A stretch of DNA of 64,000 nucleotides from a virus. Each line of letters opens with the position of its first letter. Within the stretch, counting starts at the first letter, position 1. A program made the position numbers and the translations under genes. The DNA lies in IMG/VR virus record IMGVR_UViG_3300025584_000449, positions 62,001 to 126,000 of that record; one strand, written 5' to 3'. Below are positions 1-64,000 of this stretch, piece after piece. A model generated the notes under the pieces. The model had not been told where the DNA came from. It did no database searches and was given only the letters and a program-made list of their open reading frames with translations.

Positions 1-137
1 TTCCGCTCTACATCGTCTACTCTAAAGCATTCCGTGTAAGCCCTAGCTTCGTTTGCAGTGCCGCAATAACAAACTGTAGCGTCTACTGCATGAGGTGTCT
101 CAAACCTGATATGGTTAAAAAATGTTAATGATTTCAT
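1..137 (-). CDS. Unknown protein, cut by window edge
   Basis: The first 45 codons of a leftward gene are visible, starting at an ATG at 137 with GGAGATAATT in front as ribosome binding site. The protein begins MKSLTFFNHIRFETPHAVDA and has a CYC pair near residues 23-25. The rest lies outside the window. It follows the kinase gene ending at 140 with only 2 nt between them, so the two are probably co-transcribed. I do not recognise the family. Confidence 0.6.
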   Translation of the reverse strand, partial: MKSLTFFNHIRFETPHAVDATVCYCGTANEARAYTECFRVDDVER

Positions 138-139
138 AA

Positions 140-679
140 TTATCTCCGAACAATTTTATAAGGTGTTCCCATTTTGGGATGTAATTCAATGTCATACCAA
201 AAATAATTGCTTGACATCTTTTTTATTGTTTCTTCTGGTACTTTGTGTACGTTGCGTTTGGTCAATTCATCTAACAAAGATTTAGTAAATTTTACACCCT
301 TTTTCTTAAAAAGGTCTTCGTGCATATCTACTATCTCTACTGTATATCCCATTTTGTGTAAATCAAAATATACATTCATCTCACTTATAGAGATGTTCGT
401 GTTATCTATAATAACTATGTCAGTCTTTTCATATACAGCAGAATGTGCTTTATAAAAACAAGACTGGTGAGCTTGACCGGCACGACTTTTAACGTACCTA
501 TACTCACCAGTCTCTTTATCAATATGATGATCGTCAGCAGAACATACCACAACAGATTTTTTATCTTTCTTTGCGGCCTCTATTAGTTCTTTTACTTTAG
601 TGGATTTACCAGAACCAGGAAGCCCCCTCATGATAACAATCTTTGGTAATATTCTCTTTTCTTTCTTATCTTTTGTCAC
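140..679 (-). CDS. P-loop polynucleotide-kinase-like protein
   Basis: 179 aa. A Walker A motif GLPGSGKST lies at residues 19-27 after a hydrophobic strand (KIVIMR). It is followed by SADDHH near residues 47-52 and by a strand-turn IVIIDNTN near residue 90, the layout of T4 Pnkp or AAA_33-type 5' kinases. The family phosphorylates 5'-OH ends of nucleic acids or small substrates. A DxD phosphatase half is absent, so this is a kinase-only form. The start is GTG, with AAGGATT about 10 nt upstream. A GGTATAAGAAAT element lies 62-73 nt upstream. With the RNA ligase at 22737-23390 it could form an RNA-repair pair, which is inference. Confidence 0.75.
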   Translation of the reverse strand: MTKDKKEKRILPKIVIMRGLPGSGKSTKVKELIEAAKKDKKSVVVCSADDHHIDKETGEYRYVKSRAGQAHQSCFYKAHSAVYEKTDIVIIDNTNISISEMNVYFDLHKMGYTVEIVDMHEDLFKKKGVKFTKSLLDELTKRNVHKVPEETIKKMSSNYFWYDIELHPKMGTPYKIVRR

Positions 680-740
680 TACGGTATAATCCTTATGTTA
701 ATATAAAGAAAATGTTGAGTATGTCATCACTCAATCCTAT

Positions 741-752
741 ATTTCTTATACC
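741..752 (-). promoter_or_regulatory. GGTATAAGAA-type promoter element
   Basis: GGTATAAGAAAT on the minus strand, directly after the stop of the small gene 754-927 and upstream of the kinase gene. It is one of about eighteen copies oriented with the downstream gene. No TTGACA-like -35 is visible. Confidence 0.6.
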
Positions 753-753
753 G

Positions 754-927
754 CTAAAAAGAAGGTTTTTGACCTGTCATAGTCAGCCAACAACGCTTCC
801 AGAAAGGCTTAGACTTGTATCGTCTTTTCTCTAATCTTATACTCCAACAATTGTTTGGATTAGAATGAACAATGCCTTTTCGCTCCTCTTTCCTTCTGCG
901 CTTTTGTATAAACTCATCAGTATTCAT
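754..927 (-). CDS. Small basic protein, unknown
   Basis: 57 aa with many Arg and Lys residues (a KRRRKEER run near residue 9) and a CW...W...CW pattern in the second half. It starts at an ATG at 927, preceded by GAGGTAGT. Its stop TAG sits 2 nt from the promoter element at 741-752. No family is recognised. The strong binding site and the tight packing between a terminator and the next promoter support it being real. Confidence 0.6.
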   Translation of the reverse strand: MNTDEFIQKRRRKEERKGIVHSNPNNCWSIRLEKRRYKSKPFWKRCWLTMTGQKPSF

Positions 928-1050
928 ACTACCTCGCTTGTTAGGGCAGAGCTAACTCATTATGAGTAGCTCTCTTAGAGAAGATGTCCTAAATAATAGA
1001 CAGTGTTCTCCGTGCTGCTAGATAACCTTTTAATATAAGAAAATACATAT

Positions 1051-1092
1051 AAAAAGTCAAGAGAGACCTGTAAATACAGGTCCCTCTTTTTA
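1051..1092 (-). terminator. Rho-independent terminator
   Basis: Perfect stem AGAGGGACCTGTA / TACAGGTCTCTCT with a 2-nt loop, followed on the minus strand by TGACTTTTT. It ends the transcript of gene 1095-1274. The plus strand also has a T-run, so it may work in both directions. Confidence 0.85.
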
Positions 1093-1094
1093 AG

Positions 1095-1274
1095 TTACAG
1101 TTTGTTCATATGACTACAAATCGGATTATACGGGCTATCCAGTAGTTCTGGATGATCTCGCAAATCCGCCTCTTGCTCAGTTGTAATGTACCTTGGAGGT
1201 TCATAGAAGTCGTCAATAATGACTAGTTCTTCATGATCAACCAAGGCCCCACCAATCACAACTGTATCTGTCAT
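1095..1274 (-). CDS. Small acidic protein, unknown
   Basis: 59 aa, acidic, starting MTDTVVIGGALVDHEELVII. The ATG is preceded by GGGTAGGTCAGAGT. The gene lies between the GGTATAAGAAC element at 1328-1338 and the terminator at 1051-1092, so it looks like a single-gene transcript. The motif ...ITTEQEADLRDHPELL may form a helix. No family is recognised. Confidence 0.65.
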   Translation of the reverse strand: MTDTVVIGGALVDHEELVIIDDFYEPPRYITTEQEADLRDHPELLDSPYNPICSHMNKL

Positions 1275-1327
1275 ACTCTGACCTACCCTTGTGCTTCTAA
1301 ACTTTTAAAACGACACTACCACTTAAA

Positions 1328-1338
1328 GTTCTTATACC
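1328..1338 (-). promoter_or_regulatory. GGTATAAGAA-type promoter element
   Basis: GGTATAAGAAC on the minus strand, immediately downstream of the terminator at 1341-1370 and 54 nt upstream of the start of gene 1095-1274. Confidence 0.65.
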
Positions 1339-1340
1339 CT

Positions 1341-1370
1341 AAAAGAAGGAGAGAGATTTCTCTCTCTCCT
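1341..1370 (-). terminator. Rho-independent terminator
   Basis: GGAGAGAGA-GAAA-TCTCTCTCC hairpin followed by TTCTTTTA on the minus strand. It ends the transcript carrying gene 1427-1651. Confidence 0.85.
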
Positions 1371-1426
1371 CCCGAGGAGAGGCCGGTAGGTAGATATTAG
1401 GAGCACCAACATCTTAACCTCTCACT

Positions 1427-1651
1427 CTATGAAATGTTATTTGATTTCTTCTTTGCTGTGCTCAGCAAAGGAATCAAAGACACAATGCTCGTATCTTCTT
1501 TCGGAGGGATAGGAGCCATATTTTGTAGTTGCCTAATATGCTCATCCCTGCGCTGTATTCTAAGTTCAAGAGTTCTATGTTTATTTACATAGTAAGCTCT
1601 CATACTTAGCAGAGTAATCAGAAACACTGCTCCCAATAGCAAATAAATCAT
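1427..1651 (-). CDS. Small membrane protein with charged helix
   Basis: 74 aa. One N-terminal transmembrane segment (residues 2-18, IYLLLGAVFLITLLSM) is followed by a charged helix with heptad spacing, then a Pro-rich, Lys-ending tail. This topology fits small phage lysis accessories such as inner-membrane spanins, but the soluble part is shorter than usual for an i-spanin and no partner o-spanin overlaps it. It sits alone between the variant promoter at 1666-1676 and the terminator at 1341-1370. Function unknown. Confidence 0.65.
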   Translation of the reverse strand: MIYLLLGAVFLITLLSMRAYYVNKHRTLELRIQRRDEHIRQLQNMAPIPPKEDTSIVSLIPLLSTAKKKSNNIS

Positions 1652-1665
1652 ATGACCTCCTCTCT

Positions 1666-1676
1666 ATTCTTATGCC
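1666..1676 (-). promoter_or_regulatory. Variant GGTATAAGAA promoter element
   Basis: GGCATAAGAAT on the minus strand, one mismatch from the common form, between the terminator at 1687-1722 and gene 1427-1651. Confidence 0.55.
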
Positions 1677-1686
1677 AATATTTAAG

Positions 1687-1722
1687 ATAAAAAGAAGGAA
1701 GGTCGCTTAGCGTCCCTCCCTC
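1687..1722 (-). terminator. Rho-independent terminator
   Basis: GGAGGGACGC-TAA-GCGACCTTCC hairpin, one imperfect pair, with TTCTTTTT after it on the minus strand. It closes the gene-poor stretch 1723-2040. Confidence 0.8.
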
Positions 1723-2040
1723 TATCATCTAATCATAGTATCTTTATAATTATTGTAAATGCTAAAGAGTCCTAAGGCTCTCCACACCCAGCAGACCATT
1801 ATTCACTAGAAGTATTCGTTCCCGTTAGCGTACTAGATAAGGAACAACCACATTAGCTGCCTCAAGTGCTCAACGCGTTAAATGTTATCTAATGGGGTCT
1901 TAACTGTTTACCCCGTAACCGAGGTATGGTTCACATATTTTAATAGTTTTAAATCTACCTAGTTCAACCATATTCCTGTTTAAACATTATTGTGCCTCTT
2001 GCGAGTTAAAGAAAGTTAACATTAATACAGTTAAGTCATT
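1687..2040 (-). ncRNA. Candidate non-coding transcript
   Basis: About 350 nt lie between the GGTATAAGAAT element at 2041-2051 and the terminator at 1687-1722. The longest leftward reading frames I find are about 23-25 codons, for example one starting MVELGRFKT and one starting MVCWVWRAL. None has convincing support. No tRNA cloverleaf was recognised. A regulatory RNA or a micropeptide leader are both possible. Confidence 0.35.
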
Positions 2041-2051
2041 ATTCTTATACC
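2041..2051 (-). promoter_or_regulatory. GGTATAAGAA-type promoter element
   Basis: GGTATAAGAAT on the minus strand just beyond the end of gene 2065-2655. It points into the stretch without a gene. Confidence 0.6.
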
Positions 2052-2064
2052 AGAAAATAACACA

Positions 2065-2655
2065 TTATTTAGCTGGCTTAAAATACTGCTTAGCGATAGT
2101 ATTAATAGTAGACTGAGGTAACTGTGAAATTACCATGTGGATCAGAGAGTTGATAGTGTTGTAGTGTGAAAGCTCTGTTTTTCTTTGCACAATCTTAAGA
2201 ATTGTGCCATAACAATTTCCAGTACACAGGGACAGAAGAGTCCAAGCAGACCTGATCTTCTTTTTCTCTGCATCTGATATGTCAGAATCTTTAAAGCTAT
2301 CGAGTACATAATCTCCGCAGAAAATGAAAAGACCTCTTTGATCTTCACAAAGATCTGGGATCAGATTGGCCGGACGTACTTTAGGTGTACTACAATCACC
2401 ATAAGGATCCAACAGCCAATGTTTTCTGAGTCTGTGTATATACGGAGTTTGATCAGACCAGTGCTCAACATGAATTGCTAACATGTCAAAATTACTTCTA
2501 ACCAACATTCCATTTCTTGGGTTTGTTCTGTGGCGAGATTTAAATCCAGTCTTTACTCTTTTAACAGTAAATTCTTTATTATATCTCGATGTTGTTTTCT
2601 TATTAAATCTGTTTTTTGCTTGCTGTTTTTTAACAGATATGTTAATACTGCTCAT
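2065..2655 (-). CDS. Unknown protein with basic N-terminus
   Basis: 196 aa. The first 50 residues are strongly basic (VKKQQAKNRFNKK, KRVKTGFKSRHR), suggesting nucleic-acid binding. The C-terminal half is a mixed fold ending in a helical segment. It starts at an ATG at 2655, 1 nt from the end of gene 2657-2992, so the pair is translationally coupled. No family recognised. Confidence 0.7.
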   Translation of the reverse strand: MSSINISVKKQQAKNRFNKKTTSRYNKEFTVKRVKTGFKSRHRTNPRNGMLVRSNFDMLAIHVEHWSDQTPYIHRLRKHWLLDPYGDCSTPKVRPANLIPDLCEDQRGLFIFCGDYVLDSFKDSDISDAEKKKIRSAWTLLSLCTGNCYGTILKIVQRKTELSHYNTINSLIHMVISQLPQSTINTIAKQYFKPAK

Positions 2656-2656
2656 G

Positions 2657-2992
2657 CTACTTCCTTGATTTAATTGTCTCTGTATCCACGATTTTTACGT
2701 TAGGGAATAAATCAGCGTGATCAATTTCATTGGGAATAAACTTCTCAATGAAAGGCGCTATTTCTTCCCACCGCATATCACCTGTAAGCCAATCTTCAAT
2801 ATCCATAGGATTACTAAAGAATAAATTACAGGTATCTTGGTATGCTATTTCAAAATTTACTTCATCTACATCTTTGTAATACTCTGCATGTGATCTAGCT
2901 ACCACATTAAGAGGGACGACCCACTTATGTCCTTGATCTACACTTTCCAAAGTTATGTTAGTATTGTTGACCCATGCCACTGTGTCCATCAA
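2657..2992 (-). CDS. Unknown acidic protein
   Basis: 111 aa, acidic, rich in Asp, Glu and aromatics (WVNNTNITLESVD, WLTGDMRWEEIAPFIEKF). It starts at an ATG at 2992 and is first in a two-gene unit with 2065-2655. No family recognised. Confidence 0.7.
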   Translation of the reverse strand: MMDTVAWVNNTNITLESVDQGHKWVVPLNVVARSHAEYYKDVDEVNFEIAYQDTCNLFFSNPMDIEDWLTGDMRWEEIAPFIEKFIPNEIDHADLFPNVKIVDTETIKSRK

Positions 2993-3009
2993 AGTATCCT
3001 CTCGAATTA

Positions 3010-3201
3010 TTACTTAAAACGTCTTCTCAAACTTCCAACTGAACCAACAGTGATGCCAAATACAGCCGCTATAATATAAAATATAATAGCCAATGCTACA
3101 CCAATCCATAATGGACTAGTGACCCACCACCAACTCCAGGCTATCACGCCACAGAGTTTTAAAATTAGAAAAATTACAAATAATAATGTTCCTAGTTCCA
3201 C
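3010..3201 (-). CDS. Small membrane protein, two TM segments
   Basis: 63 aa. Two hydrophobic segments (about residues 4-21 and 30-50) surround a Trp-rich turn (WSWWW), and the C-terminus is basic (RRRFK). This fits an inner-membrane protein with an N-out, C-in hairpin or the reverse. The GGTATAAGAAT element at 3225-3235 and AAAGGAG before the ATG support expression. Function unknown. Confidence 0.7.
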   Translation of the reverse strand: MELGTLLFVIFLILKLCGVIAWSWWWVTSPLWIGVALAIIFYIIAAVFGITVGSVGSLRRRFK

Positions 3202-3224
3202 AATAAATACTCCTTTAAGTTATG

Positions 3225-3235
3225 ATTCTTATACC
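3225..3235 (-). promoter_or_regulatory. GGTATAAGAA-type promoter element
   Basis: GGTATAAGAAT on the minus strand between the stop of gene 3239-3892 and the start of 3010-3201. Confidence 0.65.
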
Positions 3236-3238
3236 ATA

Positions 3239-3892
3239 TTATCTTCTTAATATCTGTGGTATGCCGTCTTTAACAAACACTTCATGAGCTCTGTTTCTAA
3301 TAATCTCAGCTGTAAGTTCTTTAACTTTTAGCTTGGCTTCTTCTATAGTTTGAATACCTAATGCTTTCTTTCTACGAACTACAGAAGTGTAGGTACTATT
3401 CTCTCTAAGAATAAATCCCTTTACTCCAGGCTCCCACTGTTTGTTTGCATTGTCCTTGAGTGATATAGTTACTTCAAGATCTTGAGTTCGCCAATGTCTC
3501 TTGATTGTAGCTATAATATGATACGCATAATGTAAATCAGGACAATTTACATGTGTCTCAGACATTATGTGATGTTCTAAATTTTCTATATTCTCTGGTT
3601 GAATTTCTGTCATTTCTTTTATTGTCATTGATTGTGTCTCTTCTCTTTCAAAGTATGCCGTATAAGTAATTAAAGAGCAGTGGTCAACTCCTCCAGGAGT
3701 TCCTGGCGCTATTATACTCCAGCTTCCTCCTATATATTCTGTCTGTGGCCAAGAGTGGTCATTAATTCTACGCCGAGCATCTTTGAGCATATATCTTTTC
3801 TTAATTAAGATAGATTTCATAGGAGGACATAGATCCCAAATCTCTCGTGTACAGTTAGACCCTGTACCCCAATTATCTGTCGATGCCTTCAT
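3239..3892 (-). CDS. Unknown protein
   Basis: 217 aa, mixed alpha/beta, with a Cys pair (CTREIWDLC) near residues 14-22 and a Gly/Pro turn (IIAPGTPGGVDHC). The C-terminal third looks helical (IEEAKLKVKELTAEIIRNRA). It overlaps the upstream gene 3873-4172 by 20 nt and is last in a long leftward series. No family recognised. Confidence 0.7.
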   Translation of the reverse strand: MKASTDNWGTGSNCTREIWDLCPPMKSILIKKRYMLKDARRRINDHSWPQTEYIGGSWSIIAPGTPGGVDHCSLITYTAYFEREETQSMTIKEMTEIQPENIENLEHHIMSETHVNCPDLHYAYHIIATIKRHWRTQDLEVTISLKDNANKQWEPGVKGFILRENSTYTSVVRRKKALGIQTIEEAKLKVKELTAEIIRNRAHEVFVKDGIPQILRR

Positions 3893-4172
3893 GATTCTCC
3901 ATCCATATACACATCCTCTCGTGTGCCCACTCTATTGCTTCGGGTAGTTGGCCTTCTTGGCCGTACTCTTCTACATACACTGTGTAAGTCATTAGATTGG
4001 TAGCGAAGTATTCTTTCCAATCAGGAAGAACCTTAGGAGCCTCGTCTTGCACTGGTGCAAGACTACTCATATCAAAAAACTTTATCATTCCGCTCCACGT
4101 AAATGATTTAGTTTCTTCTAGTGATATACATACCAAGCGTTGAATCTCTTTGAAATAATAATATTCTATCAT
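3873..4172 (-). CDS. Unknown protein
   Basis: 99 aa, starting MIEYYYFKEIQRLVCISLEE. The C-terminal half is acidic and aromatic (VYVEEYGQEGQLPEAIEWAHERM). It overlaps the upstream gene by 4 nt (ATGA type), so the two are translationally coupled. No family recognised. Confidence 0.7.
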   Translation of the reverse strand: MIEYYYFKEIQRLVCISLEETKSFTWSGMIKFFDMSSLAPVQDEAPKVLPDWKEYFATNLMTYTVYVEEYGQEGQLPEAIEWAHERMCIWMENHEGIDR

Positions 4173-4405
4173 ATATCCTCTGTGGAAATAGCCACTGTGG
4201 CATTTATAATGTGTGTATTAAAATTAAATAATGCACTTGATACCTTACTCTTGTGGTCATTAAATGCATTACACAGAAGATCATAGTCTCCTCTTAATAT
4301 CTCATATTTCTTGAACAGCTCTAATACAACTATAAACACAGGATCATTAAGTTCTGGGTTGGCTTTGATGCCGTCAATTATCTTTTTTAGTTCTTCGTCT
4401 GTCAT
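4169..4405 (-). CDS. Small helical protein, paralogue of 4761-5087
   Basis: 78 aa. The N-terminal half, MTDEELKKIIDGIKANPELN followed by DPVFIVVLELF, matches the start of the protein at 4761-5087 (EQIEKIIKAIKDNPELQ then DSTFILLQALF). The two are therefore diverged duplicates separated by one membrane-protein gene. An amphipathic helical fold is likely. It overlaps its neighbours by 4 nt on both sides. Function unknown. Confidence 0.7.
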   Translation of the reverse strand: MTDEELKKIIDGIKANPELNDPVFIVVLELFKKYEILRGDYDLLCNAFNDHKSKVSSALFNFNTHIINATVAISTEDI

Positions 4406-4743
4406 TTTCCATCTACAATCTTTAAAATAGCCTCGCCCTCTGAGTTAGCATATACTCCACGATATACTTGCCAGAATTTAAAGGGTTCTCTATCTATCTT
4501 TGTTTGGAGTTTGATTTCATAATGATTGTGTGCAGTTATTGCAGCTGTTACAACATATAATAGTAGAAATATAGGGTACATATAGCTCAATAATAAAATA
4601 ATAAAACTACAAAAAGCAAATAAGTAGTTCTTGTATACTTTAATCAACATGAACGGAAGAAAGAGAAAAGTCTTAATACAGAAGCTTTGACTCATTGCTT
4701 CGTATAGTCCGTCTTTACTTTCCATAACAATGTATTTCTTCAT
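4402..4743 (-). CDS. Membrane protein, unknown
   Basis: 113 aa. Two hydrophobic stretches (residues about 24-36 and 42-69, rich in F, L, I and Y) are followed by a soluble charged C-terminus (KLQTKIDREPFKFWQVYRGVY). It sits between the two paralogous helical proteins. Function unknown. Confidence 0.7.
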   Translation of the reverse strand: MKKYIVMESKDGLYEAMSQSFCIKTFLFLPFMLIKVYKNYLFAFCSFIILLLSYMYPIFLLLYVVTAAITAHNHYEIKLQTKIDREPFKFWQVYRGVYANSEGEAILKIVDGK

Positions 4744-4760
4744 GGGAACCCCATCTGGCT

Positions 4761-5087
4761 TTAGAATGGTAAATTATCGTCATCATCTTTGTGGTTAATA
4801 ACATAATCATCAACAGTCTTCATTATATCTTCATACTGTTTTGCGTATTTAGTATTATCATCTGAGGTATAATACTTTTTATTAGGAACTGGAATTGTTT
4901 TATATTCTGTGACATATTCATTTCTAAATTTATTTCGTGTTAATTCAGTAACTATTCTTTCTAAATTTACAATATGTCCAAACAAAGCTTGCAATAAAAT
5001 GAAGGTGCTATCTTGTAGCTCAGGATTGTCCTTTATTGCTTTGATTATCTTTTCTATTTGCTCCAAGGATAGCTCTTCATCAGACAT
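4761..5087 (-). CDS. Helical protein, paralogue of 4169-4405
   Basis: 108 aa. The first 45 residues are homologous to 4169-4405. The extra C-terminal part is Tyr- and Lys-rich and ends in an acidic tail (HKDDDDNLPF) like that of single-stranded-DNA-binding proteins. No OB fold is evident, so I do not call it an SSB. It overlaps gene 5080-5328 by 8 nt. Confidence 0.7.
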   Translation of the reverse strand: MSDEELSLEQIEKIIKAIKDNPELQDSTFILLQALFGHIVNLERIVTELTRNKFRNEYVTEYKTIPVPNKKYYTSDDNTKYAKQYEDIMKTVDDYVINHKDDDDNLPF

Positions 5088-5328
5088 TAAATCTATCCTT
5101 ATCTGTTTTTCGATCCTTTAGCTCAGCTTTGACTTTTTTAGACCATGCTTTCTTTGCATCCTTAATAGATAGCTTAGCTAAACTATATCTTTCTTTTTTA
5201 AAATGAGGTTTACAAAATACCTCATAATAAGTTGTTTTCTTACCGGCCCAATCTGTAGTAGTTCTTGTACTAAAAGTTGGTAATTTATTACACACAGGGC
5301 ATAGAGGTATTACCTCAAGTTTTCTCAT
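5080..5328 (-). CDS. Lar-like zinc-ribbon protein, copy 1
   Basis: 82 aa. It starts MRKLEVIPLCPVCNKLP and has a CPVC pair near residues 10-13 and a C-x-P-H at about 39-42. It ends in a helix with KKAWSKKVKAELK where the family usually has AWN. The pattern (M)KKL..I.LPCPxC ... C ... helix-W is that of Lar-family restriction-alleviation proteins. Lar itself modulates the EcoKI restriction enzyme; the role here is inferred from family resemblance only. It is one of six tandem paralogues. Confidence 0.6.
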   Translation of the reverse strand: MRKLEVIPLCPVCNKLPTFSTRTTTDWAGKKTTYYEVFCKPHFKKERYSLAKLSIKDAKKAWSKKVKAELKDRKTDKDRFNV

Positions 5329-5602
5329 AATCTATAAACTCCTTTACATATTTGTTCCATCTATCTATTACAGCTTGTAAGGTGTGCTTACTATGGTACT
5401 GTTGTTGCGCTATGAATCCACAAACAGCGCTATAATGCTCGTGAAAACATACAGGACACTCAAGGTGCCAATTATCTGTATTAGCGACGGCACTAAGTTC
5501 TCCATTAATAACTGCAGATGTGACAGTTGTTCTATTTCTAGCTAACTCCATATGACATTTACCAACAGGACAGGGTAAAATAATATTAAGTTTTTTCATC
5601 AT
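5315..5602 (-). CDS. Lar-like zinc-ribbon protein, copy 2
   Basis: 95 aa. It begins MMKKLNIILPCPVGKC and has a later CPVC pair, giving a nearly complete zinc ribbon (C11, C16, C50, C53 approximately). It ends with the family helix AVIDRWNKYVKEF. It overlaps copy 1 by 14 nt. This is the copy with the best-preserved metal ligands. Confidence 0.65.
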   Translation of the reverse strand: MMKKLNIILPCPVGKCHMELARNRTTVTSAVINGELSAVANTDNWHLECPVCFHEHYSAVCGFIAQQQYHSKHTLQAVIDRWNKYVKEFIDYEKT

Positions 5603-5619
5603 AATATTCCTTTACCTTC

Positions 5620-5879
5620 TTATTCCAAAGTTTCTTCATCTTTGATAAGCTCGTTCCAGTGTTCAATTATATCATCAATGTCTGATCCCCAGGGGTCTTC
5701 TCCTATACAGCAAAGTGTGTCTGAAATTCTACATATTTGCCCATAGGTAACGCTAAATACTTTATACTTACACTTTACTTTGTAGTAATTAGTTCCATTG
5801 ACCATTCCTCTTTCTCTATGAAGTGGTCATTTAATATTTTAGCGCGTGGACATTTAAGTATTATCTGGAGTTTCTTCAT
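5620..5879 (-). pseudogene. Lar-like copy 3, frameshifted
   Basis: An ATG at 5879 opens a family-type start, MKKLQIILKCPRA, which stops after 34 codons at 5775. The remainder (MVNGTNYYKVKCKYKV ... IEHWNELIKDEE) continues in the -1 frame to 5620. Adding one A to the AA in GAGGAATGG rejoins the two into a protein of about 86 aa with the same length and ends as its neighbours. Its start overlaps the previous gene as the other copies do. It is either a real lesion, a recoding site or a base-calling error. Confidence 0.6.
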
Positions 5880-6168
5880 ATGCCTTTATCGCCTCATTCC
5901 AATATTTAATAAATACTTCTGGTTTAGCGTCAATATTTGTCTTTGGAATCATGTTTATTGTGGCTGGGTGTATTAAAAAACATGTAGGCTCACCTATACC
6001 ATTCCCTCTAGCCTGCGCAGGAGTCTGGTTGTAAGTACAAGTAGCCCACGCTTTATACTTACAGTTGAATACTTCAACAAACCCATCATCATCTAATTTA
6101 AAACTAAATAGACTTTGTGCTGAAAGACCGGTTAAAGGACAGTTTTTTGGGATGTGTAATTTATGCAT
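5854..6168 (-). CDS. Lar-like family member, copy 4
   Basis: 104 aa. It starts MHKLHIPKNCPLTGLSAQ and ends in the family helix VFIKYWNEAIKAYEE. Only one Cys-Pro remains at the N-terminus (NCPL), with single Cys residues later (FNCKYKAWATC), so zinc binding is likely degraded or rearranged. It overlaps copy 3 by 26 nt and copy 5 by 37 nt. Confidence 0.6.
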   Translation of the reverse strand: MHKLHIPKNCPLTGLSAQSLFSFKLDDDGFVEVFNCKYKAWATCTYNQTPAQARGNGIGEPTCFLIHPATINMIPKTNIDAKPEVFIKYWNEAIKAYEETPDNT

Positions 6169-6413
6169 GCTTTATTCCATATCTTTATAATTTTATCATC
6201 AAATCTAGGCTTGTCTATAGCAGTGTCATTTGCTGTAATTGTCTCAAAAATACATGGCTTTTTAGCAGTAAGTACACAATAATGCTGACCTGTGTGAGAC
6301 ATACAGTTAGGGGAAATATTAATTGTTCCTTTAATTACCCCAGGTTCAAAATAAAATATACCACCCATAGCATTACCTGGGAAACGTAGAAAAATAGGAC
6401 ACGGTAATATCAC
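6132..6413 (-). CDS. Lar-like family member, copy 5
   Basis: About 93 aa. The GTG at 6413 overlaps the stop of copy 6 (GTGA). Upstream in the same frame the codons read ATC-AAA-AAG-CTT-AGA-GTG (IKKLRV), matching the family start MKKLRV. The original ATG therefore appears to have mutated to ATC and GTG may now serve as start. It continues ILPCPIF and ends with the family helix IIKIWNKACINY. Confidence 0.55.
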   Translation of the reverse strand: MILPCPIFLRFPGNAMGGIFYFEPGVIKGTINISPNCMSHTGQHYCVLTAKKPCIFETITANDTAIDKPRFDDKIIKIWNKACINYTSQKTVL

Positions 6414-6676
6414 TCTAAGCTTTTTGATTTTAAATACTCCTTTACTTCACAGTTCCATTGAGCAATAGCTTTTTCTGGCGTAATGTCTTCCATATAATCA
6501 TGGGTTGGATCTAATGTGCAGAACTGTTCTTTATTTGAATGCTCACAATCACACATAACCATAAAAGGTACTGTTTTTCCAAGTGTAACATTATAAACCT
6601 CTCGTTCTATCATCTGATAACTATTACGTCCCCATGGAACTACTGGACAAGGTAAGAGTACTCGTAGTTTTTTCAT
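6410..6676 (-). CDS. Lar-like family member, copy 6
   Basis: 88 aa, starting MKKLRVLLPCPVVPWG. CDC lies at about residues 42-44 and a single C at about 53. It ends with AIAQWNCEVKEYLKS, the family C-terminal helix. It is the most upstream of the six, and overlaps the next upstream gene by 4 nt. Confidence 0.6.
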   Translation of the reverse strand: MKKLRVLLPCPVVPWGRNSYQMIEREVYNVTLGKTVPFMVMCDCEHSNKEQFCTLDPTHDYMEDITPEKAIAQWNCEVKEYLKSKSLE

Positions 6677-6933
6677 GCTTCTTCGTCGTATGTCTGCTCA
6701 AAGATGTCAGGCTTGCATGGGTAGTACTCACCCTGTACACCCTTAATGACCCAATCATTTAGTGATGCAGTTATTACTCCTTCTAATGTCTGTATCTTTA
6801 AGATCGGATTGTCGTCTTCATCAAATGATGCAGCTGTACTGCACCTTACCCAATTATATACTTGATCTTTAGTCTCGTTGGTGAATTGTACTGCCTCAAC
6901 TACTATTGCTTTCTTTCTATACTTTTTTATCAT
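6673..6933 (-). CDS. Conserved phage protein (KKYRKK...KGVQGEYYPCKPDIF)
   Basis: 86 aa from the ATG at 6933, which has GAGAGG about 10 nt upstream. A longer TTG-started version reaching 6951 is less likely. The start MIKKYRKKAIVVEAVQF and the end DWVIKGVQGEYYPCKPDIFE are hallmarks of a small protein family common in many phage genomes, of unknown function. It is probably a small beta-rich fold. Confidence 0.75.
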   Translation of the reverse strand: MIKKYRKKAIVVEAVQFTNETKDQVYNWVRCSTAASFDEDDNPILKIQTLEGVITASLNDWVIKGVQGEYYPCKPDIFEQTYDEEA

Positions 6934-7231
6934 TTGATGCCATCCTCTCAAATATATCTACTAAATAATCGTCTTTGTCTATCTCTATGCCAAACATCTT
7001 CTTGGCTATAAGTACTGCAGTATCTATAGCTACGCCTCCACACTCATCAAAGTCTGAGAACATAGATAAATCACTGATCAAGTAATCATGCTGTTCCATT
7101 TTAAATACTGTTTTCATGAATAGATCAGCTTCGGCCTCTACCTTTGATAGCCTATCATCACCTGCGTACTCAATAGGTATCTCACCATTAGCCGCTTTAC
7201 GAATGATTGCTTCTGCTTGTTCTTTATTCAT
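6917..7231 (-). CDS. Unknown acidic protein
   Basis: 104 aa, starting MNKEQAEAIIRKAANGEIPI, acidic throughout, with an apparent helical N-terminus. It overlaps the next gene by 17 nt and the previous one by 8 nt. No family recognised. Confidence 0.65.
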   Translation of the reverse strand: MNKEQAEAIIRKAANGEIPIEYAGDDRLSKVEAEADLFMKTVFKMEQHDYLISDLSMFSDFDECGGVAIDTAVLIAKKMFGIEIDKDDYLVDIFERMASNDKKV

Positions 7232-7376
7232 CGTTTTCTTTCTGAATTCTTTTGAGATAATTTTCTCTAGCCTTTTTAAGATAAGCTTCTTTCTCTTCAG
7301 TGCTCATTGCTTCCCATGTTACTTTAAATTTTCTATTATCCCATAGCCCTTTAAGAGCTACTCTCAACTTACTCAT
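7224..7376 (-). CDS. Small basic helical protein
   Basis: 50 aa from the ATG at 7376, preceded by GGAGTGATTATT. An upstream start at 7442 would lack a binding site and overlap gene 7369-7548 almost entirely. The protein starts MSKLRVALKGLWDNR and ends in a Lys/Glu helix. Function unknown. Confidence 0.6.
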   Translation of the reverse strand: MSKLRVALKGLWDNRKFKVTWEAMSTEEKEAYLKKARENYLKRIQKENDE

Positions 7377-7548
7377 AATAATCACTCCTCCATATATCAG
7401 TAGGTGATGGATATTCCTTATTATCTGGGTCACACCAATCACAGAAATATTGAGTCATTGAGTCTTCATAGGTATCTTCATCACAATTGTCTAGTTCTCT
7501 GCCCCAGACCCATCCAGCTCCACCACATTTCTCACATTTCTCACTCAT
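7369..7548 (-). CDS. Small zinc-ribbon protein
   Basis: 59 aa. It starts MSEKCEKCGGAGWVWGRE. CEKC at residues 5-8 and CDWC at about 36-39 form a four-Cys zinc ribbon with a Gly-rich knuckle, resembling the zinc-binding part of DnaJ-like or Lar-like proteins. The stop overlaps the start of 7224-7376 by 8 nt. Confidence 0.65.
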   Translation of the reverse strand: MSEKCEKCGGAGWVWGRELDNCDEDTYEDSMTQYFCDWCDPDNKEYPSPTDIWRSDYYE

Positions 7549-7957
7549 CTTGAACTAATAGTTCGTTGAGCTTTTCCCAACTCACGCAGCTAGAACAATC
7601 ACAATTAAAAGTATGATCATTGGATGCAAGAGTCAGCTTTGATGCTGTATCTATTATTGCATCATATTTGTCTAGTATGCTCTCAACCTCGTTACGCATC
7701 TCAGCTATAAGGGCTGCGTTCTCGTTCCAGTTACCGTCATCTATTTCAATGCCGGGGTGCAGTTGGTATAATGTACAGGCAATGATCTCCTCTGCTCGTT
7801 CACCGTTCATGCCTTGTTGGTTGTCATGACGTTGACCTCTATCAATGGTACCAACATATCGTGCATTCATAAATGAATCATCATCTGTGCACACAAAGAA
7901 CCATGGAGCTTTAGTCGCATTCTTTAGTAATGCTCTTAACTTCTTATACTTATTCAT
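7541..7957 (-). CDS. Ead/Ea22-like protein
   Basis: 138 aa from the ATG at 7957, starting MNKYKKLRALLKNATKAPWF. The LRALL..AT..PW opening, the later NENAALIAEMRNEVESIL segment and the C-terminal Cys motif CDCSSC are features of the Ead/Ea22-like proteins of lambdoid and other phages. Their molecular role is not established. Confidence 0.65.
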   Translation of the reverse strand: MNKYKKLRALLKNATKAPWFFVCTDDDSFMNARYVGTIDRGQRHDNQQGMNGERAEEIIACTLYQLHPGIEIDDGNWNENAALIAEMRNEVESILDKYDAIIDTASKLTLASNDHTFNCDCSSCVSWEKLNELLVQDE

Positions 7958-8402
7958 CAGGTTTGTCCTTTGGTACATTATAAAATTCTAGAGATGATAG
8001 AGCACATCCAAACTCTACCTGTCCTGATGAGGGGAACACACGTAATAGTCCACTTCTAGCTAAGCAGTCAATGCTCCATCCTGATGGAGGGATGGCAGCA
8101 GGAACTGTACCATATTTATTAAGCCAGTCTTTGCCATAGCCTCCAATTCCATCAACATGTAACACATCAGATCCTCCTGAGTATTCTCCGAGAATAGCAT
8201 TGTCACTGGCTAGTAATATCACAGACATACAGCGGTAACCACTATCATGTAGACTAGATTTACTTCCTAGTCCTGGTAGTATGAGAAAGCTATCACATCT
8301 AGGATTGTCATTCCAACCCGGAGGATCTATAGCTTTAGCGGCTAATATTATCTCTTTTTTAGTCATTTTGTTTAAATCGTATTTTTTCTTCTTATTCACC
8401 AT
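7950..8402 (-). CDS. Unknown protein
   Basis: About 150 aa. The ATG at 8402 and the GTG at 8399 both follow TGAGGAA; the GTG has better spacing. A start further upstream at 8459 is unlikely because it would overlap gene 8392-8679 deeply. The sequence is Gly/Ser-rich with WNDNPRCDSFLILPGLGSK and a GIGGYGKDWLNKYG stretch. No family recognised. Confidence 0.6.
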   Translation of the reverse strand: MVNKKKKYDLNKMTKKEIILAAKAIDPPGWNDNPRCDSFLILPGLGSKSSLHDSGYRCMSVILLASDNAILGEYSGGSDVLHVDGIGGYGKDWLNKYGTVPAAIPPSGWSIDCLARSGLLRVFPSSGQVEFGCALSSLEFYNVPKDKPDE

Positions 8403-8679
8403 GTTCCTCACATCTAATACAAATATATCCTGAGAATTTAGCTCCACCGCAGTCTTCACACGATGTTATGGGGTTTCCATGAACATATAATGTATGAAGT
8501 GCGCTCTTATCCCACTCAGGAGTTCCTTCTTCTAGAAATTCTAGAGGTGGCTTGGGAATTAATCTCTTGAGAGCATCGGTGACTAATCGTCTAGCATTAC
8601 CAATGGTTGATGCTTTCTCTATAGATCTTAAGGTCATTATAGCCAGCTCTAACTTCTCTTCAGGTGATAAGTCGCTCAT
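8392..8679 (-). CDS. Protein with C-terminal zinc ribbon
   Basis: 95 aa. Residues 1-50 are helical (MSDLSPEEKLELAIMTLRSI, LVTDALKRLIP). The C-terminus carries CEDCGG...CIRCEEHGE, a four-Cys zinc ribbon. It overlaps the gene upstream by 4 nt. Function unknown; a nucleic-acid or protein adaptor is possible. Confidence 0.65.
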   Translation of the reverse strand: MSDLSPEEKLELAIMTLRSIEKASTIGNARRLVTDALKRLIPKPPLEFLEEGTPEWDKSALHTLYVHGNPITSCEDCGGAKFSGYICIRCEEHGE

Positions 8680-9224
8680 TCTTTCTCCTTTTCTTGCTCT
8701 TTCATCATCTTAGCCAATCTGCGCATAGTATCTTTAAGGGAAGAGACTTCCTTTTCTAAAGAAGAGATCTTAGTTTGATTCTCTTTTAGAGCGGAGCTTA
8801 CACTCATAACTATAGCGTATATTAGCGTGGATGTTAATGTAGTGCTTTGTTTGTTCTTCTCTGAGTCTAGCTGTCTGATTAAGCTGATCAGATCGCTATC
8901 TGAGCGATCTAGTGATTTATCAACGAGTTGTTGAATAAAATCTGCGCCTGTGTCTAAATCCTGGATTAGTGTGTACAAAATCCCCTTTCTCCCAGGAGAT
9001 GGCTCGGAAGTACCTTTTTTCCATTCATAGTACATGGAGCTATTTTTTGACATTGGCTCCTTGTTTCGCCATCTATTTTGGTGTAGATTAATATGATCTA
9101 CTACCTCTAGTCTACCGTAAGAGTGCGTTACAGAGAGATAGTCTAAAACGTCTGGAATGGACATATCTCTGTATTTTTTGATGATACCTTTGAAGATACC
9201 ATGTGATGGAATAATGTCTATCAT
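8676..9224 (-). CDS. Unknown protein with C-terminal coiled coil
   Basis: 182 aa. It is the first gene of the leftward run 3239-9224. The last 60 residues form a predicted coiled coil (LKENQTKISSLEKEVSSLKD then TMRRLAKMMKEQEKEKE). The N-terminal half is mixed. The proposed sigma-70-type promoter at 9487-9515 lies about 260 nt upstream. Function unknown. Confidence 0.65.
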   Translation of the reverse strand: MIDIIPSHGIFKGIIKKYRDMSIPDVLDYLSVTHSYGRLEVVDHINLHQNRWRNKEPMSKNSSMYYEWKKGTSEPSPGRKGILYTLIQDLDTGADFIQQLVDKSLDRSDSDLISLIRQLDSEKNKQSTTLTSTLIYAIVMSVSSALKENQTKISSLEKEVSSLKDTMRRLAKMMKEQEKEKE

Positions 9225-10031
9225 AATAATTGTCCTTTAGTTTAAAATCAAAAGTTTGGGTTTGAATAGATTTGTGGGCCGAATCGTAGTTTTGCGCTGC
9301 AAATCTATGTAAATCGGTGCAACAAATCGTATACGCTGTAACAGCCCTGTAATACACGTGTAGAGCAATTGTAAATTGGTGTATTTACTCTGTAGTTTGG
9401 TGTATCCCCTTTGAAATATCTGAGTTATTTTAAAGGGGTGGTGTAAACAGCCTATTTCGATGTAAAATATAACTCTATATAATATATACATATATATATA
9501 TAATTACTTTGTCAATAATAAATAATAATAATACTGTAGGAGTCGGAGTGTTGTAACTATTGAAGTTAAGTGGTATTTTACTCAAATATGCCCTTTTCAT
9601 AGCTTTTCAGTGTGTGTGTACACACGTATGGAGAGAAATACGAAGATGTTAAATCTTCGTCTAGGGTCTCTCTCTATCGCGCACTTTGCAAATCGGTGTA
9701 AAGTTGTATGTGTATACCAAATATACATATACAGCTTAGGCTATTTTTATCGGCCCAATTAGATTTGTATGTGTGTGACATATATACATATACAGCATGT
9801 GCATTTTTTGGCGCGGTGTAGTATCGCTCGGAGTTGTTTAAAATCAAGGAGTTACAGCCCTTGAGGTGGTGTAGGTCTATATATGCGAGCTCTATAAGTC
9901 GTTGATTTTAAAGGAGTAAAAAAATTCGTTGATATATATAGAGTTAGAGAATTCGGCTATTTTTTGTGTCTTTTTCGAGGTCGAAAATGCACCTTTTATT
10001 TGAGCACGGCCCATGGCCGGTATCCGGCACA
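9225..10031. other. Gene-free, repeat-rich regulatory block
   Basis: About 800 nt without a convincing gene. It contains three copies of TTTAAAATCAA (9241, 9837 and inverted at 9902) and a 32-nt direct repeat TTGTATGTGT...ATACATATACAGC at 9704-9735 and 9765-9796. There are many GGTGTA words, a palindrome GTGTGTACACAC near 9612, and a hairpin ACGAAGAT-GTTAA-ATCTTCGT near 9640. A TA-dinucleotide tract lies at about 9476-9502. The density of direct and inverted repeats suggests a promoter cluster, a replication origin or both. Confidence 0.55.
9487..9515 (-). promoter_or_regulatory. Possible sigma-70 promoter for leftward genes
   Basis: TTGACA (9515-9510), 17-nt spacer, TATGTA (9492-9487) on the minus strand in a TA-rich tract. 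It is suitably placed to drive 8676-9224 and the genes below it. The -10 is imperfect and alternative hexamers overlap. Confidence 0.45.
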
Positions 10032-10376
10032 CTATTCTGTGAGATTACAGAGATCGGTTAATTCTCTCTGTAGCACTGAGTTAGGGAGTATTAATGATGA
10101 TGCCATTAGTCTTAATAGTCTCTCTGTGAAAATTTTTAGAGAATCAGTTAAATGGTCAAATCCCGCTCTTATGAAGTGTTCATGAAGGTACATTGTAACA
10201 TTGTAGTTTAATGCATAAAATGAGCATGGATTTCGCATGTCGAACATAGCCGAGATTGTCTCACCTGTGTGTGATGACTCGAACTTAATGGAACATATTC
10301 CATGTTCTAGATCTTTACATATTGTTCCTGTTAATGTCATTAATAATGTCCTGACATCTGTGTGCTGGTAGTACAT
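10032..10376 (-). CDS. Unknown protein
   Basis: 114 aa, starting MYYQHTDVRTLLMTLTGTIC. It looks like a mixed beta/alpha protein with several Cys and His residues but no clear zinc site. Its start overlaps gene 10315-10689 by 62 nt, more than usual here, so the true start may be downstream. No family recognised. Confidence 0.55.
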   Translation of the reverse strand: MYYQHTDVRTLLMTLTGTICKDLEHGICSIKFESSHTGETISAMFDMRNPCSFYALNYNVTMYLHEHFIRAGFDHLTDSLKIFTERLLRLMASSLILPNSVLQRELTDLCNLTE

Positions 10377-10689
10377 GACTACTGATAATAAAATTAATAA
10401 TAATATTAAGCGTATTTCTATTGGATACGCTTAATGAGAAGTTTCTCCAAGCTTGAGCTTCCTTATGGTTGAGCTTAACGAGATTTAGCTCATCGAGTTG
10501 ATTTTCGTTAGGTCCTCCAAATAAGTAGGTTGTGTTCAGCTTGAATTCTCCTCTTCTATAGATATTCGTGAAAAACTCTTTCCAAGGCCACATAATAACA
10601 TATGGAAAAAGATGATCTTGTTCCGTATTACTTACCTGCAAATACGAACGCTCGTTCGTATAATCCTTTAAAAATCTAAATGTTAACAT
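10315..10689 (-). CDS. Unknown protein
   Basis: 124 aa, starting MLTFRFLKDYTNERSYLQVS. ATAGGAG precedes the ATG at some distance and the gene begins just below a terminator. It is rich in Asn and aromatic residues. No family recognised. Confidence 0.6.
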   Translation of the reverse strand: MLTFRFLKDYTNERSYLQVSNTEQDHLFPYVIMWPWKEFFTNIYRRGEFKLNTTYLFGGPNENQLDELNLVKLNHKEAQAWRNFSLSVSNRNTLNIIINFIISSHVLPAHRCQDIINDINRNNM

Positions 10690-10711
10690 ATAATAATAAT
10701 ACTCCTATTAT

Positions 10712-10735
10712 AAAAAAGGGTGTTACCACCCTTTA
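10712..10735 (-). terminator. Rho-independent terminator
   Basis: AAGGGTG-GTAA-CACCCTT followed by TTTT on the minus strand, directly upstream of gene 10315-10689. Confidence 0.8.
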
Positions 10736-10794
10736 CCCCACCTGCTTATAGGAGATGGTTTGTGAATCATGATGAATGCTATGAGTTTTTTCAT
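10723..10794 (-). CDS. Possible 23-aa peptide
   Basis: The ATG overlaps the stop of the preceding reading frame (ATGA), and 23 codons starting MKKLIAFIMIHKPS end inside the terminator stem at 10723. The N-terminus is hydrophobic. Coupled position is the only support. Confidence 0.3.
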   Translation of the reverse strand: MKKLIAFIMIHKPSPISRWGKGW

Positions 10795-11266
10795 TTGTCC
10801 ACCTTCCAATTGAATAAATACTGTCGATACCCTGGAGTGCACTTCCATTTCATCTTATAAGGATAACGCCCATCATCCTCATAAGTACCATTATAGATAA
10901 GTTCATTGTCAGTGACTTCAAGGGCTTCATTGACAGCACGCTCAAAGAAAACCGGGTTTATTCCACAAGCTTTCAAGAACTCATTATTCACTTTGTTGTA
11001 GATAGAGGGTTTCTCATTATAATCCCAAGGGACTACCGCAAAGGTAACACAATCAGTGCTAGGGTCATAAACTGCTTGGAACGGAGGACAAATGAAGAAG
11101 GAGAGCACGAGAATACTATCCCGAGCTTTTCATGTTTTTCAACACTTACGTTTTTTTGAGTAGCCCAGGCATTGACCTTTTCCAGCCAATCACTGCTGGC
11201 TTGAGCACTAGGGCTAGCCAACATTATGGCTAATGTCAACACTATGATGAATTTGACGAACTTCAT
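10791..11266 (-). pseudogene. Secreted protein gene with frameshift
   Basis: The 5' part encodes a signal peptide (MKFVKFIIVLTLAIMLASPS, cleavage after AQA) and SSDWLEKVNAWATQKNVSVE. The frame then runs into a tail of uncharacteristic composition and stops at 11033. The -1 frame is open from just after TGAAAAG to 10791 and encodes a plausible secreted domain (PPFQAVYDPSTDCVTFAV ... YRQYLFNWKVDK). One added A in the GAAAAG run joins them into a periplasmic or secreted protein of about 158 aa. As written the gene is broken or recoded. Function unknown. Confidence 0.55.
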
Positions 11267-11471
11267 GAGTTTGCTCCTTGATTGGATGTACGCTGTGTCC
11301 GAACTCTTTGTCCGTGACTGGTTTGCTTAGACCTGTACGCATGACTATGGGATCACTGTCCTTGTAATATAATAAGGTGATTCCCATAATCTTAAGGCCT
11401 AGCTCATTGGAACAGTTGACCCAATGAGCTCGAAAGATATACTTGAAGATGTTGCCTAAAAGTTTCTTCAT
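11214..11471 (-). CDS. Unknown small protein
   Basis: 85 aa, starting MKKLLGNIFKYIFRAHWVNC. The first 30 residues are amphipathic or hydrophobic and the C-terminus is His-rich (HSVHPIKEQTHEVRQIHHSVD). It overlaps the signal-peptide gene by 53 nt and its start overlaps the stop of gene 11468-11695. No family recognised. Confidence 0.55.
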   Translation of the reverse strand: MKKLLGNIFKYIFRAHWVNCSNELGLKIMGITLLYYKDSDPIVMRTGLSKPVTDKEFGHSVHPIKEQTHEVRQIHHSVDISHNVG

Positions 11472-11695
11472 GAGTCATCCTCCATATCTTCTATGCGTTT
11501 GGCAAAGAGCTTAGCCTTGCCATACAATGTCTCAGCGCTTTCCCGTGGGTCAAGTCTGCCCGGATCCATACCAATAAAGATACGCTCAGTGCGCTCTTTG
11601 ATGTTGTTGAGACGCTTGGTTTTGCAAGTTTTGCAAAGGGAGTCTCCAAGCTGGCGAACTGGGCTCTCACATTTAACACAAAGGTCAATAGCCAT
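11468..11695 (-). CDS. Small zinc-ribbon protein
   Basis: 75 aa from the ATG at 11695, preceded by TTTGGAGGTAGAA. A start at 11749 is possible but has no binding site. CVKC and CKTC about 17 residues apart give a zinc ribbon, followed by a charged helix (RLNNIKERTERI). First gene after the GGTATAAGAAC element at 11732-11742. Confidence 0.65.
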   Translation of the reverse strand: MAIDLCVKCESPVRQLGDSLCKTCKTKRLNNIKERTERIFIGMDPGRLDPRESAETLYGKAKLFAKRIEDMEDDS

Positions 11696-11731
11696 TTCTA
11701 CCTCCAAAGTTAACGTTGTTGATGTTCCATA

Positions 11732-11742
11732 GTTCTTATACC
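11732..11742 (-). promoter_or_regulatory. GGTATAAGAA-type promoter element
   Basis: GGTATAAGAAC on the minus strand, directly abutting the TTGACA of the rightward promoter at 11743. The two promoter types are back to back. Confidence 0.65.
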
Positions 11743-11771
11743 TTGACATTGAGTTAAAATATAACTATTAT
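11743..11771 (+). promoter_or_regulatory. Sigma-70 promoter, leaderless start
   Basis: TTGACA (11743-11748), 17-nt spacer, TATTAT (11766-11771). The ATG of the spike gene starts at 11777, 6 nt after the -10, and no Shine-Dalgarno sequence is present. The mRNA should begin at or within a base or two of the start codon. Confidence 0.75.
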
Positions 11772-11776
11772 AGATT

Positions 11777-13744
11777 ATGAATAATCACGAAATATATTTA
11801 GCCACAGTAACAAATGTTGATACAACATATGATACTGTTGTGCATGTACGATTGGATCATCAAGAGCATACTGAGCACCCTGTCAAGATACAGGTGCCAT
11901 CACCTATGCCCACTACTGATGATGGGGCAGTGTTCATGGGCATACCTCGTGTAGGACAACGAGTTATAGTTATGGACCTACATGGATTAGGTGATCAGTA
12001 TATTGCATTGAGTTATCTTAACTATGGATCAGACTATGGACAAGATGGTGGGGACCCTACTACGTTAGTTAAGCGTAGTGAGGGTGATATTTATTTTAGT
12101 ACTGGTGGATATTTAAAACCATCGTTCTTAATGAGAGCGAATGGTAATATTGTGCTACATGCTGATACTTGGAGTGAGATATCATTAGATAGTGCAACCA
12201 AACGAGTTGAACTCGTAGGTCGCAATCTCATGCTGAAAACTCCAGGTGTTACTGATTATAGAGAGTATTTGGAGATGCATCCTGATACTCATGAAAATTA
12301 TACAACAAATCATCAATATGTGAGTAGAACTAAAGAACTTAGCTCTACAATCGCTGATGATATGCAAAGATTAGAAGAAGATTCACACCGCGTTGCAGCG
12401 GCAGTACCTGGATTAGATCTATCTAACGAGATATATAATGATAAGGTAATCCAGCGTACTGGTTATTTAGTGGCTAATGGTGAGCGTACTGGCCACGTCT
12501 ATGAGCTAAGAACTCAACAAAGTCGTGCTGGAGATAAGAAAGACACCTTTGTTGAGCGGAAAATAGGGTTACAATCAGCTCATACTGGAGAGACCGCGAG
12601 TATTTTAGGTGATGGTGGTATAAAATACCCCTCAGGCGCTCTGTACGAGCTCAGAGTGAAAGATAAGCTTGGAACTAGTGGAACTAGTCCCCTCACGTAC
12701 TCCGAACGCTTAGGTAGACTAGATGATGATATTATTGATGGAACTACAGTTGAAAGCGTAAAAGGTGAGCTCTATAGCAAGAGACTGTTGTATGATGGAG
12801 ATTTCGACGTTGACAAAGGTCGTGGGTGGTCAAAATCCAGTGAAGAGGCTGCAAAACAAGTATGGGCCGAGAGTTATGGGCTATTAGAGGACAAATCGCT
12901 GTATCGTACACATATGGACTGTGTTACAGACGAAGAACACGTAAATTTGTCAGAAAAAGTGCTATGTTTTCCTGACAACACTGAAATATACAACAGATCC
13001 TTCCTTTGTGCCAAAGGTGAGGATAATGTTGTCATAAATAACAGTATTTACTGTTTCAATGAGATGAACGGTACTGTTACATCAAATACACTGCTTTATG
13101 AGCGTGGAGCCAGTGAGTGGGAGTTATATGAGGGCACAAACATAGAAACAGGCCATTCTTGGGAGTTTAGCCACAATTGGAACGACGAAGATGAGCAAGA
13201 TACTGTATATGAGAGCCATTTGCCTTATACAGAGGGTGTTTTATACAAGAGAGCTCTTGAATCGTCCTCTCAATCCTTGATTTTAGCTGAAACTGTGCAA
13301 AATGAGCAATATCAGCTGCATTTGACCGCTCCATTAGAGGATGAGACCATAGATCAGAGCTTACTGCTTACTAAAGAGTCAGTTAAGCTCTCAGATGGTA
13401 AGAATAGCCACTATTTACAATTCACAGAGGATGGCATTAAGCTATCTGATGGAACAAATGACAACTACATTGAGCTAAATAGCAATGGAATCACCATTTA
13501 TAACAATTCAACAGATGTAACAAATATTATGACATTTGGGTCTGAAGGTGTAAAGATTAATGATCATTTCTTAGCAACACACGAATTCGTGGATTTCTTC
13601 AACACATACAAGAGTAGCTTAGGATTAGGTAATACTGGTGGTCCAGTGCCCCTCCACCCTTCAAGCATGACCACATTTGTAACAGAATATAGTGATTCAG
13701 GCACTTCAAGTACTTATAAAACAGATAATTCACCTACAGGTTAA
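11777..13744 (+). CDS. Baseplate spike / gpV-like OB-fold protein
   Basis: 655 aa. Residues about 5-80 look like the N-terminal OB fold of phage baseplate spike proteins (gpV / gp5 / VgrG-like): ATVTNVDTTYDTVVHVRL, then MGIPRVGQRVIVMDLHG and YIALSYL. The rest is beta-rich with repeated hydrophilic strands (KLSDGKNSHYLQFTEDG, IKLSDGTNDNYIELNSNG, ITIYNN), consistent with a trimeric beta-helix spike that punctures the outer membrane. No lysozyme domain is seen. It heads a three-gene rightward unit. Confidence 0.7.
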   Translation: MNNHEIYLATVTNVDTTYDTVVHVRLDHQEHTEHPVKIQVPSPMPTTDDGAVFMGIPRVGQRVIVMDLHGLGDQYIALSYLNYGSDYGQDGGDPTTLVKRSEGDIYFSTGGYLKPSFLMRANGNIVLHADTWSEISLDSATKRVELVGRNLMLKTPGVTDYREYLEMHPDTHENYTTNHQYVSRTKELSSTIADDMQRLEEDSHRVAAAVPGLDLSNEIYNDKVIQRTGYLVANGERTGHVYELRTQQSRAGDKKDTFVERKIGLQSAHTGETASILGDGGIKYPSGALYELRVKDKLGTSGTSPLTYSERLGRLDDDIIDGTTVESVKGELYSKRLLYDGDFDVDKGRGWSKSSEEAAKQVWAESYGLLEDKSLYRTHMDCVTDEEHVNLSEKVLCFPDNTEIYNRSFLCAKGEDNVVINNSIYCFNEMNGTVTSNTLLYERGASEWELYEGTNIETGHSWEFSHNWNDEDEQDTVYESHLPYTEGVLYKRALESSSQSLILAETVQNEQYQLHLTAPLEDETIDQSLLLTKESVKLSDGKNSHYLQFTEDGIKLSDGTNDNYIELNSNGITIYNNSTDVTNIMTFGSEGVKINDHFLATHEFVDFFNTYKSSLGLGNTGGPVPLHPSSMTTFVTEYSDSGTSSTYKTDNSPTG

Positions 13745-13754
13745 AGGATAAAGT

Positions 13755-14234
13755 ATGGCAGGGCTAGACTCAGGAGTATTAGCAACAGATATAATGGAAA
13801 GAGTTGTAGAAGAGATAATAGTGGGGACAGTGCTTGCTACAGGCACTGATTTGCGTGATATGTTTGATAATCCTAAGGGCAGCGCAGCGGAAAAAGAAGA
13901 ATCTAAAGAGACAGTAAGAGCTATAGTAAGAAATTTGAAAGCGGAATATGCTGTACTAGTTGGTATTATATCTGATGAAGTTGTTAAACATATTAAGGAA
14001 AACTTGCAGATTAACCTAGACTCTATGACAGGGGCTAGCGTTACTGCGTTTAACATGGATGATGTTTTACCCGGAGGAGCTACAGTAGGTGTTACTACTG
14101 GAGGTAAAGCAATTCAAAGCGGCTTTACTATTTTTAGCATAGGACAGGAAACCTCTGCTATGCATACAGTTGCGCCCGGTACAGTGAATGGTAACGTACC
14201 AGCTGCAGATGATACAGGAGTGTTTGACGAATAA
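13755..14234 (+). CDS. Unknown virion or baseplate protein
   Basis: 159 aa, starting MAGLDSGVLATDIMERVVEE. The N-terminal two thirds are helical. The C-terminal third is Gly/Thr/Val-rich (LPGGATVGVTTGGKAIQSGF), as in structural proteins. It lies between the spike and a collar-type fibre gene with a 1-nt overlap to the latter, so a baseplate role is inferred from position. Confidence 0.6.
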   Translation: MAGLDSGVLATDIMERVVEEIIVGTVLATGTDLRDMFDNPKGSAAEKEESKETVRAIVRNLKAEYAVLVGIISDEVVKHIKENLQINLDSMTGASVTAFNMDDVLPGGATVGVTTGGKAIQSGFTIFSIGQETSAMHTVAPGTVNGNVPAADDTGVFDE

Positions 14235-14875
14235 TGACCAGAGATCAAGTTAGAGCAAAGATACACGAGCTCCTTACTACAAATACAGAATTTGTACGTA
14301 ATTACTTTACAGGCAGTACTATACATTCTTCTTTAAGAACAGCATTGCTTGACAAGTACTTTAATGATGATAGCACTCAACCGTCATCTAACTATACGTA
14401 CATAGTGATCTATACTGAAACATTTCCTAACGGTGTGTTATCAGAGGAAATACCACATTCCGAGTTTGGTGACCACATAGATGTATTAGAGGGCGTGCTA
14501 AATGAGACGTGGGATCTTACTACACATGGAAGACCAAACACTAGCTATACTGACGAGGATTTGGGAATAGATGAGGGAATTCGAGTAGTAACGGGATACA
14601 CGGAAGAAAAAGGTGAATTCTTTGGTGATCTAGATAAGAAAGTGTTGATAGCTATAGCAGCTGCAACTGTAGCTGAAGAACAAATACAAGGAGGAGCAAT
14701 ACCAATAGGTGGTATAATCAGGTGGTATTTCTATGCTCCAGCATATAATAGTAATTGGGTACAATGTGATGGAAGTAGGATATATGATTCAGAGAGCCCT
14801 ATGCATTTAAATTATGTGCCTAACTTACCCACAAACTATGACGAACACTACTATTATATAATTCGTATAAAATAA
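14234..14875 (+). CDS. Tail-collar-domain protein
   Basis: 213 aa. Residues about 155-213 contain IPIGGIIRWYF, NWVQCDGSRIYDSES, VPNLPT and YYYIIRIK. These are the conserved parts of the phage tail collar domain (PF07484-like: P.G.I..W...NW..CDGS ... PNL ... YII). The N-terminal part is helical and may attach to the baseplate. Its ATG overlaps the upstream stop codon. Confidence 0.65.
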   Translation: MTRDQVRAKIHELLTTNTEFVRNYFTGSTIHSSLRTALLDKYFNDDSTQPSSNYTYIVIYTETFPNGVLSEEIPHSEFGDHIDVLEGVLNETWDLTTHGRPNTSYTDEDLGIDEGIRVVTGYTEEKGEFFGDLDKKVLIAIAAATVAEEQIQGGAIPIGGIIRWYFYAPAYNSNWVQCDGSRIYDSESPMHLNYVPNLPTNYDEHYYYIIRIK

Positions 14876-14886
14876 GGTATAAGAAT
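14876..14886 (+). promoter_or_regulatory. GGTATAAGAA-type promoter element
   Basis: GGTATAAGAAT on the plus strand just past the stop of gene 14234-14875 and 57 nt before gene 14943-15209. It is one of only two plus-strand copies found. Confidence 0.65.
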
Positions 14887-14942
14887 TATAATCTAATGAG
14901 TTAGATTGTTTTTATGTTAACAACCATATGGAGATTAATTAA

Positions 14943-15209
14943 ATGAGTGATGAAAAGATTGTAGATTTCCCAGGTGACGGGCATCCTGGTGGAACTATTA
15001 GTGAAGAAGATGTAGCGCGTGCACAAGAGAGCCAACAACAGGCTCAACAAGCTGCAATGATGGCACAGCAAATGAAACATGAAGAGGATCAAAAGAAAAC
15101 TATGCGTCTTAGCGTAGCTCTTCAATTAGCGCCTGTATATCCTGACATGGACATCTCTGATGTTTATGAGAAGGCTGATGCATACCTGAAGTATGCAGGG
15201 TTGCTGTAA
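14943..15209 (+). CDS. Small Gln-rich protein, unknown
   Basis: 88 aa. It starts MSDEKIVDFPGDGHPGGTIS, then has a Gln/Ala-rich helix (ESQQQAQQAAMMAQQ), then a compact helical C-terminus (VYPDMDISDVYEKADAYLKY). Binding site GGAGATTAA. It is a single-gene transcript between the element at 14876 and the terminator at 15240. Function unknown. Confidence 0.7.
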   Translation: MSDEKIVDFPGDGHPGGTISEEDVARAQESQQQAQQAAMMAQQMKHEEDQKKTMRLSVALQLAPVYPDMDISDVYEKADAYLKYAGLL

Positions 15210-15239
15210 GAAATCACGGGGGTCGTGATGTTTCGGAGG

Positions 15240-15270
15240 AGAGAGGTCTTTAATTAGGCCTCTCTTTTTT
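15240..15270 (+). terminator. Rho-independent terminator
   Basis: AGAGAGG ... CCTCTCT stem with an AT-rich loop followed by TTTTTT on the plus strand. Confidence 0.85.
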
Positions 15271-15286
15271 AGCTTAAAAAGATAAC

Positions 15287-15315
15287 TTGACAGATTATGA
15301 CATTAAGAGTATATT
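15287..15315 (+). promoter_or_regulatory. TTGACA-N17-TATATT promoter
   Basis: TTGACA 15287-15292, 17-nt spacer, TATATT 15310-15315. It is followed by a normal leader with AAGGAG in front of gene 15353-17347. Confidence 0.85.
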
Positions 15316-15352
15316 TAATATAGCTTAGAAGTTATGAATTAAGGAGATTCAA

Positions 15353-17347
15353 ATGAACAATCTATTCTTAGATAGGAAAGAGCTTGAAAAGAAAGCGTTT
15401 CGCTATTTAACAGAAGACCACACTAATTGGGTAAAAGAGATAATTACGGAGTTGTTAACAAACTTCCCTGAGTTTACAGACGTGGATTTAGGTGTTGAGT
15501 GGATACGTAAAGACTTCAATAAAGGAACAGCAGTAGGATTCGTCAATATACAAGGAATGGCTCAGGTCCCTGTTATAGTAGATAGCTATAATATGTATGA
15601 TCTTGATGTCATTATAGTGAATAACTCAACGTATCCGTTAACACACGATACAGTGTTAAAGTTATTTAAGAATCCGGCAGCATTTAAGACTTCCGGTAAA
15701 GGCACATCTTTAATTAAAGACCTTGATCTATTTGTACGTCCTGTTGTAGAGCCAGCCACAGCTGGTGAATCTAGCGTTAAGACTGCTAAATATGACTCTG
15801 TAATAGAGAAAATGGGTGGGTCGGTGCTAGGTAATGACTTACGAGACATTCTTTCGTCTATAGAGCCATATCTCAACGAATATATGGACAATGGACATGG
15901 CGATATCATTGAGAAGCTTAGCAGTATTGAGCCTATTGAGGAAACTGACTTTGCTAAAGACTTAATGCGTACTATGCCTATTGACAGACAGTACAAATAT
16001 GAAGATAGTAATGGTAACACTATATTAAAACAGGCTAATAGTAGGGTGAACTACACATATATGATAGAAGTTGACAGTCAAGAGGCTGATCTTAATGAGG
16101 ATATGACTGCAGAATCATTAAAAATAGCGGCCTCTTATTCTAGTCCAGACCTATATACATACTATATTGATAAAAGAGGCAAAGCTCAAAAAGCCTATAC
16201 TACTGTATTCAATAATGTAAATAAAAAGCGTGACATAAAGGTAATAGATAGAGAAACTTTCAAGACTATGAGAGTATCTTCTGGTATTAGAAATCCTAAG
16301 CGTAAAGCTGAATATTTAAAACGTAGAAATAAGTCAACTGAGAAAATTGCTAGTGTTAATGAATCTCCTAAAGTAATGAAACTAGTAAATGATCCTGGGT
16401 CTCTGTTCTTATATAAGAACGGAAGCTATTTATGCAGCGATGACACAAATTCTCTAGATATGGAGAAAGTTGCTAGCCTTGGATCACAGCAATGGACACC
16501 AGAAGGCACAATTCCTTCTATGGGCGATACAGGCTGTTGGGTATTTAGCGATAATAGTGCTTCTAAGCCGTTTGAGGTAGTAGGATTACATAAGGTTGCT
16601 GGTGTAGGCAACTTTGAGGTTGTAGGCTGGGATGGAATGAATAGACATACGTATTATCCTCTGCAAGGCATTAAGGATAATGACCTTATTGAGCATGATA
16701 AGTATAATGATTCGTCCTATGTACCAGGAAATACGAAATTCGTTAAATTGGCTACTAGAATTGAGAATAATGATCTGTCATTGATAAGAGAGCATATCAG
16801 TAATAAGGTAAGCAAGGATAGTGCCGGATTATACTCATTCCATGGAGCGGAATTTAGCAAATATAGCTCTAAAACTAGAGACTTGACCTTTGATGAGGCT
16901 ATGTGGACTGCGATACATTGTAATGTACCCAATGATCAATTAGAATCATTGGAAAGCTTAGAGAAAAGCGCTTCATTGGCGTTAGATGCTAAAGCTCCTA
17001 TGTCACTTCTTGATCTCGAGTATAAGATCCATTCGAAATATAAGGATCTGTACTCTGACATGAAAAATGACATCATGAAGGTGGCTGCTATGGGTGCGGT
17101 TCCTAGTATTGGGTCACCTAAGACCATAGATGCCGTATTAGGGCTTAGTCTACTCAATAAGAACAACATTACGAGTTACTTAGAGCTGATTCCTGCCTAT
17201 GAAGAGGTATTACAGTACTTAGCTAAGCTACTACTGGCTGTGCGTATGGGACTTAAGACGTTAGATGAGTATCAGGTAAAAGAGGCAATGTTGAACCTGA
17301 CTAAGGTGGTTGTAGGGCTAAAGAGCTTAGGTGCTGTAATGAAATAG
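15353..17347 (+). CDS. Large virion protein, unknown
   Basis: 664 aa. An N-terminal domain contains VNIQGMAQVPVIVDSYNMYD followed by LDVIIVN...YPLTHDTVLKLF, which I take to be a conserved region of large-phage virion proteins without being able to name it. The protein is rich in the K-x-A words seen across this phage's capsid proteins (EKKA, VKTA, EKIAS, EKVAS, HKVAG, EKSAS, MKVAA). It has its own sigma-70 promoter. I considered a portal role because no portal is otherwise found, but the order of elements does not fit a recognised portal family. Confidence 0.6.
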   Translation: MNNLFLDRKELEKKAFRYLTEDHTNWVKEIITELLTNFPEFTDVDLGVEWIRKDFNKGTAVGFVNIQGMAQVPVIVDSYNMYDLDVIIVNNSTYPLTHDTVLKLFKNPAAFKTSGKGTSLIKDLDLFVRPVVEPATAGESSVKTAKYDSVIEKMGGSVLGNDLRDILSSIEPYLNEYMDNGHGDIIEKLSSIEPIEETDFAKDLMRTMPIDRQYKYEDSNGNTILKQANSRVNYTYMIEVDSQEADLNEDMTAESLKIAASYSSPDLYTYYIDKRGKAQKAYTTVFNNVNKKRDIKVIDRETFKTMRVSSGIRNPKRKAEYLKRRNKSTEKIASVNESPKVMKLVNDPGSLFLYKNGSYLCSDDTNSLDMEKVASLGSQQWTPEGTIPSMGDTGCWVFSDNSASKPFEVVGLHKVAGVGNFEVVGWDGMNRHTYYPLQGIKDNDLIEHDKYNDSSYVPGNTKFVKLATRIENNDLSLIREHISNKVSKDSAGLYSFHGAEFSKYSSKTRDLTFDEAMWTAIHCNVPNDQLESLESLEKSASLALDAKAPMSLLDLEYKIHSKYKDLYSDMKNDIMKVAAMGAVPSIGSPKTIDAVLGLSLLNKNNITSYLELIPAYEEVLQYLAKLLLAVRMGLKTLDEYQVKEAMLNLTKVVVGLKSLGAVMK

Positions 17348-17452
17348 CTTACCTGGTAGCACGCCATTAAGGCAAAATAGTGAAATGGGTGTATATGCAA
17401 ATATATGCCCTTTTTTCTTGTGTACCGTACAAGGAATATAGAGGCCACAAGT

Positions 17453-17463
17453 GGTATAAGAAC
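17453..17463 (+). promoter_or_regulatory. GGTATAAGAA-type promoter element
   Basis: GGTATAAGAAC on the plus strand, upstream of two tiny coupled genes and a terminator. Confidence 0.6.
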
Positions 17464-17530
17464 ATTGGTAGTGTATAGTGTAAACAAATGGTTACACAGG
17501 AGCAACAAATACCAACATTGAGAGGTTATT

Positions 17531-17650
17531 GTGGAGCTACTAGGAGAATTCATCATGTTTGTCATAGTAGGCATGATCTCATATCGATACGGTTACGGCT
17601 CAGGCTATAGAGCCGGCCACGATAGAGGCGTAAGGGGCTTTAGAACATGA
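17531..17650 (+). CDS. 39-aa membrane peptide
   Basis: GTG start preceded by GAGAGGTTATT; an ATG at 17555 with CTAGGAG upstream would give 31 aa. One transmembrane segment (EFIMFVIVGMISY) is followed by a Tyr/Gly/Arg tail (RYGYGSGYRAGHDRG). The stop overlaps the next ATG. Function unknown. Confidence 0.5.
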   Translation: MELLGEFIMFVIVGMISYRYGYGSGYRAGHDRGVRGFRT

Positions 17651-17805
17651 ACATACAAACCGCGATTAGCATTGTGACATATTGTCACCCTAGCATATGT
17701 CTCAATAATGTACCAATTGAGACAATAATACACGCTGCTGAGCACATCCTGAACACACAACAAGGCCCAAGGCCATACATAGCGCTCACTGGCGAGCGTT
17801 ATTGA
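17647..17805 (+). CDS. 52-aa protein, unknown
   Basis: The ATG overlaps the upstream stop (ATGA). The protein starts MNIQTAISIVTYCHPSICLN and ends RPYIALTGERY. Its stop lies within the first base pairs of a terminator. Coupled to the membrane peptide. No family recognised. Confidence 0.5.
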   Translation: MNIQTAISIVTYCHPSICLNNVPIETIIHAAEHILNTQQGPRPYIALTGERY

Positions 17806-17826
17806 GAGGGCATTGCCCTCTCTTTA
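17804..17826 (+). terminator. Rho-independent terminator
   Basis: GAGAGGGC-ATT-GCCCTCTC followed by TTT. It ends the 17453 transcript. The 170 nt after it, up to the promoter at 17995, hold nothing I can identify. Confidence 0.8.
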
Positions 17827-17994
17827 GCCTAAAAAAATATTAAATGACCATCAAGGTTTTAGGTTCCATACACCTACCCCGCCTAAGAAGCTTACCTGAT
17901 GCTGCGCGTGCGGATAGTTATTTTTTATTTTATAAATTTTTATGTTAATCTAAATGGGCTTAACACAGAGTAGTAACTGCTTAAATAATACATG

Positions 17995-18023
17995 TTGACA
18001 AACATTATTTATTCGAGTATATT
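17995..18023 (+). promoter_or_regulatory. TTGACA-N17-TATATT promoter
   Basis: TTGACA 17995-18000, 17-nt spacer, TATATT 18018-18023, followed by GGAGG before gene 18041. Confidence 0.85.
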
Positions 18024-18040
18024 ATAATTGGAGGTTACTA

Positions 18041-18496
18041 ATGAAAAAACATGCAGGGTCAAACATCTACTTTTCTAAAGGGAGAAAGATGGATTTAAGC
18101 AAGGCGCTTAGTCCAAGCACATCTTACCATTATTCGGCTCAAGGAAAATATACAGATCCTATTTTACATATGGATCGTAAAGAATCTAAATTTTTAAATA
18201 AAATAGACAATCAAACTACATATATAGATCCCAGTCAAACAGAAGCTTATATAAAAGCATATGATAAATCTGTTAGAAAAGGTGTAACAAACCAGTTTTC
18301 CAAATGGGAAAAGAAAAAAATAAAGAAAAAGTTCTTAGGGATAATTCCGTATACTAAGAAAAAACGAGTAGTAGTCACAGATAAAAAAGGTATTGAGAAA
18401 AGATTAAACGATCCTGAGTTTAAAAAGCAACATTTACGCGTTTTAGGATTTATGAATAAAAATAGAAAAACTGGATTTTCAGTAGGAGTTGGGTAA
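18041..18496 (+). CDS. Small basic protein, probable virion cargo
   Basis: 151 aa, very Lys-rich (KWEKKKIKKKFLGIIPYTKK). It starts MKKHAGSNIYFSKGRKMDLS and ends ...VLGFMNKNRKTGFSVGVG. It has its own late-type promoter and terminator and resembles in composition the other basic proteins at 20-33 kb. No fold recognised. A packaged, DNA-bound or injected protein is inference. Confidence 0.6.
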   Translation: MKKHAGSNIYFSKGRKMDLSKALSPSTSYHYSAQGKYTDPILHMDRKESKFLNKIDNQTTYIDPSQTEAYIKAYDKSVRKGVTNQFSKWEKKKIKKKFLGIIPYTKKKRVVVTDKKGIEKRLNDPEFKKQHLRVLGFMNKNRKTGFSVGVG

Positions 18497-18515
18497 CACA
18501 GCATTTTAAGCTAAA

Positions 18516-18545
18516 GAAAAGGGAGTTTGTGGTCCTCCCTTTTTA
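18516..18545. terminator. Bidirectional terminator
   Basis: AAAAGGGAG ... CTCCCTTTTT hairpin with T-runs on both strands. It serves gene 18041-18496 (plus) and gene 18560-18730 (minus). Confidence 0.8.
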
Positions 18546-18559
18546 TGGTACGACGATGA

Positions 18560-18730
18560 TTAATCAGACGGCGGCATCCAACTATCAACGTTGAATTTCG
18601 GAACTGGGACACGAATAGTAGCATCAAAATTCTTGACCTGATGCTCAACCGCGTGGTCCATCTGTTGATTCTGCCATGCCCGGAACAGACCAGCAGTACA
18701 GGAAGTCAGAATGAGTGCCAATGCTAACAT
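18560..18730 (-). CDS. Small lipoprotein-like peptide
   Basis: 56 aa, starting MLALALILTSCTAGLFRAWQ. Residues 8-11 (LTSC) fit a lipobox after a short hydrophobic run, though the basic N-region is missing. The C-terminal part is hydrophilic and ends VPKFNVDSWMPPSD. AAGGAGATTGAA precedes the ATG. Transcribed from the element at 18755. It might be an outer-membrane spanin-like or exclusion lipoprotein; that is a guess from architecture. Confidence 0.6.
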   Translation of the reverse strand: MLALALILTSCTAGLFRAWQNQQMDHAVEHQVKNFDATIRVPVPKFNVDSWMPPSD

Positions 18731-18754
18731 TTCAATCTCCTTAGTTAGTGTATT

Positions 18755-18765
18755 ATTCTTATACC
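18755..18765 (-). promoter_or_regulatory. GGTATAAGAA-type promoter element
   Basis: GGTATAAGAAT on the minus strand between the terminator of gene 18788-19096 and the start of gene 18560-18730. Confidence 0.7.
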
Positions 18766-18775
18766 AATAAAAGCT

Positions 18776-18798
18776 AAAAGAAGGGAGTTACCCCTTCT
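18776..18798 (-). terminator. Rho-independent terminator
   Basis: GAAGGGG-TAA-CTCCCTTC followed by TTTTAGC on the minus strand. It overlaps the stop codon of gene 18788-19096. Confidence 0.75.
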
Positions 18799-19096
18799 CC
18801 TCATCTTCGTACATAAGGATAAAGTCGTTGAGGGCGTTTTCTGCTTCTAGCTTAGCCATGAATTCCGACTCTGCAGTCCCTCTTGCTACGTAGACATGCT
18901 CGTATGCCGGTAGCGGTGTGTAATACACTGACCAATGCCACACGGTCTCCATGGAAAAAGAATGAAAAGTAATCCCCAAAAACTTAAAGATTTTTCTTTC
19001 TTGTATGGAGGAAACGTAACAGTTGGCAGACGATTTTTCATGAGTGCGGTTTAACTGTGATACAGTAGCCAGCACAGGGGTCCATTCAGAAGACAT
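18788..19096 (-). CDS. Unknown protein
   Basis: 102 aa, starting MSSEWTPVLATVSQLNRTHE. The middle part is beta-rich and aromatic (ETVWHWSVYYTPLPAYEHVY), followed by an acidic helix. Single-gene unit with promoter at 19134 and terminator at 18776. G+C is higher than in the structural genes. No family recognised. Confidence 0.65.
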   Translation of the reverse strand: MSSEWTPVLATVSQLNRTHEKSSANCYVSSIQERKIFKFLGITFHSFSMETVWHWSVYYTPLPAYEHVYVARGTAESEFMAKLEAENALNDFILMYEDEEKG

Positions 19097-19133
19097 GTCG
19101 TGCTCCTTATTTCAAGTTAACTCTACCTACACT

Positions 19134-19144
19134 ATTCTTATACC
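19134..19144 (-). promoter_or_regulatory. GGTATAAGAA-type promoter element
   Basis: GGTATAAGAAT on the minus strand, directly below the terminator at 19145-19169. Confidence 0.7.
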
Positions 19145-19169
19145 TAAAAAAGAGGGACTAGCCCTCTTT
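19145..19169 (-). terminator. Rho-independent terminator
   Basis: AAGAGGGC-TA-GTCCCTCTT followed by TTTTTA on the minus strand. Confidence 0.8.
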
Positions 19170-19184
19170 GAACAAACGGAGCAC

Positions 19185-19562
19185 CTATTTCTCTATACGG
19201 CGGTGTAAGCACCCACACGATTTAGTGCTGTACTTTATTCTGGTCAAGTTGCTTCCTAAGATTGTTTTTTCCTCACCACAATCACATTTGCAACGCCATC
19301 GTGGTTCTCCCTTTATCACGCTCACGAGCTCCAGTACAACTAGCATTCCGAATCTATGACCTATTAGATCATTCACCTCTGCGCGAAAACATCCACAAGA
19401 CTTTGTCATACCTGACCTTAGGTCATTGCCAAGTATTATTTTTTTAGTTCCACATTCACATTCGCAGAGCCAACGTGCTTTTTGCCACTTATCATTTTCA
19501 GCCCTCCCAATGACTGTAAGCCTGCCGAATGTTCTGCCCATTAGGTCTATTAGTGCTCCCAT
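19185..19562 (-). CDS. Two-repeat zinc-ribbon DNA-binding-type protein
   Basis: 125 aa built of two copies of one unit. Each has an (L)IG.xFG.L.V start, W.C.C.CG, an I(I/L)G..L linker and TKSCGC at the end. Unit 1 spans about residues 5-58 and unit 2 about 66-120. The unit is common in phage proteins and beside HNH homing endonucleases, where it is thought to bind DNA. No catalytic domain is present. Transcribed from 19583-19593. Confidence 0.7.
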   Translation of the reverse strand: MGALIDLMGRTFGRLTVIGRAENDKWQKARWLCECECGTKKIILGNDLRSGMTKSCGCFRAEVNDLIGHRFGMLVVLELVSVIKGEPRWRCKCDCGEEKTILGSNLTRIKYSTKSCGCLHRRIEK

Positions 19563-19582
19563 ATTAAACCTACCTTTCTATT

Positions 19583-19593
19583 ATTCTTATACC
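19583..19593 (-). promoter_or_regulatory. GGTATAAGAA-type promoter element
   Basis: GGTATAAGAAT on the minus strand. An AACAATATATTGTT palindrome lies between it and the terminator of the upstream gene. Confidence 0.7.
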
Positions 19594-19616
19594 TAAACAA
19601 TATATTGTTTTTAAGC

Positions 19617-19643
19617 TAAAAGAAAGAAGGTGTTAACCTTCTT
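19617..19643 (-). terminator. Rho-independent terminator
   Basis: AGAAGGT-TAA-CACCTTCT followed by TTCTTTTAGC on the minus strand, overlapping the end of gene 19633-19935. Confidence 0.75.
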
Positions 19644-19935
19644 CCTCCATAAGGAGCAGGAACGAGTCACCTCTGACAGTGCCCTTGGTCAAGAGTTCCT
19701 TCCTCATCTCGGACGAAATAGTTCCAAGATTTGCAGTTGTAAAGTGCGTCTCACCATCACGAACCTTTACAACCTGCAAAGGCGAAATGTCTTTACCAAA
19801 CATTCCCATAAAAGGTTCGCCTTCAGCCCTCACACAAGTCAAGAAAGTACCATGACGATCATGAATACATGTTACTAGGCGAACACCTAATCCATCTTGG
19901 TGTTTTCCAGGATGCTCATCGATTATATTAAACAT
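19633..19935 (-). CDS. Unknown protein
   Basis: 100 aa, starting MFNIIDEHPGKHQDGLGVRL. Apparently beta-rich with Gly turns, ending in a helix and an acidic MEEEG tail. Single-gene unit from the element at 19981. No family recognised. Confidence 0.65.
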   Translation of the reverse strand: MFNIIDEHPGKHQDGLGVRLVTCIHDRHGTFLTCVRAEGEPFMGMFGKDISPLQVVKVRDGETHFTTANLGTISSEMRKELLTKGTVRGDSFLLLMEEEG

Positions 19936-19980
19936 GTCGTGCTCCTTGTCAAAGTTTCAACTTATCGCTCTACCTACACT

Positions 19981-19991
19981 ATTCTTATACC
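19981..19991 (-). promoter_or_regulatory. GGTATAAGAA-type promoter element
   Basis: GGTATAAGAAT on the minus strand, 9 nt from the rightward TTGACA at 20001, forming a divergent pair. Confidence 0.7.
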
Positions 19992-20000
19992 TAAAAAAGC

Positions 20001-20029
20001 TTGACAAATAATATTTTTTAAATTATATT
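20001..20029 (+). promoter_or_regulatory. TTGACA-N17-TATATT promoter
   Basis: TTGACA 20001-20006, 17-nt spacer, TATATT 20024-20029. An ATG at 20035 would give a leaderless 14-codon peptide (MTKKEGVNRLSNTA) whose start repeats that of gene 21528. The next full gene is 20125-20766. Confidence 0.75.
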
Positions 20030-20124
20030 ATATTATGACTAAAAAAGAAGGTGTTAACCGCCTCTCAAATACTGCTTGACAAAGCGTTCTTCTGTTATGA
20101 AACTACTGGGGAAAAAGGTAAATA

Positions 20125-20766
20125 ATGTTAATAAAACTTGGATTTAGTAAAACTTACTATAGAGGGATGGGCTCAGAGTTTGTAACAGATGTAAAAAATC
20201 ACGGGTTGCCAAAAGGAACTTCCATAACTTCTTCTAAAACCATAGCAAAAGAATATGCAGAAAAAGGAGCTCTAAATAACTTAGAGGGCGATCCGCAAAT
20301 TGGGTATAAAACTAATTCTAAAATAAAAGCACAAGTAAAAAAGTTAAGAAGGTTGGGGGTATCTAAGAGAACTTCTAGACTTCAAGCTCCTTGGACTATA
20401 AAGCCTAAAGGTGCAATAATAAAACTAAAAATTCCAGACAAATTAGAAAATACTTTAGATCTGGGATTGGGGCATTTAAAAGAAAAAGTTTTAACAACTA
20501 ATATACCTAAAAAGTTTATTTCGATACAGGAAGATAATATAGCAGCTCCAAAAGGGGAATTTCCCGCAAGTGTTAGACGTTTTACTAGAAAACAACTTCG
20601 TATTTCCGAAGCAGCTGCCAATAAAGGGCGTAAAAAAGAAGTTGTTAGTTTATTAGAATCTGCAGCAACAAATCACCCAGTTCCTTTATTAGATAAAAAA
20701 AAGCAACTTAGACAATCAAGAATTTTTAGAAAACAGCTTACTAAAAAACTAATAAAGTTATTATGA
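20125..20766 (+). CDS. ADP-ribosyltransferase-like effector
   Basis: 213 aa. YYRGMG at residues 11-16 and GTSITSSKTIAKEYA at 31-45 resemble the R and S-T-S elements of R-S-E type ADP-ribosyltransferases. KKFISIQED near 129-137 could supply the glutamate (E136) of the third motif. The C-terminal 70 residues are strongly basic. Several phages inject such enzymes with their DNA to modify host RNA polymerase (T4 Alt is the known case). The sigma-70-type promoter and position among basic virion-type genes fit that role, but the assignment rests on short motifs. Confidence 0.5.
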   Translation: MLIKLGFSKTYYRGMGSEFVTDVKNHGLPKGTSITSSKTIAKEYAEKGALNNLEGDPQIGYKTNSKIKAQVKKLRRLGVSKRTSRLQAPWTIKPKGAIIKLKIPDKLENTLDLGLGHLKEKVLTTNIPKKFISIQEDNIAAPKGEFPASVRRFTRKQLRISEAAANKGRKKEVVSLLESAATNHPVPLLDKKKQLRQSRIFRKQLTKKLIKLL

Positions 20767-20792
20767 CTAAAAAGAACATTAAAAAAAAGAGC

Positions 20793-20821
20793 TTGACAAG
20801 TAATATTATATAAATTATAAT
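20793..20821 (+). promoter_or_regulatory. Consensus sigma-70 promoter
   Basis: TTGACA 20793-20798, 17-nt spacer, TATAAT 20816-20821, followed by ACAAGGAG before gene 20848. This is the only copy of this class with a perfect TATAAT. Confidence 0.9.
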
Positions 20822-20847
20822 ATAACTATATTAACAAGGAGATTCGT

Positions 20848-21249
20848 ATGGGTAAATTTTTTAAAACAGCAAAATCATCATTTCCATATTATACAGACAT
20901 AGATAAAAATGTTCCAAGCAAACATAGAGCAATACATCCAGGAGTAGTGTGGGGAATAACTGGCCTTCATGCATCGGCAGCTGCAGTAGCACGTCCTTAT
21001 AATAAAGGATTTAGAAAAGGCGTGGATCATGCGATTACTGCATTAGGAGCAATAACAGCTTCTAATATGCATCGCCCTAAGTATAAGGCACGCGTAGAGT
21101 TAGCTGCTAGAACTAATGCTGAACATGGTACTACTATTTCACATCGAGATAGAGAAACAAGAAAAGCAGTTAATATTATGTTTAAAGATAAAAAGAAATC
21201 ACAGAAATCTCTTAATAAAAAGTATCGTAATGAATTAAAGGGTAAGTAA
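20848..21249 (+). CDS. Small basic membrane-associated protein
   Basis: 133 aa. It starts MGKFFKTAKSSFPYYTDIDK, has hydrophobic segments (VVWGITGLHASAAAVA and HAITALGAITA) and a very basic C-terminus (FKDKKKSQKSLNKKYRNELK). Composition fits a packaged or membrane-inserting protein. The first 24 nt of the gene are repeated at 21255-21278. Confidence 0.6.
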   Translation: MGKFFKTAKSSFPYYTDIDKNVPSKHRAIHPGVVWGITGLHASAAAVARPYNKGFRKGVDHAITALGAITASNMHRPKYKARVELAARTNAEHGTTISHRDRETRKAVNIMFKDKKKSQKSLNKKYRNELKGK

Positions 21250-21254
21250 GTACT

Positions 21255-21278
21255 ATGGGTAAATTTTTTAAAACAGCA
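21255..21278 (+). repeat. Repeated 5' end of gene 20848
   Basis: The 24 nt encoding MGKFFKTA at 20848-20871 recur here, followed by ten new codons and a stop (MGKFFKTAYWATKNIKC). This looks like the remnant of a duplicated gene cut off where the HNH fragment begins. Confidence 0.65.
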
Positions 21279-21313
21279 TATTGGGCTACAAAGAACATCA
21301 AATGTTAATTCTT

Positions 21314-21517
21314 TCATACATTCTCCTTAAACCATTCGCAAAAAGTGTTTAGAGTAGCGTTCGACAATCCATGTTTTTTATGATAAGCTTTATGACATAA
21401 TTCACATAATGTAATGCCGTTATATGGGTTAACTCTGTCTTCTGGAAAATTGGCATAACCATTTAGATGGTGTGCATTTAAATTACCACCAGTATTATCA
21501 CCACAAACTTGACAAGT
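21314..21517 (-). pseudogene. HNH endonuclease C-terminal fragment
   Basis: 67 codons in one open frame with no start: CQVCGD, NLNAHHLNGYANFPEDR, NGITLCELCHKAYHKKHG, then FCEWFKENV and stop. This is the zinc-plus-HNH core (HH ... N ... CHKAYHKKHG) of a homing-type endonuclease. An in-frame stop lies just upstream, so the N-terminus is lost. Downstream on the minus strand an ATG opens MKELTFDVL, the probable start of a neighbour gene carried along and then cut. Confidence 0.65.
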
Positions 21518-21527
21518 ATATTATATT

Positions 21528-21869
21528 ATGACTAAAAAAGGCGCAATTTCATTAACATCCTTGATAGCAGGTACACTGCTATCCCTAATGGCTCTATGGA
21601 GTAAATGCGATCTTCCGATCCCTGCTACAACTGATGATGTCAAAACTCTTGATGTTCGTCAGACAGAGCTCGCCATTGAGCATTATTCAGATAAGGAGCG
21701 AGATTTACGTCGAGAAGAGCTTGACCTCTTTATTAGAGTCGAGCAAGATTTTACTGAGAATCCCGTTTTACAAACGTTGCTTCGCCAAAGATTAGAGGAT
21801 ACTAAGATAGAAAAAGAACAAGCTCAACGTAAACGCAAAGAGTACGAAGAACATTCCAAGGATTTTTAA
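21528..21869 (+). CDS. Membrane-anchored coiled-coil protein (spanin-like)
   Basis: 113 aa. One N-terminal transmembrane segment (residues about 7-24, SLTSLIAGTLLSLMALW) is followed by a Cys and a long charged helix (DKERDLRREELDLFIRVEQD then LLRQRLEDTKIEKEQAQRKR). This is the architecture of an inner-membrane spanin or a virion tape-associated helper. The ATG lies directly after TTGACA-like and TATATT-like sequence with no Shine-Dalgarno, so translation may be leaderless. Confidence 0.55.
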   Translation: MTKKGAISLTSLIAGTLLSLMALWSKCDLPIPATTDDVKTLDVRQTELAIEHYSDKERDLRREELDLFIRVEQDFTENPVLQTLLRQRLEDTKIEKEQAQRKRKEYEEHSKDF

Positions 21870-21872
21870 TTT

Positions 21873-22055
21873 ATGATTTTATTAAAATTAGGGTTTCAAG
21901 CACCTAGAATAATCAAAGAGCCGAAGATACTACCAGTGAACTCTGTACAAGAGGTTACTCCAATAAAAGCTAAGAAGCCTATCAAACCAAAGGCATTAGT
22001 AAATCCAGCTGTTAAGCTAGAAAATAATGGCTTTTTAACAACAGTAAAGTTTTAA
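21873..22055 (+). CDS. Small basic protein with MLxKLGF-type start
   Basis: 60 aa. It starts MILLKLGFQAP and has a Lys/Pro-rich middle (IKAKKPIKPKALVNPA). The start resembles MLIKLGF of gene 20125 and MLKDLGF of gene 51253. Function unknown. Confidence 0.55.
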   Translation: MILLKLGFQAPRIIKEPKILPVNSVQEVTPIKAKKPIKPKALVNPAVKLENNGFLTTVKF

Positions 22056-22057
22056 GC

Positions 22058-22086
22058 TAAAAAGAGAGTAGCGCTAGCTACCCTCT
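22058..22086 (-). terminator. Terminator between convergent genes
   Basis: AGAGGGTAGC-TAGC-GCTACTCTC followed by TTTTTAGC on the minus strand. It lies between the rightward gene ending at 22055 and the leftward genes beginning above 22074. Confidence 0.7.
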
Positions 22087-22183
22087 TCATCAGTTAACTC
22101 ATCGATTAAAATATCTTCGCATTCTGTAAGAATTCCTCTGACTTTGTCAGTAACTCCGTTATTTCTTTTTCTTCACTCGTCAT
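22074..22183 (-). pseudogene. Small acidic protein gene, frameshifted
   Basis: An ATG at 22183 opens MTSEEKEITELLTKSEEFLQ, which stops after 25 codons. In the -1 frame the sequence continues VRGILTECEDILIDELTDEE down to a TAG at 22074. One added A in ACAAAG gives a smooth 36-aa acidic protein. The length 22074-22183 is not a multiple of three. Function unknown. Confidence 0.5.
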
Positions 22184-22516
22184 TGCGTTGCCTCTTTATA
22201 AATCTTGTAAGGAAGATTAGCCCAACTGGTATTCCAAGGAATATTATAGGAACTGAAATAACTCCCACTTTTATGCAAAAGTATATTAGGCCAACTATTG
22301 CTCCAACAGCAATAGCTATAGCTAGTACAACAAGTATGAATATATTTAATTTATATTCAAACCCGTCATAGAGATCGTCTAGATATTCTGTGTATTTGTC
22401 TATTATATTTATCTCAACCTTCCGTATCTTTCTCGGTATTCGTTAACTTCGATTCCGAGAGTAACTCCACGAATTATTAAGAATACTATTACTAATGATA
22501 ATATTATTATAATCAT
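22173..22516 (-). pseudogene. Membrane protein gene, frameshifted
   Basis: The ATG at 22516 encodes a transmembrane segment (MIIIILSLVIVFLIIRGVTL) and stops after 35 codons at 22409. The -1 frame continues from about 22418 as VEINIIDKYTEYLDDLYDGF followed by two transmembrane segments and ends at 22173. That second part has no start codon. Adding one A to GGAAGG gives one protein of about 116 aa with three transmembrane segments. Confidence 0.55.
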
Positions 22517-22740
22517 TTGCTAGTAATCCTCCCATAAAGAATTAATCCACCACTAGTTGTTAACACTACAGCGGGGACACTCCACCAACCTAAAGTGCCT
22601 ACAATTGCCCAAGCAAGTAAAAAGGAGCAATACCCGGCAGCTAGACAAAGGCTGAGAAATAATATTAGAGCTCCATAAAATTCCGGCCCTTCAGTTACTG
22701 TCATATATCTGTCGAGTTTGTTCCAAAGATTTTTTATCAT
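22513..22740 (-). CDS. Small membrane protein, two TM segments
   Basis: 75 aa. A short charged N-terminus (MIKNLWNKLDRYMTV) is followed by two hydrophobic segments (about residues 24-46 and 51-68). It overlaps its neighbours by 4 nt on both sides, downstream of RNA ligase. Function unknown. Confidence 0.65.
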   Translation of the reverse strand: MIKNLWNKLDRYMTVTEGPEFYGALILFLSLCLAAGYCSFLLAWAIVGTLGWWSVPAVVLTTSGGLILYGRITSK

Positions 22741-23390
22741 CTGAAATCCTTACATTTTATTTTGGTGATTATTCGATGACTAGACCGATCGAATAATTCG
22801 ACTACAGGTCGTGCGACTATTCCTTCTGCCTCGAAATCTCCCCATGTTGAGTTGAACCCATCTTTTACAAATTCTACAGAATCTAATAGAGTTCCCTCTC
22901 CTATTATAGGAACGATCTCCAGACCTAGGTCTAGTGCTATGCCTTCGACATTCGTTCTCGTAAGCCACCAAGGCCCTACCTTGATGTCGAAAAGAACGAA
23001 ACTTTGGTCAGCTCTATAGAGCTTACCTACTTTCTGGATTCTTGGCCCATATCCTTCTCCGTAGAAGGTAACGCCATCTGGAAATTGAGTAATGATCTTC
23101 TCACGAAGATCAGGCGTAAAGATGTTATCGAGCTCATATAGTAGATTTTGAGGAATTGAAGAGTTATCTCCTCGTCCAGCATAGCGAAAAACTATTGCTT
23201 CATGGTCCGCAGGATATGTGAATTTACACTTCTCGAAGATTACTCTGATGTTAGTTCCGTCAACTTTTTCACTGAATCCCCAGCGATTGCCAGCCAGATA
23301 TTCTAGCTCTGGAGTGCTGAATTCTCCAGGCATAATTTTTCCATTATTATCTCTCATATAGATAGTATTTATTTTATGATATTTTTCCAT
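22737..23390 (-). CDS. RNA ligase (nucleotidyltransferase superfamily)
   Basis: 217 aa. Motif I EKVDGTN has the nucleotidyl lysine at K42. Motif III TFYGEGYG lies near 107-114, motif IV EAEGIVARP near 189, and motif V ITKIKCKDF at the C-terminus. The length and lack of extra domains match compact Rnl2 / DRB0094-like phage RNA ligases. It seals 3'-OH/5'-phosphate RNA ends through an enzyme-AMP intermediate. With the kinase at 140-679 it could counter host tRNA cleavage, which is inference. It begins just below a strong terminator. Confidence 0.85.
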   Translation of the reverse strand: MEKYHKINTIYMRDNNGKIMPGEFSTPELEYLAGNRWGFSEKVDGTNIRVIFEKCKFTYPADHEAIVFRYAGRGDNSSIPQNLLYELDNIFTPDLREKIITQFPDGVTFYGEGYGPRIQKVGKLYRADQSFVLFDIKVGPWWLTRTNVEGIALDLGLEIVPIIGEGTLLDSVEFVKDGFNSTWGDFEAEGIVARPVVELFDRSSHRIITKIKCKDFR

Positions 23391-23405
23391 GATTACCTTT
23401 AAAAT

Positions 23406-23447
23406 AAAAAAGGGGGGAGAAAGAGTAACTTTTACTCTTCCCCACCC
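23406..23447 (-). terminator. Rho-independent terminator
   Basis: GGGGAAGAGTAA-AAG-TTACTCTTTCTCCCC hairpin, slightly imperfect, followed by TTTTTT on the minus strand. Confidence 0.85.
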
Positions 23448-23526
23448 AAACCAGATTAGAGCAACGAACTGATAAAACGTCAGCTGCTAACAGCGAGTGA
23501 CATATTACAAGTTAATTGTTACTATT
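23406..23526 (-). ncRNA. Candidate small RNA
   Basis: About 120 nt lie between the GGTATAAGAAC element at 23527-23537 and the terminator at 23406-23447. There is no open reading frame of note. The 5' part holds a GCTGTTAGCAGC stem-loop. Its own promoter-like element and terminator suggest a discrete transcript. Confidence 0.4.
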
Positions 23527-23537
23527 GTTCTTATACC
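23527..23537 (-). promoter_or_regulatory. GGTATAAGAA-type promoter element
   Basis: GGTATAAGAAC on the minus strand. It overlaps the last codons of gene 23531-23716 (TTG-GTA-TAA, ending LV-stop). Confidence 0.55.
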
Positions 23538-23716
23538 AAAAACTCTCTTATTAAGAATGCATCGATATGTATATTGACGTCACAGGCTTCGCCTTTAATA
23601 GTTAGCTTCCCGTCCACATTCTTAGGACCAGCGAGGATGACACCTTGGTCATCCTGCACTGAGATTTCTACAGTTTGCTCACTAGCGTTAAAATTTTCTA
23701 TTACAATCTTTTTCAT
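23531..23716 (-). CDS. Small beta-type protein, unknown
   Basis: 61 aa, alternating beta-strand pattern (MKKIVIENFNASEQTVEISV, LTIKGEACDVNIHID). It begins directly after the terminator at 23734-23774 with no element of its own, so it depends on read-through. Function unknown. Confidence 0.6.
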   Translation of the reverse strand: MKKIVIENFNASEQTVEISVQDDQGVILAGPKNVDGKLTIKGEACDVNIHIDAFLIREFLV

Positions 23717-23733
23717 TTATAATCTTTCTTAGT

Positions 23734-23774
23734 TTAAAAAGAAAGAGAGTGGGATTATCTCCCACCCCCTCTTT
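23734..23774 (-). terminator. Rho-independent terminator
   Basis: GAGGGGGTGGGA-GATAA-TCCCACTCTC hairpin followed by TTTCTTTTT on the minus strand. It closes the phosphoesterase unit. Confidence 0.85.
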
Positions 23775-24004
23775 TATTTGTTCAGCATCATTCTCAGTGT
23801 GAATGATCCCTTGTCAGCATCAGTCCACTGATCCCAAGGCTTTTCCATCCGAATCTCATGTGATTCGATTTGGTCGATCTTAAACATGAAATCTGAAAAC
23901 GCCATGCGATAGTTAAACATGCTCTCATTCGACCACTTTTCCCTAAAGCCTCTTTGTTTGGCACGGGCTATGAGAACCTTGTTGTCCGAGAAGTCCATTG
24001 GCAT
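23774..24004 (-). CDS. Unknown small protein
   Basis: 76 aa from the ATG at 24004, preceded by GGAGAGTTATA. It starts MPMDFSDNKVLIARAKQRGF. Helical, with DQIESHEIRMEKPWDQWTDAD. It overlaps gene 23943-24152 by 62 nt. No family recognised. Confidence 0.6.
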   Translation of the reverse strand: MPMDFSDNKVLIARAKQRGFREKWSNESMFNYRMAFSDFMFKIDQIESHEIRMEKPWDQWTDADKGSFTLRMMLNK

Positions 24005-24152
24005 TATAACTCTCCAATTGTTTTAAAGCATCTGCACAATTATATTGTGCAAGCTTTTGTGCTCCTTCAGGAAGATTATGCTCACTGTTAAAAGCAGTCT
24101 GCATATCCTTGAGTGCATCACCAAGCACTCTAATTAGTTTTTCATTTTCCAT
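23943..24152 (-). CDS. Small helical protein
   Basis: 69 aa, starting MENEKLIRVLGDALKDMQTA. The first 50 residues look like a helical hairpin. The last 20 overlap the next gene in another frame and have odd composition, so the functional end may be earlier or a lesion may be present. It overlaps the phosphoesterase by 11 nt. Confidence 0.5.
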   Translation of the reverse strand: MENEKLIRVLGDALKDMQTAFNSEHNLPEGAQKLAQYNCADALKQLESYNANGLLGQQGSHSPCQTKRL

Positions 24153-24849
24153 CGATACCTACCTTTACGATGTCTTCGTAAAGACACACAACTCGACCTT
24201 CTTCGAAAGTCTGGTTTATATGAAAATGGCCGCAGAACCATTGTTTGAACGTCAACGTTTCGAATAGATGTTGCAAGAATTCAGTTGTAGGATCAACAGC
24301 TTTCTCAAGATGGCCGATCTGGCGCTCAATGATATCTCTTGGCATCGTATGAGTCAAAACAAGATCGACTTTATTACCAACGCGCTCTAGAGTTTCTAAA
24401 GCATGATCCATTTCTGCGTATGAGGGGATTTCTCTATCCCACCAAGAAAGGCCTACAATGCGGTGCTCTTTGTCAATTGACATGGCTCCGCCAAAAGTAA
24501 ATATTCTAACCCCATCTACTTCGTACACCTCGCCTCGGCGCAAGTGGAATATGGAATCAGAGATTTTACCGACCTTGCCACCACCATACTTATCTTCGAT
24601 AGGTAACTTATCGAATCTATCATGGTTGTCGTGATTTCCATCAACCACTAAGGTTGTCCATGGAGAATCATTTAACCACTTGCAAGTTTTCTTTTCTTCT
24701 CCATCCGGCTCATTGCACCAAATGAATCCGGCATCTCCAAGGATAATAACAAAGTCTTTATCCTTGCTGGTGCCGCCTCTGTTTCTCATAGGATTAAACC
24801 TATCCATGACTCCACGACCACCATGCGTATCACCAGTGGTGAAGATCAT
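24142..24849 (-). CDS. Calcineurin-like metallophosphoesterase
   Basis: 235 aa with the full metal-ligand set of the family: TTGDTHGG near residues 4-11, ILGDAGF, DGNHDNHD, LTHTMP and FCGHFHINQ. Such phage enzymes hydrolyse phosphodiesters or nucleotides; the substrate is not evident. First gene of a three-gene unit that begins at the element 24871-24881 and ends at the terminator 23734-23774. Confidence 0.85.
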   Translation of the reverse strand: MIFTTGDTHGGRGVMDRFNPMRNRGGTSKDKDFVIILGDAGFIWCNEPDGEEKKTCKWLNDSPWTTLVVDGNHDNHDRFDKLPIEDKYGGGKVGKISDSIFHLRRGEVYEVDGVRIFTFGGAMSIDKEHRIVGLSWWDREIPSYAEMDHALETLERVGNKVDLVLTHTMPRDIIERQIGHLEKAVDPTTEFLQHLFETLTFKQWFCGHFHINQTFEEGRVVCLYEDIVKVGIDGK

Positions 24850-24870
24850 GAGTTACCTACCTTTCACATT

Positions 24871-24881
24871 ATTCTTATACC
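24871..24881 (-). promoter_or_regulatory. GGTATAAGAA-type promoter element
   Basis: GGTATAAGAAT on the minus strand. Like the copy at 23527 it overlaps the stop of the upstream gene (TTG-GTA-TAA). Confidence 0.65.
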
Positions 24882-25195
24882 AATTTAAGATCCTCTTCCA
24901 GGGCTTTGACGATTTCCGCCACTTCTGCCCGGTCGATGTCGAGCAGCGGCTGCTCGAGCTCGCTGATCCTGGCCTTGGCGGCGCCCATGATGAGTTCGAG
25001 AAGGACGATCACGCCCATGAGCTCTTCTACTTCATCACCGGGTCGAGCATAGTTGACCCAGTCCTCACGGCTCGGCATGTAATCTTTTACCAGCTCGTTG
25101 ACGGCGCCCATCCAGTCACCATTGCCCAGCTTGGTCGCTGCGGCCTGAATGCTGAGGGCTTGGTCATCGGTGAACATCTTCTTCTTCTCGGCCAT
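24875..25195 (-). CDS. GC-rich gene, unknown helical protein
   Basis: 106 aa, starting MAEKKKMFTDDQALSIQAAA, mostly helical, with RISELEQPLLDIDRAEVAEI near the end. The gene is clearly richer in G+C than its surroundings (runs such as CTTGGCGGCGCCC), suggesting recent transfer from a GC-rich source. The stop of an 11-codon leader peptide overlaps its ATG. Function unknown. Confidence 0.65.
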   Translation of the reverse strand: MAEKKKMFTDDQALSIQAAATKLGNGDWMGAVNELVKDYMPSREDWVNYARPGDEVEELMGVIVLLELIMGAAKARISELEQPLLDIDRAEVAEIVKALEEDLKLV

Positions 25196-25230
25196 CAGGC
25201 CACCTCCTTGATGAGTTCAAAGGTCTTCAT
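25195..25230 (-). CDS. Leader peptide MKTFELIKEVA
   Basis: 11 codons with AAGGAG upstream. The stop overlaps the next start (TGATGG). Its GAGGTG codons also form the ribosome binding site of gene 24875-25195, an arrangement that couples translation. Confidence 0.45.
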   Translation of the reverse strand: MKTFELIKEVA

Positions 25231-25269
25231 GGCATTCTCCTTGGTTTTGGGTCTATGACCCTATGCTTA

Positions 25270-25280
25270 ATTCTTATACC
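25270..25280 (-). promoter_or_regulatory. GGTATAAGAA-type promoter element
   Basis: GGTATAAGAAT on the minus strand, directly after the terminator at 25284-25321. Confidence 0.7.
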
Positions 25281-25283
25281 TCT

Positions 25284-25321
25284 TTAATGTAAAAAAGGGA
25301 GCAAGCAAATGCTCACTCCCA
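25284..25321 (-). terminator. Rho-independent terminator
   Basis: GGGAGTGAGCA-TTTG-CTTGCTCCC followed by TTTTTT on the minus strand. Confidence 0.85.
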
Positions 25322-25330
25322 ATCATCAAA

Positions 25331-25381
25331 CTAATCCTTGAGCCACCAGAAGAGGTCAAGGATTCCGCAGAACCATTTCAT
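25331..25381 (-). CDS. Possible 16-aa peptide
   Basis: MKWFCGILDLFWWLKD with GAAAGG 6-9 nt before the ATG. It is strongly hydrophobic and aromatic, and sits between gene 25438-25632 and a terminator. Small membrane-active peptides of this kind occur in phages, but support is thin. Confidence 0.35.
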   Translation of the reverse strand: MKWFCGILDLFWWLKD

Positions 25382-25437
25382 ATGGACACCTTTCTTCTCC
25401 CTGAAAGGTAAGATGTCCAATACTTACGGCTCCTCCA

Positions 25438-25632
25438 CTAATGTTGGGGAGGGTCAATTCCCCTTTTCTTCATCTCTTCTTTTACCAGAAGGTACTCTCC
25501 CTCCAGCATAAGAGATAGCATGACTACCTCATGATCGTTATATCGACCAAAGGTGTCGTTCGCTTCTTTCTCTAGTTCCGCAATATCGATATTTTCCAGT
25601 TCTTCGATAGTTGGGTCTGCTATAGCACTCAT
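25438..25632 (-). CDS. Small acidic protein, unknown
   Basis: 64 aa, starting MSAIADPTIEELENIDIAEL, acidic helix, ending MKKRGIDPPQH. Follows the element at 25673-25684. No family recognised. Confidence 0.65.
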   Translation of the reverse strand: MSAIADPTIEELENIDIAELEKEANDTFGRYNDHEVVMLSLMLEGEYLLVKEEMKKRGIDPPQH

Positions 25633-25672
25633 GTTGGCCTCCAGTTAATCTACCTACTAAATTGCTTCCTAA

Positions 25673-25684
25673 TTTTCTTATACC
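25673..25684 (-). promoter_or_regulatory. GGTATAAGAA-type promoter element
   Basis: GGTATAAGAAAA on the minus strand between gene 25688-25924 and gene 25438-25632. Confidence 0.65.
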
Positions 25685-25687
25685 AAA

Positions 25688-25924
25688 TTACCTGTTGTCT
25701 TTAATATAAGCGTTTTTTATTTTCTTCCAAATAGTTCCAAAATTTTGTAGCCTAAAATGAAATATTGAGGCTATTAACCCTGCGCTAGAGAATAGCATAA
25801 GAAATGTAAGCACTGGTCCAGCGTTTTCATTGCGAATGGTTTCACTACCTAACCAGTTCCACCACATTGAGATTAGCATAAATATAAATACTGTGCTAAT
25901 AGGTATATTTATTAGTTGCTTCAT
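25688..25924 (-). CDS. Membrane protein, two TM segments
   Basis: 78 aa. Hydrophobic segments at residues about 3-20 and 33-53 with a short loop, and a basic C-terminus (IWKKIKNAYIKDNR). It starts 1 nt after the stop of 25926-26336. Function unknown. Confidence 0.65.
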   Translation of the reverse strand: MKQLINIPISTVFIFMLISMWWNWLGSETIRNENAGPVLTFLMLFSSAGLIASIFHFRLQNFGTIWKKIKNAYIKDNR

Positions 25925-25925
25925 G

Positions 25926-26336
25926 TTACTCCTCGTATTTTTCTAACCCTGAATTTTCCACATCTACATCTACTCCTAGAATGTAAATGGCTTGTTGTAC
26001 CATCTCTCCTATAGCCTTACCTTCTGTTCCTTCACTTTCTTTTAACTTCTTAATCCATAGTTTTAATGCTCCTGGGTTACTTCCGACCAGTGCACCAATC
26101 ATTGGTTGAAATTTATCATTCTCTGCTAACTCTAGGAGAGTAGAAAAATCAGCACCTAAAAGTAAAAAGTAAGCCTTCCAGAACGCAATCTCGCCCAGTA
26201 GCCTATCTGGGTCTGTATCTGTATTTAGCAGCTTAGGGTCCATAGGAGTTTCTAAAGGCTTGTCAGTATTTAACTTACAGCCATCCTTACCCGCAGCAGC
26301 TAGCATCTGTTTCAAAAAATCTGTATCTTCAAACAA
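25926..26336 (-). CDS. Unknown acidic helical protein
   Basis: 136 aa with a TTG start, preceded by AAAGGA at some distance. It begins MFEDTDFLKQMLAAAGKDGC and has helical stretches (LLGEIAFWKAYFLLLGADF). Promoter element at 26372. No family recognised. Confidence 0.6.
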   Translation of the reverse strand: MFEDTDFLKQMLAAAGKDGCKLNTDKPLETPMDPKLLNTDTDPDRLLGEIAFWKAYFLLLGADFSTLLELAENDKFQPMIGALVGSNPGALKLWIKKLKESEGTEGKAIGEMVQQAIYILGVDVDVENSGLEKYEE

Positions 26337-26371
26337 AATAAAAGTCCTTTCATAATATGTAATTACATATT

Positions 26372-26382
26372 GTTCTTATACC
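26372..26382 (-). promoter_or_regulatory. GGTATAAGAA-type promoter element
   Basis: GGTATAAGAAC on the minus strand, 14 nt from the rightward TTGACA at 26397, forming a divergent pair. Confidence 0.65.
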
Positions 26383-26396
26383 AAATAAATAACTCC

Positions 26397-26425
26397 TTGA
26401 CATATAATAATATCTAAGTTATATT
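26397..26425 (+). promoter_or_regulatory. TTGACA-N17-TATATT promoter
   Basis: TTGACA 26397-26402, 17-nt spacer, TATATT 26420-26425. Appears to drive the long rightward unit 26463-36284. Confidence 0.85.
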
Positions 26426-26462
26426 ATATGTGAGGACCTATGTCAAGGAGAAACAACATACA

Positions 26463-27416
26463 ATGGCTAAAACAGAAGAAGCGGTTTTTAAAGCTATCAG
26501 GGCATCTGGTGCAAAGTGGCGTAAAGCGGCGCGTCCTATGGACTATCATAAGGATGCAGCGAAAGCTTCTCAAACGAGTATTGGTAAATATTTTCACTTA
26601 GCAGCTAAAGAACTGCATGAAGGTGTATATAAAGGAAAGCGAGTTTTTATGAAAAAGAAAGCTGGAAAAATTGATAGGTATTGGGACGCTGCTGCTGCAA
26701 CGTCTAGAAAATTAAAACTTGACAAGCTATTTATAGCTAAAAATAAAATATTAAATAAACAAACAAAAGGTGAAATGGCTAATATTATAAATAAAGCGAT
26801 GGGAGAAGTGGAGGCAGCTGCCGTAGTAGCAACTGCACCAGTAACAGTTCCCATAGTAGGTGGCGCTATTGCATTGAGCGCCGCTAGTAATATGAAAAAG
26901 AAAGCTGGAAAAATTGATAGGTATTGGGACGCTGCTGCTGCAACGTCTAGAAAATTAAAACTTGACAAGCTATTTATAGCTAAAAATAAAATATTAAATA
27001 AACCAAAAGGTGAAATAGATAATATACTAAATAAAGCGTTGGGAGAAGTGGAGGCAGCTGCCGTAGTAGCAACTGCACCAGTAACAGTTCCCATAGTAGG
27101 TGGCTCTATTGCATTGAGCGCCGCTAGTAAAAAGAGAAAAGAAAAAGCTCTACTTAAAGCAGCTTTTTTAAGAAAAACTGTAAGAAGAACTGGTCGGGCT
27201 ATTGCTGCTGGAGCTCGTAAAGTTAAAGGGAAATTTTTTCCGAAAAAAAATAATCTTCCAACCGTTTACTCGCATCCAGTAGTAACACCTGGAAAAGGTG
27301 GCTGGGATCCTACAGCATTAACAGAAGCAAAAACAAAATTTATTTCTAGTAAAGGATTATTAGTTGGCGGTGGAGTAGCTGCCGGTATTGTTGGCACAAA
27401 ACTGATAGATGATTAA
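26463..27416 (+). CDS. Basic Ala-rich protein with internal duplication
   Basis: 317 aa from the ATG at 26463, with AAGGAG 12 nt upstream; an in-frame GTG at 26430 is an alternative. Residues about 63-143 and 144-223 are a near-identical tandem duplication. Each unit holds KKKAGKIDRYWDAAAATSRK, then LKLDKLFIAKNKILNK, then a hydrophobic stretch VATAPVTVPIVGG. Each hydrophobic stretch could insert into membrane. The C-terminus is basic with a last hydrophobic segment. Probably a virion or injected protein; no enzyme signature. Confidence 0.6.
   Translation: MAKTEEAVFKAIRASGAKWRKAARPMDYHKDAAKASQTSIGKYFHLAAKELHEGVYKGKRVFMKKKAGKIDRYWDAAAATSRKLKLDKLFIAKNKILNKQTKGEMANIINKAMGEVEAAAVVATAPVTVPIVGGAIALSAASNMKKKAGKIDRYWDAAAATSRKLKLDKLFIAKNKILNKPKGEIDNILNKALGEVEAAAVVATAPVTVPIVGGSIALSAASKKRKEKALLKAAFLRKTVRRTGRAIAAGARKVKGKFFPKKNNLPTVYSHPVVTPGKGGWDPTALTEAKTKFISSKGLLVGGGVAAGIVGTKLIDD
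26649..27131 (+). repeat. 243-nt tandem direct duplication
   Basis: Two adjacent copies, 26649-26891 (243 nt) and 26892-27131 (240 nt, one codon shorter), starting ATGAAAAAGAAAGCTGGAAA. They differ at few positions, so the duplication is recent. Both stay in frame in gene 26463-27416. Confidence 0.9.
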
Positions 27417-30362
27417 ATGATATATTCTATAACTCTCCAAAAAAAGCAAAAATTCGGCAGACCTAAAAAAGTCACGCTTAGAGAATATTCTAAGCGTAGA
27501 CTTGAGGCTAATGTTATGCAAAAGTTAAAGGAGGGTTATACAAAAACTGCATCTGAGAAAAAAGATATAGTTGAAACTGCTGGAGCATCCGCAGCTACTG
27601 CGGGTGTTTTACAAACTACTAATGTAATAAAAAAGAAACGTGCTATAAAGAAAGCTCCTAAGACTATTGAAGAGGCACGAAGAGTTTTAGAAAAAGCGAT
27701 GGCTGGTGCTAGTAAAGGTGATGTAATATTTACTAGCAACCCTAAAGGGTTAACTCCTGATTATAGACCATTACATCCTATAATGATTCTTGATAAGAGA
27801 AAGAAAAAATTAGGGGATGTGTATCCCTCTACTGTTAATGGTGTTAATAGTAATGTAATGTCTGGAGTTAAGTCCCCACATCACATTGAGTCAACAAAGT
27901 CCAAATTAGATTTTTATTTAACTGGGGCTGGTTATGGTAAGGCCGAGTATAAGCCAGAGCATTTTTTACAGTTTAAGAGTATAAAAAAAGGAAATCCAGA
28001 AGCAGCAAAAAGGTTTGTTGAACAAGCTAGATCAGGAGAATACTCTTACGGCATTGGTAGTCCAAAAAATCCTAAAAAGATAACATGCGTAGATGCAATT
28101 TGTAAAGCTATTCATGGTAAAAAATCAATTAAACACTCGACTCCACGAGCTCTTTCTAAATCATTAAAAACTGTTTGGAAAAATCCTGCTGCTTATAAAG
28201 CACTTCCCGTAGTTGCTCCAGCTGTAGCCGTTGGTGGAACAGTAGCTGCTTATAAAGCTTTTAAAGCTAGAAATAAAAAAGTGTCTACTCAAAATAAAGC
28301 AGTTATTGCGGCAGGTGCTATAGGCACTGTGCCAGCAGTACATGCTGGAACCTCCCTGGTAAAAGGTTTTTCAAGAACGGGATTAAAACAGTTAATGAAA
28401 ATAGCTGCTAAGAAAAAGGAAGATAATAATAAAGCTAAAGCTTCTGTTTTAGCAGGAACTGCGGTTGCGGCTCCTACTGCTGTTGCAGCAGATCATTTAA
28501 CTAGAAAACGTAATCGTGTAAAGATTGATCCTAAAGCTAAAGATGCTATTATATTTACTGAAGGTGGAAAATATAACACTGGCGGGTCTGGACATGCTGC
28601 AGCGTCAGAAGCCATTAGACAGGCCTATGAAAAGAAACATCCCGGTGCAAAAGCTCACGTAATGAACTATGGAGATTATGCTAAAGCTAAAAGATTGGCA
28701 AACCCTGCTAAAACTAATTATGAAGCTATGGCTGGAATTTCTACACAAAATCCTTTTAAGAAATTTTTAGGACGGTTAGGGTTTGGTAGTACTTATCTAC
28801 CTTTCTATGCCTCAGTAAGTAAAAGAAAATTATCAAAAGATATTAAAGCAATTAATCCTGGAAGAGTAATAGTTACTCATCCTGGAGCTGCTCCACATTT
28901 ACAAAGTTTAGGCATTAGTCCTGAAGTAGTAGTAACAGATTACGGTGTGGGTAATAAAGGCTCTAAAGATTTTTGGGAAACAGCAAAGGGTCTTGGAAAG
29001 AAAGATCCAAAAAATGTTGGTGGAGTGTTTGCTCCTTCTAAATCTGGAACTGATATCTTCAAAGATGTAAAGGATGCTGGAAGACCTGTTACACAAATTA
29101 GCTCTATTCCAATTGAAAATCGTCACATAAAGCCTGTAAAGGTTGATAAAAAATTAGTAAGAAAAATAAAACCAACAGCTTCACCAGATTTTGATGCTTA
29201 TACGCCAGATAGAAAAAAGAGTGGAAAAATTGTAGTTCCAAAGGGTAAAAAATTAGTTGTATTAGCTGGTGGTGGTACAGGACAAGACGTAGAAGCTATG
29301 GCAGAAATTCTGTTAAAAGAAAAACGAAAAGGTATTCATTACGTAGGTGTTGCTGGCGGAAATAAAAAAGTATATAGAAGATTACAACAACTACAGCAAC
29401 AGCATGGTGCAGATAAGATATCTATAACTGGTTTTGCAAAGAATCTTGATAAACTAAACGAAGCTGCGCATGTAACAGTCTCTCGCCCTCACGGGTTAGG
29501 CCCTACTGAATTAGGCGCTTCCGGTAAAGTCAATATTAATGTTGTGCGTGGGAGAAAGTATGACAAGAGAAAAAAGAGTTTAAAATTTGTAGATAGCTAT
29601 AGCCCTCATATGAGTGAGAATGCTTTACATTATAGGGATACAGCTGGATCTCCTATTGCCACCCTTAGAAGAGGCAAAGGTAGAAAAGGATTAGATTATA
29701 ATAGTTTGAATGATCAACTAAATTATGCTTTGAGTGATCATAAAAATTTAAGTGCAAAAGCGAAATCTTGGCAAGAAACCTTCCAAGAAGGTGGCGGTGC
29801 AGCTGAAGTTGCAGCGGCCAAGTCTAGTACTTTCTCAAGAAAACTTAAACTTAGTAAATCTAAAGTCGGAATAGCTGTTGGCGTTAGTACGGCATCACTT
29901 TTAGGTGCTAAACACTTTCTTACTAAAGATAAAAAGAAGCAAGTAAAGGTAGCTGAAATGAAAAAGAAAAAGAAGGAAACTGGAACACTTGTGTCTTCTA
30001 CAGTTAAAATGACTGCAGCAGGTGCGACAGCTGGTGCTGGAAAATATATAACAGATTTGATTAGACTTGGTCAGCCAGGCGATACTGCTGGTCAAGGGTT
30101 TAGCGAACGAGCTATTTTAAAAGGGGTAAGCGAACAAGCTATAAAAGATTCTCTTCGTATGCGCTCAAAGGGTGGTATTAGAGATAGTTTTTCTGTTGCG
30201 CTACACGGAGAAGAAATAGCTAAAAAAGTAAGAGAAACAGCTAATGCTAGAATCTTCAGCAAAGGAGTATTAAAATCTATGAAAGCACCAGCCGTAGCTG
30301 CTGGGTTAGCTGGATTAGGATTTGGAGTCCATCGTGAGTTTAAAAGGAAGCAAAAGAAATGA
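27417..30362 (+). CDS. Papain-like plus GT-B glycosyltransferase virion protein
   Basis: 981 aa. Residues about 95-245 contain GDVIFTSNP (101-109), PLHPIMILD (His120) and KITCVDAIC (Cys224). This order, GD then His then Cys, is that of circularly permuted NlpC/P60 (YiiX/YaeF-type) cysteine peptidases or amidases. Hydrophobic segments lie near 263-282, 296-312 and 342-360. Residues about 375-760 form a GT-B glycosyltransferase: N-domain TEGGKYNTGGSGHAAASEAI, and C-domain VVLAGGGTGQDVEAMA (about 613), VGVAGGN, ITGFAKN and SRPHGLGPTELGA (about 687). This resembles MGDG synthase/MurG enzymes. The ends are basic. Function in infection is inference. Confidence 0.6.
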   Translation: MIYSITLQKKQKFGRPKKVTLREYSKRRLEANVMQKLKEGYTKTASEKKDIVETAGASAATAGVLQTTNVIKKKRAIKKAPKTIEEARRVLEKAMAGASKGDVIFTSNPKGLTPDYRPLHPIMILDKRKKKLGDVYPSTVNGVNSNVMSGVKSPHHIESTKSKLDFYLTGAGYGKAEYKPEHFLQFKSIKKGNPEAAKRFVEQARSGEYSYGIGSPKNPKKITCVDAICKAIHGKKSIKHSTPRALSKSLKTVWKNPAAYKALPVVAPAVAVGGTVAAYKAFKARNKKVSTQNKAVIAAGAIGTVPAVHAGTSLVKGFSRTGLKQLMKIAAKKKEDNNKAKASVLAGTAVAAPTAVAADHLTRKRNRVKIDPKAKDAIIFTEGGKYNTGGSGHAAASEAIRQAYEKKHPGAKAHVMNYGDYAKAKRLANPAKTNYEAMAGISTQNPFKKFLGRLGFGSTYLPFYASVSKRKLSKDIKAINPGRVIVTHPGAAPHLQSLGISPEVVVTDYGVGNKGSKDFWETAKGLGKKDPKNVGGVFAPSKSGTDIFKDVKDAGRPVTQISSIPIENRHIKPVKVDKKLVRKIKPTASPDFDAYTPDRKKSGKIVVPKGKKLVVLAGGGTGQDVEAMAEILLKEKRKGIHYVGVAGGNKKVYRRLQQLQQQHGADKISITGFAKNLDKLNEAAHVTVSRPHGLGPTELGASGKVNINVVRGRKYDKRKKSLKFVDSYSPHMSENALHYRDTAGSPIATLRRGKGRKGLDYNSLNDQLNYALSDHKNLSAKAKSWQETFQEGGGAAEVAAAKSSTFSRKLKLSKSKVGIAVGVSTASLLGAKHFLTKDKKKQVKVAEMKKKKKETGTLVSSTVKMTAAGATAGAGKYITDLIRLGQPGDTAGQGFSERAILKGVSEQAIKDSLRMRSKGGIRDSFSVALHGEEIAKKVRETANARIFSKGVLKSMKAPAVAAGLAGLGFGVHREFKRKQKK

Positions 30363-30502
30363 GCAAGACTAAGATCGTCGTGAATAAAACTAAAAATCGT
30401 GAAAAACTATTAAGACAAAGAAAAGAAGAAAAACGACAAGCTAAATACAAGTCATATGAAGATTATGACCAAGATACTTATTTACAAGATGACGAAGACT
30501 AA
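30359..30502 (+). CDS. 47-aa charged protein
   Basis: The ATG overlaps the stop of the 981-aa gene (ATGA). Starts MSKTKIVVNKTKNREKLLRQ, a basic helix followed by an acidic tail (YEDYDQDTYLQDDED). Function unknown. Confidence 0.6.
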   Translation: MSKTKIVVNKTKNREKLLRQRKEEKRQAKYKSYEDYDQDTYLQDDED

Positions 30503-30518
30503 ACCGAGGAAATAACCA

Positions 30519-30677
30519 ATGAGATCATTTAAAATTGACGAATATAATTCTATTCCATTTAAGGATGAGGTAGAAACGTTACGTGAGAATGGTGAACATA
30601 AAGAGGCTTTTGAACTAATGGATACATTAGCTCAGCAAGCTATTACAACAGAAGATAAAGAAAAAACTGATGAGTAA
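30519..30677 (+). CDS. 52-aa helical protein
   Basis: GAGGAAATAACCA precedes the ATG. Starts MRSFKIDEYNSIPFKDEVET and continues as a charged helix. Its last codons overlap the zincin gene by 8 nt. Function unknown. Confidence 0.6.
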   Translation: MRSFKIDEYNSIPFKDEVETLRENGEHKEAFELMDTLAQQAITTEDKEKTDE

Positions 30678-31329
30678 GAATTATCTTATTCAAGCTTTAC
30701 TATCTGCTGGGGCTATAGGCTATGGAGTTCACGGTATTAAGCAGACTGATAAAGTTAATAAGGTACTTGAAGATCAAGTAAAAAAAGAAATAAAAATTAA
30801 TCAAAGATTACCAAAAGTTCCCAAAGACATAAAATTATTAAAAACTAAAAAAGATTTACATTCATATATTGACCTTTCAGAAAAAACTGATAAAAAACGA
30901 AAACTTATGAAACAAATTATAGGGCCGATAACAAAAAAGCCAAATGCTTTTGCGTTTGTACCAGACAATGAATCCGCCGGGTTAGCTGTTTATATCCCAG
31001 ATAATATGAAGGCTTCTAAAGTAGTCGCCCACGAATTGGGACATATAGAAGATTTTAAGAAACATAATGTAAAAGGGACTATAGGATATAACAAATTAAT
31101 AAATACTAAAAAAAGTCTTTTTAAAGGTATAATTAGCCCTAAAAAAACTTCCGTATACAGCTCTGAAGTTAGGGCTTGGGATAACGCAAAAATAAAAAAA
31201 GATGACCCATTAAGAGTGGCGGCTTTAAAAACATATGAAGAAAATTTAAAGATTTATAGAAGAACTATTCCTATTTTATTAGGAGTTGGTAATTTATATA
31301 GACTTGGATTTAAAAAAAGTAAATGGTAA
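30670..31329 (+). CDS. Zincin-type metallopeptidase, virion-associated candidate
   Basis: 219 aa. VVAHELGHIEDF places the HExxH zinc site at H121, E122 and H125. SSEVRAWDNA (E166) about 40 residues later is a good third ligand, giving a gluzincin-like arrangement. An N-terminal hydrophobic segment (LIQALLSAGAIGYGV) and a second near the C-terminus suggest membrane association. It ends YRLGFKKSKW. Phage zincins act on cell-wall peptides or host proteins; the target here is unknown. The position among other enzyme genes suggests delivery with the DNA. Confidence 0.65.
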   Translation: MSKNYLIQALLSAGAIGYGVHGIKQTDKVNKVLEDQVKKEIKINQRLPKVPKDIKLLKTKKDLHSYIDLSEKTDKKRKLMKQIIGPITKKPNAFAFVPDNESAGLAVYIPDNMKASKVVAHELGHIEDFKKHNVKGTIGYNKLINTKKSLFKGIISPKKTSVYSSEVRAWDNAKIKKDDPLRVAALKTYEENLKIYRRTIPILLGVGNLYRLGFKKSKW

Positions 31330-31353
31330 ATAGTAGGAGGTAGAAGAGTAATA

Positions 31354-31581
31354 ATGGAATATTTGTTGATGGAGCACAATGGTGACCAAGACCATTTAGA
31401 AATAGTAGAAACTATAGAAGAATTTGTATTAGACAAATTTGGACATACAAAAGTTGAAGAAGCTATTTCTACAACAGATAAAGTAATTATATATAATAGA
31501 GAATTAGACCCTCTAGTTACTTTAAATAAAATACCTAAAGACGCAGACTTAAATTTATTGTTTAGCTTAACTGGAGAGTAA
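31354..31581 (+). CDS. Small acidic protein, unknown
   Basis: 75 aa, AGGAGG in front, starting MEYLLMEHNGDQDHLEIVET. Acidic alpha/beta pattern. The next gene begins 2 nt after its stop. No family recognised. Confidence 0.6.
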   Translation: MEYLLMEHNGDQDHLEIVETIEEFVLDKFGHTKVEEAISTTDKVIIYNRELDPLVTLNKIPKDADLNLLFSLTGE

Positions 31582-31583
31582 TT

Positions 31584-32018
31584 ATGCCGGAAGAAAAGAT
31601 TATGCGGAACTCTAATACAGTTCCTCGTGGGACAGGTGCCACTAAAACTGTAGGGATAATGTTGTCTATTGTATTATCGTTTTTAACGATATGGAATTTT
31701 ATGGGAGATAGAATTGATGATATTATTACAGCACAGAATAATTATCATATAGCTCATGAAAAAGCACACACACAATTATATAATGAGATGGATGACCTAT
31801 TACATGAACTAGGTGATATTAAAATTAATATGGAAGATAGAAAAGTGCAAAAATATAAATTAGAAAATGTTGAACATGTTAATGCACAAGAAGCTTCTGA
31901 GAGTAGAGAAGAAAGACATTTATTAGAGTCACAAGATAGAGATCATAGCACAGCAATTACTAGACTAGAAGAACAAGTAAAAACTATTCAGAATAGAATA
32001 GAAATACTTCACCCCTAA
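31584..32018 (+). CDS. Membrane-anchored coiled-coil protein
   Basis: 144 aa. One transmembrane segment (residues about 22-40, KTVGIMLSIVLSFLTIWNF) is followed by about 100 residues of coiled coil (HEKAHTQLYNEMDDLLHELG ... TRLEEQVKTIQNRIEILHP). The architecture fits an inner-membrane spanin or a hemolysin-XhlA-like lysis accessory. A short membrane peptide gene follows. The lysis role is inferred. Confidence 0.6.
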   Translation: MPEEKIMRNSNTVPRGTGATKTVGIMLSIVLSFLTIWNFMGDRIDDIITAQNNYHIAHEKAHTQLYNEMDDLLHELGDIKINMEDRKVQKYKLENVEHVNAQEASESREERHLLESQDRDHSTAITRLEEQVKTIQNRIEILHP

Positions 32019-32040
32019 AGTATTCGGGAGACTAACCATA

Positions 32041-32157
32041 ATGGAATTTATCATACTAGGATTGATAGGTGTGTCATATGTTTGTTTGTTTGAGCCAACC
32101 TTACTAACAAATCACCTTGCACACTTTTTAAAATTAAAAGCAAAGGACGAGGAATAA
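32041..32157 (+). CDS. 38-aa membrane peptide
   Basis: Starts MEFIILGLIGVSYVCLFEPT, one transmembrane segment, then a basic/acidic tail (KLKAKDEE). GGGAG lies about 15 nt upstream. The stop overlaps the next ATG by 1 nt. Could be a small holin-like partner of 31584-32018; this is only positional inference. Confidence 0.5.
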   Translation: MEFIILGLIGVSYVCLFEPTLLTNHLAHFLKLKAKDEE

Positions 32158-32456
32158 TGCAAATTGTTTTAAATGACTTAGATCCGACAAAAGATGAAAA
32201 GTTATTAGCATTTTTTGAAGGGCAAGAATCTGCTTTGGTTAAGATGGCATCCATCTTAACGTATAATACAGATGCAGATTTTGAGGGGCTGTTTGAAAAG
32301 ATAGCTGAAACCTACGAGCCTAGTTCTTTTAAAGAGCTACAAGAAAAAGTCGAAGAACTATTTCCAGAGAATGTTAAATTAGCTAATAAGTTAACTACTT
32401 GGGGAGATAAGTTATGTTTAGACAGAGATAGACTAAAGAAAGTGTTTAATCTCTAA
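32157..32456 (+). CDS. Small helical protein with K-x-A words
   Basis: 99 aa, acidic, helical, starting MQIVLNDLDPTKDEKLLAFF. Contains LVKMAS and FEKIAE, the K-x-A words seen in the capsid proteins. 1-nt overlaps on both sides. Function unknown; virion association is suspected from the motif. Confidence 0.6.
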   Translation: MQIVLNDLDPTKDEKLLAFFEGQESALVKMASILTYNTDADFEGLFEKIAETYEPSSFKELQEKVEELFPENVKLANKLTTWGDKLCLDRDRLKKVFNL

Positions 32457-32608
32457 TGAATATCAGACCTTTACAACAATCACAAAAAATAACTTGCTCT
32501 GCATGTAAATCTGGAATTGCAGTAAGAACAAGACTAGTAGGACCAGACGGTAAAGGTAGATTTGTATACAAATGTACAAATCCAAAATGCAAAGTTTCTA
32601 GGAGATAA
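32456..32608 (+). CDS. 50-aa zinc-ribbon protein
   Basis: Starts MNIRPLQQSQKITCSACKSG; CSAC and CTNPKC form a zinc ribbon with a basic tail (KVSRR). Its ATG overlaps the upstream stop. Function unknown. A short in-frame ORF (MMLKKLGKT, 32608-32637) follows and stops 9 nt before the next gene's ATG, in the same frame. Confidence 0.6.
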   Translation: MNIRPLQQSQKITCSACKSGIAVRTRLVGPDGKGRFVYKCTNPKCKVSRR

Positions 32609-32646
32609 TGATGTTAAAAAAGTTAGGGAAAACTTAAAGATTAATT

Positions 32647-33135
32647 ATGATTTTTTGTAAGAATGCAAAATTAAGAGGAAGAGCATTAAGAGAGATTAGA
32701 AAACTAAAAGCTTTAGCAAAAGGTGATTTGACTACTCATCTTACTAATAGAGAAAGTTTAAATTCTATAATTTCTTCTAAAAAATTATTATCTTCAGCAG
32801 ATATTCATAGATTACCAGCAGAACATTCTTTAAGAAAAACCGAATGGGCTAGAATTTTTGGTCTTCATGGAAATTTAAGTGGCACTTATGGGGCTGAAAC
32901 TGGTAGAAATTATTCAGTTATATTTAAAAGAAAAAATACTATTAATGGTCCAACAAAATTTAAAACTGTAACCATGAAGTCTCCTCAAAAATTAAAAAAA
33001 ATTATAATAGGAACTCCAAAGTCTGAATTAAATGTTTTAAGAAAGAAATATAGGGATGTTGTTTTTGTAGATAATTCAGACTTACGTAAATTAGGATTTA
33101 AAAAAGAAGGGTTTGAATATGGCTATCGCTATTAG
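32647..33135 (+). CDS. DarT/ART-like toxin-fold protein (tentative)
   Basis: 162 aa. THLTNRESLNSIISSKKLLS near residues 30-49 resembles the H-x-T-x(2,3)-(E/N)-L-x-S-I-x-x-x-G-L opening of DarT-like and RNA-2'-phosphotransferase-fold ADP-ribosyltransferases. A later GLHGNLSGTYGAETGRNYSV could contribute the NAD-binding loop, and VVFVDN ends the core. The C-terminus is LRKLGFKKEGFEYGYRY. The protein is basic. Assignment rests on weak motif resemblance. Confidence 0.4.
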   Translation: MIFCKNAKLRGRALREIRKLKALAKGDLTTHLTNRESLNSIISSKKLLSSADIHRLPAEHSLRKTEWARIFGLHGNLSGTYGAETGRNYSVIFKRKNTINGPTKFKTVTMKSPQKLKKIIIGTPKSELNVLRKKYRDVVFVDNSDLRKLGFKKEGFEYGYRY

Positions 33136-34012
33136 TAAAAAACTTCCACATTATAATTATATTGTTGCATTATTTGCAACTAAAAAATATCCTAAATCCG
33201 AGATTAAGCAGATGTTGGAAGATCGAGGTCTCCCTACTTCTAATTATTATCTTGATAAGATAGTGGCGGAGCTATTATCTCAACATCCAGATTATTTCCA
33301 AGATAATAAAAAGACTATTAACGATTTAGAGCCGGAATGGATTGCTACATTGAAGATAGAAAAAATGTTAGGATACTTAGAAAATATAATAGTGCCTGGA
33401 AACTCAATAGATGGAATAGAAGGAGCATTTAAAATTTTAGATGATCCTTTAATGTTTAGGTTAGTAAGTTCTCTATGTATCGTCGGAATCACTCAAGAAG
33501 ACATTGAATTAATGGTAAACGGAAAATTTAACCTTGAGTACTCCTATGAAGACATAGATGAGTTCACACAATATTTCTTTAATGTGCACAACTGGACTCG
33601 TGTCCAAAAACAAAATTATATAAAAGATCGTTCGCCTAAAGAATATGTACCTACGTTTAAGGTTGCACTAAAAGGTGATAAAGACTACTTGATTTGGAAA
33701 TTAGGAGCTCAGCCCGATAGAACTCATGAGTCTATGATCAATGAAATGGTAACTGACTCGTTTTATAACTTCAAAGATAAAACTAGGTCAGACCCTGATT
33801 TAGCTCAGAAGTGGGGAACTCTTGCTTTAAAGTTATCTGATAAGGCTGATAAGATTAGAAAAGAATCTATATCTAATGAAGATTTCTTTAATATGGTTGA
33901 ATTCGATGATGGATCAGAGCAAGAAGAGTTAGTTACATTAGACCAATTAAATGATATAGAAGAAGCAGAGTCAGATAAAATAGTTCCTTTAAAAAATAAG
34001 AAACAAGGATAG
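33119..34012 (+). CDS. Unknown protein upstream of terminase
   Basis: 298 aa from the ATG at 33119, starting MAIAISKKLPHYNYIVALFA. Residues 20-50 look like a helix-turn-helix (YPKSEIKQMLEDRGLPTSNY). The C-terminus is acidic (EFDDGSEQEELVTLDQLND). Two genes before the large terminase, where a small terminase subunit is often found, but length and composition are not typical. I therefore leave it unassigned. Confidence 0.6.
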   Translation: MAIAISKKLPHYNYIVALFATKKYPKSEIKQMLEDRGLPTSNYYLDKIVAELLSQHPDYFQDNKKTINDLEPEWIATLKIEKMLGYLENIIVPGNSIDGIEGAFKILDDPLMFRLVSSLCIVGITQEDIELMVNGKFNLEYSYEDIDEFTQYFFNVHNWTRVQKQNYIKDRSPKEYVPTFKVALKGDKDYLIWKLGAQPDRTHESMINEMVTDSFYNFKDKTRSDPDLAQKWGTLALKLSDKADKIRKESISNEDFFNMVEFDDGSEQEELVTLDQLNDIEEAESDKIVPLKNKKQG

Positions 34013-34013
34013 T

Positions 34014-34727
34014 ATGAGTCTTTTAGATAAAGTACAGACTACGCTAGATCCAAGTATTTGGCTTAAGAATTATAAGTTGAAACCTAAGGTTAGAAAACAA
34101 CTTATTAGAGAACTTAAAAGAGTAATTCCAAAGTCTACAAAGATAATGGACATTTTTCTACTTGGGTCTATCACTGGCTATAAGTATACTGTAAGATCAG
34201 ACATGGATGTCAACGTTATGGTTGATGTTAGCCCTGCTGATGCAAAAGTTTTACATGTAATGGCGCGTAACTTTGTTAATGGAAAATTAGTTACTGGGAC
34301 CAGACATCCAATTAATTATTATATTCTTCCTTATAGGAAGAAGTCTGATTTCAAAGATGCTAAGTTTGGAGTCTATGATATATTAGGTGATAAATGGCTA
34401 ATTCACCCTAGACTAGACCCAGAGAATATAAGAGATCCTAAAGTAGAATTCAAGAGTGAGCTAGAGCTAGCTAACTTATATGAAAAGATGTTAAAAGAAG
34501 ATGTTGAGAACGAGGATGTCGAGGATATTCTCGATATAGAACGAAAAGTACACGTAGGTCGAGAAATGGCATATGATGTAGGTTTTGGCATTCCTAGACG
34601 ATCTTTGCAGAACATAATATATAAGAAGTTGGAACATGGACCATACGGTAAAGTATTACAACATGCTCAAAAGATAAGATGGATTAGACGCAAGAAGCGC
34701 AAAGCACGGATGGAAATGGATAAGTAA
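34014..34727 (+). CDS. Pol-beta-fold nucleotidyltransferase
   Basis: 237 aa. FLLGSITGYKYTVRSDMDVN shows the GS motif (51-52) and the D-x-D metal site (D63, D65) of the minimal nucleotidyltransferase fold. The rest is a helical C-terminal domain ending in a basic helix (IRRKKRKARMEMD). Candidates include tRNA or RNA end modification, or AMPylation; the substrate is not evident. Stop and start meet at the terminase gene. Confidence 0.7.
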   Translation: MSLLDKVQTTLDPSIWLKNYKLKPKVRKQLIRELKRVIPKSTKIMDIFLLGSITGYKYTVRSDMDVNVMVDVSPADAKVLHVMARNFVNGKLVTGTRHPINYYILPYRKKSDFKDAKFGVYDILGDKWLIHPRLDPENIRDPKVEFKSELELANLYEKMLKEDVENEDVEDILDIERKVHVGREMAYDVGFGIPRRSLQNIIYKKLEHGPYGKVLQHAQKIRWIRRKKRKARMEMDK

Positions 34728-36284
34728 ATGGCTAATACAAAATCTCAGCGCAAAGTAAAGATGACGAAGTCTCAGTTTGCTGAGAAATTTTTATATTTAA
34801 ATGGTAGACAATTATCTTTGTCTGATTACCCTCATTTGAGGGCAATCTATGATTCAGATGCAAAAGACACTGTATTACAATTTAGCAGACAAACAGCAAA
34901 GAGTACTACTCTTGCTAATCTAAAGATTGCTAACTGTGCGATGCGTCCATATTTTAAATCTCTTTACATTGCTCCTACAGTTGATCAGTGTAAAGTATTT
35001 TCACATGATAGAGTTGCACCTGTTATAGAATCGTCTCCATTAATTAAACAACACTACATAAATTCTTCATTAGTACAGAACGTACATATGAAGCAATTTC
35101 TAAATGGATCTAAATTATATTTAAGATATGCCCTGGTGAATGCTGATAGGATTCGTGGATATTCTGCAGATATGAATCTATTCGATGAGGCACAGGATCT
35201 TGCAGCTGATATTATACCAGTTGTTAGAGAGACTATGTCTAGATCTATGTATAAAAAGACTATGTACGCAGGCACTCCCAAGCGCACGCGCGGGACTCTG
35301 GCAGATATATGGGAGCGTTCTACTAAGAACGAGTTCATGCCCCGCTGTACTGGCTGTGGAAAATGGAACTTATTAGATGAGAAGAATATAGGTAATCTTG
35401 GGGTTATCTGTAAATACTGTGGTAAACTAATGGACATCAAATCAGGTCGTTGGGTACAGACTGGTGAAGAGGATGCTACGGTTGAGGGCTGGAGAGTTTG
35501 TTTACTTCATTTCTCTAAAGCTCCTTGGGTAGATTGGCAAAAAGATGTAATAGAGAAAATGAAGATTACATCTAAGGCTATTTTCTATAATGAAACATTA
35601 GCTCTATCCTTCGATGATGGTGTAGCTCCAGTTACTAGATCACAAGTTAAAAAATGCTGCACTGGTCCAAGAATATCTCATGGAGACCCCGATCTTACAA
35701 AAGATAGTATTAATGCCTTTCCTAGAATATTGGGAATTGACTATGGTCCAGTAAACTCAGACTCATCAAATACTGTGATATCAATAGTACAAAAACGTGG
35801 ACCAAAGTTTCATGTATTATATGCTAAAAAATTTTTAGGCAAAGAAGCCGACTATGCGTTTATACATGATGAGGTACCAAGAATAATGAATAAATGGGGA
35901 GCCGAGTTTATAGCCTCTGACTATGGAATGGGAGAGGCACCTAACTCAGAGTTTAGAAGACGTTTAGGATATGAGAAAGTAATCGCTTTCCAGCACATGC
36001 CTAATCAGAAAAAGGTAATGGAGTTCAACTCCAAAATGCCTGCGTATACCCTTGGTAGAAACCAAGTTATGAATATGTTCTTCCAAAGAATTAAGAGTGG
36101 GGCTTATATTTTCCCCGAAGGGCAAGAGTTTGATACATTTGTTGATGATATGTTAAATGTACAAAATGAATACAATGAAGAAATGAACACAATGAAGTAT
36201 GTTAATATTGGTCCAGACGACTTTGTTCATGCAACCATATTTGCGTCCCTTTCTGCAGAATTATACAGTAACGCGCAACTTTAA
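34728..36284 (+). CDS. terL: Terminase large subunit
   Basis: 518 aa. An ATPase half has the Walker A variant FSRQTAKST (residues 52-60) and Walker B NLFDEAQD (about 150), followed by a coupling motif MYAGTPKRT. A four-Cys zinc insertion (CTGC ... CKYC, about 206-229) recalls GpA-type terminases. The nuclease half has ILGIDYG (about 336), ASDYG (about 398) and DDFVHA (about 497) as metal ligands. It packages genome DNA through the portal. A small subunit is not clearly recognised. Confidence 0.9.
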   Translation: MANTKSQRKVKMTKSQFAEKFLYLNGRQLSLSDYPHLRAIYDSDAKDTVLQFSRQTAKSTTLANLKIANCAMRPYFKSLYIAPTVDQCKVFSHDRVAPVIESSPLIKQHYINSSLVQNVHMKQFLNGSKLYLRYALVNADRIRGYSADMNLFDEAQDLAADIIPVVRETMSRSMYKKTMYAGTPKRTRGTLADIWERSTKNEFMPRCTGCGKWNLLDEKNIGNLGVICKYCGKLMDIKSGRWVQTGEEDATVEGWRVCLLHFSKAPWVDWQKDVIEKMKITSKAIFYNETLALSFDDGVAPVTRSQVKKCCTGPRISHGDPDLTKDSINAFPRILGIDYGPVNSDSSNTVISIVQKRGPKFHVLYAKKFLGKEADYAFIHDEVPRIMNKWGAEFIASDYGMGEAPNSEFRRRLGYEKVIAFQHMPNQKKVMEFNSKMPAYTLGRNQVMNMFFQRIKSGAYIFPEGQEFDTFVDDMLNVQNEYNEEMNTMKYVNIGPDDFVHATIFASLSAELYSNAQL

Positions 36285-36305
36285 ACTAATAATGTAAAAA
36301 ACTAC

Positions 36306-36334
36306 TTGACAAGTAGTTAGAGAGAGGCTATATT
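36306..36334 (+). promoter_or_regulatory. TTGACA-N17-TATATT promoter, leaderless
   Basis: TTGACA 36306-36311, 17-nt spacer, TATATT 36329-36334. Start codons at 36339 and 36342 lie 5-8 nt after the -10, so the mRNA probably starts at the second ATG. It heads the head-gene unit. Confidence 0.85.
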
Positions 36335-36338
36335 TATT

Positions 36339-37412
36339 ATGATGATCACTTCCTTCGATTTAGATTCCTTTGGAAAACAAGCTGCAGAAAATTACGTATC
36401 TAGCGATGTATCGTTAAACGATACTATTACAAAAATCGCAGAAGACAACGGATTGAGTGTGCAGCAAATAACACGTGTGGTGGAGGCTGCAAACGTGGAA
36501 ACCTACCTGTCTCTATTAAAAACTGCAAAAGACAAGTACGTCGAATTTGACGTAGCTACTGCAAATGATGTGCACACTTCAGTAACAAAGGTTGCTGAAG
36601 TTTCTAATTGTCATGACTATGATGAACCTCCGTGCATCAATGAAGACGTCGCTCTTTTCTACATAGAAAAGACTGCAGAAATTCCAATAGACAGAGCTAA
36701 GATAGAAAAACAAGCTAGCGAACTAAGTGGAAAATTCGACTTCTTAGTTAACGCTTTACATGACAACGAGTTAGAAGCAGATACATTACTTAGAGATCTA
36801 AAAGTAATGACCAAGCAAGCTTTGTTACAAAATGTCGCTTTTAATGATTTAGGTTTAATCTACAAAGAAGCTATGCCTATTCTAGGCGAAGCTGTTCTTT
36901 CAGAAATTAAAAATACAATTACAGAAAATTCTCCTCATCTAGATCTTGAAAAAGAAGCTTCTATGAAGTTTGTAAATGAGGAAAGTGACTTCTTCCTAGC
37001 CGCACAGAACTTTGAAAAAGTGGCTGAAAAAAGATTAATGATCGCAGATGCTATCTCTCACTTTGAGGATAAGTACGAAGAGTTAAAAGAATTTGATGTT
37101 ATACTTCCTAAGTTAAATAAAACTGCTGGAAGTTTAAGAGGTCTTCTAGCAAAAATAAAAGGCATTCCTGCGTCATTAGGTGAAAAGATGCGTAAAGCTA
37201 AAAAGCTTAAAGCATCTAAAGAATACGTAAAAGAGCATGAGAAAAAACTAACCTGGAAACCCGAAATTCCTGTTAAAAAAACTTTGAAGAGAGTTGGAAT
37301 TGCTGGCATGGTCGGTGGCGGTTATGCTGTTGGTAAAGGAAAAGGTAAAGAAGACCAAGGCGATATCTTACGTACACAATTATTTAATCAACAAAGATTA
37401 AGGAAATATTAA
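36339..37412 (+). CDS. Virion protein with repeated K-x-A words
   Basis: 357 aa, mainly helical, starting MMITSFDLDSFGKQAAENYV. It contains eleven K-x-A words (KQA, KIA, KTA, KVA, KTA, KQA, KQA, KEA, KEA, KVA, KTA). The C-terminal 60 residues are basic with a Gly-rich hydrophobic stretch (GIAGMVGGGYAVGKGKG). It lies between terminase and prohead protease, where portal or scaffold genes usually sit, but shows no portal signature. Confidence 0.6.
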   Translation: MMITSFDLDSFGKQAAENYVSSDVSLNDTITKIAEDNGLSVQQITRVVEAANVETYLSLLKTAKDKYVEFDVATANDVHTSVTKVAEVSNCHDYDEPPCINEDVALFYIEKTAEIPIDRAKIEKQASELSGKFDFLVNALHDNELEADTLLRDLKVMTKQALLQNVAFNDLGLIYKEAMPILGEAVLSEIKNTITENSPHLDLEKEASMKFVNEESDFFLAAQNFEKVAEKRLMIADAISHFEDKYEELKEFDVILPKLNKTAGSLRGLLAKIKGIPASLGEKMRKAKKLKASKEYVKEHEKKLTWKPEIPVKKTLKRVGIAGMVGGGYAVGKGKGKEDQGDILRTQLFNQQRLRKY

Positions 37413-37987
37413 TGGATCTTTTAAAAGAAAAATTATTAGAAAAATGTGCTGGATCTAAATGGGAATCTATAAAAAAGATTACCACACCTTTTATAACCGG
37501 CTTAGCTATGGCTAGTGCGATGGCTGTTATCGGTGGTGGAATTGCAGTAACCCAGCAATGGATTAATAAACAGCAAAAGGATCCAGCGTTTAAAAAAATG
37601 CTTGAGATACACCCTGAATTACAAGAAGAAGATAAAGCCGATGTTATGAAGTATTTTGATTCTTTATATCATTTTGCCCCATCAATGGCAAAAGATCCAT
37701 TAGCTGCTGGAGCCTACATTAGACAAACTCTAAGAATGGCGACACATGGTGGGCCCACTATTGACACTATTAAGACCGTTACTGATATTGAAAGTGGAAC
37801 AGGCGCCTCTAAACCAAATGCACTGCAGTCTTTATATATGGATCAGCTAAACACAGCTATGAAGGTACCAATGGACTCTGGATCATCTGCTCCTGCGTCT
37901 CCCGCAGTGTCTATAGTAGATAAAACAGAACTACAGACGGCATTTAATAACGCATTTGAGAATCACATGTTTTCTGGGAATCCTTAA
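37412..37987 (+). CDS. Virion protein with one TM segment
   Basis: 191 aa. A hydrophobic segment (residues about 27-46, FITGLAMASAMAVIGGGIAV) is followed by a helical domain (EIHPELQEEDKADVMKYFDS ... FAPSMAKDPLAAGAYIRQTL). The latter pattern recurs in virion proteins of large phages as far as I remember. 1-nt overlaps with both neighbours place it in the head operon. Function unknown. Confidence 0.6.
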   Translation: MDLLKEKLLEKCAGSKWESIKKITTPFITGLAMASAMAVIGGGIAVTQQWINKQQKDPAFKKMLEIHPELQEEDKADVMKYFDSLYHFAPSMAKDPLAAGAYIRQTLRMATHGGPTIDTIKTVTDIESGTGASKPNALQSLYMDQLNTAMKVPMDSGSSAPASPAVSIVDKTELQTAFNNAFENHMFSGNP

Positions 37988-39720
37988 TGTATAAAATCAT
38001 AGAATATTGTTATGGCGATCATGACACTGAACCTTTTACTTTAGTAAGTTCTAGTAACATGCATAAGACAGCTTCTTATGCCTCCGAGATATTAGAATAT
38101 ATTAAATTAATAGAAAAGAAGATTGATAAAACTTATGCGTTAGTTAACGCATTAAGTGCTGGCGAATTCTATGGTTCCAATAGAAATGGTGACTACTTTC
38201 CTGAAAACGCTTTACAGGCGTATCATAAAACGTTTGAAGCAATGGGACATGTATACAAACACCATGTAAATAAAGATCCTCGTAAATCTTTTGGGAAAGT
38301 AGTGTTTTCTCACTATAATCCTAAGATGCACAGGGTAGAGTTAATCATCGAGCTAGACAATAGCCGTGCTTCTGATATTATAGAAAAAGCAAATAAGTCT
38401 ATCTCTGATGTTAAAGTATCTATGGGATGTAAGGTCCCATACGATGTTTGTTCTATTTGCGGAAATAAAGCAAAGAGAACAAGAGACTATTGTGAGCACT
38501 TAACAACTAAAATGGGCAAGATACTGGACGATGGACGAAGAGTCTATGCAGTAAACACTATGCCTAAATTTTTTGATTTAAGTGTTGTTACAATACCTGC
38601 TGATAGAACAGCAGGGTTCTTAGCTAAGGTTGCATCATCTGTCTCAATTGAGACAGAAGTAATACCTTCTGCAGTATTAGCAGAGCAGTTATTAAAAGAA
38701 GGTGACCTGGAGTCACAAGCTGAGATTAAAAAAGAAATAGTTGCAAAGATTGATGGGTTAAGTGAAGATCCAAAAAAATTAGTTTTAAAATCACAAAAAG
38801 CAATGCCAAAAGAATTGTTAGAAAAGTTGTCAGAGTATCCGATAAATGAGGTATACTCTACTTTAATGGGACTATGTATTTTCCCTAAAAAGGAAGACTT
38901 TATGAAGATAGCTTTATATTCTAATGGGCAAGATAAATTAGCAGAAGACCTTGGAAATACTATAGATTTTAACTTTGGTATTGAAGATCCTATTATGGCT
39001 TCTGATGTTTCATTAGATTTTTTTAATGAAAAAATAGCAGAACTATTAGAATCCGAAGTTCCTAACTTATCTTTAGCAAAACCTTATGTGATAGCACGTG
39101 CTTTAGAGACTCCTTCTATTAATAAAGAAGCTTCTTTAAAATTAGAAGATGTTTTAGAACAGCATAAAGTTGCAGAAATTAGTTATAACCCACAAGCAGC
39201 AGCAACACCAAGTAAGATCAAAAATATATTATTTGATCATACCCCTGATCCAACACTAACTCCTCACAAGAACCCTCTAGTTCCAATGGCTGTTTTAGGT
39301 GGGCTATATGCAGGATATGCGAAGATGTTTCATAAAGCATTTTCTCATGGAGGGGTAACAGAGTTAGTTGCAAAATACCCGTGGATAGTTCCACTTCTTG
39401 TAGGAGCCGGAACCGTGGGATCTTTAAAAGTACAAGATTCACTGTTTAAATCCGCTGGTGCTTTGATTCCTGCTATAATTTTTGCTGGTATACCCAGTAC
39501 TTATTTATATGCAGGAATACAAGAAGCAAAAGTAAGAAGAGGCGAACCTATATCAAAAACCCAGAATTTTGTACGAAAGCACCCACTTTTGAGTACATTG
39601 TTAACAACAGGAGCGATAAAAGGTACGCAACTTATTATGAAAAAAGCCAGCTTAATTTCCAGAATGGATCAGGATACGGTAACAAAACTGTATGATGAAT
39701 TAATTAAGGAGAAGAAATAA
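37987..39720 (+). CDS. Prohead (capsid maturation) protease
   Basis: 577 aa. The N-terminal 215 residues fit a herpes/T4-type prohead serine protease: GHVYKHHVNKDPRKSFGKVV gives the catalytic His (H92 or H93), DVKVSMGCKV the Ser (S145). A zinc-binding loop (C155, C158, C169, H171) follows, then PKFFDLSVVTIPADRTAGFL. The C-terminal 360 residues are helical with K-x-A words and three hydrophobic stretches (about 435-455, 463-480, 492-512), far longer than a usual protease. That extension may act as an internal scaffold. Confidence 0.7.
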   Translation: MYKIIEYCYGDHDTEPFTLVSSSNMHKTASYASEILEYIKLIEKKIDKTYALVNALSAGEFYGSNRNGDYFPENALQAYHKTFEAMGHVYKHHVNKDPRKSFGKVVFSHYNPKMHRVELIIELDNSRASDIIEKANKSISDVKVSMGCKVPYDVCSICGNKAKRTRDYCEHLTTKMGKILDDGRRVYAVNTMPKFFDLSVVTIPADRTAGFLAKVASSVSIETEVIPSAVLAEQLLKEGDLESQAEIKKEIVAKIDGLSEDPKKLVLKSQKAMPKELLEKLSEYPINEVYSTLMGLCIFPKKEDFMKIALYSNGQDKLAEDLGNTIDFNFGIEDPIMASDVSLDFFNEKIAELLESEVPNLSLAKPYVIARALETPSINKEASLKLEDVLEQHKVAEISYNPQAAATPSKIKNILFDHTPDPTLTPHKNPLVPMAVLGGLYAGYAKMFHKAFSHGGVTELVAKYPWIVPLLVGAGTVGSLKVQDSLFKSAGALIPAIIFAGIPSTYLYAGIQEAKVRRGEPISKTQNFVRKHPLLSTLLTTGAIKGTQLIMKKASLISRMDQDTVTKLYDELIKEKK

Positions 39721-40359
39721 ATGTCAACACATGGAAAAACCTTAGACGATATTCTAGCCGAGCTAGAGACCGAAAGTCAAGAGAAAACTGCTGAAGAGAA
39801 GTTAGCAGAGGGTCTTTCCGAGGATACGGTTGAAGAAGAAGTAATTGAGGAGTCAACTGAAGAAGACACTAAAGAGACACCAGAAGATGATGAAGAGAAG
39901 ACGGCAGAAGAGATTGATAAAGTAGCAGAAGAGATGGACGTTCAAGGACGCTCCTTCGCTCGTGCCTTTGTTGATGAGTTACAGAAAATAGCAGTTGGTA
40001 CTGGCCCGTATACTGGTAACAGTGCGGATACCCCAGCTTCAGCCAAGTCTGTAAATCACTTGTCAGTCGGAGAACTTCCTGAAGCAGGTAAAGTCGACGC
40101 AGTAATTGCAAAGTTAAAAGAACTGACTGCCGCAACAGAAGCTAGTGTACCTTCTATTGAAATTGATACTAATTCTCAACCCGCACCTCGTAAAGCTCCT
40201 GATGAAACAGCAGGAACTATTGCCGCAGATTCTGCCCTAGCAGTAACTCACCAAGCCGCTCTTCCGAGCTCAGCTGGTGGTGTAGATATGGGTAAGCAAG
40301 CTGCTGATGAAATAGTAAACACTATTTACGATACATTCTTCACTGAAGGAGAGGAATAA
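39721..40359 (+). CDS. Acidic scaffold-like protein
   Basis: 212 aa. The first 75 residues are extremely acidic (VEEEVIEESTEEDTKETPED) and interleaved with EKTAEEKLAEG and EEIDKVAEEMD. Then come GRSFARAFVDELQKIA and a C-terminal GKQAADEIVNTIYDTFFTEG. The last module is shared with the next protein. Composition and position between protease and capsid fit a capsid scaffold or prohead core protein. Confidence 0.6.
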   Translation: MSTHGKTLDDILAELETESQEKTAEEKLAEGLSEDTVEEEVIEESTEEDTKETPEDDEEKTAEEIDKVAEEMDVQGRSFARAFVDELQKIAVGTGPYTGNSADTPASAKSVNHLSVGELPEAGKVDAVIAKLKELTAATEASVPSIEIDTNSQPAPRKAPDETAGTIAADSALAVTHQAALPSSAGGVDMGKQAADEIVNTIYDTFFTEGEE

Positions 40360-40364
40360 AATTT

Positions 40365-40883
40365 ATGAGTAATATAATTGACGAAAGAGTAGAAATTATT
40401 TCTCAATATGCCGCTACTGCTGATGATCTATTAGCACAAGAATATGGTGAAGATTATGAGAAAGAAGATGTTGTTAAATTAGCCACATATATGTTAAATC
40501 ATGACATCGAAGCTGAAGAAGCTGAGGAAGTTGAAGAAACTACCAAAGAAGCAAGCTATGATATGGAGATTGAAAGACGCGAAGCTATCAGTGAGTATGT
40601 AAAGACTGCTTCTGCTCTCTTAACAGAAGAGCATGGCGAAGATTTTACTAATGATGATGTTGTTAAACTAGCTCAATACATGATCGAGTATGATGTCGAA
40701 GTTGAAGAAGAGGAAGCCGCTAAAGTAGCTTCTTACGAAGAAGCTGGACAGATCATGGCTAATGCTTTCTTAGCAGAGTTAAGCAAAGAAGCCGAAGAAG
40801 TTGAAGAGACCGAATCAGATAAAACAGCTGCCTATGAAATCGTAGAAAATTTATACGATAGCTTCTTTAATGAGGAAGAATAA
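40365..40883 (+). CDS. Acidic prohead-core-like protein with internal repeat
   Basis: 172 aa. Two tandem repeats of about 70 residues: SQYAATADDLLAQEYGEDYE...VVKLATYM and SEYVKTASALLTEEHGEDFT...VVKLAQYM. Then GQIMANAFLAELSKEA and the C-terminal DKTAAYEIVENLYDSFFNEE, both homologous to parts of the preceding protein. Likely a partner scaffold or prohead core component. Confidence 0.6.
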   Translation: MSNIIDERVEIISQYAATADDLLAQEYGEDYEKEDVVKLATYMLNHDIEAEEAEEVEETTKEASYDMEIERREAISEYVKTASALLTEEHGEDFTNDDVVKLAQYMIEYDVEVEEEEAAKVASYEEAGQIMANAFLAELSKEAEEVEETESDKTAAYEIVENLYDSFFNEEE

Positions 40884-40904
40884 CTTTTTTAATTCGGAGT
40901 AAAT

Positions 40905-41216
40905 ATGACCACGGATGATAAATTAAAATTAGCTGCCGATACTATTCGTGCCATACGTGATGAATTAGAGGAGTTGCAGATGGTTAAGTCTGCACAGGAA
41001 ACAGCTATAGAGCTGTATGAAAATGGCAGATTTCCTGCAGAACGAGCTATTCAGTTTATGCAGGAATACTCCGAGGGAAGTTCAGAGGAGTTAGAAATCG
41101 TTAAGAAGGCTATGGAGTTACAAAGCCAAGAGAGTTTTAGTTTTGGAACTCTTAGTGACAGAATTCAAGACGATGGGTCTCTGGACAATTTTACTCGGTG
41201 GTTGATTGAAGATTAA
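40905..41216 (+). CDS. Small helical head-module protein
   Basis: 103 aa, helical, starting MTTDDKLKLAADTIRAIRDE. Contains LKLAA and IVKKAM. Lies between the scaffold-like gene and the decoration-like gene. Function unknown. Confidence 0.6.
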   Translation: MTTDDKLKLAADTIRAIRDELEELQMVKSAQETAIELYENGRFPAERAIQFMQEYSEGSSEELEIVKKAMELQSQESFSFGTLSDRIQDDGSLDNFTRWLIED

Positions 41217-41242
41217 ATATAACTTTTTAAGGAGAAAAGCAA

Positions 41243-41671
41243 ATGCTTAAGCTTTTAAGTAACTTAAATATTCTCCAGCGTGTTGAACTTACTATGCCTA
41301 ACTGGTCAGATACCACTCTTAAACAGGGTGCTTGGATTGGTCTTGGCGGTATTACCCCTGCTAGTAAGGGACTACTTGCCGCATATCCTATCTGGACAGA
41401 GTCTAATAGGAATAACACGTATGGATTTACACCCGATGCCGTTGCTACTGGAAAACTAACTTTACTAGTTGGTACTCACAGAGCAATGACTGACTGGGTA
41501 ACGACTTCAGGTATCTCAGTTGGCAGTCCGCTAGCAGTAGAGACAGATGGAACATTAGGTATCGGTACTATGGGAACACATAATATCGTTGCTTACTGTG
41601 AAGCTCTGACGACTAGCTACGTCTACATGGGTACAACTTATTCTAACGTAATAACCTACATCACTGCTTAA
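41243..41671 (+). CDS. Head decoration-like protein
   Basis: 142 aa, beta-rich, Gly/Thr-rich, starting MLKLLSNLNILQRVELTMPN, with AAYPIWTESNRNNTYGFTPD and a regular GTLGIGTMGTHNIVAYCEAL pattern. AAGGAG precedes it. It lies directly before the major capsid gene, the usual place for a capsid stabilising protein, so the call rests on position and composition. Confidence 0.55.
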   Translation: MLKLLSNLNILQRVELTMPNWSDTTLKQGAWIGLGGITPASKGLLAAYPIWTESNRNNTYGFTPDAVATGKLTLLVGTHRAMTDWVTTSGISVGSPLAVETDGTLGIGTMGTHNIVAYCEALTTSYVYMGTTYSNVITYITA

Positions 41672-41682
41672 GGAGATAACTA

Positions 41683-42591
41683 ATGAGTAATATTTCAGCT
41701 AGCACTATTAATGAGCTGTTTATTCAGAAGCTAAATTCTCCTGATGGTATTGAGAAAGCAGCGTCTGAAGGTTCAGCGTTTATTCGCCAAAAGCTAAGAG
41801 AAGTTAGCTTTGCGCGTAAGATTATCCAGCCCGAGTATGTAACAAAGGCTGACTTGCAGAGATCAGTTAATCACGACGGTTTAGTGCGCATTGTTGATAT
41901 TGAGCCCGACTCAAAAGCAATGACAGTAAACTTCCGTGGTCAGCCTGATACGAACTACATCATGGGTGAGCGTTATGAGATTCCGTTCTATACAATCTCT
42001 AGTGATGATTTCCAGAAGACTGAGGAAGAGCTTCTAGCTTATGAAATGCCTCTAACTGAAATCATCGAGCGTAACTCTGTGAAAGATATTCAGAAAATTG
42101 AAGATACCTCGTTCTTGGCACAGGTTGAAGTAGCTATTACTGCTAGTTCACTGTCTGTCAGTGGTACTCTTACAAGTGGAGTAATTTCTAAGGATTCATT
42201 CCGTCAATTGTTTAACTTACTAGATGGTAACAACTTAAGAGCTGAGACCCTTCTAATGAGTACTGAGACCTTTAACCGTTTATTCCTATATGATGCAACA
42301 TCAGTTGGTGACGCGGTTGGTTCTGAGATTACAGTTAACGGATATACTTATGCTAGCTTGTTCGGTCGTAAGTTAATTGTTTCTAACAAAACAGACTTAC
42401 TACACAGTGGTACACAAGAGTATGTATATGTATTCGCCGCTCAGGAGTTCTTAGGTAACTTCTGTATCTTAAATGATACGAAGTTCTGGATTGAGAAGAA
42501 AAAGAATATTATCACATTCGCTGCTTATGAGGCAGTTGGAATGGGTATTGGTAATATTAATGGTTGCGGTAAGATGACCTTGTATCCGTAA
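41683..42591 (+). CDS. Major capsid protein (HK97 fold)
   Basis: 302 aa. An N-terminal helical arm (INELFIQKLNSPDGIEKAAS) is followed by the E-loop/P-domain pattern (FRGQPDTNYIMGERYEIPFY, then helix KIEDTSFLAQVEVAITAS). The A-domain and C-terminal strands include LFGRKLIVSNKTDLL, YVFAAQEFLGNFCI and NIITFAAYEAVGMGI. A GIEKAAS word near residue 23 might mark a processing site for the prohead protease. A strong terminator follows, as is common for this highly expressed gene. Confidence 0.8.
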   Translation: MSNISASTINELFIQKLNSPDGIEKAASEGSAFIRQKLREVSFARKIIQPEYVTKADLQRSVNHDGLVRIVDIEPDSKAMTVNFRGQPDTNYIMGERYEIPFYTISSDDFQKTEEELLAYEMPLTEIIERNSVKDIQKIEDTSFLAQVEVAITASSLSVSGTLTSGVISKDSFRQLFNLLDGNNLRAETLLMSTETFNRLFLYDATSVGDAVGSEITVNGYTYASLFGRKLIVSNKTDLLHSGTQEYVYVFAAQEFLGNFCILNDTKFWIEKKKNIITFAAYEAVGMGIGNINGCGKMTLYP

Positions 42592-42624
42592 ATATTAAGA
42601 CCGTTATAGTTACCGGACTTAATT

Positions 42625-42659
42625 TAGAGAGGGAGAGTGTAAAAGCTCTCCCTCTTTTT
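42625..42659 (+). terminator. Rho-independent terminator after capsid gene
   Basis: AGAGGGAGAG-TGTAAAAG-CTCTCCCTCT followed by TTTTG. Confidence 0.85.
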
Positions 42660-42668
42660 GTTTATATC

Positions 42669-42697
42669 TTGACAAACAGGCGTTTAAGTGTTATATT
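42669..42697 (+). promoter_or_regulatory. TTGACA-N17-TATATT promoter
   Basis: TTGACA 42669-42674, 17-nt spacer, TATATT 42692-42697, with ATG at 42713 and only a GGGG between them. Restarts transcription after the capsid terminator. Confidence 0.85.
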
Positions 42698-42712
42698 TTA
42701 TATGGGGTTCTT

Positions 42713-42958
42713 ATGTTCGTTTATTTAGTTGAGTTAAAAAATGATATTCCAATAGTAGATAAAGATGCTGTAATAAATATTTTATTTATTGATAAATCTA
42801 ATAATTCTGCTATTGTGGGATCTGGTAAAAAATTAACTATATTTAAAGAAGAACTCAATGCAGAGGATGCAAGGAAACAATACAATAAAGAAACAAAGCC
42901 TAAGAAGGTACAGACTAAATCGATAATCTTAAAGTCTTCAGGAAAGTTTAATGGCTAA
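42713..42958 (+). CDS. Small protein, unknown
   Basis: 81 aa, beta-type N-terminus (MFVYLVELKNDIPIV, VINILFIDKSNN), basic C-terminus (KPKKVQTKSIILKSSGK). First gene of the neck/fibre unit. Overlaps the next gene by 8 nt. No family recognised. Confidence 0.6.
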   Translation: MFVYLVELKNDIPIVDKDAVINILFIDKSNNSAIVGSGKKLTIFKEELNAEDARKQYNKETKPKKVQTKSIILKSSGKFNG

Positions 42959-43502
42959 AGGCGGTGAAAAAGCTCGGATTCGTTGGGGAAATACGAAGTA
43001 CTTACTATCTTCGTATCTTGGATGGCAATTCTTTGAATTTATTCCACCAGCTACTGAATTCCAGCCACCTCTAAGATATATATTAGAAGATGCTGAAATA
43101 GGAAGTACTGGAGTTACATCCAGCACTTTGACTTATAAAGCACCAACTAGTAATTTAGATTTTATATTAAATTCAAGCACTGTACTTCCTTATAAGTTTT
43201 CTTTATTAAATACTTACAATTACAGAGCTAATTTAGCATTCTTAGAAATTAAAGCTGTAACAAATATACCAAGCTATTTAGACGGCATTGACGTAAAATC
43301 TTATTCAGTTGTTTATGACATAGCATTTGAAAATAACTATGAATTAAGAGCTGTATCTGTTGTTGGAGCTGTTGGTAAAAGAATAGTTATTCCAGATACT
43401 TGTGACGGAGGAACTTACTTAGTACCAGAGTCCAACTGTGATGGAGGAACTTATTTAATCGAAGGCACTTGTGTCTGCGATGGAGGAACATATCTAATAT
43501 GA
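42951..43502 (+). CDS. Virion protein with CDGGTYL repeats
   Basis: 183 aa. The C-terminus contains three short repeats: CDGGTYLVPES, CDGGTYLIEG and CDGGTYLI. The N-terminal 145 residues are beta-rich (TGVTSSTLTYKAPTSNLDFI). The repeat tail could form a small disulphide- or beta-stacked attachment element. Stop and next start overlap (ATGA). Function unknown. Confidence 0.6.
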   Translation: MAKGGEKARIRWGNTKYLLSSYLGWQFFEFIPPATEFQPPLRYILEDAEIGSTGVTSSTLTYKAPTSNLDFILNSSTVLPYKFSLLNTYNYRANLAFLEIKAVTNIPSYLDGIDVKSYSVVYDIAFENNYELRAVSVVGAVGKRIVIPDTCDGGTYLVPESNCDGGTYLIEGTCVCDGGTYLI

Positions 43503-43747
43503 GTATGAAAGTTAGAAGAGGATTAAATCAAGATCGTACCTCATTCTTAGCAGAAGAGGGCGAACCCTTATGGGATACAGATACTAAATGGTTTTATGTA
43601 GGTGACGGAGTAACCTATGGCGGAGTAAGAATAAGTCAATTACCGGATATAGTAACAATAGATTGTGGAACTGCAGCTTTAGATAAAGCTGGCTTTGATT
43701 GTGGAGTATACACAGATCAAGTCAGTATAAATTGTGGAGGAGCTTAA
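43499..43747 (+). CDS. Mtd_N-type receptor-binding adaptor
   Basis: 82 aa from the ATG at 43499. MKVRRGLNQDRTSFLAEEGE followed by PLWDTDTKWFYVGDGVTYGG is the N-terminal fold of phage major tropism determinants and related fibre-tip proteins (RRGT...LAEGEP..DTDT..F.VGDG). The remainder holds DCG, DCG, NCG words (IDCGTAA, FDCGVYT, INCGGA). No variable lectin domain follows. Confidence 0.65.
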   Translation: MSMKVRRGLNQDRTSFLAEEGEPLWDTDTKWFYVGDGVTYGGVRISQLPDIVTIDCGTAALDKAGFDCGVYTDQVSINCGGA

Positions 43748-45984
43748 TGGCTTTTCAAATTCGTAGAGGAACAAACGCACAAAGGTTAACACTAACATTA
43801 GCTGAGGGTGAGCCTTTTTGGACAACAGACACCGATAGTTATTTTGTTGGTGATGGATCAACTGCAGGCGGTAATGCTGTTACTGGAGCATTCGAGGCCC
43901 ATAATATAGCTAGCCACTCGGATACGACTGCTACTGGTGCAGAATTAGAAACACTTACTGACGGTAGTAATGCGGACTCGTTACACACGCACGCGGCTTC
44001 TAGCCCCGTAGAAGATACTATTTATAGTTCTGGGTGGAACGGTGATACAACTCACTCCCCTAGTCAGAATGCTGTATATGATAAAATAAATACAATGGAT
44101 ATTCTTATCTCAGGAAATACTTATAAGGAATTAGGTGGTCTTGGAGATGTTGTAATAGACACACCGGCAAATTATGAAGTTTTATCCTACAAAGCAGTCG
44201 GTGACCAATGGATAAATAGAACTGCTGCAGAAGCAGGATTCGCGACATTAGGTGGAGCTTTAACTGTAAGAAGAGTAGTATATACAAATGAAAGTGGGAA
44301 TTTACAAACTTCAGCGACTGTTACAGATACTGAAGTAGATTATTTAAACGGCGCAACATCAAATATACAAGATCAAATAGATGCGAACGTTAGCGGTATC
44401 GCAGTAAATACCGCAGCTAGTCACGCAGAGTCACATACGGTTGTGAGTCATTCCGACACAACGGCAACAGGGACCGAGTTAAACACTTTAACCGGATCTG
44501 GCGATACTTCTTTACATTATCATACTGCCGATAGAGCACGAGCAAATCATACTGGCACACAAGATCTTACAACAATCGTAACTAATAATGTTGATACTCC
44601 AGTTTATACAACTCTTAATGATTATATAAATACTCAATCTTCTTCTATTATTTCTGGTTGTTTATTAACTGATGCGGGTTCAGGAAATATTGATATTGCT
44701 GCTGGAACAGCATATTTAAAAACTACAGATAGTGACATAGGCCAACTAGTATCAATAGATTTTACTGGAAGATCAGGATTAAATATAGCAGACGATGGAA
44801 TACCACATTATATTTATTTAGATTATAATGCTGGGACGCCAATTGCTTCTGGTACAACTAATATATTTGATTTAGATTTACATACTACAATTCCAATAGG
44901 AACAGCACATAGAATTAATGGTAATGTTCATGTAACTAATATTCCTGCTAATTATAATGATATTGCCATGAAGTCAGCTTTTAGATTATTTGAACTTTAT
45001 GGCCGTAAACGCGCTAGTGGAATGATAACTGCTGAATCAGGAAATAGATACTTAACGATCTCTGCTGGAGTATTATATTTTGCACATCATAGAATAACTA
45101 CTGCTGCTATGGATACTACTGGTGCTGATACATTTGAACACTGGTATAATGATGGAGTATGGCAACATTCGTCACAATCAGTAATAGATAATTTACAGTA
45201 TAATGATTATGGTACAGGCTTAGCTACCTTGTCTAATAATCAATATGGAATCCATTGGGCATATCTACACGATGATGGTGAGTGTCATATAGTTTATGGA
45301 CAGGCCTCTAATACATTAGTAGAAGCAACCGAAGCGCAATTACCTGTTAATTTACCAACTAGTGTTACCGGTGGTGGAGTATTAATAGCTAAAATTATTG
45401 TAGAAAAAAGTGTGACTAATCTTTATAGTATAGGGTTTCCTTGGAGTATTGATATTCAATCAACTCCAGTTACAGTTCATAATAATTTAGGCGGTTTAAA
45501 CTCTGGAGATTACCAACACTTAACAGCTGCAGAATATGCAAATGTTCATGCCGAGTCTCACACAGTGGCTAGTCACTCTGACACTACTGCTACTGGAACT
45601 GAACTAGAAACTCTTACAGATGGAAGTAATGCAGATTCACTGCACACCCATCGAGGGTCTAAATCATTTACTATTAAGACACCTGCTGCAGCCGATGACA
45701 TGGAAGCGTTCTTCCATGATAGAGCCTATACAATTTCTAAAGTAATTGTAAGAGTACAAGGCGGTACTAACGTTGTTTGGAATCTTAAACACAATACTTC
45801 GTATACAGCCGGTAATGATGTATTTGGATCAAATAATACAACTACGTCTGGTACAAGTTACGGAACTCTTGCATCCTTTAGTGATGCTACAGTTCCTGCG
45901 GATTCGGCACTTTGGGTAGACTTAGTATCAACTTCTGGAGATCCTACCTGGATACATATTACAATATTTTATGAGGACGATTAA
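43747..45984 (+). CDS. Tail fibre with Mtd_N-type start and repeats
   Basis: 745 aa from the ATG at 43747. FQIRRGTNAQRLTLTLAEGE and TTDTDSYFVGDGSTAGG form the same N-terminal module as the preceding gene. A unit SHSDTTATGxELxTLT...SLHTH occurs three times (near residues 57, 235 and 620). A middle region is receptor-binding-like, and the C-terminal beta-sandwich ends WVDLVSTSGDPTWIHITIF. Probably a long adsorption fibre. Confidence 0.7.
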   Translation: MAFQIRRGTNAQRLTLTLAEGEPFWTTDTDSYFVGDGSTAGGNAVTGAFEAHNIASHSDTTATGAELETLTDGSNADSLHTHAASSPVEDTIYSSGWNGDTTHSPSQNAVYDKINTMDILISGNTYKELGGLGDVVIDTPANYEVLSYKAVGDQWINRTAAEAGFATLGGALTVRRVVYTNESGNLQTSATVTDTEVDYLNGATSNIQDQIDANVSGIAVNTAASHAESHTVVSHSDTTATGTELNTLTGSGDTSLHYHTADRARANHTGTQDLTTIVTNNVDTPVYTTLNDYINTQSSSIISGCLLTDAGSGNIDIAAGTAYLKTTDSDIGQLVSIDFTGRSGLNIADDGIPHYIYLDYNAGTPIASGTTNIFDLDLHTTIPIGTAHRINGNVHVTNIPANYNDIAMKSAFRLFELYGRKRASGMITAESGNRYLTISAGVLYFAHHRITTAAMDTTGADTFEHWYNDGVWQHSSQSVIDNLQYNDYGTGLATLSNNQYGIHWAYLHDDGECHIVYGQASNTLVEATEAQLPVNLPTSVTGGGVLIAKIIVEKSVTNLYSIGFPWSIDIQSTPVTVHNNLGGLNSGDYQHLTAAEYANVHAESHTVASHSDTTATGTELETLTDGSNADSLHTHRGSKSFTIKTPAAADDMEAFFHDRAYTISKVIVRVQGGTNVVWNLKHNTSYTAGNDVFGSNNTTTSGTSYGTLASFSDATVPADSALWVDLVSTSGDPTWIHITIFYEDD

Positions 45985-46736
45985 TGGCTTATACACCTAG
46001 TAATGGAGCAAACGCCAATGTGTCAGCTGACTGGGATGTAGACTCACTAACTGATTCTAGACATAATGCCGGGGCCGGGTATGGAGATGGAGTTTCGGTA
46101 TCTGGCTGGTATGATGAAGTAGGCGCTGGAGATGGATATTTTATGGGCCAAACTGGTCCAACGTATCGACCAACGTTTAATTTATCAGACTCTGATTATA
46201 ATGATCATAGTACTTTGACATGCGTAACTGACGGATTTAATGGCCCCTCTGATTTAAAATTATGGTCTACTGATGGATTTACTATACTCCATGTTGGGGA
46301 ACACGATGTCACTGGCGATGGCGGATATGCAGGAAAAAGAGATGGATCAAGCGAACAATCATATAACTGGAGAACTAACCAGGCTGTAATTTATGGTAAT
46401 AGCACTTTGGCATTTACTACTTGGACAGTTACTATAGAGACTCCACAGATATCAGTATTTAGAGTTAGGTTCAGTACTGCTACTGATGGATTACAAGTCT
46501 TTGAGGATGGAGTTGAAGCTGGAAGTGCTAGTACAAGTAGTATAACTGATATAGATATGTCAGCTGCGGTTCAACAAGTTTGTGCTGCGGAAAAAACTCA
46601 AACTGGAAAAACGGCTAGAATTGTTTTTTGGGATGGCGCTTTAACCGATGTAGAGATGGCAGCAGAGGTTGCTGCAGCAGATGCTGAGTATTTAAACCCA
46701 GTTACTGCAACTGGTCAGTTTATCTCAATTACTTGA
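45984..46736 (+). CDS. Lectin-like receptor-binding protein
   Basis: 250 aa, beta-rich, starting MAYTPSNGANANVSADWDVD. Features W-x-D and aromatic-rich strands (GFTILHVGEHDVTGDGGY, FRVRFSTATDGLQVFEDGVE, IVFWDGALTDVEMAAEVAAA), as in concanavalin-type LamG lectin domains. 1-nt overlap with the fibre gene suggests they assemble together. Confidence 0.6.
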   Translation: MAYTPSNGANANVSADWDVDSLTDSRHNAGAGYGDGVSVSGWYDEVGAGDGYFMGQTGPTYRPTFNLSDSDYNDHSTLTCVTDGFNGPSDLKLWSTDGFTILHVGEHDVTGDGGYAGKRDGSSEQSYNWRTNQAVIYGNSTLAFTTWTVTIETPQISVFRVRFSTATDGLQVFEDGVEAGSASTSSITDIDMSAAVQQVCAAEKTQTGKTARIVFWDGALTDVEMAAEVAAADAEYLNPVTATGQFISIT

Positions 46737-46755
46737 TGAATAATAGGAGAAATGA

Positions 46756-47106
46756 ATGGCTACAACAACAGTCAATTTAAAAAGGAATGACACTAGACCG
46801 TATCTAGATGCTACACTTACTGACGAAGACGGAACTGTAGTAGATCTGGCCGGTGCTGGTGTAACATTCACTATGGTAGATGCTGCCTCAAGAACTTCTA
46901 TGAAAATAGAAAATGGCGAATGCACTATTTTAACTAGTGGTGGTGCAGATGGTAGAGTTAGGTATTCCTGGGCAGGAGCAGACACTAATACGGCTGGTGC
47001 ATATCTTGGTGAGTTTGAAGTTACCTTCGATGATACCTCAAAGCTGACTGTACCTACAACTGACATTCTAGTTATTAATATTTTGGAGGATTATAATGCC
47101 GACTAA
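46756..47106 (+). CDS. BppU N-domain / Ig-like baseplate protein
   Basis: 116 aa. NLKRNDTRPYLDATLTDEDG, VDLAGAGVTFTMVD, GRVRYSWAGADTNTAGAYLG and EFEVTFDD follow closely the N-terminal domain of upper baseplate protein BppU (PF10651-like), an Ig-type fold that connects receptor-binding proteins to the baseplate. Here it is the whole protein. Confidence 0.7.
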   Translation: MATTTVNLKRNDTRPYLDATLTDEDGTVVDLAGAGVTFTMVDAASRTSMKIENGECTILTSGGADGRVRYSWAGADTNTAGAYLGEFEVTFDDTSKLTVPTTDILVINILEDYNAD

Positions 47107-47593
47107 TATACAACTTACTACAGAGTTTATTCCATATGAGGATGGACTTTATGTTGCACGTCTTAGAAAATGGTTAAATGATACCGCTATATTAAATAAG
47201 CTAGAAGAGCTTGAAGAGTGTGAGGATATTGAGCTTTATCATTATATTCAAGATACTATGGACGAAATTAATTATGAGTTTCTGCCAGCAACAAGTTATA
47301 CAGCAATATCAGAAATCCCCTGGAATATAACACGCCAAGGAGCTATACTAAAGCTATTAATGGCCAAAGGAATATTGTCTGCTAGAAATACCTTAACATA
47401 TCAAGATTCTGGCGGAGTCACTGTTCAGGATTATGATAAGTATGGAAGGTATATTAATTTCTTTAATCTACTAATTAATAAGTATTCTAGAGCAGTACAT
47501 AATTTTAAGTTAGCTTCAAATATAGATGATTGTTATGGGGGAGTTCATTCAGAATATGGTATTATTCATGGAGAGGACATATACGACGAGTAA
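47096..47593 (+). CDS. Unknown neck/connector-module protein
   Basis: 165 aa, helical, starting MPTNIQLTTEFIPYEDGLYV. Overlaps its neighbours by 11 nt and 1 nt. Located between fibre genes and a Zn-containing neck-type protein. Size and helix content are compatible with a head-tail adaptor, but no family is recognised. Confidence 0.55.
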   Translation: MPTNIQLTTEFIPYEDGLYVARLRKWLNDTAILNKLEELEECEDIELYHYIQDTMDEINYEFLPATSYTAISEIPWNITRQGAILKLLMAKGILSARNTLTYQDSGGVTVQDYDKYGRYINFFNLLINKYSRAVHNFKLASNIDDCYGGVHSEYGIIHGEDIYDE

Positions 47594-48381
47594 TGTTAAC
47601 TATAGACACACTATCAATTAGTTCTTTTGACGTAGATAAATTAACTATTTCATGGACCTGGACTGCTTCAAATGAAGATGAGTCTGATTTTGAAATAGAC
47701 GTATATAGAGCAGATGGGCCAGGCACTGCTGGGTCTACTGATGGTTATACATTAGTAGGAAGCGGAGTATCCGCAGCACTGTCGTCATATGATGACACCA
47801 CCATTTCTGGTGTGTATCATTTTGGTAGAACTTGGTTCTATAAGTTAATATTAACAGACACTACAGATGATACTACTTCTGTATTAACGTCTACTCCGCT
47901 ATACGTGTTTTATGAGACTACTGATTTAGTTCATGCTGAAATCTTAAGAAGAAAAGCTTTAGCTCTTAAATATGCTCAAAGAGATATGTATTTATTAAAG
48001 CGTAGATCTTATGGTACAAGATGCACTGAATGTTGGGATGCAACGTTAATGAGAAGTAATGATCCCAGCTGTACCACGTGTCATGGAACTTCTTGGGTAT
48101 CCGGATACTACGAAGCCTTGTTGTTTAAGGGAATGCTCACTCCCTCTCCAAAGTATAATCAGATAACAATGTTTGGTGAATGGATGCCAAGTGATGTTCT
48201 ATTAACTATGTTAAATTATCCGATCTTAACTGTCAATGACGTTGTAGTAGATAATAAAAATATAAGATGGGCAGTTAAAACAGTTAAGAACGTTGAGAAA
48301 AAAGGATATATCATTGAACAAGCTGTTCAACTATCTCGTATAGTTGAGGGTGATATTATATATGATGTAGAGGTACCTTAG
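47593..48381 (+). CDS. Fn3 plus zinc-ribbon structural protein
   Basis: 262 aa. An N-terminal fibronectin-III-like domain (residues 1-105, LTISWTWTASNEDESDFEID, YRADGPG, WFYKLILTDTTDD) is followed by RRSYGTRCTECWDATLMRSN and CTTCHGTSWVSGYYEALLF, a four-Cys zinc ribbon, then a beta-rich C-terminus. I recall the CxxC...C..CxGT..GGYY pattern in neck or tail-completion proteins of large phages; the name is uncertain. The ATG overlaps the upstream stop. Confidence 0.6.
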   Translation: MLTIDTLSISSFDVDKLTISWTWTASNEDESDFEIDVYRADGPGTAGSTDGYTLVGSGVSAALSSYDDTTISGVYHFGRTWFYKLILTDTTDDTTSVLTSTPLYVFYETTDLVHAEILRRKALALKYAQRDMYLLKRRSYGTRCTECWDATLMRSNDPSCTTCHGTSWVSGYYEALLFKGMLTPSPKYNQITMFGEWMPSDVLLTMLNYPILTVNDVVVDNKNIRWAVKTVKNVEKKGYIIEQAVQLSRIVEGDIIYDVEVP

Positions 48382-50048
48382 TGGCCATTCTAGACGTAAC
48401 GCTTGATAATTATGTAAATGAGGGTAGAGTCATTTGGAATAATAATGACTCTGAACTTGACACAAGGCTGTTGTCCGCTCAAACACAGCTAGACTCTCTT
48501 AGTGTCACTTATACTGCACACAACCATAACGATCTATATTATACTAAGTCAGAGATCGATGAGGATTTCTCAAGCGTAAGCGGTAGCTATGATCAGAGTT
48601 ACTATGTGTATAATATATATGCTAGTGGAGTATTATATACTGACATAATAGATTCCTCATCTGATTTAGTTACATTTAACTCATTAGCAGATTTTACAGA
48701 AGGGCTGTCTACCACAGCAATTTACTTCTCCGAGACTCCTGGTATAATCTACGACTACACAGACACAGCTAGAATATCGTTAACAGGGTCTACAGTATAT
48801 CTGACAGGATCAGCTAACTACGTAACCCCTTTACACACTTCAGCTATATATGACATAGCGGGAAATTTACACCTGTCATTAGATGAAGGAATAACAGCAA
48901 ATCAAGATTTAACTTTAGGCACTAATATAATTAAAGAGTCAGATGGAACTATTTCTTTAAATATATCTGGCCATATAGTAGAGTCTCTTGATCCATTAAA
49001 GTTCGAAACAGTTGTAGGCGGTGAAGCAGACAGAACTTATCTGACATTAATAAGCGGTGCAAGCTTAAGTGATGATAGGTTTTATATGAATGCAGCAGCC
49101 AGACTTTATCAGCCAATAGTGTATGATAGATACAACGAGCCTATTGTATCTCTAAGTACTGGCTCAACCTCTTTTTATACTAACTTTTTATATTTAGTAA
49201 GTGAAGATGACACTGATGCTACTCTTCAATTTTCAGTAAATGATACTAATAAGTTAACTTTAAAATATGAATACGATGAAGACGAAAACGAATTATATTT
49301 TGAAGATACTTTAAATATGTCATTTGGGGTTAGCGGAGTAACTTCATTCTCTAATTGTTCGGCAACAACCATACTTGATTCTGAGGGAGCCTCAATAGAA
49401 AGAGGGGTATTAGTTGCTGATGGTAATGGAACATTCCTTACAGAAGATTTAAAAGAGCATCCTGAGTATCTGCCTGATGTGTGGGTACCAATAGGGATAG
49501 TAGGACAAAGTGCAGCAACGTGGTCTGAGGGAAGCGACCCAGACGAGTGGTTAGATTGGTCTGGTAAATCTACCTCATATCCTCCTGCTATGTCTCCTAT
49601 ATCATTTTTATACGCTGGTTGGTATATTAAAAAAGTTGTATATAAATATGGTGATCTAGGGTATCCTACTGATATTCCAATGATGGATAGATATGACGAG
49701 GCTGAAGCACATCAAATATCCTTTAAAAATAAATTGTTCTTGATAACTAATAGTTCAGCAGAACCATCTTTAACAGAAACGGCAATCGAAGATTCGGAAA
49801 CAGACTATATTTATAGATTTGGTCTTCTTGCTGGCGGAACTTACGGTAGTACATGGTATACGCACCAAGTTCAAAACGTTACATTAAACACCCCGTACTT
49901 AATACCGGGCAACACTTATGCGCCATGTTTAAAAACGAAATATGCTGGAATTTTTAGAAGAAGGGCAGCTGGCGGTATAATATATACCAATGGTCAGGTA
50001 GTTAATAATCTGGAAACTTGGGTATTGCTAAGTCCTACTAATACATAG
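48381..50048 (+). CDS. Fibre protein with HNHNDLYYTKSEID motif
   Basis: 555 aa, GTG start overlapping the upstream TAG. A coiled N-terminus is followed by THNHNDLYYTKSEIDEDFSS, a repeat typical of tail-fibre shafts, then a long beta-rich region and a C-terminal domain (LAGGTYGSTWYTHQVQNVTL ... NNLETWVLLSPTNT). Probably a whisker, collar or side fibre. Confidence 0.65.
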   Translation: MAILDVTLDNYVNEGRVIWNNNDSELDTRLLSAQTQLDSLSVTYTAHNHNDLYYTKSEIDEDFSSVSGSYDQSYYVYNIYASGVLYTDIIDSSSDLVTFNSLADFTEGLSTTAIYFSETPGIIYDYTDTARISLTGSTVYLTGSANYVTPLHTSAIYDIAGNLHLSLDEGITANQDLTLGTNIIKESDGTISLNISGHIVESLDPLKFETVVGGEADRTYLTLISGASLSDDRFYMNAAARLYQPIVYDRYNEPIVSLSTGSTSFYTNFLYLVSEDDTDATLQFSVNDTNKLTLKYEYDEDENELYFEDTLNMSFGVSGVTSFSNCSATTILDSEGASIERGVLVADGNGTFLTEDLKEHPEYLPDVWVPIGIVGQSAATWSEGSDPDEWLDWSGKSTSYPPAMSPISFLYAGWYIKKVVYKYGDLGYPTDIPMMDRYDEAEAHQISFKNKLFLITNSSAEPSLTETAIEDSETDYIYRFGLLAGGTYGSTWYTHQVQNVTLNTPYLIPGNTYAPCLKTKYAGIFRRRAAGGIIYTNGQVVNNLETWVLLSPTNT

Positions 50049-50056
50049 AAATAAAC

Positions 50057-50085
50057 TTGACAAACTATTCAAAAAAGAGTATATT
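50057..50085 (+). promoter_or_regulatory. TTGACA-N17-TATATT promoter, leaderless
   Basis: TTGACA 50057-50062, 17-nt spacer, TATATT 50080-50085. The ATG of the next gene starts at 50092, the expected start of transcription. Confidence 0.85.
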
Positions 50086-50091
50086 ATTACG

Positions 50092-50244
50092 ATGAGACTA
50101 GTACCAAAAGAAAATGTAACTAATACAGATCAAGACCTTTTAGCTAAATTAAAAGAAGAGGCTAATAGAAAATCTGCTTTAAAGACTTCGTTAACTCCTG
50201 AAATAAGGGATTTGTCAGAGACCCATGACAAGAACAAATATTAA
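50092..50244 (+). CDS. 50-aa charged protein, leaderless
   Basis: Starts MRLVPKENVTNTDQDLLAKL, helical, ends SETHDKNKY. It overlaps the next gene by 20 nt. Its start codon coincides with the predicted mRNA start. Function unknown; it may serve to couple translation into the following neck gene. Confidence 0.6.
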   Translation: MRLVPKENVTNTDQDLLAKLKEEANRKSALKTSLTPEIRDLSETHDKNKY

Positions 50245-51253
50245 CACAGACCATTGGTTTGATGGAGAAATAGTATCTGAATCATCTTGGGTTAATACTA
50301 ATAATGTGTCTCTTGATATAAAGCAGATCTTTACTAGTTTTTGCCAGCAGTACTTTGGGGATCATAGCAAGTTTTTATGGAATGAAGATTTAAGGTCTAC
50401 AGCAATAGTTATAGCAGATAAAAATGCCATAGATCTTGGTATTATAGAACGAATTCCAGGTATTCTAGTTTCTCGTGGAGGAATGCAGTGGGCTTTCTCT
50501 CCTGGCCAAGATCCAGGATTAGGATCTAAATCTGATGGATTTGGAACTGAGGATGGTAAGCAAACTATAAAGGGACCGTTATATAATAATGCAGGATCTG
50601 GTAAACGTTACACAGACATCGTTAGAGGCACTGTAGTATTTAACTGTATATCTAAGAACGGGTTACAGGCTGAAGAGATAGCTTCTGAATTATTTATGGC
50701 GCTAACTGCTTATAAGACAGAGATTTATAAACACGGGATTAGCAGACTAGAGGGCTTAGCTCTTGGTGAAGAACAGATACTGAGGTCTAACTCTGATGTA
50801 GAACTAACTGTAGTTCCTGTTAGACTAACATTTTCTAGTCAAAGAAGTATAGCTCCATCTGAAACATCTTATAATTTAACGGTTGATTTAGGCGATGTTA
50901 GGTTATATGAAACTATACATTACCTCGTGACTCCAGGCACTTTACGGGATTATGTTAGCTTTAAAGTAGCTCCTGAATCAGGAGTAGCTATTTCCGTTAG
51001 TTACTATAGATTAGATGTTCCTGCAACCTCTGTTACTGATACTTTTACAGGGGATGGAACAACGACAGAGTTTTTATTAAGTACGAAGCCTTATGGGTAT
51101 TTTAAGTTATTTAGTGAATATATAGCTACTTTAACTTTCGATACTTATGTAAACACTGTTGGTGATAATGCCGAAGATTACTGGGGCTGGGTTACAGTTT
51201 CCGGTGCCTTTACTGAGGGTGAAGATTCTTACGTAATTTCTGGAGGAAGTTAG
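50225..51253 (+). CDS. Neck or tail-completion structural protein
   Basis: 342 aa. The N-terminal half contains WFDGEIVSESSWVNTNNVSL and GSGKRYTDIVRGTVVFNCIS. The C-terminal part contains DTFTGDGTTTEFLLSTKPYG, a common phage structural-strand motif, and ends YVISGGS. It lies before the sheath gene, where tail-terminator or neck proteins are found. Assignment by position. Confidence 0.55.
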   Translation: MTRTNINTDHWFDGEIVSESSWVNTNNVSLDIKQIFTSFCQQYFGDHSKFLWNEDLRSTAIVIADKNAIDLGIIERIPGILVSRGGMQWAFSPGQDPGLGSKSDGFGTEDGKQTIKGPLYNNAGSGKRYTDIVRGTVVFNCISKNGLQAEEIASELFMALTAYKTEIYKHGISRLEGLALGEEQILRSNSDVELTVVPVRLTFSSQRSIAPSETSYNLTVDLGDVRLYETIHYLVTPGTLRDYVSFKVAPESGVAISVSYYRLDVPATSVTDTFTGDGTTTEFLLSTKPYGYFKLFSEYIATLTFDTYVNTVGDNAEDYWGWVTVSGAFTEGEDSYVISGGS

Positions 51254-52044
51254 TGTTAAAAGACTTAGGGTTTGAAAAGCAAGCTGATTTTGAAAAGGAT
51301 GCCTTTTGGGGACTCTTAGCTAGAGCGGGCTCTAAGATTTTACCTTACGCTTTACGTAGTGCAAAAGCTATGAGGCGCTTTGGTGGAAGACCTGTGCGGA
51401 AGAAGATGAGAACTTCTAGTTATACTATGGCTAAAGGTCTTGCTAAGAATCCTTCAAGTAAAACACGACACGGGTTTTTAAGACGTGGTGTTGGTGAGCT
51501 TGGCTTTAATATGGAAACTGCTTTAAGGAGTCCAAGGGCTTATGCTAGAAATCTTTGGACACAGACAGGTACAGCGTCAAGACCTTTACAGAGATCTAAA
51601 GTTACTGGATTGCAAATGCCTTCTTTTTCTAAAGGATTGAGTGGATTAAAGTTCTGGAAAACAAAAAAAATAGATACTACTATGATTAAAGGTGATAAAC
51701 GATTTTATAAAAGTCGTCTTTTTGGAGTTAAAAAAGAGGTAACTGGATTTACAAATGAAGGCAAGGCGTTAGTAAAAAGAGGTCCAGTCACAAGAACTGG
51801 AGCAGTTCTCTCAAGTGGTCCAGCTTTTGGAGCTGTGGAGTTAATACCTGGCAAAAAAGCTGATGGTACAGCAAAATCTTTGGGCAGCCGCGCTGGCCAT
51901 GGAATTAAAGAAACTGCTGCTTGGACTTTAGCTCCAGGGCTAGCCCAAACAGCAATGATTGGAAGATTAGGGTTTGAGGCTGTAAAAGGAACATCAAAAG
52001 CCTTAAAAAAGAAAAAACAAATTAATAATAATTTATATTATTAG
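51253..52044 (+). CDS. Basic virion protein with MLKDLGFEKQA start
   Basis: 263 aa, GTG start overlapping the upstream TAG. Starts MLKDLGFEKQADFEKDAFWG, then very basic (RRFGGRPVRKKMRTSSYTMA). Contains a GLKFWKTKK stretch and ends KALKKKKQINNNLYY. Composition is like the presumed injected proteins at 18-33 kb, although it sits beside the sheath. Candidate packaged protein; function unknown. Confidence 0.55.
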   Translation: MLKDLGFEKQADFEKDAFWGLLARAGSKILPYALRSAKAMRRFGGRPVRKKMRTSSYTMAKGLAKNPSSKTRHGFLRRGVGELGFNMETALRSPRAYARNLWTQTGTASRPLQRSKVTGLQMPSFSKGLSGLKFWKTKKIDTTMIKGDKRFYKSRLFGVKKEVTGFTNEGKALVKRGPVTRTGAVLSSGPAFGAVELIPGKKADGTAKSLGSRAGHGIKETAAWTLAPGLAQTAMIGRLGFEAVKGTSKALKKKKQINNNLYY

Positions 52045-52101
52045 TCGGGTGCTTCTGTTGTAAAACAGGAATTAAATTGATTAAACTTTGGAGGATCCTA
52101 T

Positions 52102-53739
52102 ATGGCGTACGTCAAACCAGGAGTTGAAATATCTCAAATTGAGACTTCTGTTACACCTGTTCTTACTGCTCCAGATTTAGAGACTTGTCTCTTAGGGGCT
52201 GCTTATTATTGGCAGGATCCAACGTTAGATAGTTCTGAATGGAGTGTTGAATATAGTGCTGGTGATGGTACTATGGAGATTCAATTATCAGGTTATAACT
52301 CAGATTATTACAATATCAGCGATAACGATGACGCATTAGTTATTGTTGATGCTTACGTAACATCTGGAGTTCATGCGGGGACTTTATACCACTTTGACCA
52401 AAGTAATGATTATGTAACAGTTTCTTTTGCTACTGACACTGTTACTATCACTTCTGGTCTAGCGCTGCCTTCTGAATTAACAGGTGATGCTACTGATTGG
52501 GTAATACCGTCAGCTAAAATTAAAGTTGGGTATAGATCTCAAAAAACTGATTTAACAAAAATTCAGAATGTCGAAAGAGTTTCAGACATTAGAACAAAGC
52601 TTGGGGAAATTGTTAGTTGGAACCCCTTAGCTTATGGAACATACTTAGCACAAATTAATGCTGGTACTTCTATCAATGCCTTTGCCGTCAGTGGATTTGC
52701 TAGTGACGACTATAGCGCAGGACTTGATGAATTAGAGCCGCATGAAATCTATGCTATTGCGATTATGGAAAGTGCAAATAATTTAGCAACTACATTAAAA
52801 ACTCATGTAGAGGCTCAGTCATTGGCTACAAACAAGCACGAACGTATAGGAATTGTTAACAAAGAAATTGGTAACTCTGACTATATGACAACTAGTGCTG
52901 AAAAAGCCACTATTGCTAATGAAATTAAAGCACAGAATTTCGCCATCGGTAGTAAGAGAATTTTCTCTGTACACCCTGATGTTGCATATGTTCTTGAAAC
53001 TAGACACATTTTAACTGTTGATCCTACTTGGATTGAGAATAGTTTTAGCGACTTTGTCAATCTTTCTTTTAGTACTTATGGAGCTAAAGCAAAATTAGCT
53101 ACTGATATGACTTTAACTGATGGTACAAAATACTGGACAGGAGATTATATTACTGCTGCTATGGTAACTACAATGTTACATAACGGTATTCACTCACTCT
53201 CCTGTTATGTTCCTGTACCTGGATATTACTATTGTGCTGTGGTTGCTGGGCAAGTTGCTGGACAAGCACCTTCTGCTCCGCTAACAAACGTGGCTAGTGC
53301 AGGTATCTCTAAAACTTATGGTTCTCAAGATTACTTCTCTGAAGCACATCTGAATACCATGGGTGAAGGTGGTACTTATATTATGACACAACCTACGCCG
53401 AACTCGGCTATAAGCTCCAGACACCAGATGTCAACAGACATTAGCAGTGTGGCCAAGAGGGAGCTAAGTGTTACAAAGGCATTAGACTTTGTATCTAAAT
53501 TCTTACGTGCTGGATTAAGATCTTATATTGGTAAATATGCAATTACCCCTAATTTCTTAAGAATGTTAACTACAATCTTAAATGGTCAGGGCAGATATTT
53601 AGTAAGAGAAGGTCATGTAAACGATTTTAAGGTTCTTAATGTATTACAAGATCCTATAGGTCCGGATTCAATTTTGGTCGAAATTGAAGTGCAGGTAAAA
53701 TATCCTGCCAATTACATTAAAATCCAGTTGTTATTCTAG
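52102..53739 (+). CDS. Contractile tail sheath protein
   Basis: 545 aa. It starts MAYVKPGVEISQIETSVTPV, the classic sheath opening, has an inserted beta domain at about 45-140, and ends with the C-terminal sheath domain (RELSVTKALDFVSKFLRAGL ... ILVEIEVQVKYPANYIKIQL). GGAGGATCCTAT precedes the ATG. Adjacent to the tube gene as in myoviruses, and contracts around the tube at infection. Confidence 0.85.
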   Translation: MAYVKPGVEISQIETSVTPVLTAPDLETCLLGAAYYWQDPTLDSSEWSVEYSAGDGTMEIQLSGYNSDYYNISDNDDALVIVDAYVTSGVHAGTLYHFDQSNDYVTVSFATDTVTITSGLALPSELTGDATDWVIPSAKIKVGYRSQKTDLTKIQNVERVSDIRTKLGEIVSWNPLAYGTYLAQINAGTSINAFAVSGFASDDYSAGLDELEPHEIYAIAIMESANNLATTLKTHVEAQSLATNKHERIGIVNKEIGNSDYMTTSAEKATIANEIKAQNFAIGSKRIFSVHPDVAYVLETRHILTVDPTWIENSFSDFVNLSFSTYGAKAKLATDMTLTDGTKYWTGDYITAAMVTTMLHNGIHSLSCYVPVPGYYYCAVVAGQVAGQAPSAPLTNVASAGISKTYGSQDYFSEAHLNTMGEGGTYIMTQPTPNSAISSRHQMSTDISSVAKRELSVTKALDFVSKFLRAGLRSYIGKYAITPNFLRMLTTILNGQGRYLVREGHVNDFKVLNVLQDPIGPDSILVEIEVQVKYPANYIKIQLLF

Positions 53740-53751
53740 GGAGGGTAATTT

Positions 53752-54360
53752 ATGTCAAGAACAAAAGCTGATTGGGATTTTAGCGTTGGACATGTACAAG
53801 ATATTGGTGCTATCGATAATTTTGTATCTTCTGAGTCTTGCGTTGTATTAGCTGGTCCTAGCGAGTTACCTGAAAATATTGAAAATTTAATCCCTATTGG
53901 ATTAGTGGAAAATGCTACAGTAACTCAGAATAAACAGCTACAGCAGTTATTTGAAATTGGATCTCGCGCACCATACTTTATTCCAGGGCGTACTTTCGTA
54001 CAAGCCGGGCTTACTAGAGTTCTATTTGATGGTAAGTCGTTATTAAGGGCTCTTTACGAGAATCTTGGTACTACAGAGTATGATGCAATTACAAATCCAG
54101 ATGATATGCCCGGTGCAGACTTTGATGCGTCTGACCCTGAATTAGGCGAAGAGTTCTTCATTAACCTAGCATCATCGTTCTTCAATAAGCCGTTAGGTTT
54201 AGGATTTGTTATACATGATAAAGAGAATGAATCATGGGGTGGTTTCTACTTGGAAGAGTGTTATATCCAAAATCACCAGTTTAGTGTTGCCGCGAACCAG
54301 ACTATTCTTTTAGAGAATGCTGGCTTACGTGCATCAAGAGTTGTACCTATTAAACTTTAG
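53752..54360 (+). CDS. Tail tube protein
   Basis: 202 aa, directly after the sheath gene with GGAGGG in front. Contains LIPIGLVENATVTQNKQLQQ, FEIGSRAPYFIPGRTFVQAG and an AANQTILLENAGLRASRVVP ending, consistent with a Hcp/gpV-like tube fold made of beta strands. It is the last gene before a bidirectional terminator. Confidence 0.75.
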   Translation: MSRTKADWDFSVGHVQDIGAIDNFVSSESCVVLAGPSELPENIENLIPIGLVENATVTQNKQLQQLFEIGSRAPYFIPGRTFVQAGLTRVLFDGKSLLRALYENLGTTEYDAITNPDDMPGADFDASDPELGEEFFINLASSFFNKPLGLGFVIHDKENESWGGFYLEECYIQNHQFSVAANQTILLENAGLRASRVVPIKL

Positions 54361-54385
54361 TAGTTAGAGATTTAAATTTTAGGCT

Positions 54386-54419
54386 AAAAAAAGAGAGGCA
54401 CAAATGTGTCTCTCTTTTT
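54386..54419. terminator. Bidirectional terminator between convergent modules
   Basis: AAAGAGAGGCACA-AAT-GTGTCTCTCTTT with A and T runs on both sides. It separates the rightward tail genes from the leftward replication module. Confidence 0.85.
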
Positions 54420-54421
54420 CT

Positions 54422-54681
54422 TTATTTAAAAGTGTCGTCTTTTCCCCACCTGTCTTTACGCAACAGTAAAGTTATTATTGCGTAATTAGCGAGGTCTGCT
54501 AATGAGTCGTCTATGCTTTCATCGCTTACTTCAGCTTCTTGATTATCCCACATTAGTTGTTTTAGTCTATTTATTTATCAGACATTCTAACAAAACAGCC
54601 CTTCTCTCCAAGTATCTCAATATTGGCTGAGCCGTAGTCGTGGTTTTTCTTCTTCGCTAAGCTGTATAGCTTTTTCTGCAT
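54422..54681 (-). pseudogene. DUF1599/Nmad1-like gene, frameshifted
   Basis: The ATG at 54681 encodes MQKKLYSLAKKKNHDYGSAN...GCFVRMSDK and stops after 36 codons. The next frame continues INRLKQLMWDNQEAE, VSDESIDDSLADLANYAIIT. Together they match the DUF1599 / nucleotide-modification-associated domain 1 pattern (KNHDYGxxW..xGxFVRxxDK..RL...DES..D.L.DLANYA). One added A in GATAAATAAATAG restores the frame, giving about 86 aa. It lies directly after the polymerase stop. Confidence 0.7.
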
Positions 54682-54695
54682 ATCCTCAAAATGAC

Positions 54696-55199
54696 TTAGT
54701 GAATCCAACAGTCTCCGATCACAGGTTCTACTTCCATAGGCACTGACGGAGCATAATGATTAAACGCTTTTATCATTTCTAATGATAACATGCCCGCGAC
54801 TTCATCAACTTCATCCTTATGTACTTCTAATAAAATTTCGTCGTGAACTGCGTTGATTATCATAGCATCATATTTGTTATCTCTAATTGATTCACTCGTT
54901 TTCCATAAAGCTCGTTTAGTAACACTAGAACCAGTACCCTGGAATGGTAAGTTTTTAGCAATGTTCATAGCATGGCTATGATGTTTTGGATTATCAAAAT
55001 CCATTGAACTTAAATCTCTTCGTCTACCATCAAGCGGGCTAAATGCGTATCTTAAATCTTCTGCACTGTCGGTAAAATCTTTAATTAGTTTAGCGATTTT
55101 AGGGAAGGTTAAGAAGTAAGATCTTAATAAGCCAGATGCTTCAGGTATTGAAATTTTTAGAACAGCTGATAATCTCTTAGCACCCATTCCGTAAATAAC
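54696..55199 (-). CDS. polA: DNA polymerase A, exon 2 (C-terminal palm/fingers)
   Basis: 167 codons after intron removal. It begins VIYGMGAKRLSAVLKISIPE, the second half of the O-helix motif (KAINFG...IYGMGA). It continues with YRYAFSPLDGRRRD-type segments and has motif C as VHDEILLEV near the C-terminus, with the catalytic Asp-Glu. It ends PVIGDCWIH. Joined to 55742-56995 it gives a 585-aa family A polymerase. Confidence 0.85.
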   Translation of the reverse strand, partial: VIYGMGAKRLSAVLKISIPEASGLLRSYFLTFPKIAKLIKDFTDSAEDLRYAFSPLDGRRRDLSSMDFDNPKHHSHAMNIAKNLPFQGTGSSVTKRALWKTSESIRDNKYDAMIINAVHDEILLEVHKDEVDEVAGMLSLEMIKAFNHYAPSVPMEVEPVIGDCWIH

Positions 55200-55741
55200 C
55201 AGGAACCCTCTGGTTTACCAGAGGCCCGGACTATCCCTTTATGTAACGACCTGTTACTTGGTCTCGTGTGCAATGGTGTTTTTGATGACATTTCTTACAT
55301 AGAACTTCTAAATTTTCTATATTATTATTTTGTCGATTATGATCTTTATGATGAGTCAGGATATTTTTTTCTGACTCACATCGATTACAAGTTTTACCAT
55401 AATATTCAAAAGCCCGTAAACTAAAATTTCTTATTCCGTTTTTATACATGTGGTTATCTTTTCCTGATTGATTACCACCAGAACCACTATATGGTTTTTT
55501 AATTAAACCTTTTTTAATTCTCCACGCGTGAGAGTTAAATGCGTTTCTACATTTATCTGAACAGAATTTTTGTCTACGTTTTGGAAGTACATTGTCACAC
55601 TTTTTACATACTCGTCGTCTAGTCTCTACACTTTCCTGCTTCTTCAGGCTTAGCTCGGGATTGCCACCACCATTATGTGCTGAGGTTTCCCCGAATTTGG
55701 CGAGTTTGTTTTCGGCATTATTTATTTTATTCATTATTCAT
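55200..55741 (-). other. Group I intron in polA
   Basis: 542 nt interrupting polA between FG and VIYG of the O-helix motif, a classic insertion point. The base before the 5' splice site is T (GGT) and the last intron base is G, as group I introns require. The 3' part holds AAGGGATAGTCC, similar to the conserved P7 strand, and the hairpin CCTCTGGTAAACCAGAGG near the end. Removal keeps the polymerase in frame exactly. Confidence 0.8.
55231..55734 (-). CDS. Intron-encoded HNH homing endonuclease
   Basis: 167 aa inside the intron, starting 7 nt from its 5' end. An N-terminal zinc-finger (CKKCDNVLPKRRQKFCSDKC, residues about 42-61) is followed by the HNH domain (YYGKTCNRC, LTHHKDHNRQNNNIENLEVL, CKKCHQKHH). 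It nicks or cuts intronless polA alleles to spread the intron. Its first 35 residues (ENKLAKFGETSAHNGGGNPE) resemble an N-terminal exon-like extension. Confidence 0.8.
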   Translation of the reverse strand: MNKINNAENKLAKFGETSAHNGGGNPELSLKKQESVETRRRVCKKCDNVLPKRRQKFCSDKCRNAFNSHAWRIKKGLIKKPYSGSGGNQSGKDNHMYKNGIRNFSLRAFEYYGKTCNRCESEKNILTHHKDHNRQNNNIENLEVLCKKCHQKHHCTRDQVTGRYIKG

Positions 55742-56995
55742 ACCGAAATTGATGGCTTTAGCGGCATCACGCTCTTCTTTAGTAATACTATCATAGTTTC
55801 TATTGAACAGGATAGCGGCACAGTAGGCATGCAAATCTTTTCCAGTTCTCAAACATTCAATAAACTTATCTTCTTCACTCATATGAGCTAGTAGTCTAAG
55901 TTCCTGATTTGCGAAGTCCGCTGCGACTATTCTATAGTCTAGATCTTGTGCTGTAAAAGCAGCACGATATACAGCACCTGCTGGTATATTCTGCATATTA
56001 GGTTTGGTACTGGCATATCTACCAGAGTCTGTGTTACCTAATTGCCAGAAACTAGAATGAACTCTACCTGTTACAGAGTTTACATTATTATCTAGAAATT
56101 CCTGTCCGTATGTAGTAACTAATTTCTTTCGTTTTCTGTACTCTAGTAATAGTTTAATTACTGCATGATTTTGTTTTTCAAGTTCTTGTTTATTAGTAGA
56201 GGTTAATGTTACATTACATATCTTAGGCAATAATTCCAACATTTGTTTAGGAGAATCATAATTTACCGTAGGTGACCCAAAAAGATCTACTGAGCAGTGT
56301 GGAGCGAACGCTTCATCCAGCTCAACCTTTAAATCAATAGCGGCCTTTAATGCTATATCTTTTAAGGCAAGCCATCTTTTTCTATCTAAGTGTATACCAT
56401 TCAATTCTAACTCAGCCGTAGCCCGCACAGTAGAATTTTCTAAATGGGCTAGTTTACTCATATCTCTTTGTCTGATAAACTTGTCCAATTTAGTATGCAG
56501 CGGTAATAAGTATTTAACGTCATCACCAGCATACTTAATTTGTTCCTCTGAAAATTGATCACCAAACTTCATACCTACGAAGCTTTTCTGTAAATCCTTA
56601 GAGACAGTCTCTCCAAGATATTTATCTACTACTGCGTCAAAACTATGTTTTGGTATGTTTTTACCCTGTGTCAACAAGTAATCTGCTAATAATGTGTCTT
56701 TCATATTTAAAAGATCAATGTCAAAATTAGCCCTGGTCATAACATAGTCAAACTTAGAGTTGTGTGCTACTTTAGCAGTATCAGGCTTTGCTAGTAATTC
56801 TAGAACAGGAAATATACTAGTACCAAGTCTCGCAACATCTAGTACATACTGAGTATGCTCGGTGCCTATTTGTATTAGAAGTACTTCATTCGTATGAGGA
56901 TCTAGTCCATTAGTTTCTACATCATACCCGATTATACCTCTAGTTTTTATAAACCTCTCTACTATTGGCACATCTTCTGGTTTTGAAATAAACAT
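55742..56995 (-). CDS. polA: DNA polymerase A, exon 1 (3'-5' exonuclease and palm)
   Basis: 418 codons. The exonuclease domain has GYDVETNGLDP (about 20-30, metal ligands D and E), VAHNSKFDY and YAGDDVKYL. The polymerase part has SSFWQLGNTDSGRYASTKPN, motif A as AADFANQELRLLAHMS and the first half of motif B, DAAKAINFG. A 5' nuclease domain is absent, as in T7-like enzymes. Translation of the unspliced RNA would add MNNE and stop. Confidence 0.85.
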
Positions 56996-57811
56996 TTAAT
57001 CTTCTTGCATATGTATTTGTAATTTAGTTTTGCGATGATTCATCTGCAACTTTTCAATTACTTGTTTTTTAATTTGTCTTATACGTTCTCTAGTTAATCC
57101 AAAATCATCACCGACTTCTTCTAATGTATAATTACGTATCTCTCCGATACCAAAGTACATTTTAATTATCTGCTGTTCACGTTCGGTAAAATCTTTTAAA
57201 ATATCTAGAATATCATCCGTTAAATATTCACGCTCAACATCTGTGCTAGGAGGGTCATCTGAGCTAGGAATTATTTCATGGATGTTTGTTCCTTCTTCTG
57301 TTTTCTTATCAATGTCTACATAGTGAAACAATAATGAATTTATATCATCGAAGATTTCATGTTGTTGTAGTTCATGATGTAGTTCATCAAAAGATGGGTC
57401 TCTGCCTAAAGTTTGTTCTAAACTACTTTTGATTTTATTTATCTTACCAACTAGGCCGATCTTGTTAGCCGGTAATCTAATAAGTCTTGCATTTTCATGA
57501 ATAGCATTAATAATAGATTGTCTAATCCACCACACCGCATAAGTAATAAACTTAAACGATTTAGATGTATCAAACCTATCTAACGCTTTCATAAGTCCTA
57601 AATTACCCTCACCAATTAAGTCTTCTAATTGAATACCTTGGCCTTGATACTGTTTAGCGACACTTACAACAAAACGCAAATTAGCAGTGATTAGTTTATT
57701 CTTTGCATGTTCGTTTCCAGCTTGTGCTTTTCTTGCAAGTTCTAATTCTTCTTCTTTAGTCAGAACTTTATTGTTTTTGATTTCGTTTAAATATTGCGTT
57801 AAGGCTGACAT
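56996..57811 (-). CDS. Sigma-70 family RNA polymerase sigma factor
   Basis: 271 aa. Region 2 is complete (LITANLRFVVSVAKQYQGQG ... LMKALDRFDTSKSFKFITYA ... VWWIRQSIINAIHEN) with 2.3/2.4 well preserved. Region 3 is LGRDPSFDELHHEL. Region 4 is FTEREQQIIKMYFGIGEIRN and helix-turn-helix LEEVGDDFGLTRERIRQIKK. Region 1.1 is missing, as in RpoS/RpoH-type factors. It probably redirects host RNA polymerase; which of the two promoter types it reads cannot be told from sequence. Confidence 0.9.
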   Translation of the reverse strand: MSALTQYLNEIKNNKVLTKEEELELARKAQAGNEHAKNKLITANLRFVVSVAKQYQGQGIQLEDLIGEGNLGLMKALDRFDTSKSFKFITYAVWWIRQSIINAIHENARLIRLPANKIGLVGKINKIKSSLEQTLGRDPSFDELHHELQQHEIFDDINSLLFHYVDIDKKTEEGTNIHEIIPSSDDPPSTDVEREYLTDDILDILKDFTEREQQIIKMYFGIGEIRNYTLEEVGDDFGLTRERIRQIKKQVIEKLQMNHRKTKLQIHMQED

Positions 57812-57835
57812 TAAGTTCTTTCTATTTTAATATAT

Positions 57836-57866
57836 AAAAAAGAGGAGCCATTTCTGACTCCTCTTC
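57836..57866 (-). terminator. Rho-independent terminator
   Basis: AAGAGGAGTC-AGAAAT-GGCTCCTCTT followed by TTTT on the minus strand, after the holin-like gene. Confidence 0.85.
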
Positions 57867-57888
57867 ATGGGCCTATAGGTTGTTTATT

Positions 57889-58164
57889 TTACTTTCTCTT
57901 CTTAGTAACTTCAGGCTTTCCGCCATTAGTAGCAGCTTTATGAGCACTATATAGCATAGTACCACCGCCACCTAGTAAGAACGCATCAGTAAGCAGCGCT
58001 TGCATTTGTACGCCTTGTTCTGATCCCCAGATACCGGCAACTAATGCGCCAAGTGCAAATGGGATTAAAGGCCACAATCTCTTAGGAACAGCGCTTTTTA
58101 CATAGTTAGTAACAATAGGAATACCAACCACGGCAATCGCATAAATTGAGTCAAAGTCTAACAT
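57889..58164 (-). CDS. Holin-like membrane protein
   Basis: 91 aa. Two or three transmembrane segments (residues about 7-24, 31-47, 58-75), with a basic C-terminus (KPEVTKKRK). This layout is typical of phage holins. The gene has its own promoter (58234-58262), a leader hairpin GTTACCT-GT-AGGTAAC and a terminator. No endolysin is adjacent, so the role is inferred from topology. Confidence 0.55.
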   Translation of the reverse strand: MLDFDSIYAIAVVGIPIVTNYVKSAVPKRLWPLIPFALGALVAGIWGSEQGVQMQALLTDAFLLGGGGTMLYSAHKAATNGGKPEVTKKRK

Positions 58165-58233
58165 AATTTGTTATTTTCCAATATGTTATAAGTTCGTTAC
58201 CTACAGGTAACGTAGGAAGTTATTTCCTTAATC

Positions 58234-58262
58234 AATATAGTATATTATACTTGATTAGTCAA
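58234..58262 (-). promoter_or_regulatory. TTGACT-N17-TATATT promoter
   Basis: TTGACT (58262-58257), 17-nt spacer, TATATT (58239-58234) on the minus strand, directly after the stop of the E1-like gene. Same class as the rightward late-gene promoters. Confidence 0.8.
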
Positions 58263-58263
58263 G

Positions 58264-58860
58264 TTAAAAATTAAAAGAAAATACGGGTGGACTAGTGTCA
58301 AATCTATGCCAATTAAGGATATACTGAGATCCTATCACAGCCACAATTTTATTTCCTTGTTGGATGATATCATTATCTAGCTCAAACTGTAGCTGACAAC
58401 TTCCATCTTCCGCATCCTCTGGACCTAATGTATCTAACATTTTTTCCAAAGTATTCTTTTCAGATGTAGTAAAGGCAGCTATTGTTCTACCTTCTGATCT
58501 TAAATCGATCCAATGGGTTCGACTATAAACATGACAATATTCAAATAAGAGCCGCCTGAACTTTGGGTTGTCCACGGCACTTACAATACAATCATATCCG
58601 TATAAATCTCTTTCATCTGTAATTCTTTTTTCTAAAGCTTTAAACCCATATCTAGCATGTAATACTGCTGCTTTAGGGTCCATTATATCTTCGTCTTCAA
58701 AATTTTGATAAGAAATATTTTTTGCTTCTACGTGGTCATCGTCTGCTATAGTTATTTCTACGTTACTGTCAGGTAATTGTTCCCAACAAATTAAGTCGTA
58801 TAAATTAGCAGCAAGCCAACTTCCTATTCCACCAGCACCTACAATTAATATTTTTTTCAA
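58264..58860 (-). CDS. E1-like ubiquitin-activating enzyme (ThiF/PRTRC type)
   Basis: 198 aa. GAGGIGSWLA (residues 8-17) is the nucleotide-binding loop. IADDDHVEAKN (38-48) with N48 and Q52, DPKA (K63) and AVDNPKFR (D97) are the ATP/adenylation residues of the ThiF/MoeB/E1 fold. C155 in DGSCQLQ is a candidate thioester cysteine in the position used by PRTRC-type ThiF proteins (SCSLxxA). It overlaps the JAB gene by 4 nt and should adenylate the C-terminal Gly of the Ubl encoded two genes upstream. Confidence 0.8.
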   Translation of the reverse strand: MKKILIVGAGGIGSWLAANLYDLICWEQLPDSNVEITIADDDHVEAKNISYQNFEDEDIMDPKAAVLHARYGFKALEKRITDERDLYGYDCIVSAVDNPKFRRLLFEYCHVYSRTHWIDLRSEGRTIAAFTTSEKNTLEKMLDTLGPEDAEDGSCQLQFELDNDIIQQGNKIVAVIGSQYILNWHRFDTSPPVFSFNF

Positions 58861-59312
58861 GTTACTAGTTCTCTTTCATCTATGTCATGACATATAGCTG
58901 GTACCCACATAAGATGTTCCCGATCACCATTATAATAGTAAACACCAAAGGTCTTATATTTAGGAGAATATATAATGTATATTCCCTTATAACCGGCCTC
59001 TCGAACGTCTGTTATTGAGGGATATGGTTTGTTATTAGGATGTGTATGGTACACCCCTATAAAATCATACTTAGCATCATCGTTATAATGAGTGGTCTCT
59101 TTTATAACATTTAACCATTCTTCTGGGTGAGGCTGGTAATCTTCTTTACCATTGAGTCCTGCTATTACATTGGTAAGTGGTATAAACTTTTCTATGTGCC
59201 ATTCGTTTTTGATTTTAGTGCCGATAAAAGCCCCGCACACCTCGTGCACGGGGCTTGAATCGCCATATATTTTTAACTCCTGAACTATCTCAGGAGTAAT
59301 GAAAACTTCCAT
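58857..59312 (-). CDS. JAB/MPN metallopeptidase (deubiquitinase-like)
   Basis: 151 aa. The complete JAMM set is present: E24 in VHEVCGAFIG, H89 and H91 in VYHTHPNNKPYPS, S99 and D102 in PSITDV. A zinc isopeptidase of this class removes ubiquitin-like proteins from targets or processes their tails. The gene sits between the Ubl and E1 genes with 1-nt and 4-nt overlaps, so the three are co-translated. Confidence 0.85.
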   Translation of the reverse strand: MEVFITPEIVQELKIYGDSSPVHEVCGAFIGTKIKNEWHIEKFIPLTNVIAGLNGKEDYQPHPEEWLNVIKETTHYNDDAKYDFIGVYHTHPNNKPYPSITDVREAGYKGIYIIYSPKYKTFGVYYYNGDREHLMWVPAICHDIDERELVT

Positions 59313-59536
59313 TAGCCACCAATTAGTGTGTTAGCTAAAGTGATGTCTTCAGCATTTAAAAGATCTTCAATGCCCACAGTGTCAGGATTAACCTGACGGC
59401 CATCTACATAAGCCCACTTACTGTTGTTTGTGCATTGCTCTTGCAACTCTGCAAGGGCCTCTGCACCAGTGCCTTGAAACTCTGTGTGACCTTCAGCGGA
59501 TACGATCTTTAATGTGATTTCTTTTTCTTTTGCCAT
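59312..59536 (-). CDS. Ubiquitin-like protein ending in Gly-Gly
   Basis: 74 aa, starting MAKEKEITLKIVSAEGHTEF and ending DITLANTLIGG. Two N-terminal strands, a helix (AEALAELQEQCTNN) and two C-terminal strands fit a beta-grasp fold. The naked C-terminal GG is the form needed for E1 adenylation without prior processing. AAGAGAAA-type binding site. Gene order Ubl-JAB-E1 on the minus strand strongly supports function as a protein modifier or sulphur carrier. Confidence 0.8.
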   Translation of the reverse strand: MAKEKEITLKIVSAEGHTEFQGTGAEALAELQEQCTNNSKWAYVDGRQVNPDTVGIEDLLNAEDITLANTLIGG

Positions 59537-59551
59537 AGTTTTTCTCTTTAT

Positions 59552-61930
59552 TTAAAGTGTAGTTATTTCTTTTGCTACTAAGTCATCGTTGTGTAGTGCA
59601 TATAATCTATTTACTAGCCTATCCATACCAACTTGAGCAGCATTTCCTTTATCAACAATACAAATATACTTTCCAGAATTGTAGTCAAAGACCTTGCAAT
59701 CATTGTGATTATTAGAGTCAGGCTCTAATGATCCTTTTTCAACAAAGTAAGTTCTTATTTTGCCTTTTATTTTATACCCTTTGACTCTTCCTCTAGTGGT
59801 GTCTTTTGTTTCCTCTGTTAATTTAAATAACTTAATGGTGTCAGTTAGTAGTTCCTGACTCTTCTTTAAAGCTTCAACATAAGCTTTTCGTCCAGCAGTT
59901 ATAATATCTTTAACATCGTCTACGGTTACACCCTCTACTATTTTTTCATTAAGTAGTAGATCTACCACATCTAAAATACTTCTTTTATTTGATATTGTCA
60001 AGAATCTATTTGTATTACGAATTCTGTATGAGTTCCCATCTAGAACCATAGAGGTTGTACGACCTTTTCTAGTAATCGGGAATTTTATAGAGAATTGATT
60101 GTAATTATTATGTCCTGGAGATGACCCCATTACATCACTTACTCCACTAATATTAATACCACGGTGCAGTAATTTATGTAATTTTAACGAACATTTTCTA
60201 ACCGAGTCTAGGAAATAATCGAAGTCCTCCTGGGTCTCAAAGCACAAAGCTCGCTCGAGACATTCATCAACTTCATTCTTATTAATACGATTTTCATTAA
60301 TGTAGTATCTTGTAGAGGTCACACCTCTTGTAGAGGTGGATGATTTTATCTCAAGATTAAAATTAACGTTACCTATTGTACCAGCGGTGCTCTTACTACC
60401 CAGACTTAAATAACTTAAAAATGTTGCGTAAACAAGATCCCAGTCAATGGAATTAGGATCTGTGTTTCTTAACATCTTATCAAATACATCATTAAGCCAT
60501 CTGTCGTGCCCTGTATAGGTATTCTTATCAATAGAAAGTGTTTGTCCTGCGTAACTAATAGAGTCCTCAGTTATATCAATACCGTTTAATTTAGTTTTCT
60601 TTATTGTTTCTAAATTATTAATAACTTTGGTTATCTTCTTAGTCATTATGTTTTTACTTTGAACTACTTTTTGAGTGCGTTCTTCTTTTTTCATGTGCAG
60701 TCTCAAGATAGTATTCAAAGTACCATTATCTAAAACAACAACTCTATCTTCACTAGCCTTTGTCTTTAGATAATTTTCGATTATTACTTTATTAAGCATA
60801 ACCGGGGCAGGGTCTGTTAATACAGCTTCACCCAGCGTTAGTAATGGGTCATCATTACCTCTATTTGCCACAGTACCATCAGGACCAAGCTTGTAATATA
60901 CTAAGTGTCCAGCATCAGCGTAGTCATACCAAGAACTAGTTGCTTCTACTTTAAACCAACTAAAGTAATCTCCTGCACAAAATTCTGCTGCGTTATGAAT
61001 TCGTGGAGTGTTGTAATAAGGAAATGTACTTGAGCTACCGACTACACAATATCTAGTGTTATGATGTTCATATACTGAATGTATGTATCTAAACTTGTTA
61101 TTTTCTTTTAATAACTCTAGTTGCTCAGGAGTAGGCTCTTTAGTAGTAATCTTATCAAAGTTTGTTGTATAAGATTCTTTTAAAAATAAATCTATCTCAT
61201 TTATCTTTAATCCAGAAGCGTTAGAATTATATCCACGCCTGCTGCTTAAGAGCCAATTACCAAAACTATTTATTGGCAGAGTTGAGTCTTTGCCAAAATA
61301 AAAGTTTTTTGTATAAGATAGAGCAACCTGTGCATTACTAAAATGACAGGTACCCAATAACTGAAATTTATTATTGTTCTCTCCGTACCCTCTGTTTCTA
61401 TCTAGAAATGAGTTATAACTGGAGAATCGTTCTTGAATTTTACTTATCTTTTCAAGATCAGCTAGATCTGTATCCTTTAATGAATCAATAATAAAGGTGT
61501 CTTTATCAGTAATAATAGGACAGTTACTTCCATAGTTATTAGTCTTTGTCAATGAATAAAAGAATTTTATCTTTCCTTTAGGTATCATCTTATTTATACT
61601 TTTAACTTGCTCTTCTGGCAAAGTTTCAAAAAGTTCACCTATGTCTTGATTAATTTCTTTTGCCCAATCGTAATTAGCTATAGCAGTTGTTACGTCACCC
61701 TGTGAAGTAAAGTTATAGTCATTATCCAGTAAAAACTGATGGTAAGCTAACATTTTTCCTGTATTAAATAAAAACCCTATATGACTTCTTAAACTACTAT
61801 CCCCAGACTGTAATACTGGGCTTGACTTAAACTTAAACGAGGTCTTTTTAAGTAAGTCATAGTCTGCTTCTTCAAATCCTAGATCATATAATGCGTTTAT
61901 TACTTTTAATCTACCGGACGGTATTCTCAT
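59552..61930 (-). CDS. Large unknown protein next to the Ubl cassette
   Basis: 792 aa, the largest gene of the right module, starting MRIPSGRLKVINALYDLGFE. It is Asn-, Ser- and Lys-rich with mixed alpha/beta content and many aromatic segments (FYSLTKTNNYGSNCPIITDK, YCVVGSSSTFPYYNTPRIHN). It carries few K-x-A words, unlike the virion proteins. The C-terminal part (TTRGRVKGYKIKGKIRTYFV, KVFDYNSGKYICIVD) looks like a small beta domain. The 15-nt spacing to the Ubl gene suggests a shared transcript. It could be a ligase, a target or simply a neighbour. Confidence 0.6.
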   Translation of the reverse strand: MRIPSGRLKVINALYDLGFEEADYDLLKKTSFKFKSSPVLQSGDSSLRSHIGFLFNTGKMLAYHQFLLDNDYNFTSQGDVTTAIANYDWAKEINQDIGELFETLPEEQVKSINKMIPKGKIKFFYSLTKTNNYGSNCPIITDKDTFIIDSLKDTDLADLEKISKIQERFSSYNSFLDRNRGYGENNNKFQLLGTCHFSNAQVALSYTKNFYFGKDSTLPINSFGNWLLSSRRGYNSNASGLKINEIDLFLKESYTTNFDKITTKEPTPEQLELLKENNKFRYIHSVYEHHNTRYCVVGSSSTFPYYNTPRIHNAAEFCAGDYFSWFKVEATSSWYDYADAGHLVYYKLGPDGTVANRGNDDPLLTLGEAVLTDPAPVMLNKVIIENYLKTKASEDRVVVLDNGTLNTILRLHMKKEERTQKVVQSKNIMTKKITKVINNLETIKKTKLNGIDITEDSISYAGQTLSIDKNTYTGHDRWLNDVFDKMLRNTDPNSIDWDLVYATFLSYLSLGSKSTAGTIGNVNFNLEIKSSTSTRGVTSTRYYINENRINKNEVDECLERALCFETQEDFDYFLDSVRKCSLKLHKLLHRGINISGVSDVMGSSPGHNNYNQFSIKFPITRKGRTTSMVLDGNSYRIRNTNRFLTISNKRSILDVVDLLLNEKIVEGVTVDDVKDIITAGRKAYVEALKKSQELLTDTIKLFKLTEETKDTTRGRVKGYKIKGKIRTYFVEKGSLEPDSNNHNDCKVFDYNSGKYICIVDKGNAAQVGMDRLVNRLYALHNDDLVAKEITTL

Positions 61931-61949
61931 ATATTTCTTTTTTTCTTTT

Positions 61950-62315
61950 TTAGTTTTTAAGGATACTTAGTACTAAGAATCCATTATCGTCATTATCTGC
62001 GTTTACCTCTTTACCTATTAATTCCTGTAATGAGTTAACTTCGTAGAATTTAATTAATTTCGCTAACCCAGTATAACTGGATAGTTCTCCATCGTCATTT
62101 ATATTGATCCAAAGTCCTGCTTTTTTAGATTCTCCACGATCCTCTAGAAGAAGGTCACTAATCTTGAACTCTCTTCCTTCTGCATCGCGGACTGTAAAAA
62201 TGGCTTTACTGCTAGGACCACTCGGTAAATTAACTTCTTCTTGGTCAATATTTATGACTGTTACTGTCTTATTGGAGCGTCCTACTCCAATGTTTAAAAA
62301 ATCTTTATCGTTCAT
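61950..62315 (-). CDS. Unknown protein (GLAKLIKFYEVNSLQELIGKEV type)
   Basis: 121 aa. The N-terminal half is beta-rich (KTVTVINIDQEEVNLPSG, AIFTVRDAEGREFKISDLLL). The C-terminal half (LAKLIKFYEVNSLQELIGKE, NGFLVLSIL) resembles small phage proteins encoded near replication genes, some of which bind single-stranded DNA. That similarity is from memory and not decisive. Overlaps the next gene by 4 nt. Confidence 0.6.
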   Translation of the reverse strand: MNDKDFLNIGVGRSNKTVTVINIDQEEVNLPSGPSSKAIFTVRDAEGREFKISDLLLEDRGESKKAGLWININDDGELSSYTGLAKLIKFYEVNSLQELIGKEVNADNDDNGFLVLSILKN

Positions 62316-62683
62316 TTATTATTATCGGTTTGATTATTAAAGAAAGGGCCTGCTAATTGCACAGCGTTTTGTCTAGTTGAATTAATGCACGCCATCATAG
62401 TGTCTGCGATAGCTTTAATTAGCTCTGCACCCTGATACTTCTTATGCAAAGTAATAGCTATATTTCTGGTAGTTTCTTCAAGCTCTGCCTGTAGTGCTTG
62501 GTTGCAAACACAGTTCTGAGGAGATCTGCGAGCTTCAAACAGGTCCTGCTTGGTTAACTTTGAAGTAAACTCTGAGTGGCCACATTTGAAACAGGAAGGG
62601 TTCTGATCCCTAACACATGTTTCAATATAATGAATGTGGTCACACTTTTTGCACTTGATGTAACGAATTTTTAGTTCATGCAT
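62312..62683 (-). CDS. Zinc-ribbon protein
   Basis: 123 aa from the ATG at 62683; an upstream start at 62731 would lie in the terminator stem. Starts MHELKIRYIKCKKCDHIHYI; CKKC and CFKC form a zinc ribbon and CVCNQA follows. The C-terminal half is helical (ALQAELEETTRNIAITLHKK). Function unknown. Confidence 0.65.
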   Translation of the reverse strand: MHELKIRYIKCKKCDHIHYIETCVRDQNPSCFKCGHSEFTSKLTKQDLFEARRSPQNCVCNQALQAELEETTRNIAITLHKKYQGAELIKAIADTMMACINSTRQNAVQLAGPFFNNQTDNNK

Positions 62684-62710
62684 TGTACGAATTAAGTCCT
62701 TTATAAATGT

Positions 62711-62746
62711 AAAAATAAGGGAGAGAAGCAATTTGCTTCTCCCCCG
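62711..62746 (-). terminator. Rho-independent terminator
   Basis: GGGGGAGAAGCAA-ATTGCTTCTCTCCC followed by TTATTTTT on the minus strand. Confidence 0.85.
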
Positions 62747-62781
62747 TTCAATATAAAACTAAGCGATGTCGCCTAGTTATT
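62711..62781 (-). ncRNA. Candidate small RNA of two hairpins
   Basis: About 70 nt between the GGTATAAGAAG element at 62782 and the terminator. The 5' half folds as AACTAGGCGA-CA-TCGCTTAGTT, the 3' half is the terminator hairpin. Too short for a gene. Could also be just a double terminator of the reductase transcript. Confidence 0.35.
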
Positions 62782-62792
62782 CTTCTTATACC
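62782..62792 (-). promoter_or_regulatory. GGTATAAGAA-type element
   Basis: GGTATAAGAAG on the minus strand, just after the stop of the reductase gene and only about 35 nt before a terminator. Confidence 0.5.
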
Positions 62793-62800
62793 AAAATAAC

Positions 62801-64000
62801 CTAAGTTGTTATTGTACAGTTATCTCCATCGCAATATTTCAATCCTTTGCCATCAATATTAATTGAACTGAAGTCTAATTCTTTTAAGTTACTCTTCATT
62901 TCAATATATTGTTCCTTGGTAATAGCTTCGTATGGAGCCTGCTCATATGAATGAGTACCTAACGGTAAGAAAGACGCACTCTTTAAACGAGTTTCATATA
63001 ACTCAAGTGCGCGAGGGAGATCTTTCTTTTCATTCTCTTGAAATGTGATAGTATTACTAACTGCATTGTCCGCCCAGTACTGCTGGTATTGCGCAGTATT
63101 TTCTAACTGTTCCCACAGAGTTACATCATATTTAGATTTCTCATAAAATTGTTCCTCTACTGGGAACTCTACAACTAAGGTTTTCCCACCTGAGTCATAT
63201 ACGTCATCTTCAATTTTATATCCAGCTTCCCTTAGTATGGGGATTAGCTCTGAAGTATTAGAGAATCTAATACGTCTAATATAATACTTATTTTCTGGAT
63301 AATGTATACCAGGAGTGGCTCCACATAAAAGAGATACCGTACCAGATGGTTTTACTGTAGTAATTTTCTTACTAGTCGGAATAGCCATCCAGTCAGAGAA
63401 GATTTTATCAAGCTCTCTTAGATGCTTGTAAGATTCGTCGCTCCATTTTAACATCTCTCTGCGACCATGTTTACGGAACGCCTGTATAATACCTGATTGT
63501 GATACACCTATGCGTCTGTTCTTAAGCATCTTGGCATTAGTCTCTGGCCAATGTGTTTTAGCTAGAGTCATAGTCTTTGCATATAAATAAGCTAGCTTAA
63601 GTGTGCGTTTATACTCAGCCAAAGTTTCATGATTAGCTGGGAAGGTTTCTACTAGATTACATAGTTCACCTGATTCGAGGAAGATTTCCCCACAAGGATT
63701 AACACCCATAACAAAAGAATCATCACACCACTCGCCCATACGACCATTCCATCTTGCGTTCTCTAACCACAGATACCCAGGCTCACCTTGTTTTATTGTA
63801 TTTTTAGTAGCCTCTGAATAGTCCATGCCTATCGTACAAGCTATAGCATTATTACTTCCATACCTATGTGACTTTAATTTTTCTTCATCATGCTTTAGTT
63901 CCATATACTCTTTATCTAATGGGTCACCTAAAGCTAGAGCAGCAGAACGTCTTACATTACCAGCTATTACACATTTCGAAATATAGTTTTCTATGTCTAC
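62801..64000 (-). CDS. Class II (B12-dependent) ribonucleotide reductase, partial
   Basis: The frame is open to the right window edge, so 399 codons of the C-terminal part are visible. CVIAGNVRRSAALALGD near the edge, MGVNPCGEIFLESGELCNLV with the radical-site Cys and Glu, VKPSGTVSLLCGATPGIHYP and the C-terminal YCDGDNC (Cys-x4-Cys thiol pair) match monomeric adenosylcobalamin-dependent ribonucleoside-triphosphate reductases. The enzyme makes deoxynucleotides for phage replication without needing oxygen, using host or scavenged cobalamin. The N-terminus is outside the window. Confidence 0.9.
   Translation of the reverse strand, partial: VDIENYISKCVIAGNVRRSAALALGDPLDKEYMELKHDEEKLKSHRYGSNNAIACTIGMDYSEATKNTIKQGEPGYLWLENARWNGRMGEWCDDSFVMGVNPCGEIFLESGELCNLVETFPANHETLAEYKRTLKLAYLYAKTMTLAKTHWPETNAKMLKNRRIGVSQSGIIQAFRKHGRREMLKWSDESYKHLRELDKIFSDWMAIPTSKKITTVKPSGTVSLLCGATPGIHYPENKYYIRRIRFSNTSELIPILREAGYKIEDDVYDSGGKTLVVEFPVEEQFYEKSKYDVTLWEQLENTAQYQQYWADNAVSNTITFQENEKKDLPRALELYETRLKSASFLPLGTHSYEQAPYEAITKEQYIEMKSNLKELDFSSINIDGKGLKYCDGDNCTITT

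Follow-up and report, generated by a model that had tools for sequence, protein, structure and literature searches.

An open reading frame in the late region of a large phage encodes a 981-aa protein, here termed P0001, in which a GT-B glycosyltransferase domain, whose identification is certain, is joined to a second domain that is probably papain-like. This pairing turned up in none of the other viruses searched. The window analysed was 64,000 nucleotides long (positions 62,001 to 126,000 of IMG/VR record IMGVR_UViG_3300025584_000449), and its parent viral record of 179,902 bases, with 21 tRNA genes, a terminase and tail-sheath matches, corresponds to a contractile-tailed phage of ~180 kb. 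From its sequence, we tentatively read P0001 as a polyvalent-type late cargo protein that may act on host membrane lipids or envelope precursors, a role held with somewhat less than even confidence.

The frame at 27417-30362 (+) translated into 981 aa without an internal stop, in agreement with an earlier sequence-only reading of the window. Its ATG comes immediately after the TAA that ends the preceding gene, and it has no Shine-Dalgarno sequence of its own. Residues 175-981, a stretch that includes the domain junction, recur at 99.9% identity in another IMG/VR contig, 3300003496_000185, so P0001 is not an assembly chimera, and GC content is uniform over the length of the gene. An assembly or frame artefact, for which the occurrence of the fusion in one lineage only would speak, is thus extremely improbable, and P0001 is a real, rare fusion. 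Its parts are as follows.

27417..30362, + strand: P0001, 981-aa fused protein (ORF translation)
27417..27653, + strand: N-terminal tail, aa 1-79, lysine-rich, net charge +15, YTKTA at 41-45 (composition)
27654..28196, + strand: putative permuted NlpC/P60 (papain-like) domain, aa 80-260 (motif order, profile match, low-confidence model)
28188..28490, + strand: three mild Ala/Gly/Val-rich hydrophobic segments with basic loops between them, aa 258-358 (hydropathy)
28533..29216, + strand: GT-B N-terminal (acceptor-side) domain, aa 373-600, GSGH with H393, VTD 506-508 (hhalign, genome matches, alignment)
29217..29816, + strand: GT-B C-terminal (UDP-binding) domain, aa 601-800, AGGGTG 617-622, SRPHGLGPTE with E698 (profile matches, alignments)
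29817..30359, + strand: basic C-terminal extension, aa 801-981, hydrophobic segment 817-835 (composition, hydropathy)

The translation placed GD at 101-102, His120 and Cys224 exactly where the sequence-only reading had put them, and the GT-B signatures that it had noted were found at 383-393 (GGKYNTGGSGH), 617-624 (AGGGTGQD) and 688-701 (VSRPHGLGPTELGA). Its description of the protein's composition needed adjustment. Hydrophobic segments, given as 263-360, were present at 258-276, 296-314 and 340-358 but are only mild (Kyte-Doolittle 1.29-1.38 over 19 residues), and a fourth stretch lies at 817-835; the protein, described as basic at both ends, is basic over its full length (net charge +115). 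P0001 contains two cysteines only, at 224 and 229.

The assignment of a GT-B fold to aa ~373-800 is settled. In Pfam the C-terminal domain of GT28 matched weakly (E=0.05), phmmer against the PDB retrieved the B. subtilis-type diacylglycerol beta-glucosyltransferase (9wde, E=1.8e-4), and NCBIfam returned diglucosyl diacylglycerol synthase (E=1.3e-6); the NF010135 score of 27.6 bits lies below the curated family cut-off of 500 bits. Against a profile of 80 UgtP genes from Bacillota genomes, the GT half aligned over 327 columns by hhalign (E=8e-9, compared with at least 0.059 for shuffled GT sequences), and the hhalign controls against UgtP, comprising eight shuffles, the reversed sequence and other proteins of the window, gave 0.039 or worse. 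The GT-B N-terminal domain by itself reached E=0.007. The GT half had matches at E<=0.01 in 44 of 200 Bacillota genomes, most of them covering the UDP-binding half (~30% identity, ORFs of ~380 aa), and four among the matches listed covered the N-terminal half (query 18-143); both Rossmann halves were matched separately, at ~30% identity. With nine Bacillota homologues added to the profile, hhalign reached E=3e-15 over 323 columns and aligned both Rossmann halves end to end. Four independent routes (PDB phmmer, NCBIfam, the Bacillota matches and hhalign at 3e-15) therefore substantiated the suggested kinship with lipid glycosyltransferases, and on these comparisons the GT half is well supported as belonging to the UgtP/MGDG-synthase branch of GT28, in which it is divergent. 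Structure prediction with a fold search, which had been named as a check, agreed for this half: the best PDB match of the AlphaFold model (pTM 0.59) was MGD1 (4wyi, E=8.6e-11), followed by WaaG and other GT-B enzymes including MurG. Because UgtP rows were used in building the model, it is not fully independent evidence.

In alignments, the GT half retained the GxGH histidine (H393), VTD 506-508 (with TD at 507-508), GGxG 618-622 and the TE glutamate (E698), and nucleotide binding is likely kept. The donor loop GQExxN reads PHMSEN in P0001, so that P730-H731-M732 stand in place of the GQE of the UgtP/MGDG branch; the loop follows an insertion of 16-17 residues at ~709-725, and N735 is retained. 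In GT28 enzymes such as MGD1 and MurG, the QE pair contacts the donor sugar. Since GQE has become PHM beside the insertion, donor choice or activity may differ.

Residues 80-260 are probably papain-like, of the permuted NlpC/P60 type. GD101-102, H120 and C224 stand in the order and at the spacing expected of such enzymes, along with EYSY near 205-210, TC224V and a PR motif. The GD..H..C pattern, which was partly fitted to P0001, arose in 10 of 100,000 shuffles of the N-terminal half and also occurred in 14 of 18 bacterial Peptidase_C92 members. Five of 777 ORFs of at least 150 aa carried it, namely P0001 and four ORFs of related phages: a 307-aa protein in L031, L032 (identical copies) and L053, and the ORF L022:1-762. 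The proteins L032:9078-10001, L053:5540-6463 and L022:1-762 are stand-alone and basic, lie just upstream of the terminase and have hydrophobic segments after the domain; taken together, the related-phage papain-like proteins matched Peptidase_C92 at E=1.7e-6. The presence of such stand-alone papain-plus-hydrophobic genes in the same slot suggests that the module is a recurrent cargo class. P0001 matched the papain HMM at E=0.006 (best of 200 shuffles, 0.67) and the combined papain profile by hhalign at E=1.6e-4 (shuffles, 0.12 or worse), the latter match being confined to the GD strand (26 columns; hhalign matches spanned 12-26 columns around GDV). Pairwise alignments with L032 (Z 2.2) and L053 (Z 3.1) brought GDV, H, TCV and PR into line, and Z was only 2.1 between the recognisable papain-like members L032 and L022. 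Pfam and NCBIfam gave no match to the N-terminal half, a PDB profile search with the papain alignments found nothing, PF05708 was not found across the whole record, and searches from A3 and L032:5781-6281 for further papain homologues returned known contigs only. AlphaFold yielded a model of this half too low in confidence to give a fold (pLDDT 33.9, pTM 0.27). The earlier papain claim is probable: the GD/H/C order and the clearer stand-alone versions in relatives speak for it, and the hhalign profile match covers the GD strand only.

The short span of that profile match, the lack of Pfam and NCBIfam matches and the poor model would also suit an N-terminal half that is not papain-like but a linker, basic and in part disordered, that contains hydrophobic helices and in which GD, H and C coincide by chance. 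We consider this unlikely given the rarity of the pattern in shuffles and the stand-alone proteins of related phages, which share its motif order and layout and match Peptidase_C92. The GT-B domain might likewise be degenerate and non-catalytic, binding UDP-sugar or lipid only, for anchoring or precursor sequestering: GQE, replaced here behind the insertion, is conserved in nearly all aligned homologues, and the GG of KPGG is HG in P0001. With the GxGH histidine, TD, GGxG, the TE glutamate and the Asn after the loop all retained, loss of catalysis seems quite unlikely. Glycosylation of phage DNA or virion proteins instead of lipids is highly improbable; the GT-B fold is common to phage DNA glucosyltransferases and viral GT1 enzymes, but at the sequence level the matches point specifically to the branch of diacylglycerol glycosyltransferases, and a DNA alpha-GT first appeared at rank 50 among viral fold matches.

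The sole relative of P0001 in IMG/VR was a near-identical copy, and scanning that database for patterns from the GT alignment gave no confirmed case. Neither half had a phage relative in 50,697 phage records, and P0001 matched nothing in annotated phages or in 31 related viral records, a comparison in which distant matches may escape the first-look filter. Searched at E<=10 in phages and plasmids, the GT half gave chance matches only, as did the N-terminal half in phages. UgtP itself matched 12 'phage' records; none of these was annotated, several were short fragments, and they are probably host DNA. Literature searches on phage diacylglycerol glycosyltransferases turned up nothing relevant. 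The sequence-only reading had known of no phage protein with this domain pair, which held true for the annotated phages, the phage/plasmid and IMG/VR searches, and the main text of PMC5512222.

P0001 sits in the late region between the spike and the terminase, co-directional with its neighbours, and the basic proteins around it have net charges of +20 to +42. The neighbouring features are listed below.

26430..27416, + strand: upstream basic protein abutting P0001, net charge +42, hydrophobic segments, internal duplication that is near-exact (sequence)
30670..31329, + strand: zincin-like protein (HELGH), downstream of P0001 (motif; Pfam M48 only at E=0.1)
32647..33135, + strand: DarT/ART-like basic protein (motif reading; no Pfam support)
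34014..34727, + strand: Pol-beta-type nucleotidyltransferase-like protein (Pfam E=0.002-0.006; PHROG 36119 E=3.5e-10)
34728..36284, + strand: terminase large subunit, anchor of the late region (PHROG 675 E=7.5e-58)

P0001 had been placed in a unit with a zincin and a DarT-like protein, and the motifs of both are present, but neither Pfam nor NCBIfam had a model above its cut-off for 30670-31329, 32647-33135 or 20125-20766, the last being a second ART-like protein in the window (motif only). In relatives with 45-65% terminase identity, the stretch from spike to terminase is occupied by a varied set of basic proteins that have hydrophobic segments, including papain-like ORFs.

The protein at 26430-27416 contains a near-exact internal repeat of ~80 residues (KAGKIDRYWDAAAATSRKLKLDKLF...IALSAAS), which suggests a recent tandem duplication. 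LGF occurred within the first 16 residues of 18 ORFs, against 2.3 expected from shuffles; P0001 has no N-terminal LGF. The start M(L)KxLGF, possibly a packaging or ejection tag, was seen in short, otherwise different proteins of the clade (20125 and 51253 in the window; L005:17287; L032:51, 907, 3815 and 7474; L053:448, 3169 and 4001; L050:1096, 1605 and 2026; L027:1835; L028:1413; L033:1642). LGF was found in the last 25 residues at 18041-18496, 27417-30362 (P0001), 30670-31329, 32647-33135 and 51253-52044, and its C-terminal frequency in all loci tested (8 versus 3.2 expected) is a weak signal. The motif phi-K-x-A was 1.8-2.9-fold over expectation in two virion-gene blocks (15353-17347, 36339-37412, 40365-41216), where it possibly marks processing sites; it was not enriched in the cargo genes and was therefore dropped, as a prohead-protease site, from the arguments for cargo. 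A DNA polymerase A-like gene appears to be split, with a zinc-finger/HNH-like ORF separating its two ORFs (55727-56995, 55231-55734 and 54696-55187, - strand), an arrangement that resembles interruption by an intron or a mobile endonuclease. The cargo-region proteins L019:4260-5627, L026:3132-4448 and L019:7525-7950 carry 'EAKxAGxHYDxRL', which we take to resemble the phosphoesterase domain of bacterial LigD. A Bacteroidota host, read from the phage sigma factor, was rejected, as Shine-Dalgarno-like sites at 23 of 33 genes speak against it.

As a cargo protein, P0001 would be packaged with the phage DNA and ejected into the host, where its hydrophobic and basic segments would seat it at the inner membrane, as UgtP and MGD1 are seated peripherally. 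With a nucleotide sugar as donor, the GT-B domain would glycosylate a lipid acceptor in the membrane, either diacylglycerol/glycolipid or an envelope precursor linked to lipid, and the cysteine domain would act on a nearby amide or ester bond, in a peptidoglycan stem peptide or a lipid. The likely purpose would be conditioning of the membrane, either for the entry of DNA or to the detriment of competing phages. Virion carriage is plausible because of the late-gene context and the basic, cargo-like neighbours. Against the cargo reading as a whole stand the missing N-terminal LGF tag of several neighbouring cargo-region proteins, the lack of phi-K-x-A enrichment in cargo genes, the weak hydrophobic segments, the loss of GQE, the pLDDT of 34 for the papain model, and the lack of any relative beyond the near-identical phage. 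That an ejected, membrane-seated lipid glycosyltransferase and cysteine hydrolase/acyltransferase rewrites inner-membrane glycolipids or lipid-linked wall precursors at entry is possible and rather doubtful. P0001 might instead be made late and work in the infected cell, not from the virion, where its changes to the inner membrane or to lipid-linked precursors of the envelope would prevent superinfection or assist lysis. Its late-gene location suits this equally well, P0001 showed no packaging signal, and a separate candidate amidase endolysin is present elsewhere in the genome (L005:14343-14906, ORF translation). We regard such action as fairly unlikely, since basic, cargo-like proteins surround P0001 in the interval from spike to terminase and relatives have varied enzymes in this slot, the pattern expected of ejected proteins. 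Ejected phage proteins are known to act on DNA, RNA, proteins and peptidoglycan; if the cargo reading is true, an ejected enzyme that glycosylates membrane lipids would extend these targets to such lipids, and P0001 would be a concrete candidate for inner-membrane conditioning at entry, or for rival exclusion, by a large phage.

Among known systems, UgtP/YpfP (NF010135; PDB 9wde), a processive diacylglycerol beta-glucosyltransferase, shares with P0001 the two-domain GT-B fold, GxGH, VTD, GGxG, [TS][KR]PxG..TE and the NxxF/Y after the donor loop, whereas P0001 has ~20% identity to it, has lost GQE, carries the 16-17-aa insertion, is far more basic, is fused to another module and is phage-borne. 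MGD1 (monogalactosyldiacylglycerol synthase, PDB 4wyi), a plastid enzyme, is the best solved-structure match, with a TM-score of only 0.46-0.56 for a moderate-quality model. MurG (GT28) is similar in its GT-B fold, UDP-sugar and lipid-linked acceptor, and PDB 7d1i was among the fold matches, but it ranks lower than MGD1, and another family fits better by sequence. Peptidase_C92/YiiX and other permuted NlpC/P60 enzymes show the same GD - H - C order and spacing, with a profile match limited to the GD strand. The stand-alone papain-plus-hydrophobic proteins (L032, L053, L022) resemble P0001 in their location upstream of the terminase, basic character, hydrophobic segments after the domain and motif order; unlike P0001, they have no glycosyltransferase, and their identity to it is at best 23-25%. 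Polyvalent proteins, for which packaging and injection have been predicted (Iyer et al. 2017), are encoded in late-gene locations and include zincin, ART and Pol-beta domain types; glycosyltransferase, papain and NlpC are unmentioned in the main text (PMC5512222). The zincin and ART of the P0001 locus differ from those in being separate genes, but P0001 is like the polyvalent proteins in its location among late genes with zincin-, ART- and Pol-beta-type neighbours and, provided that the probable papain-like domain is real, in uniting unrelated enzymatic domains in one protein.
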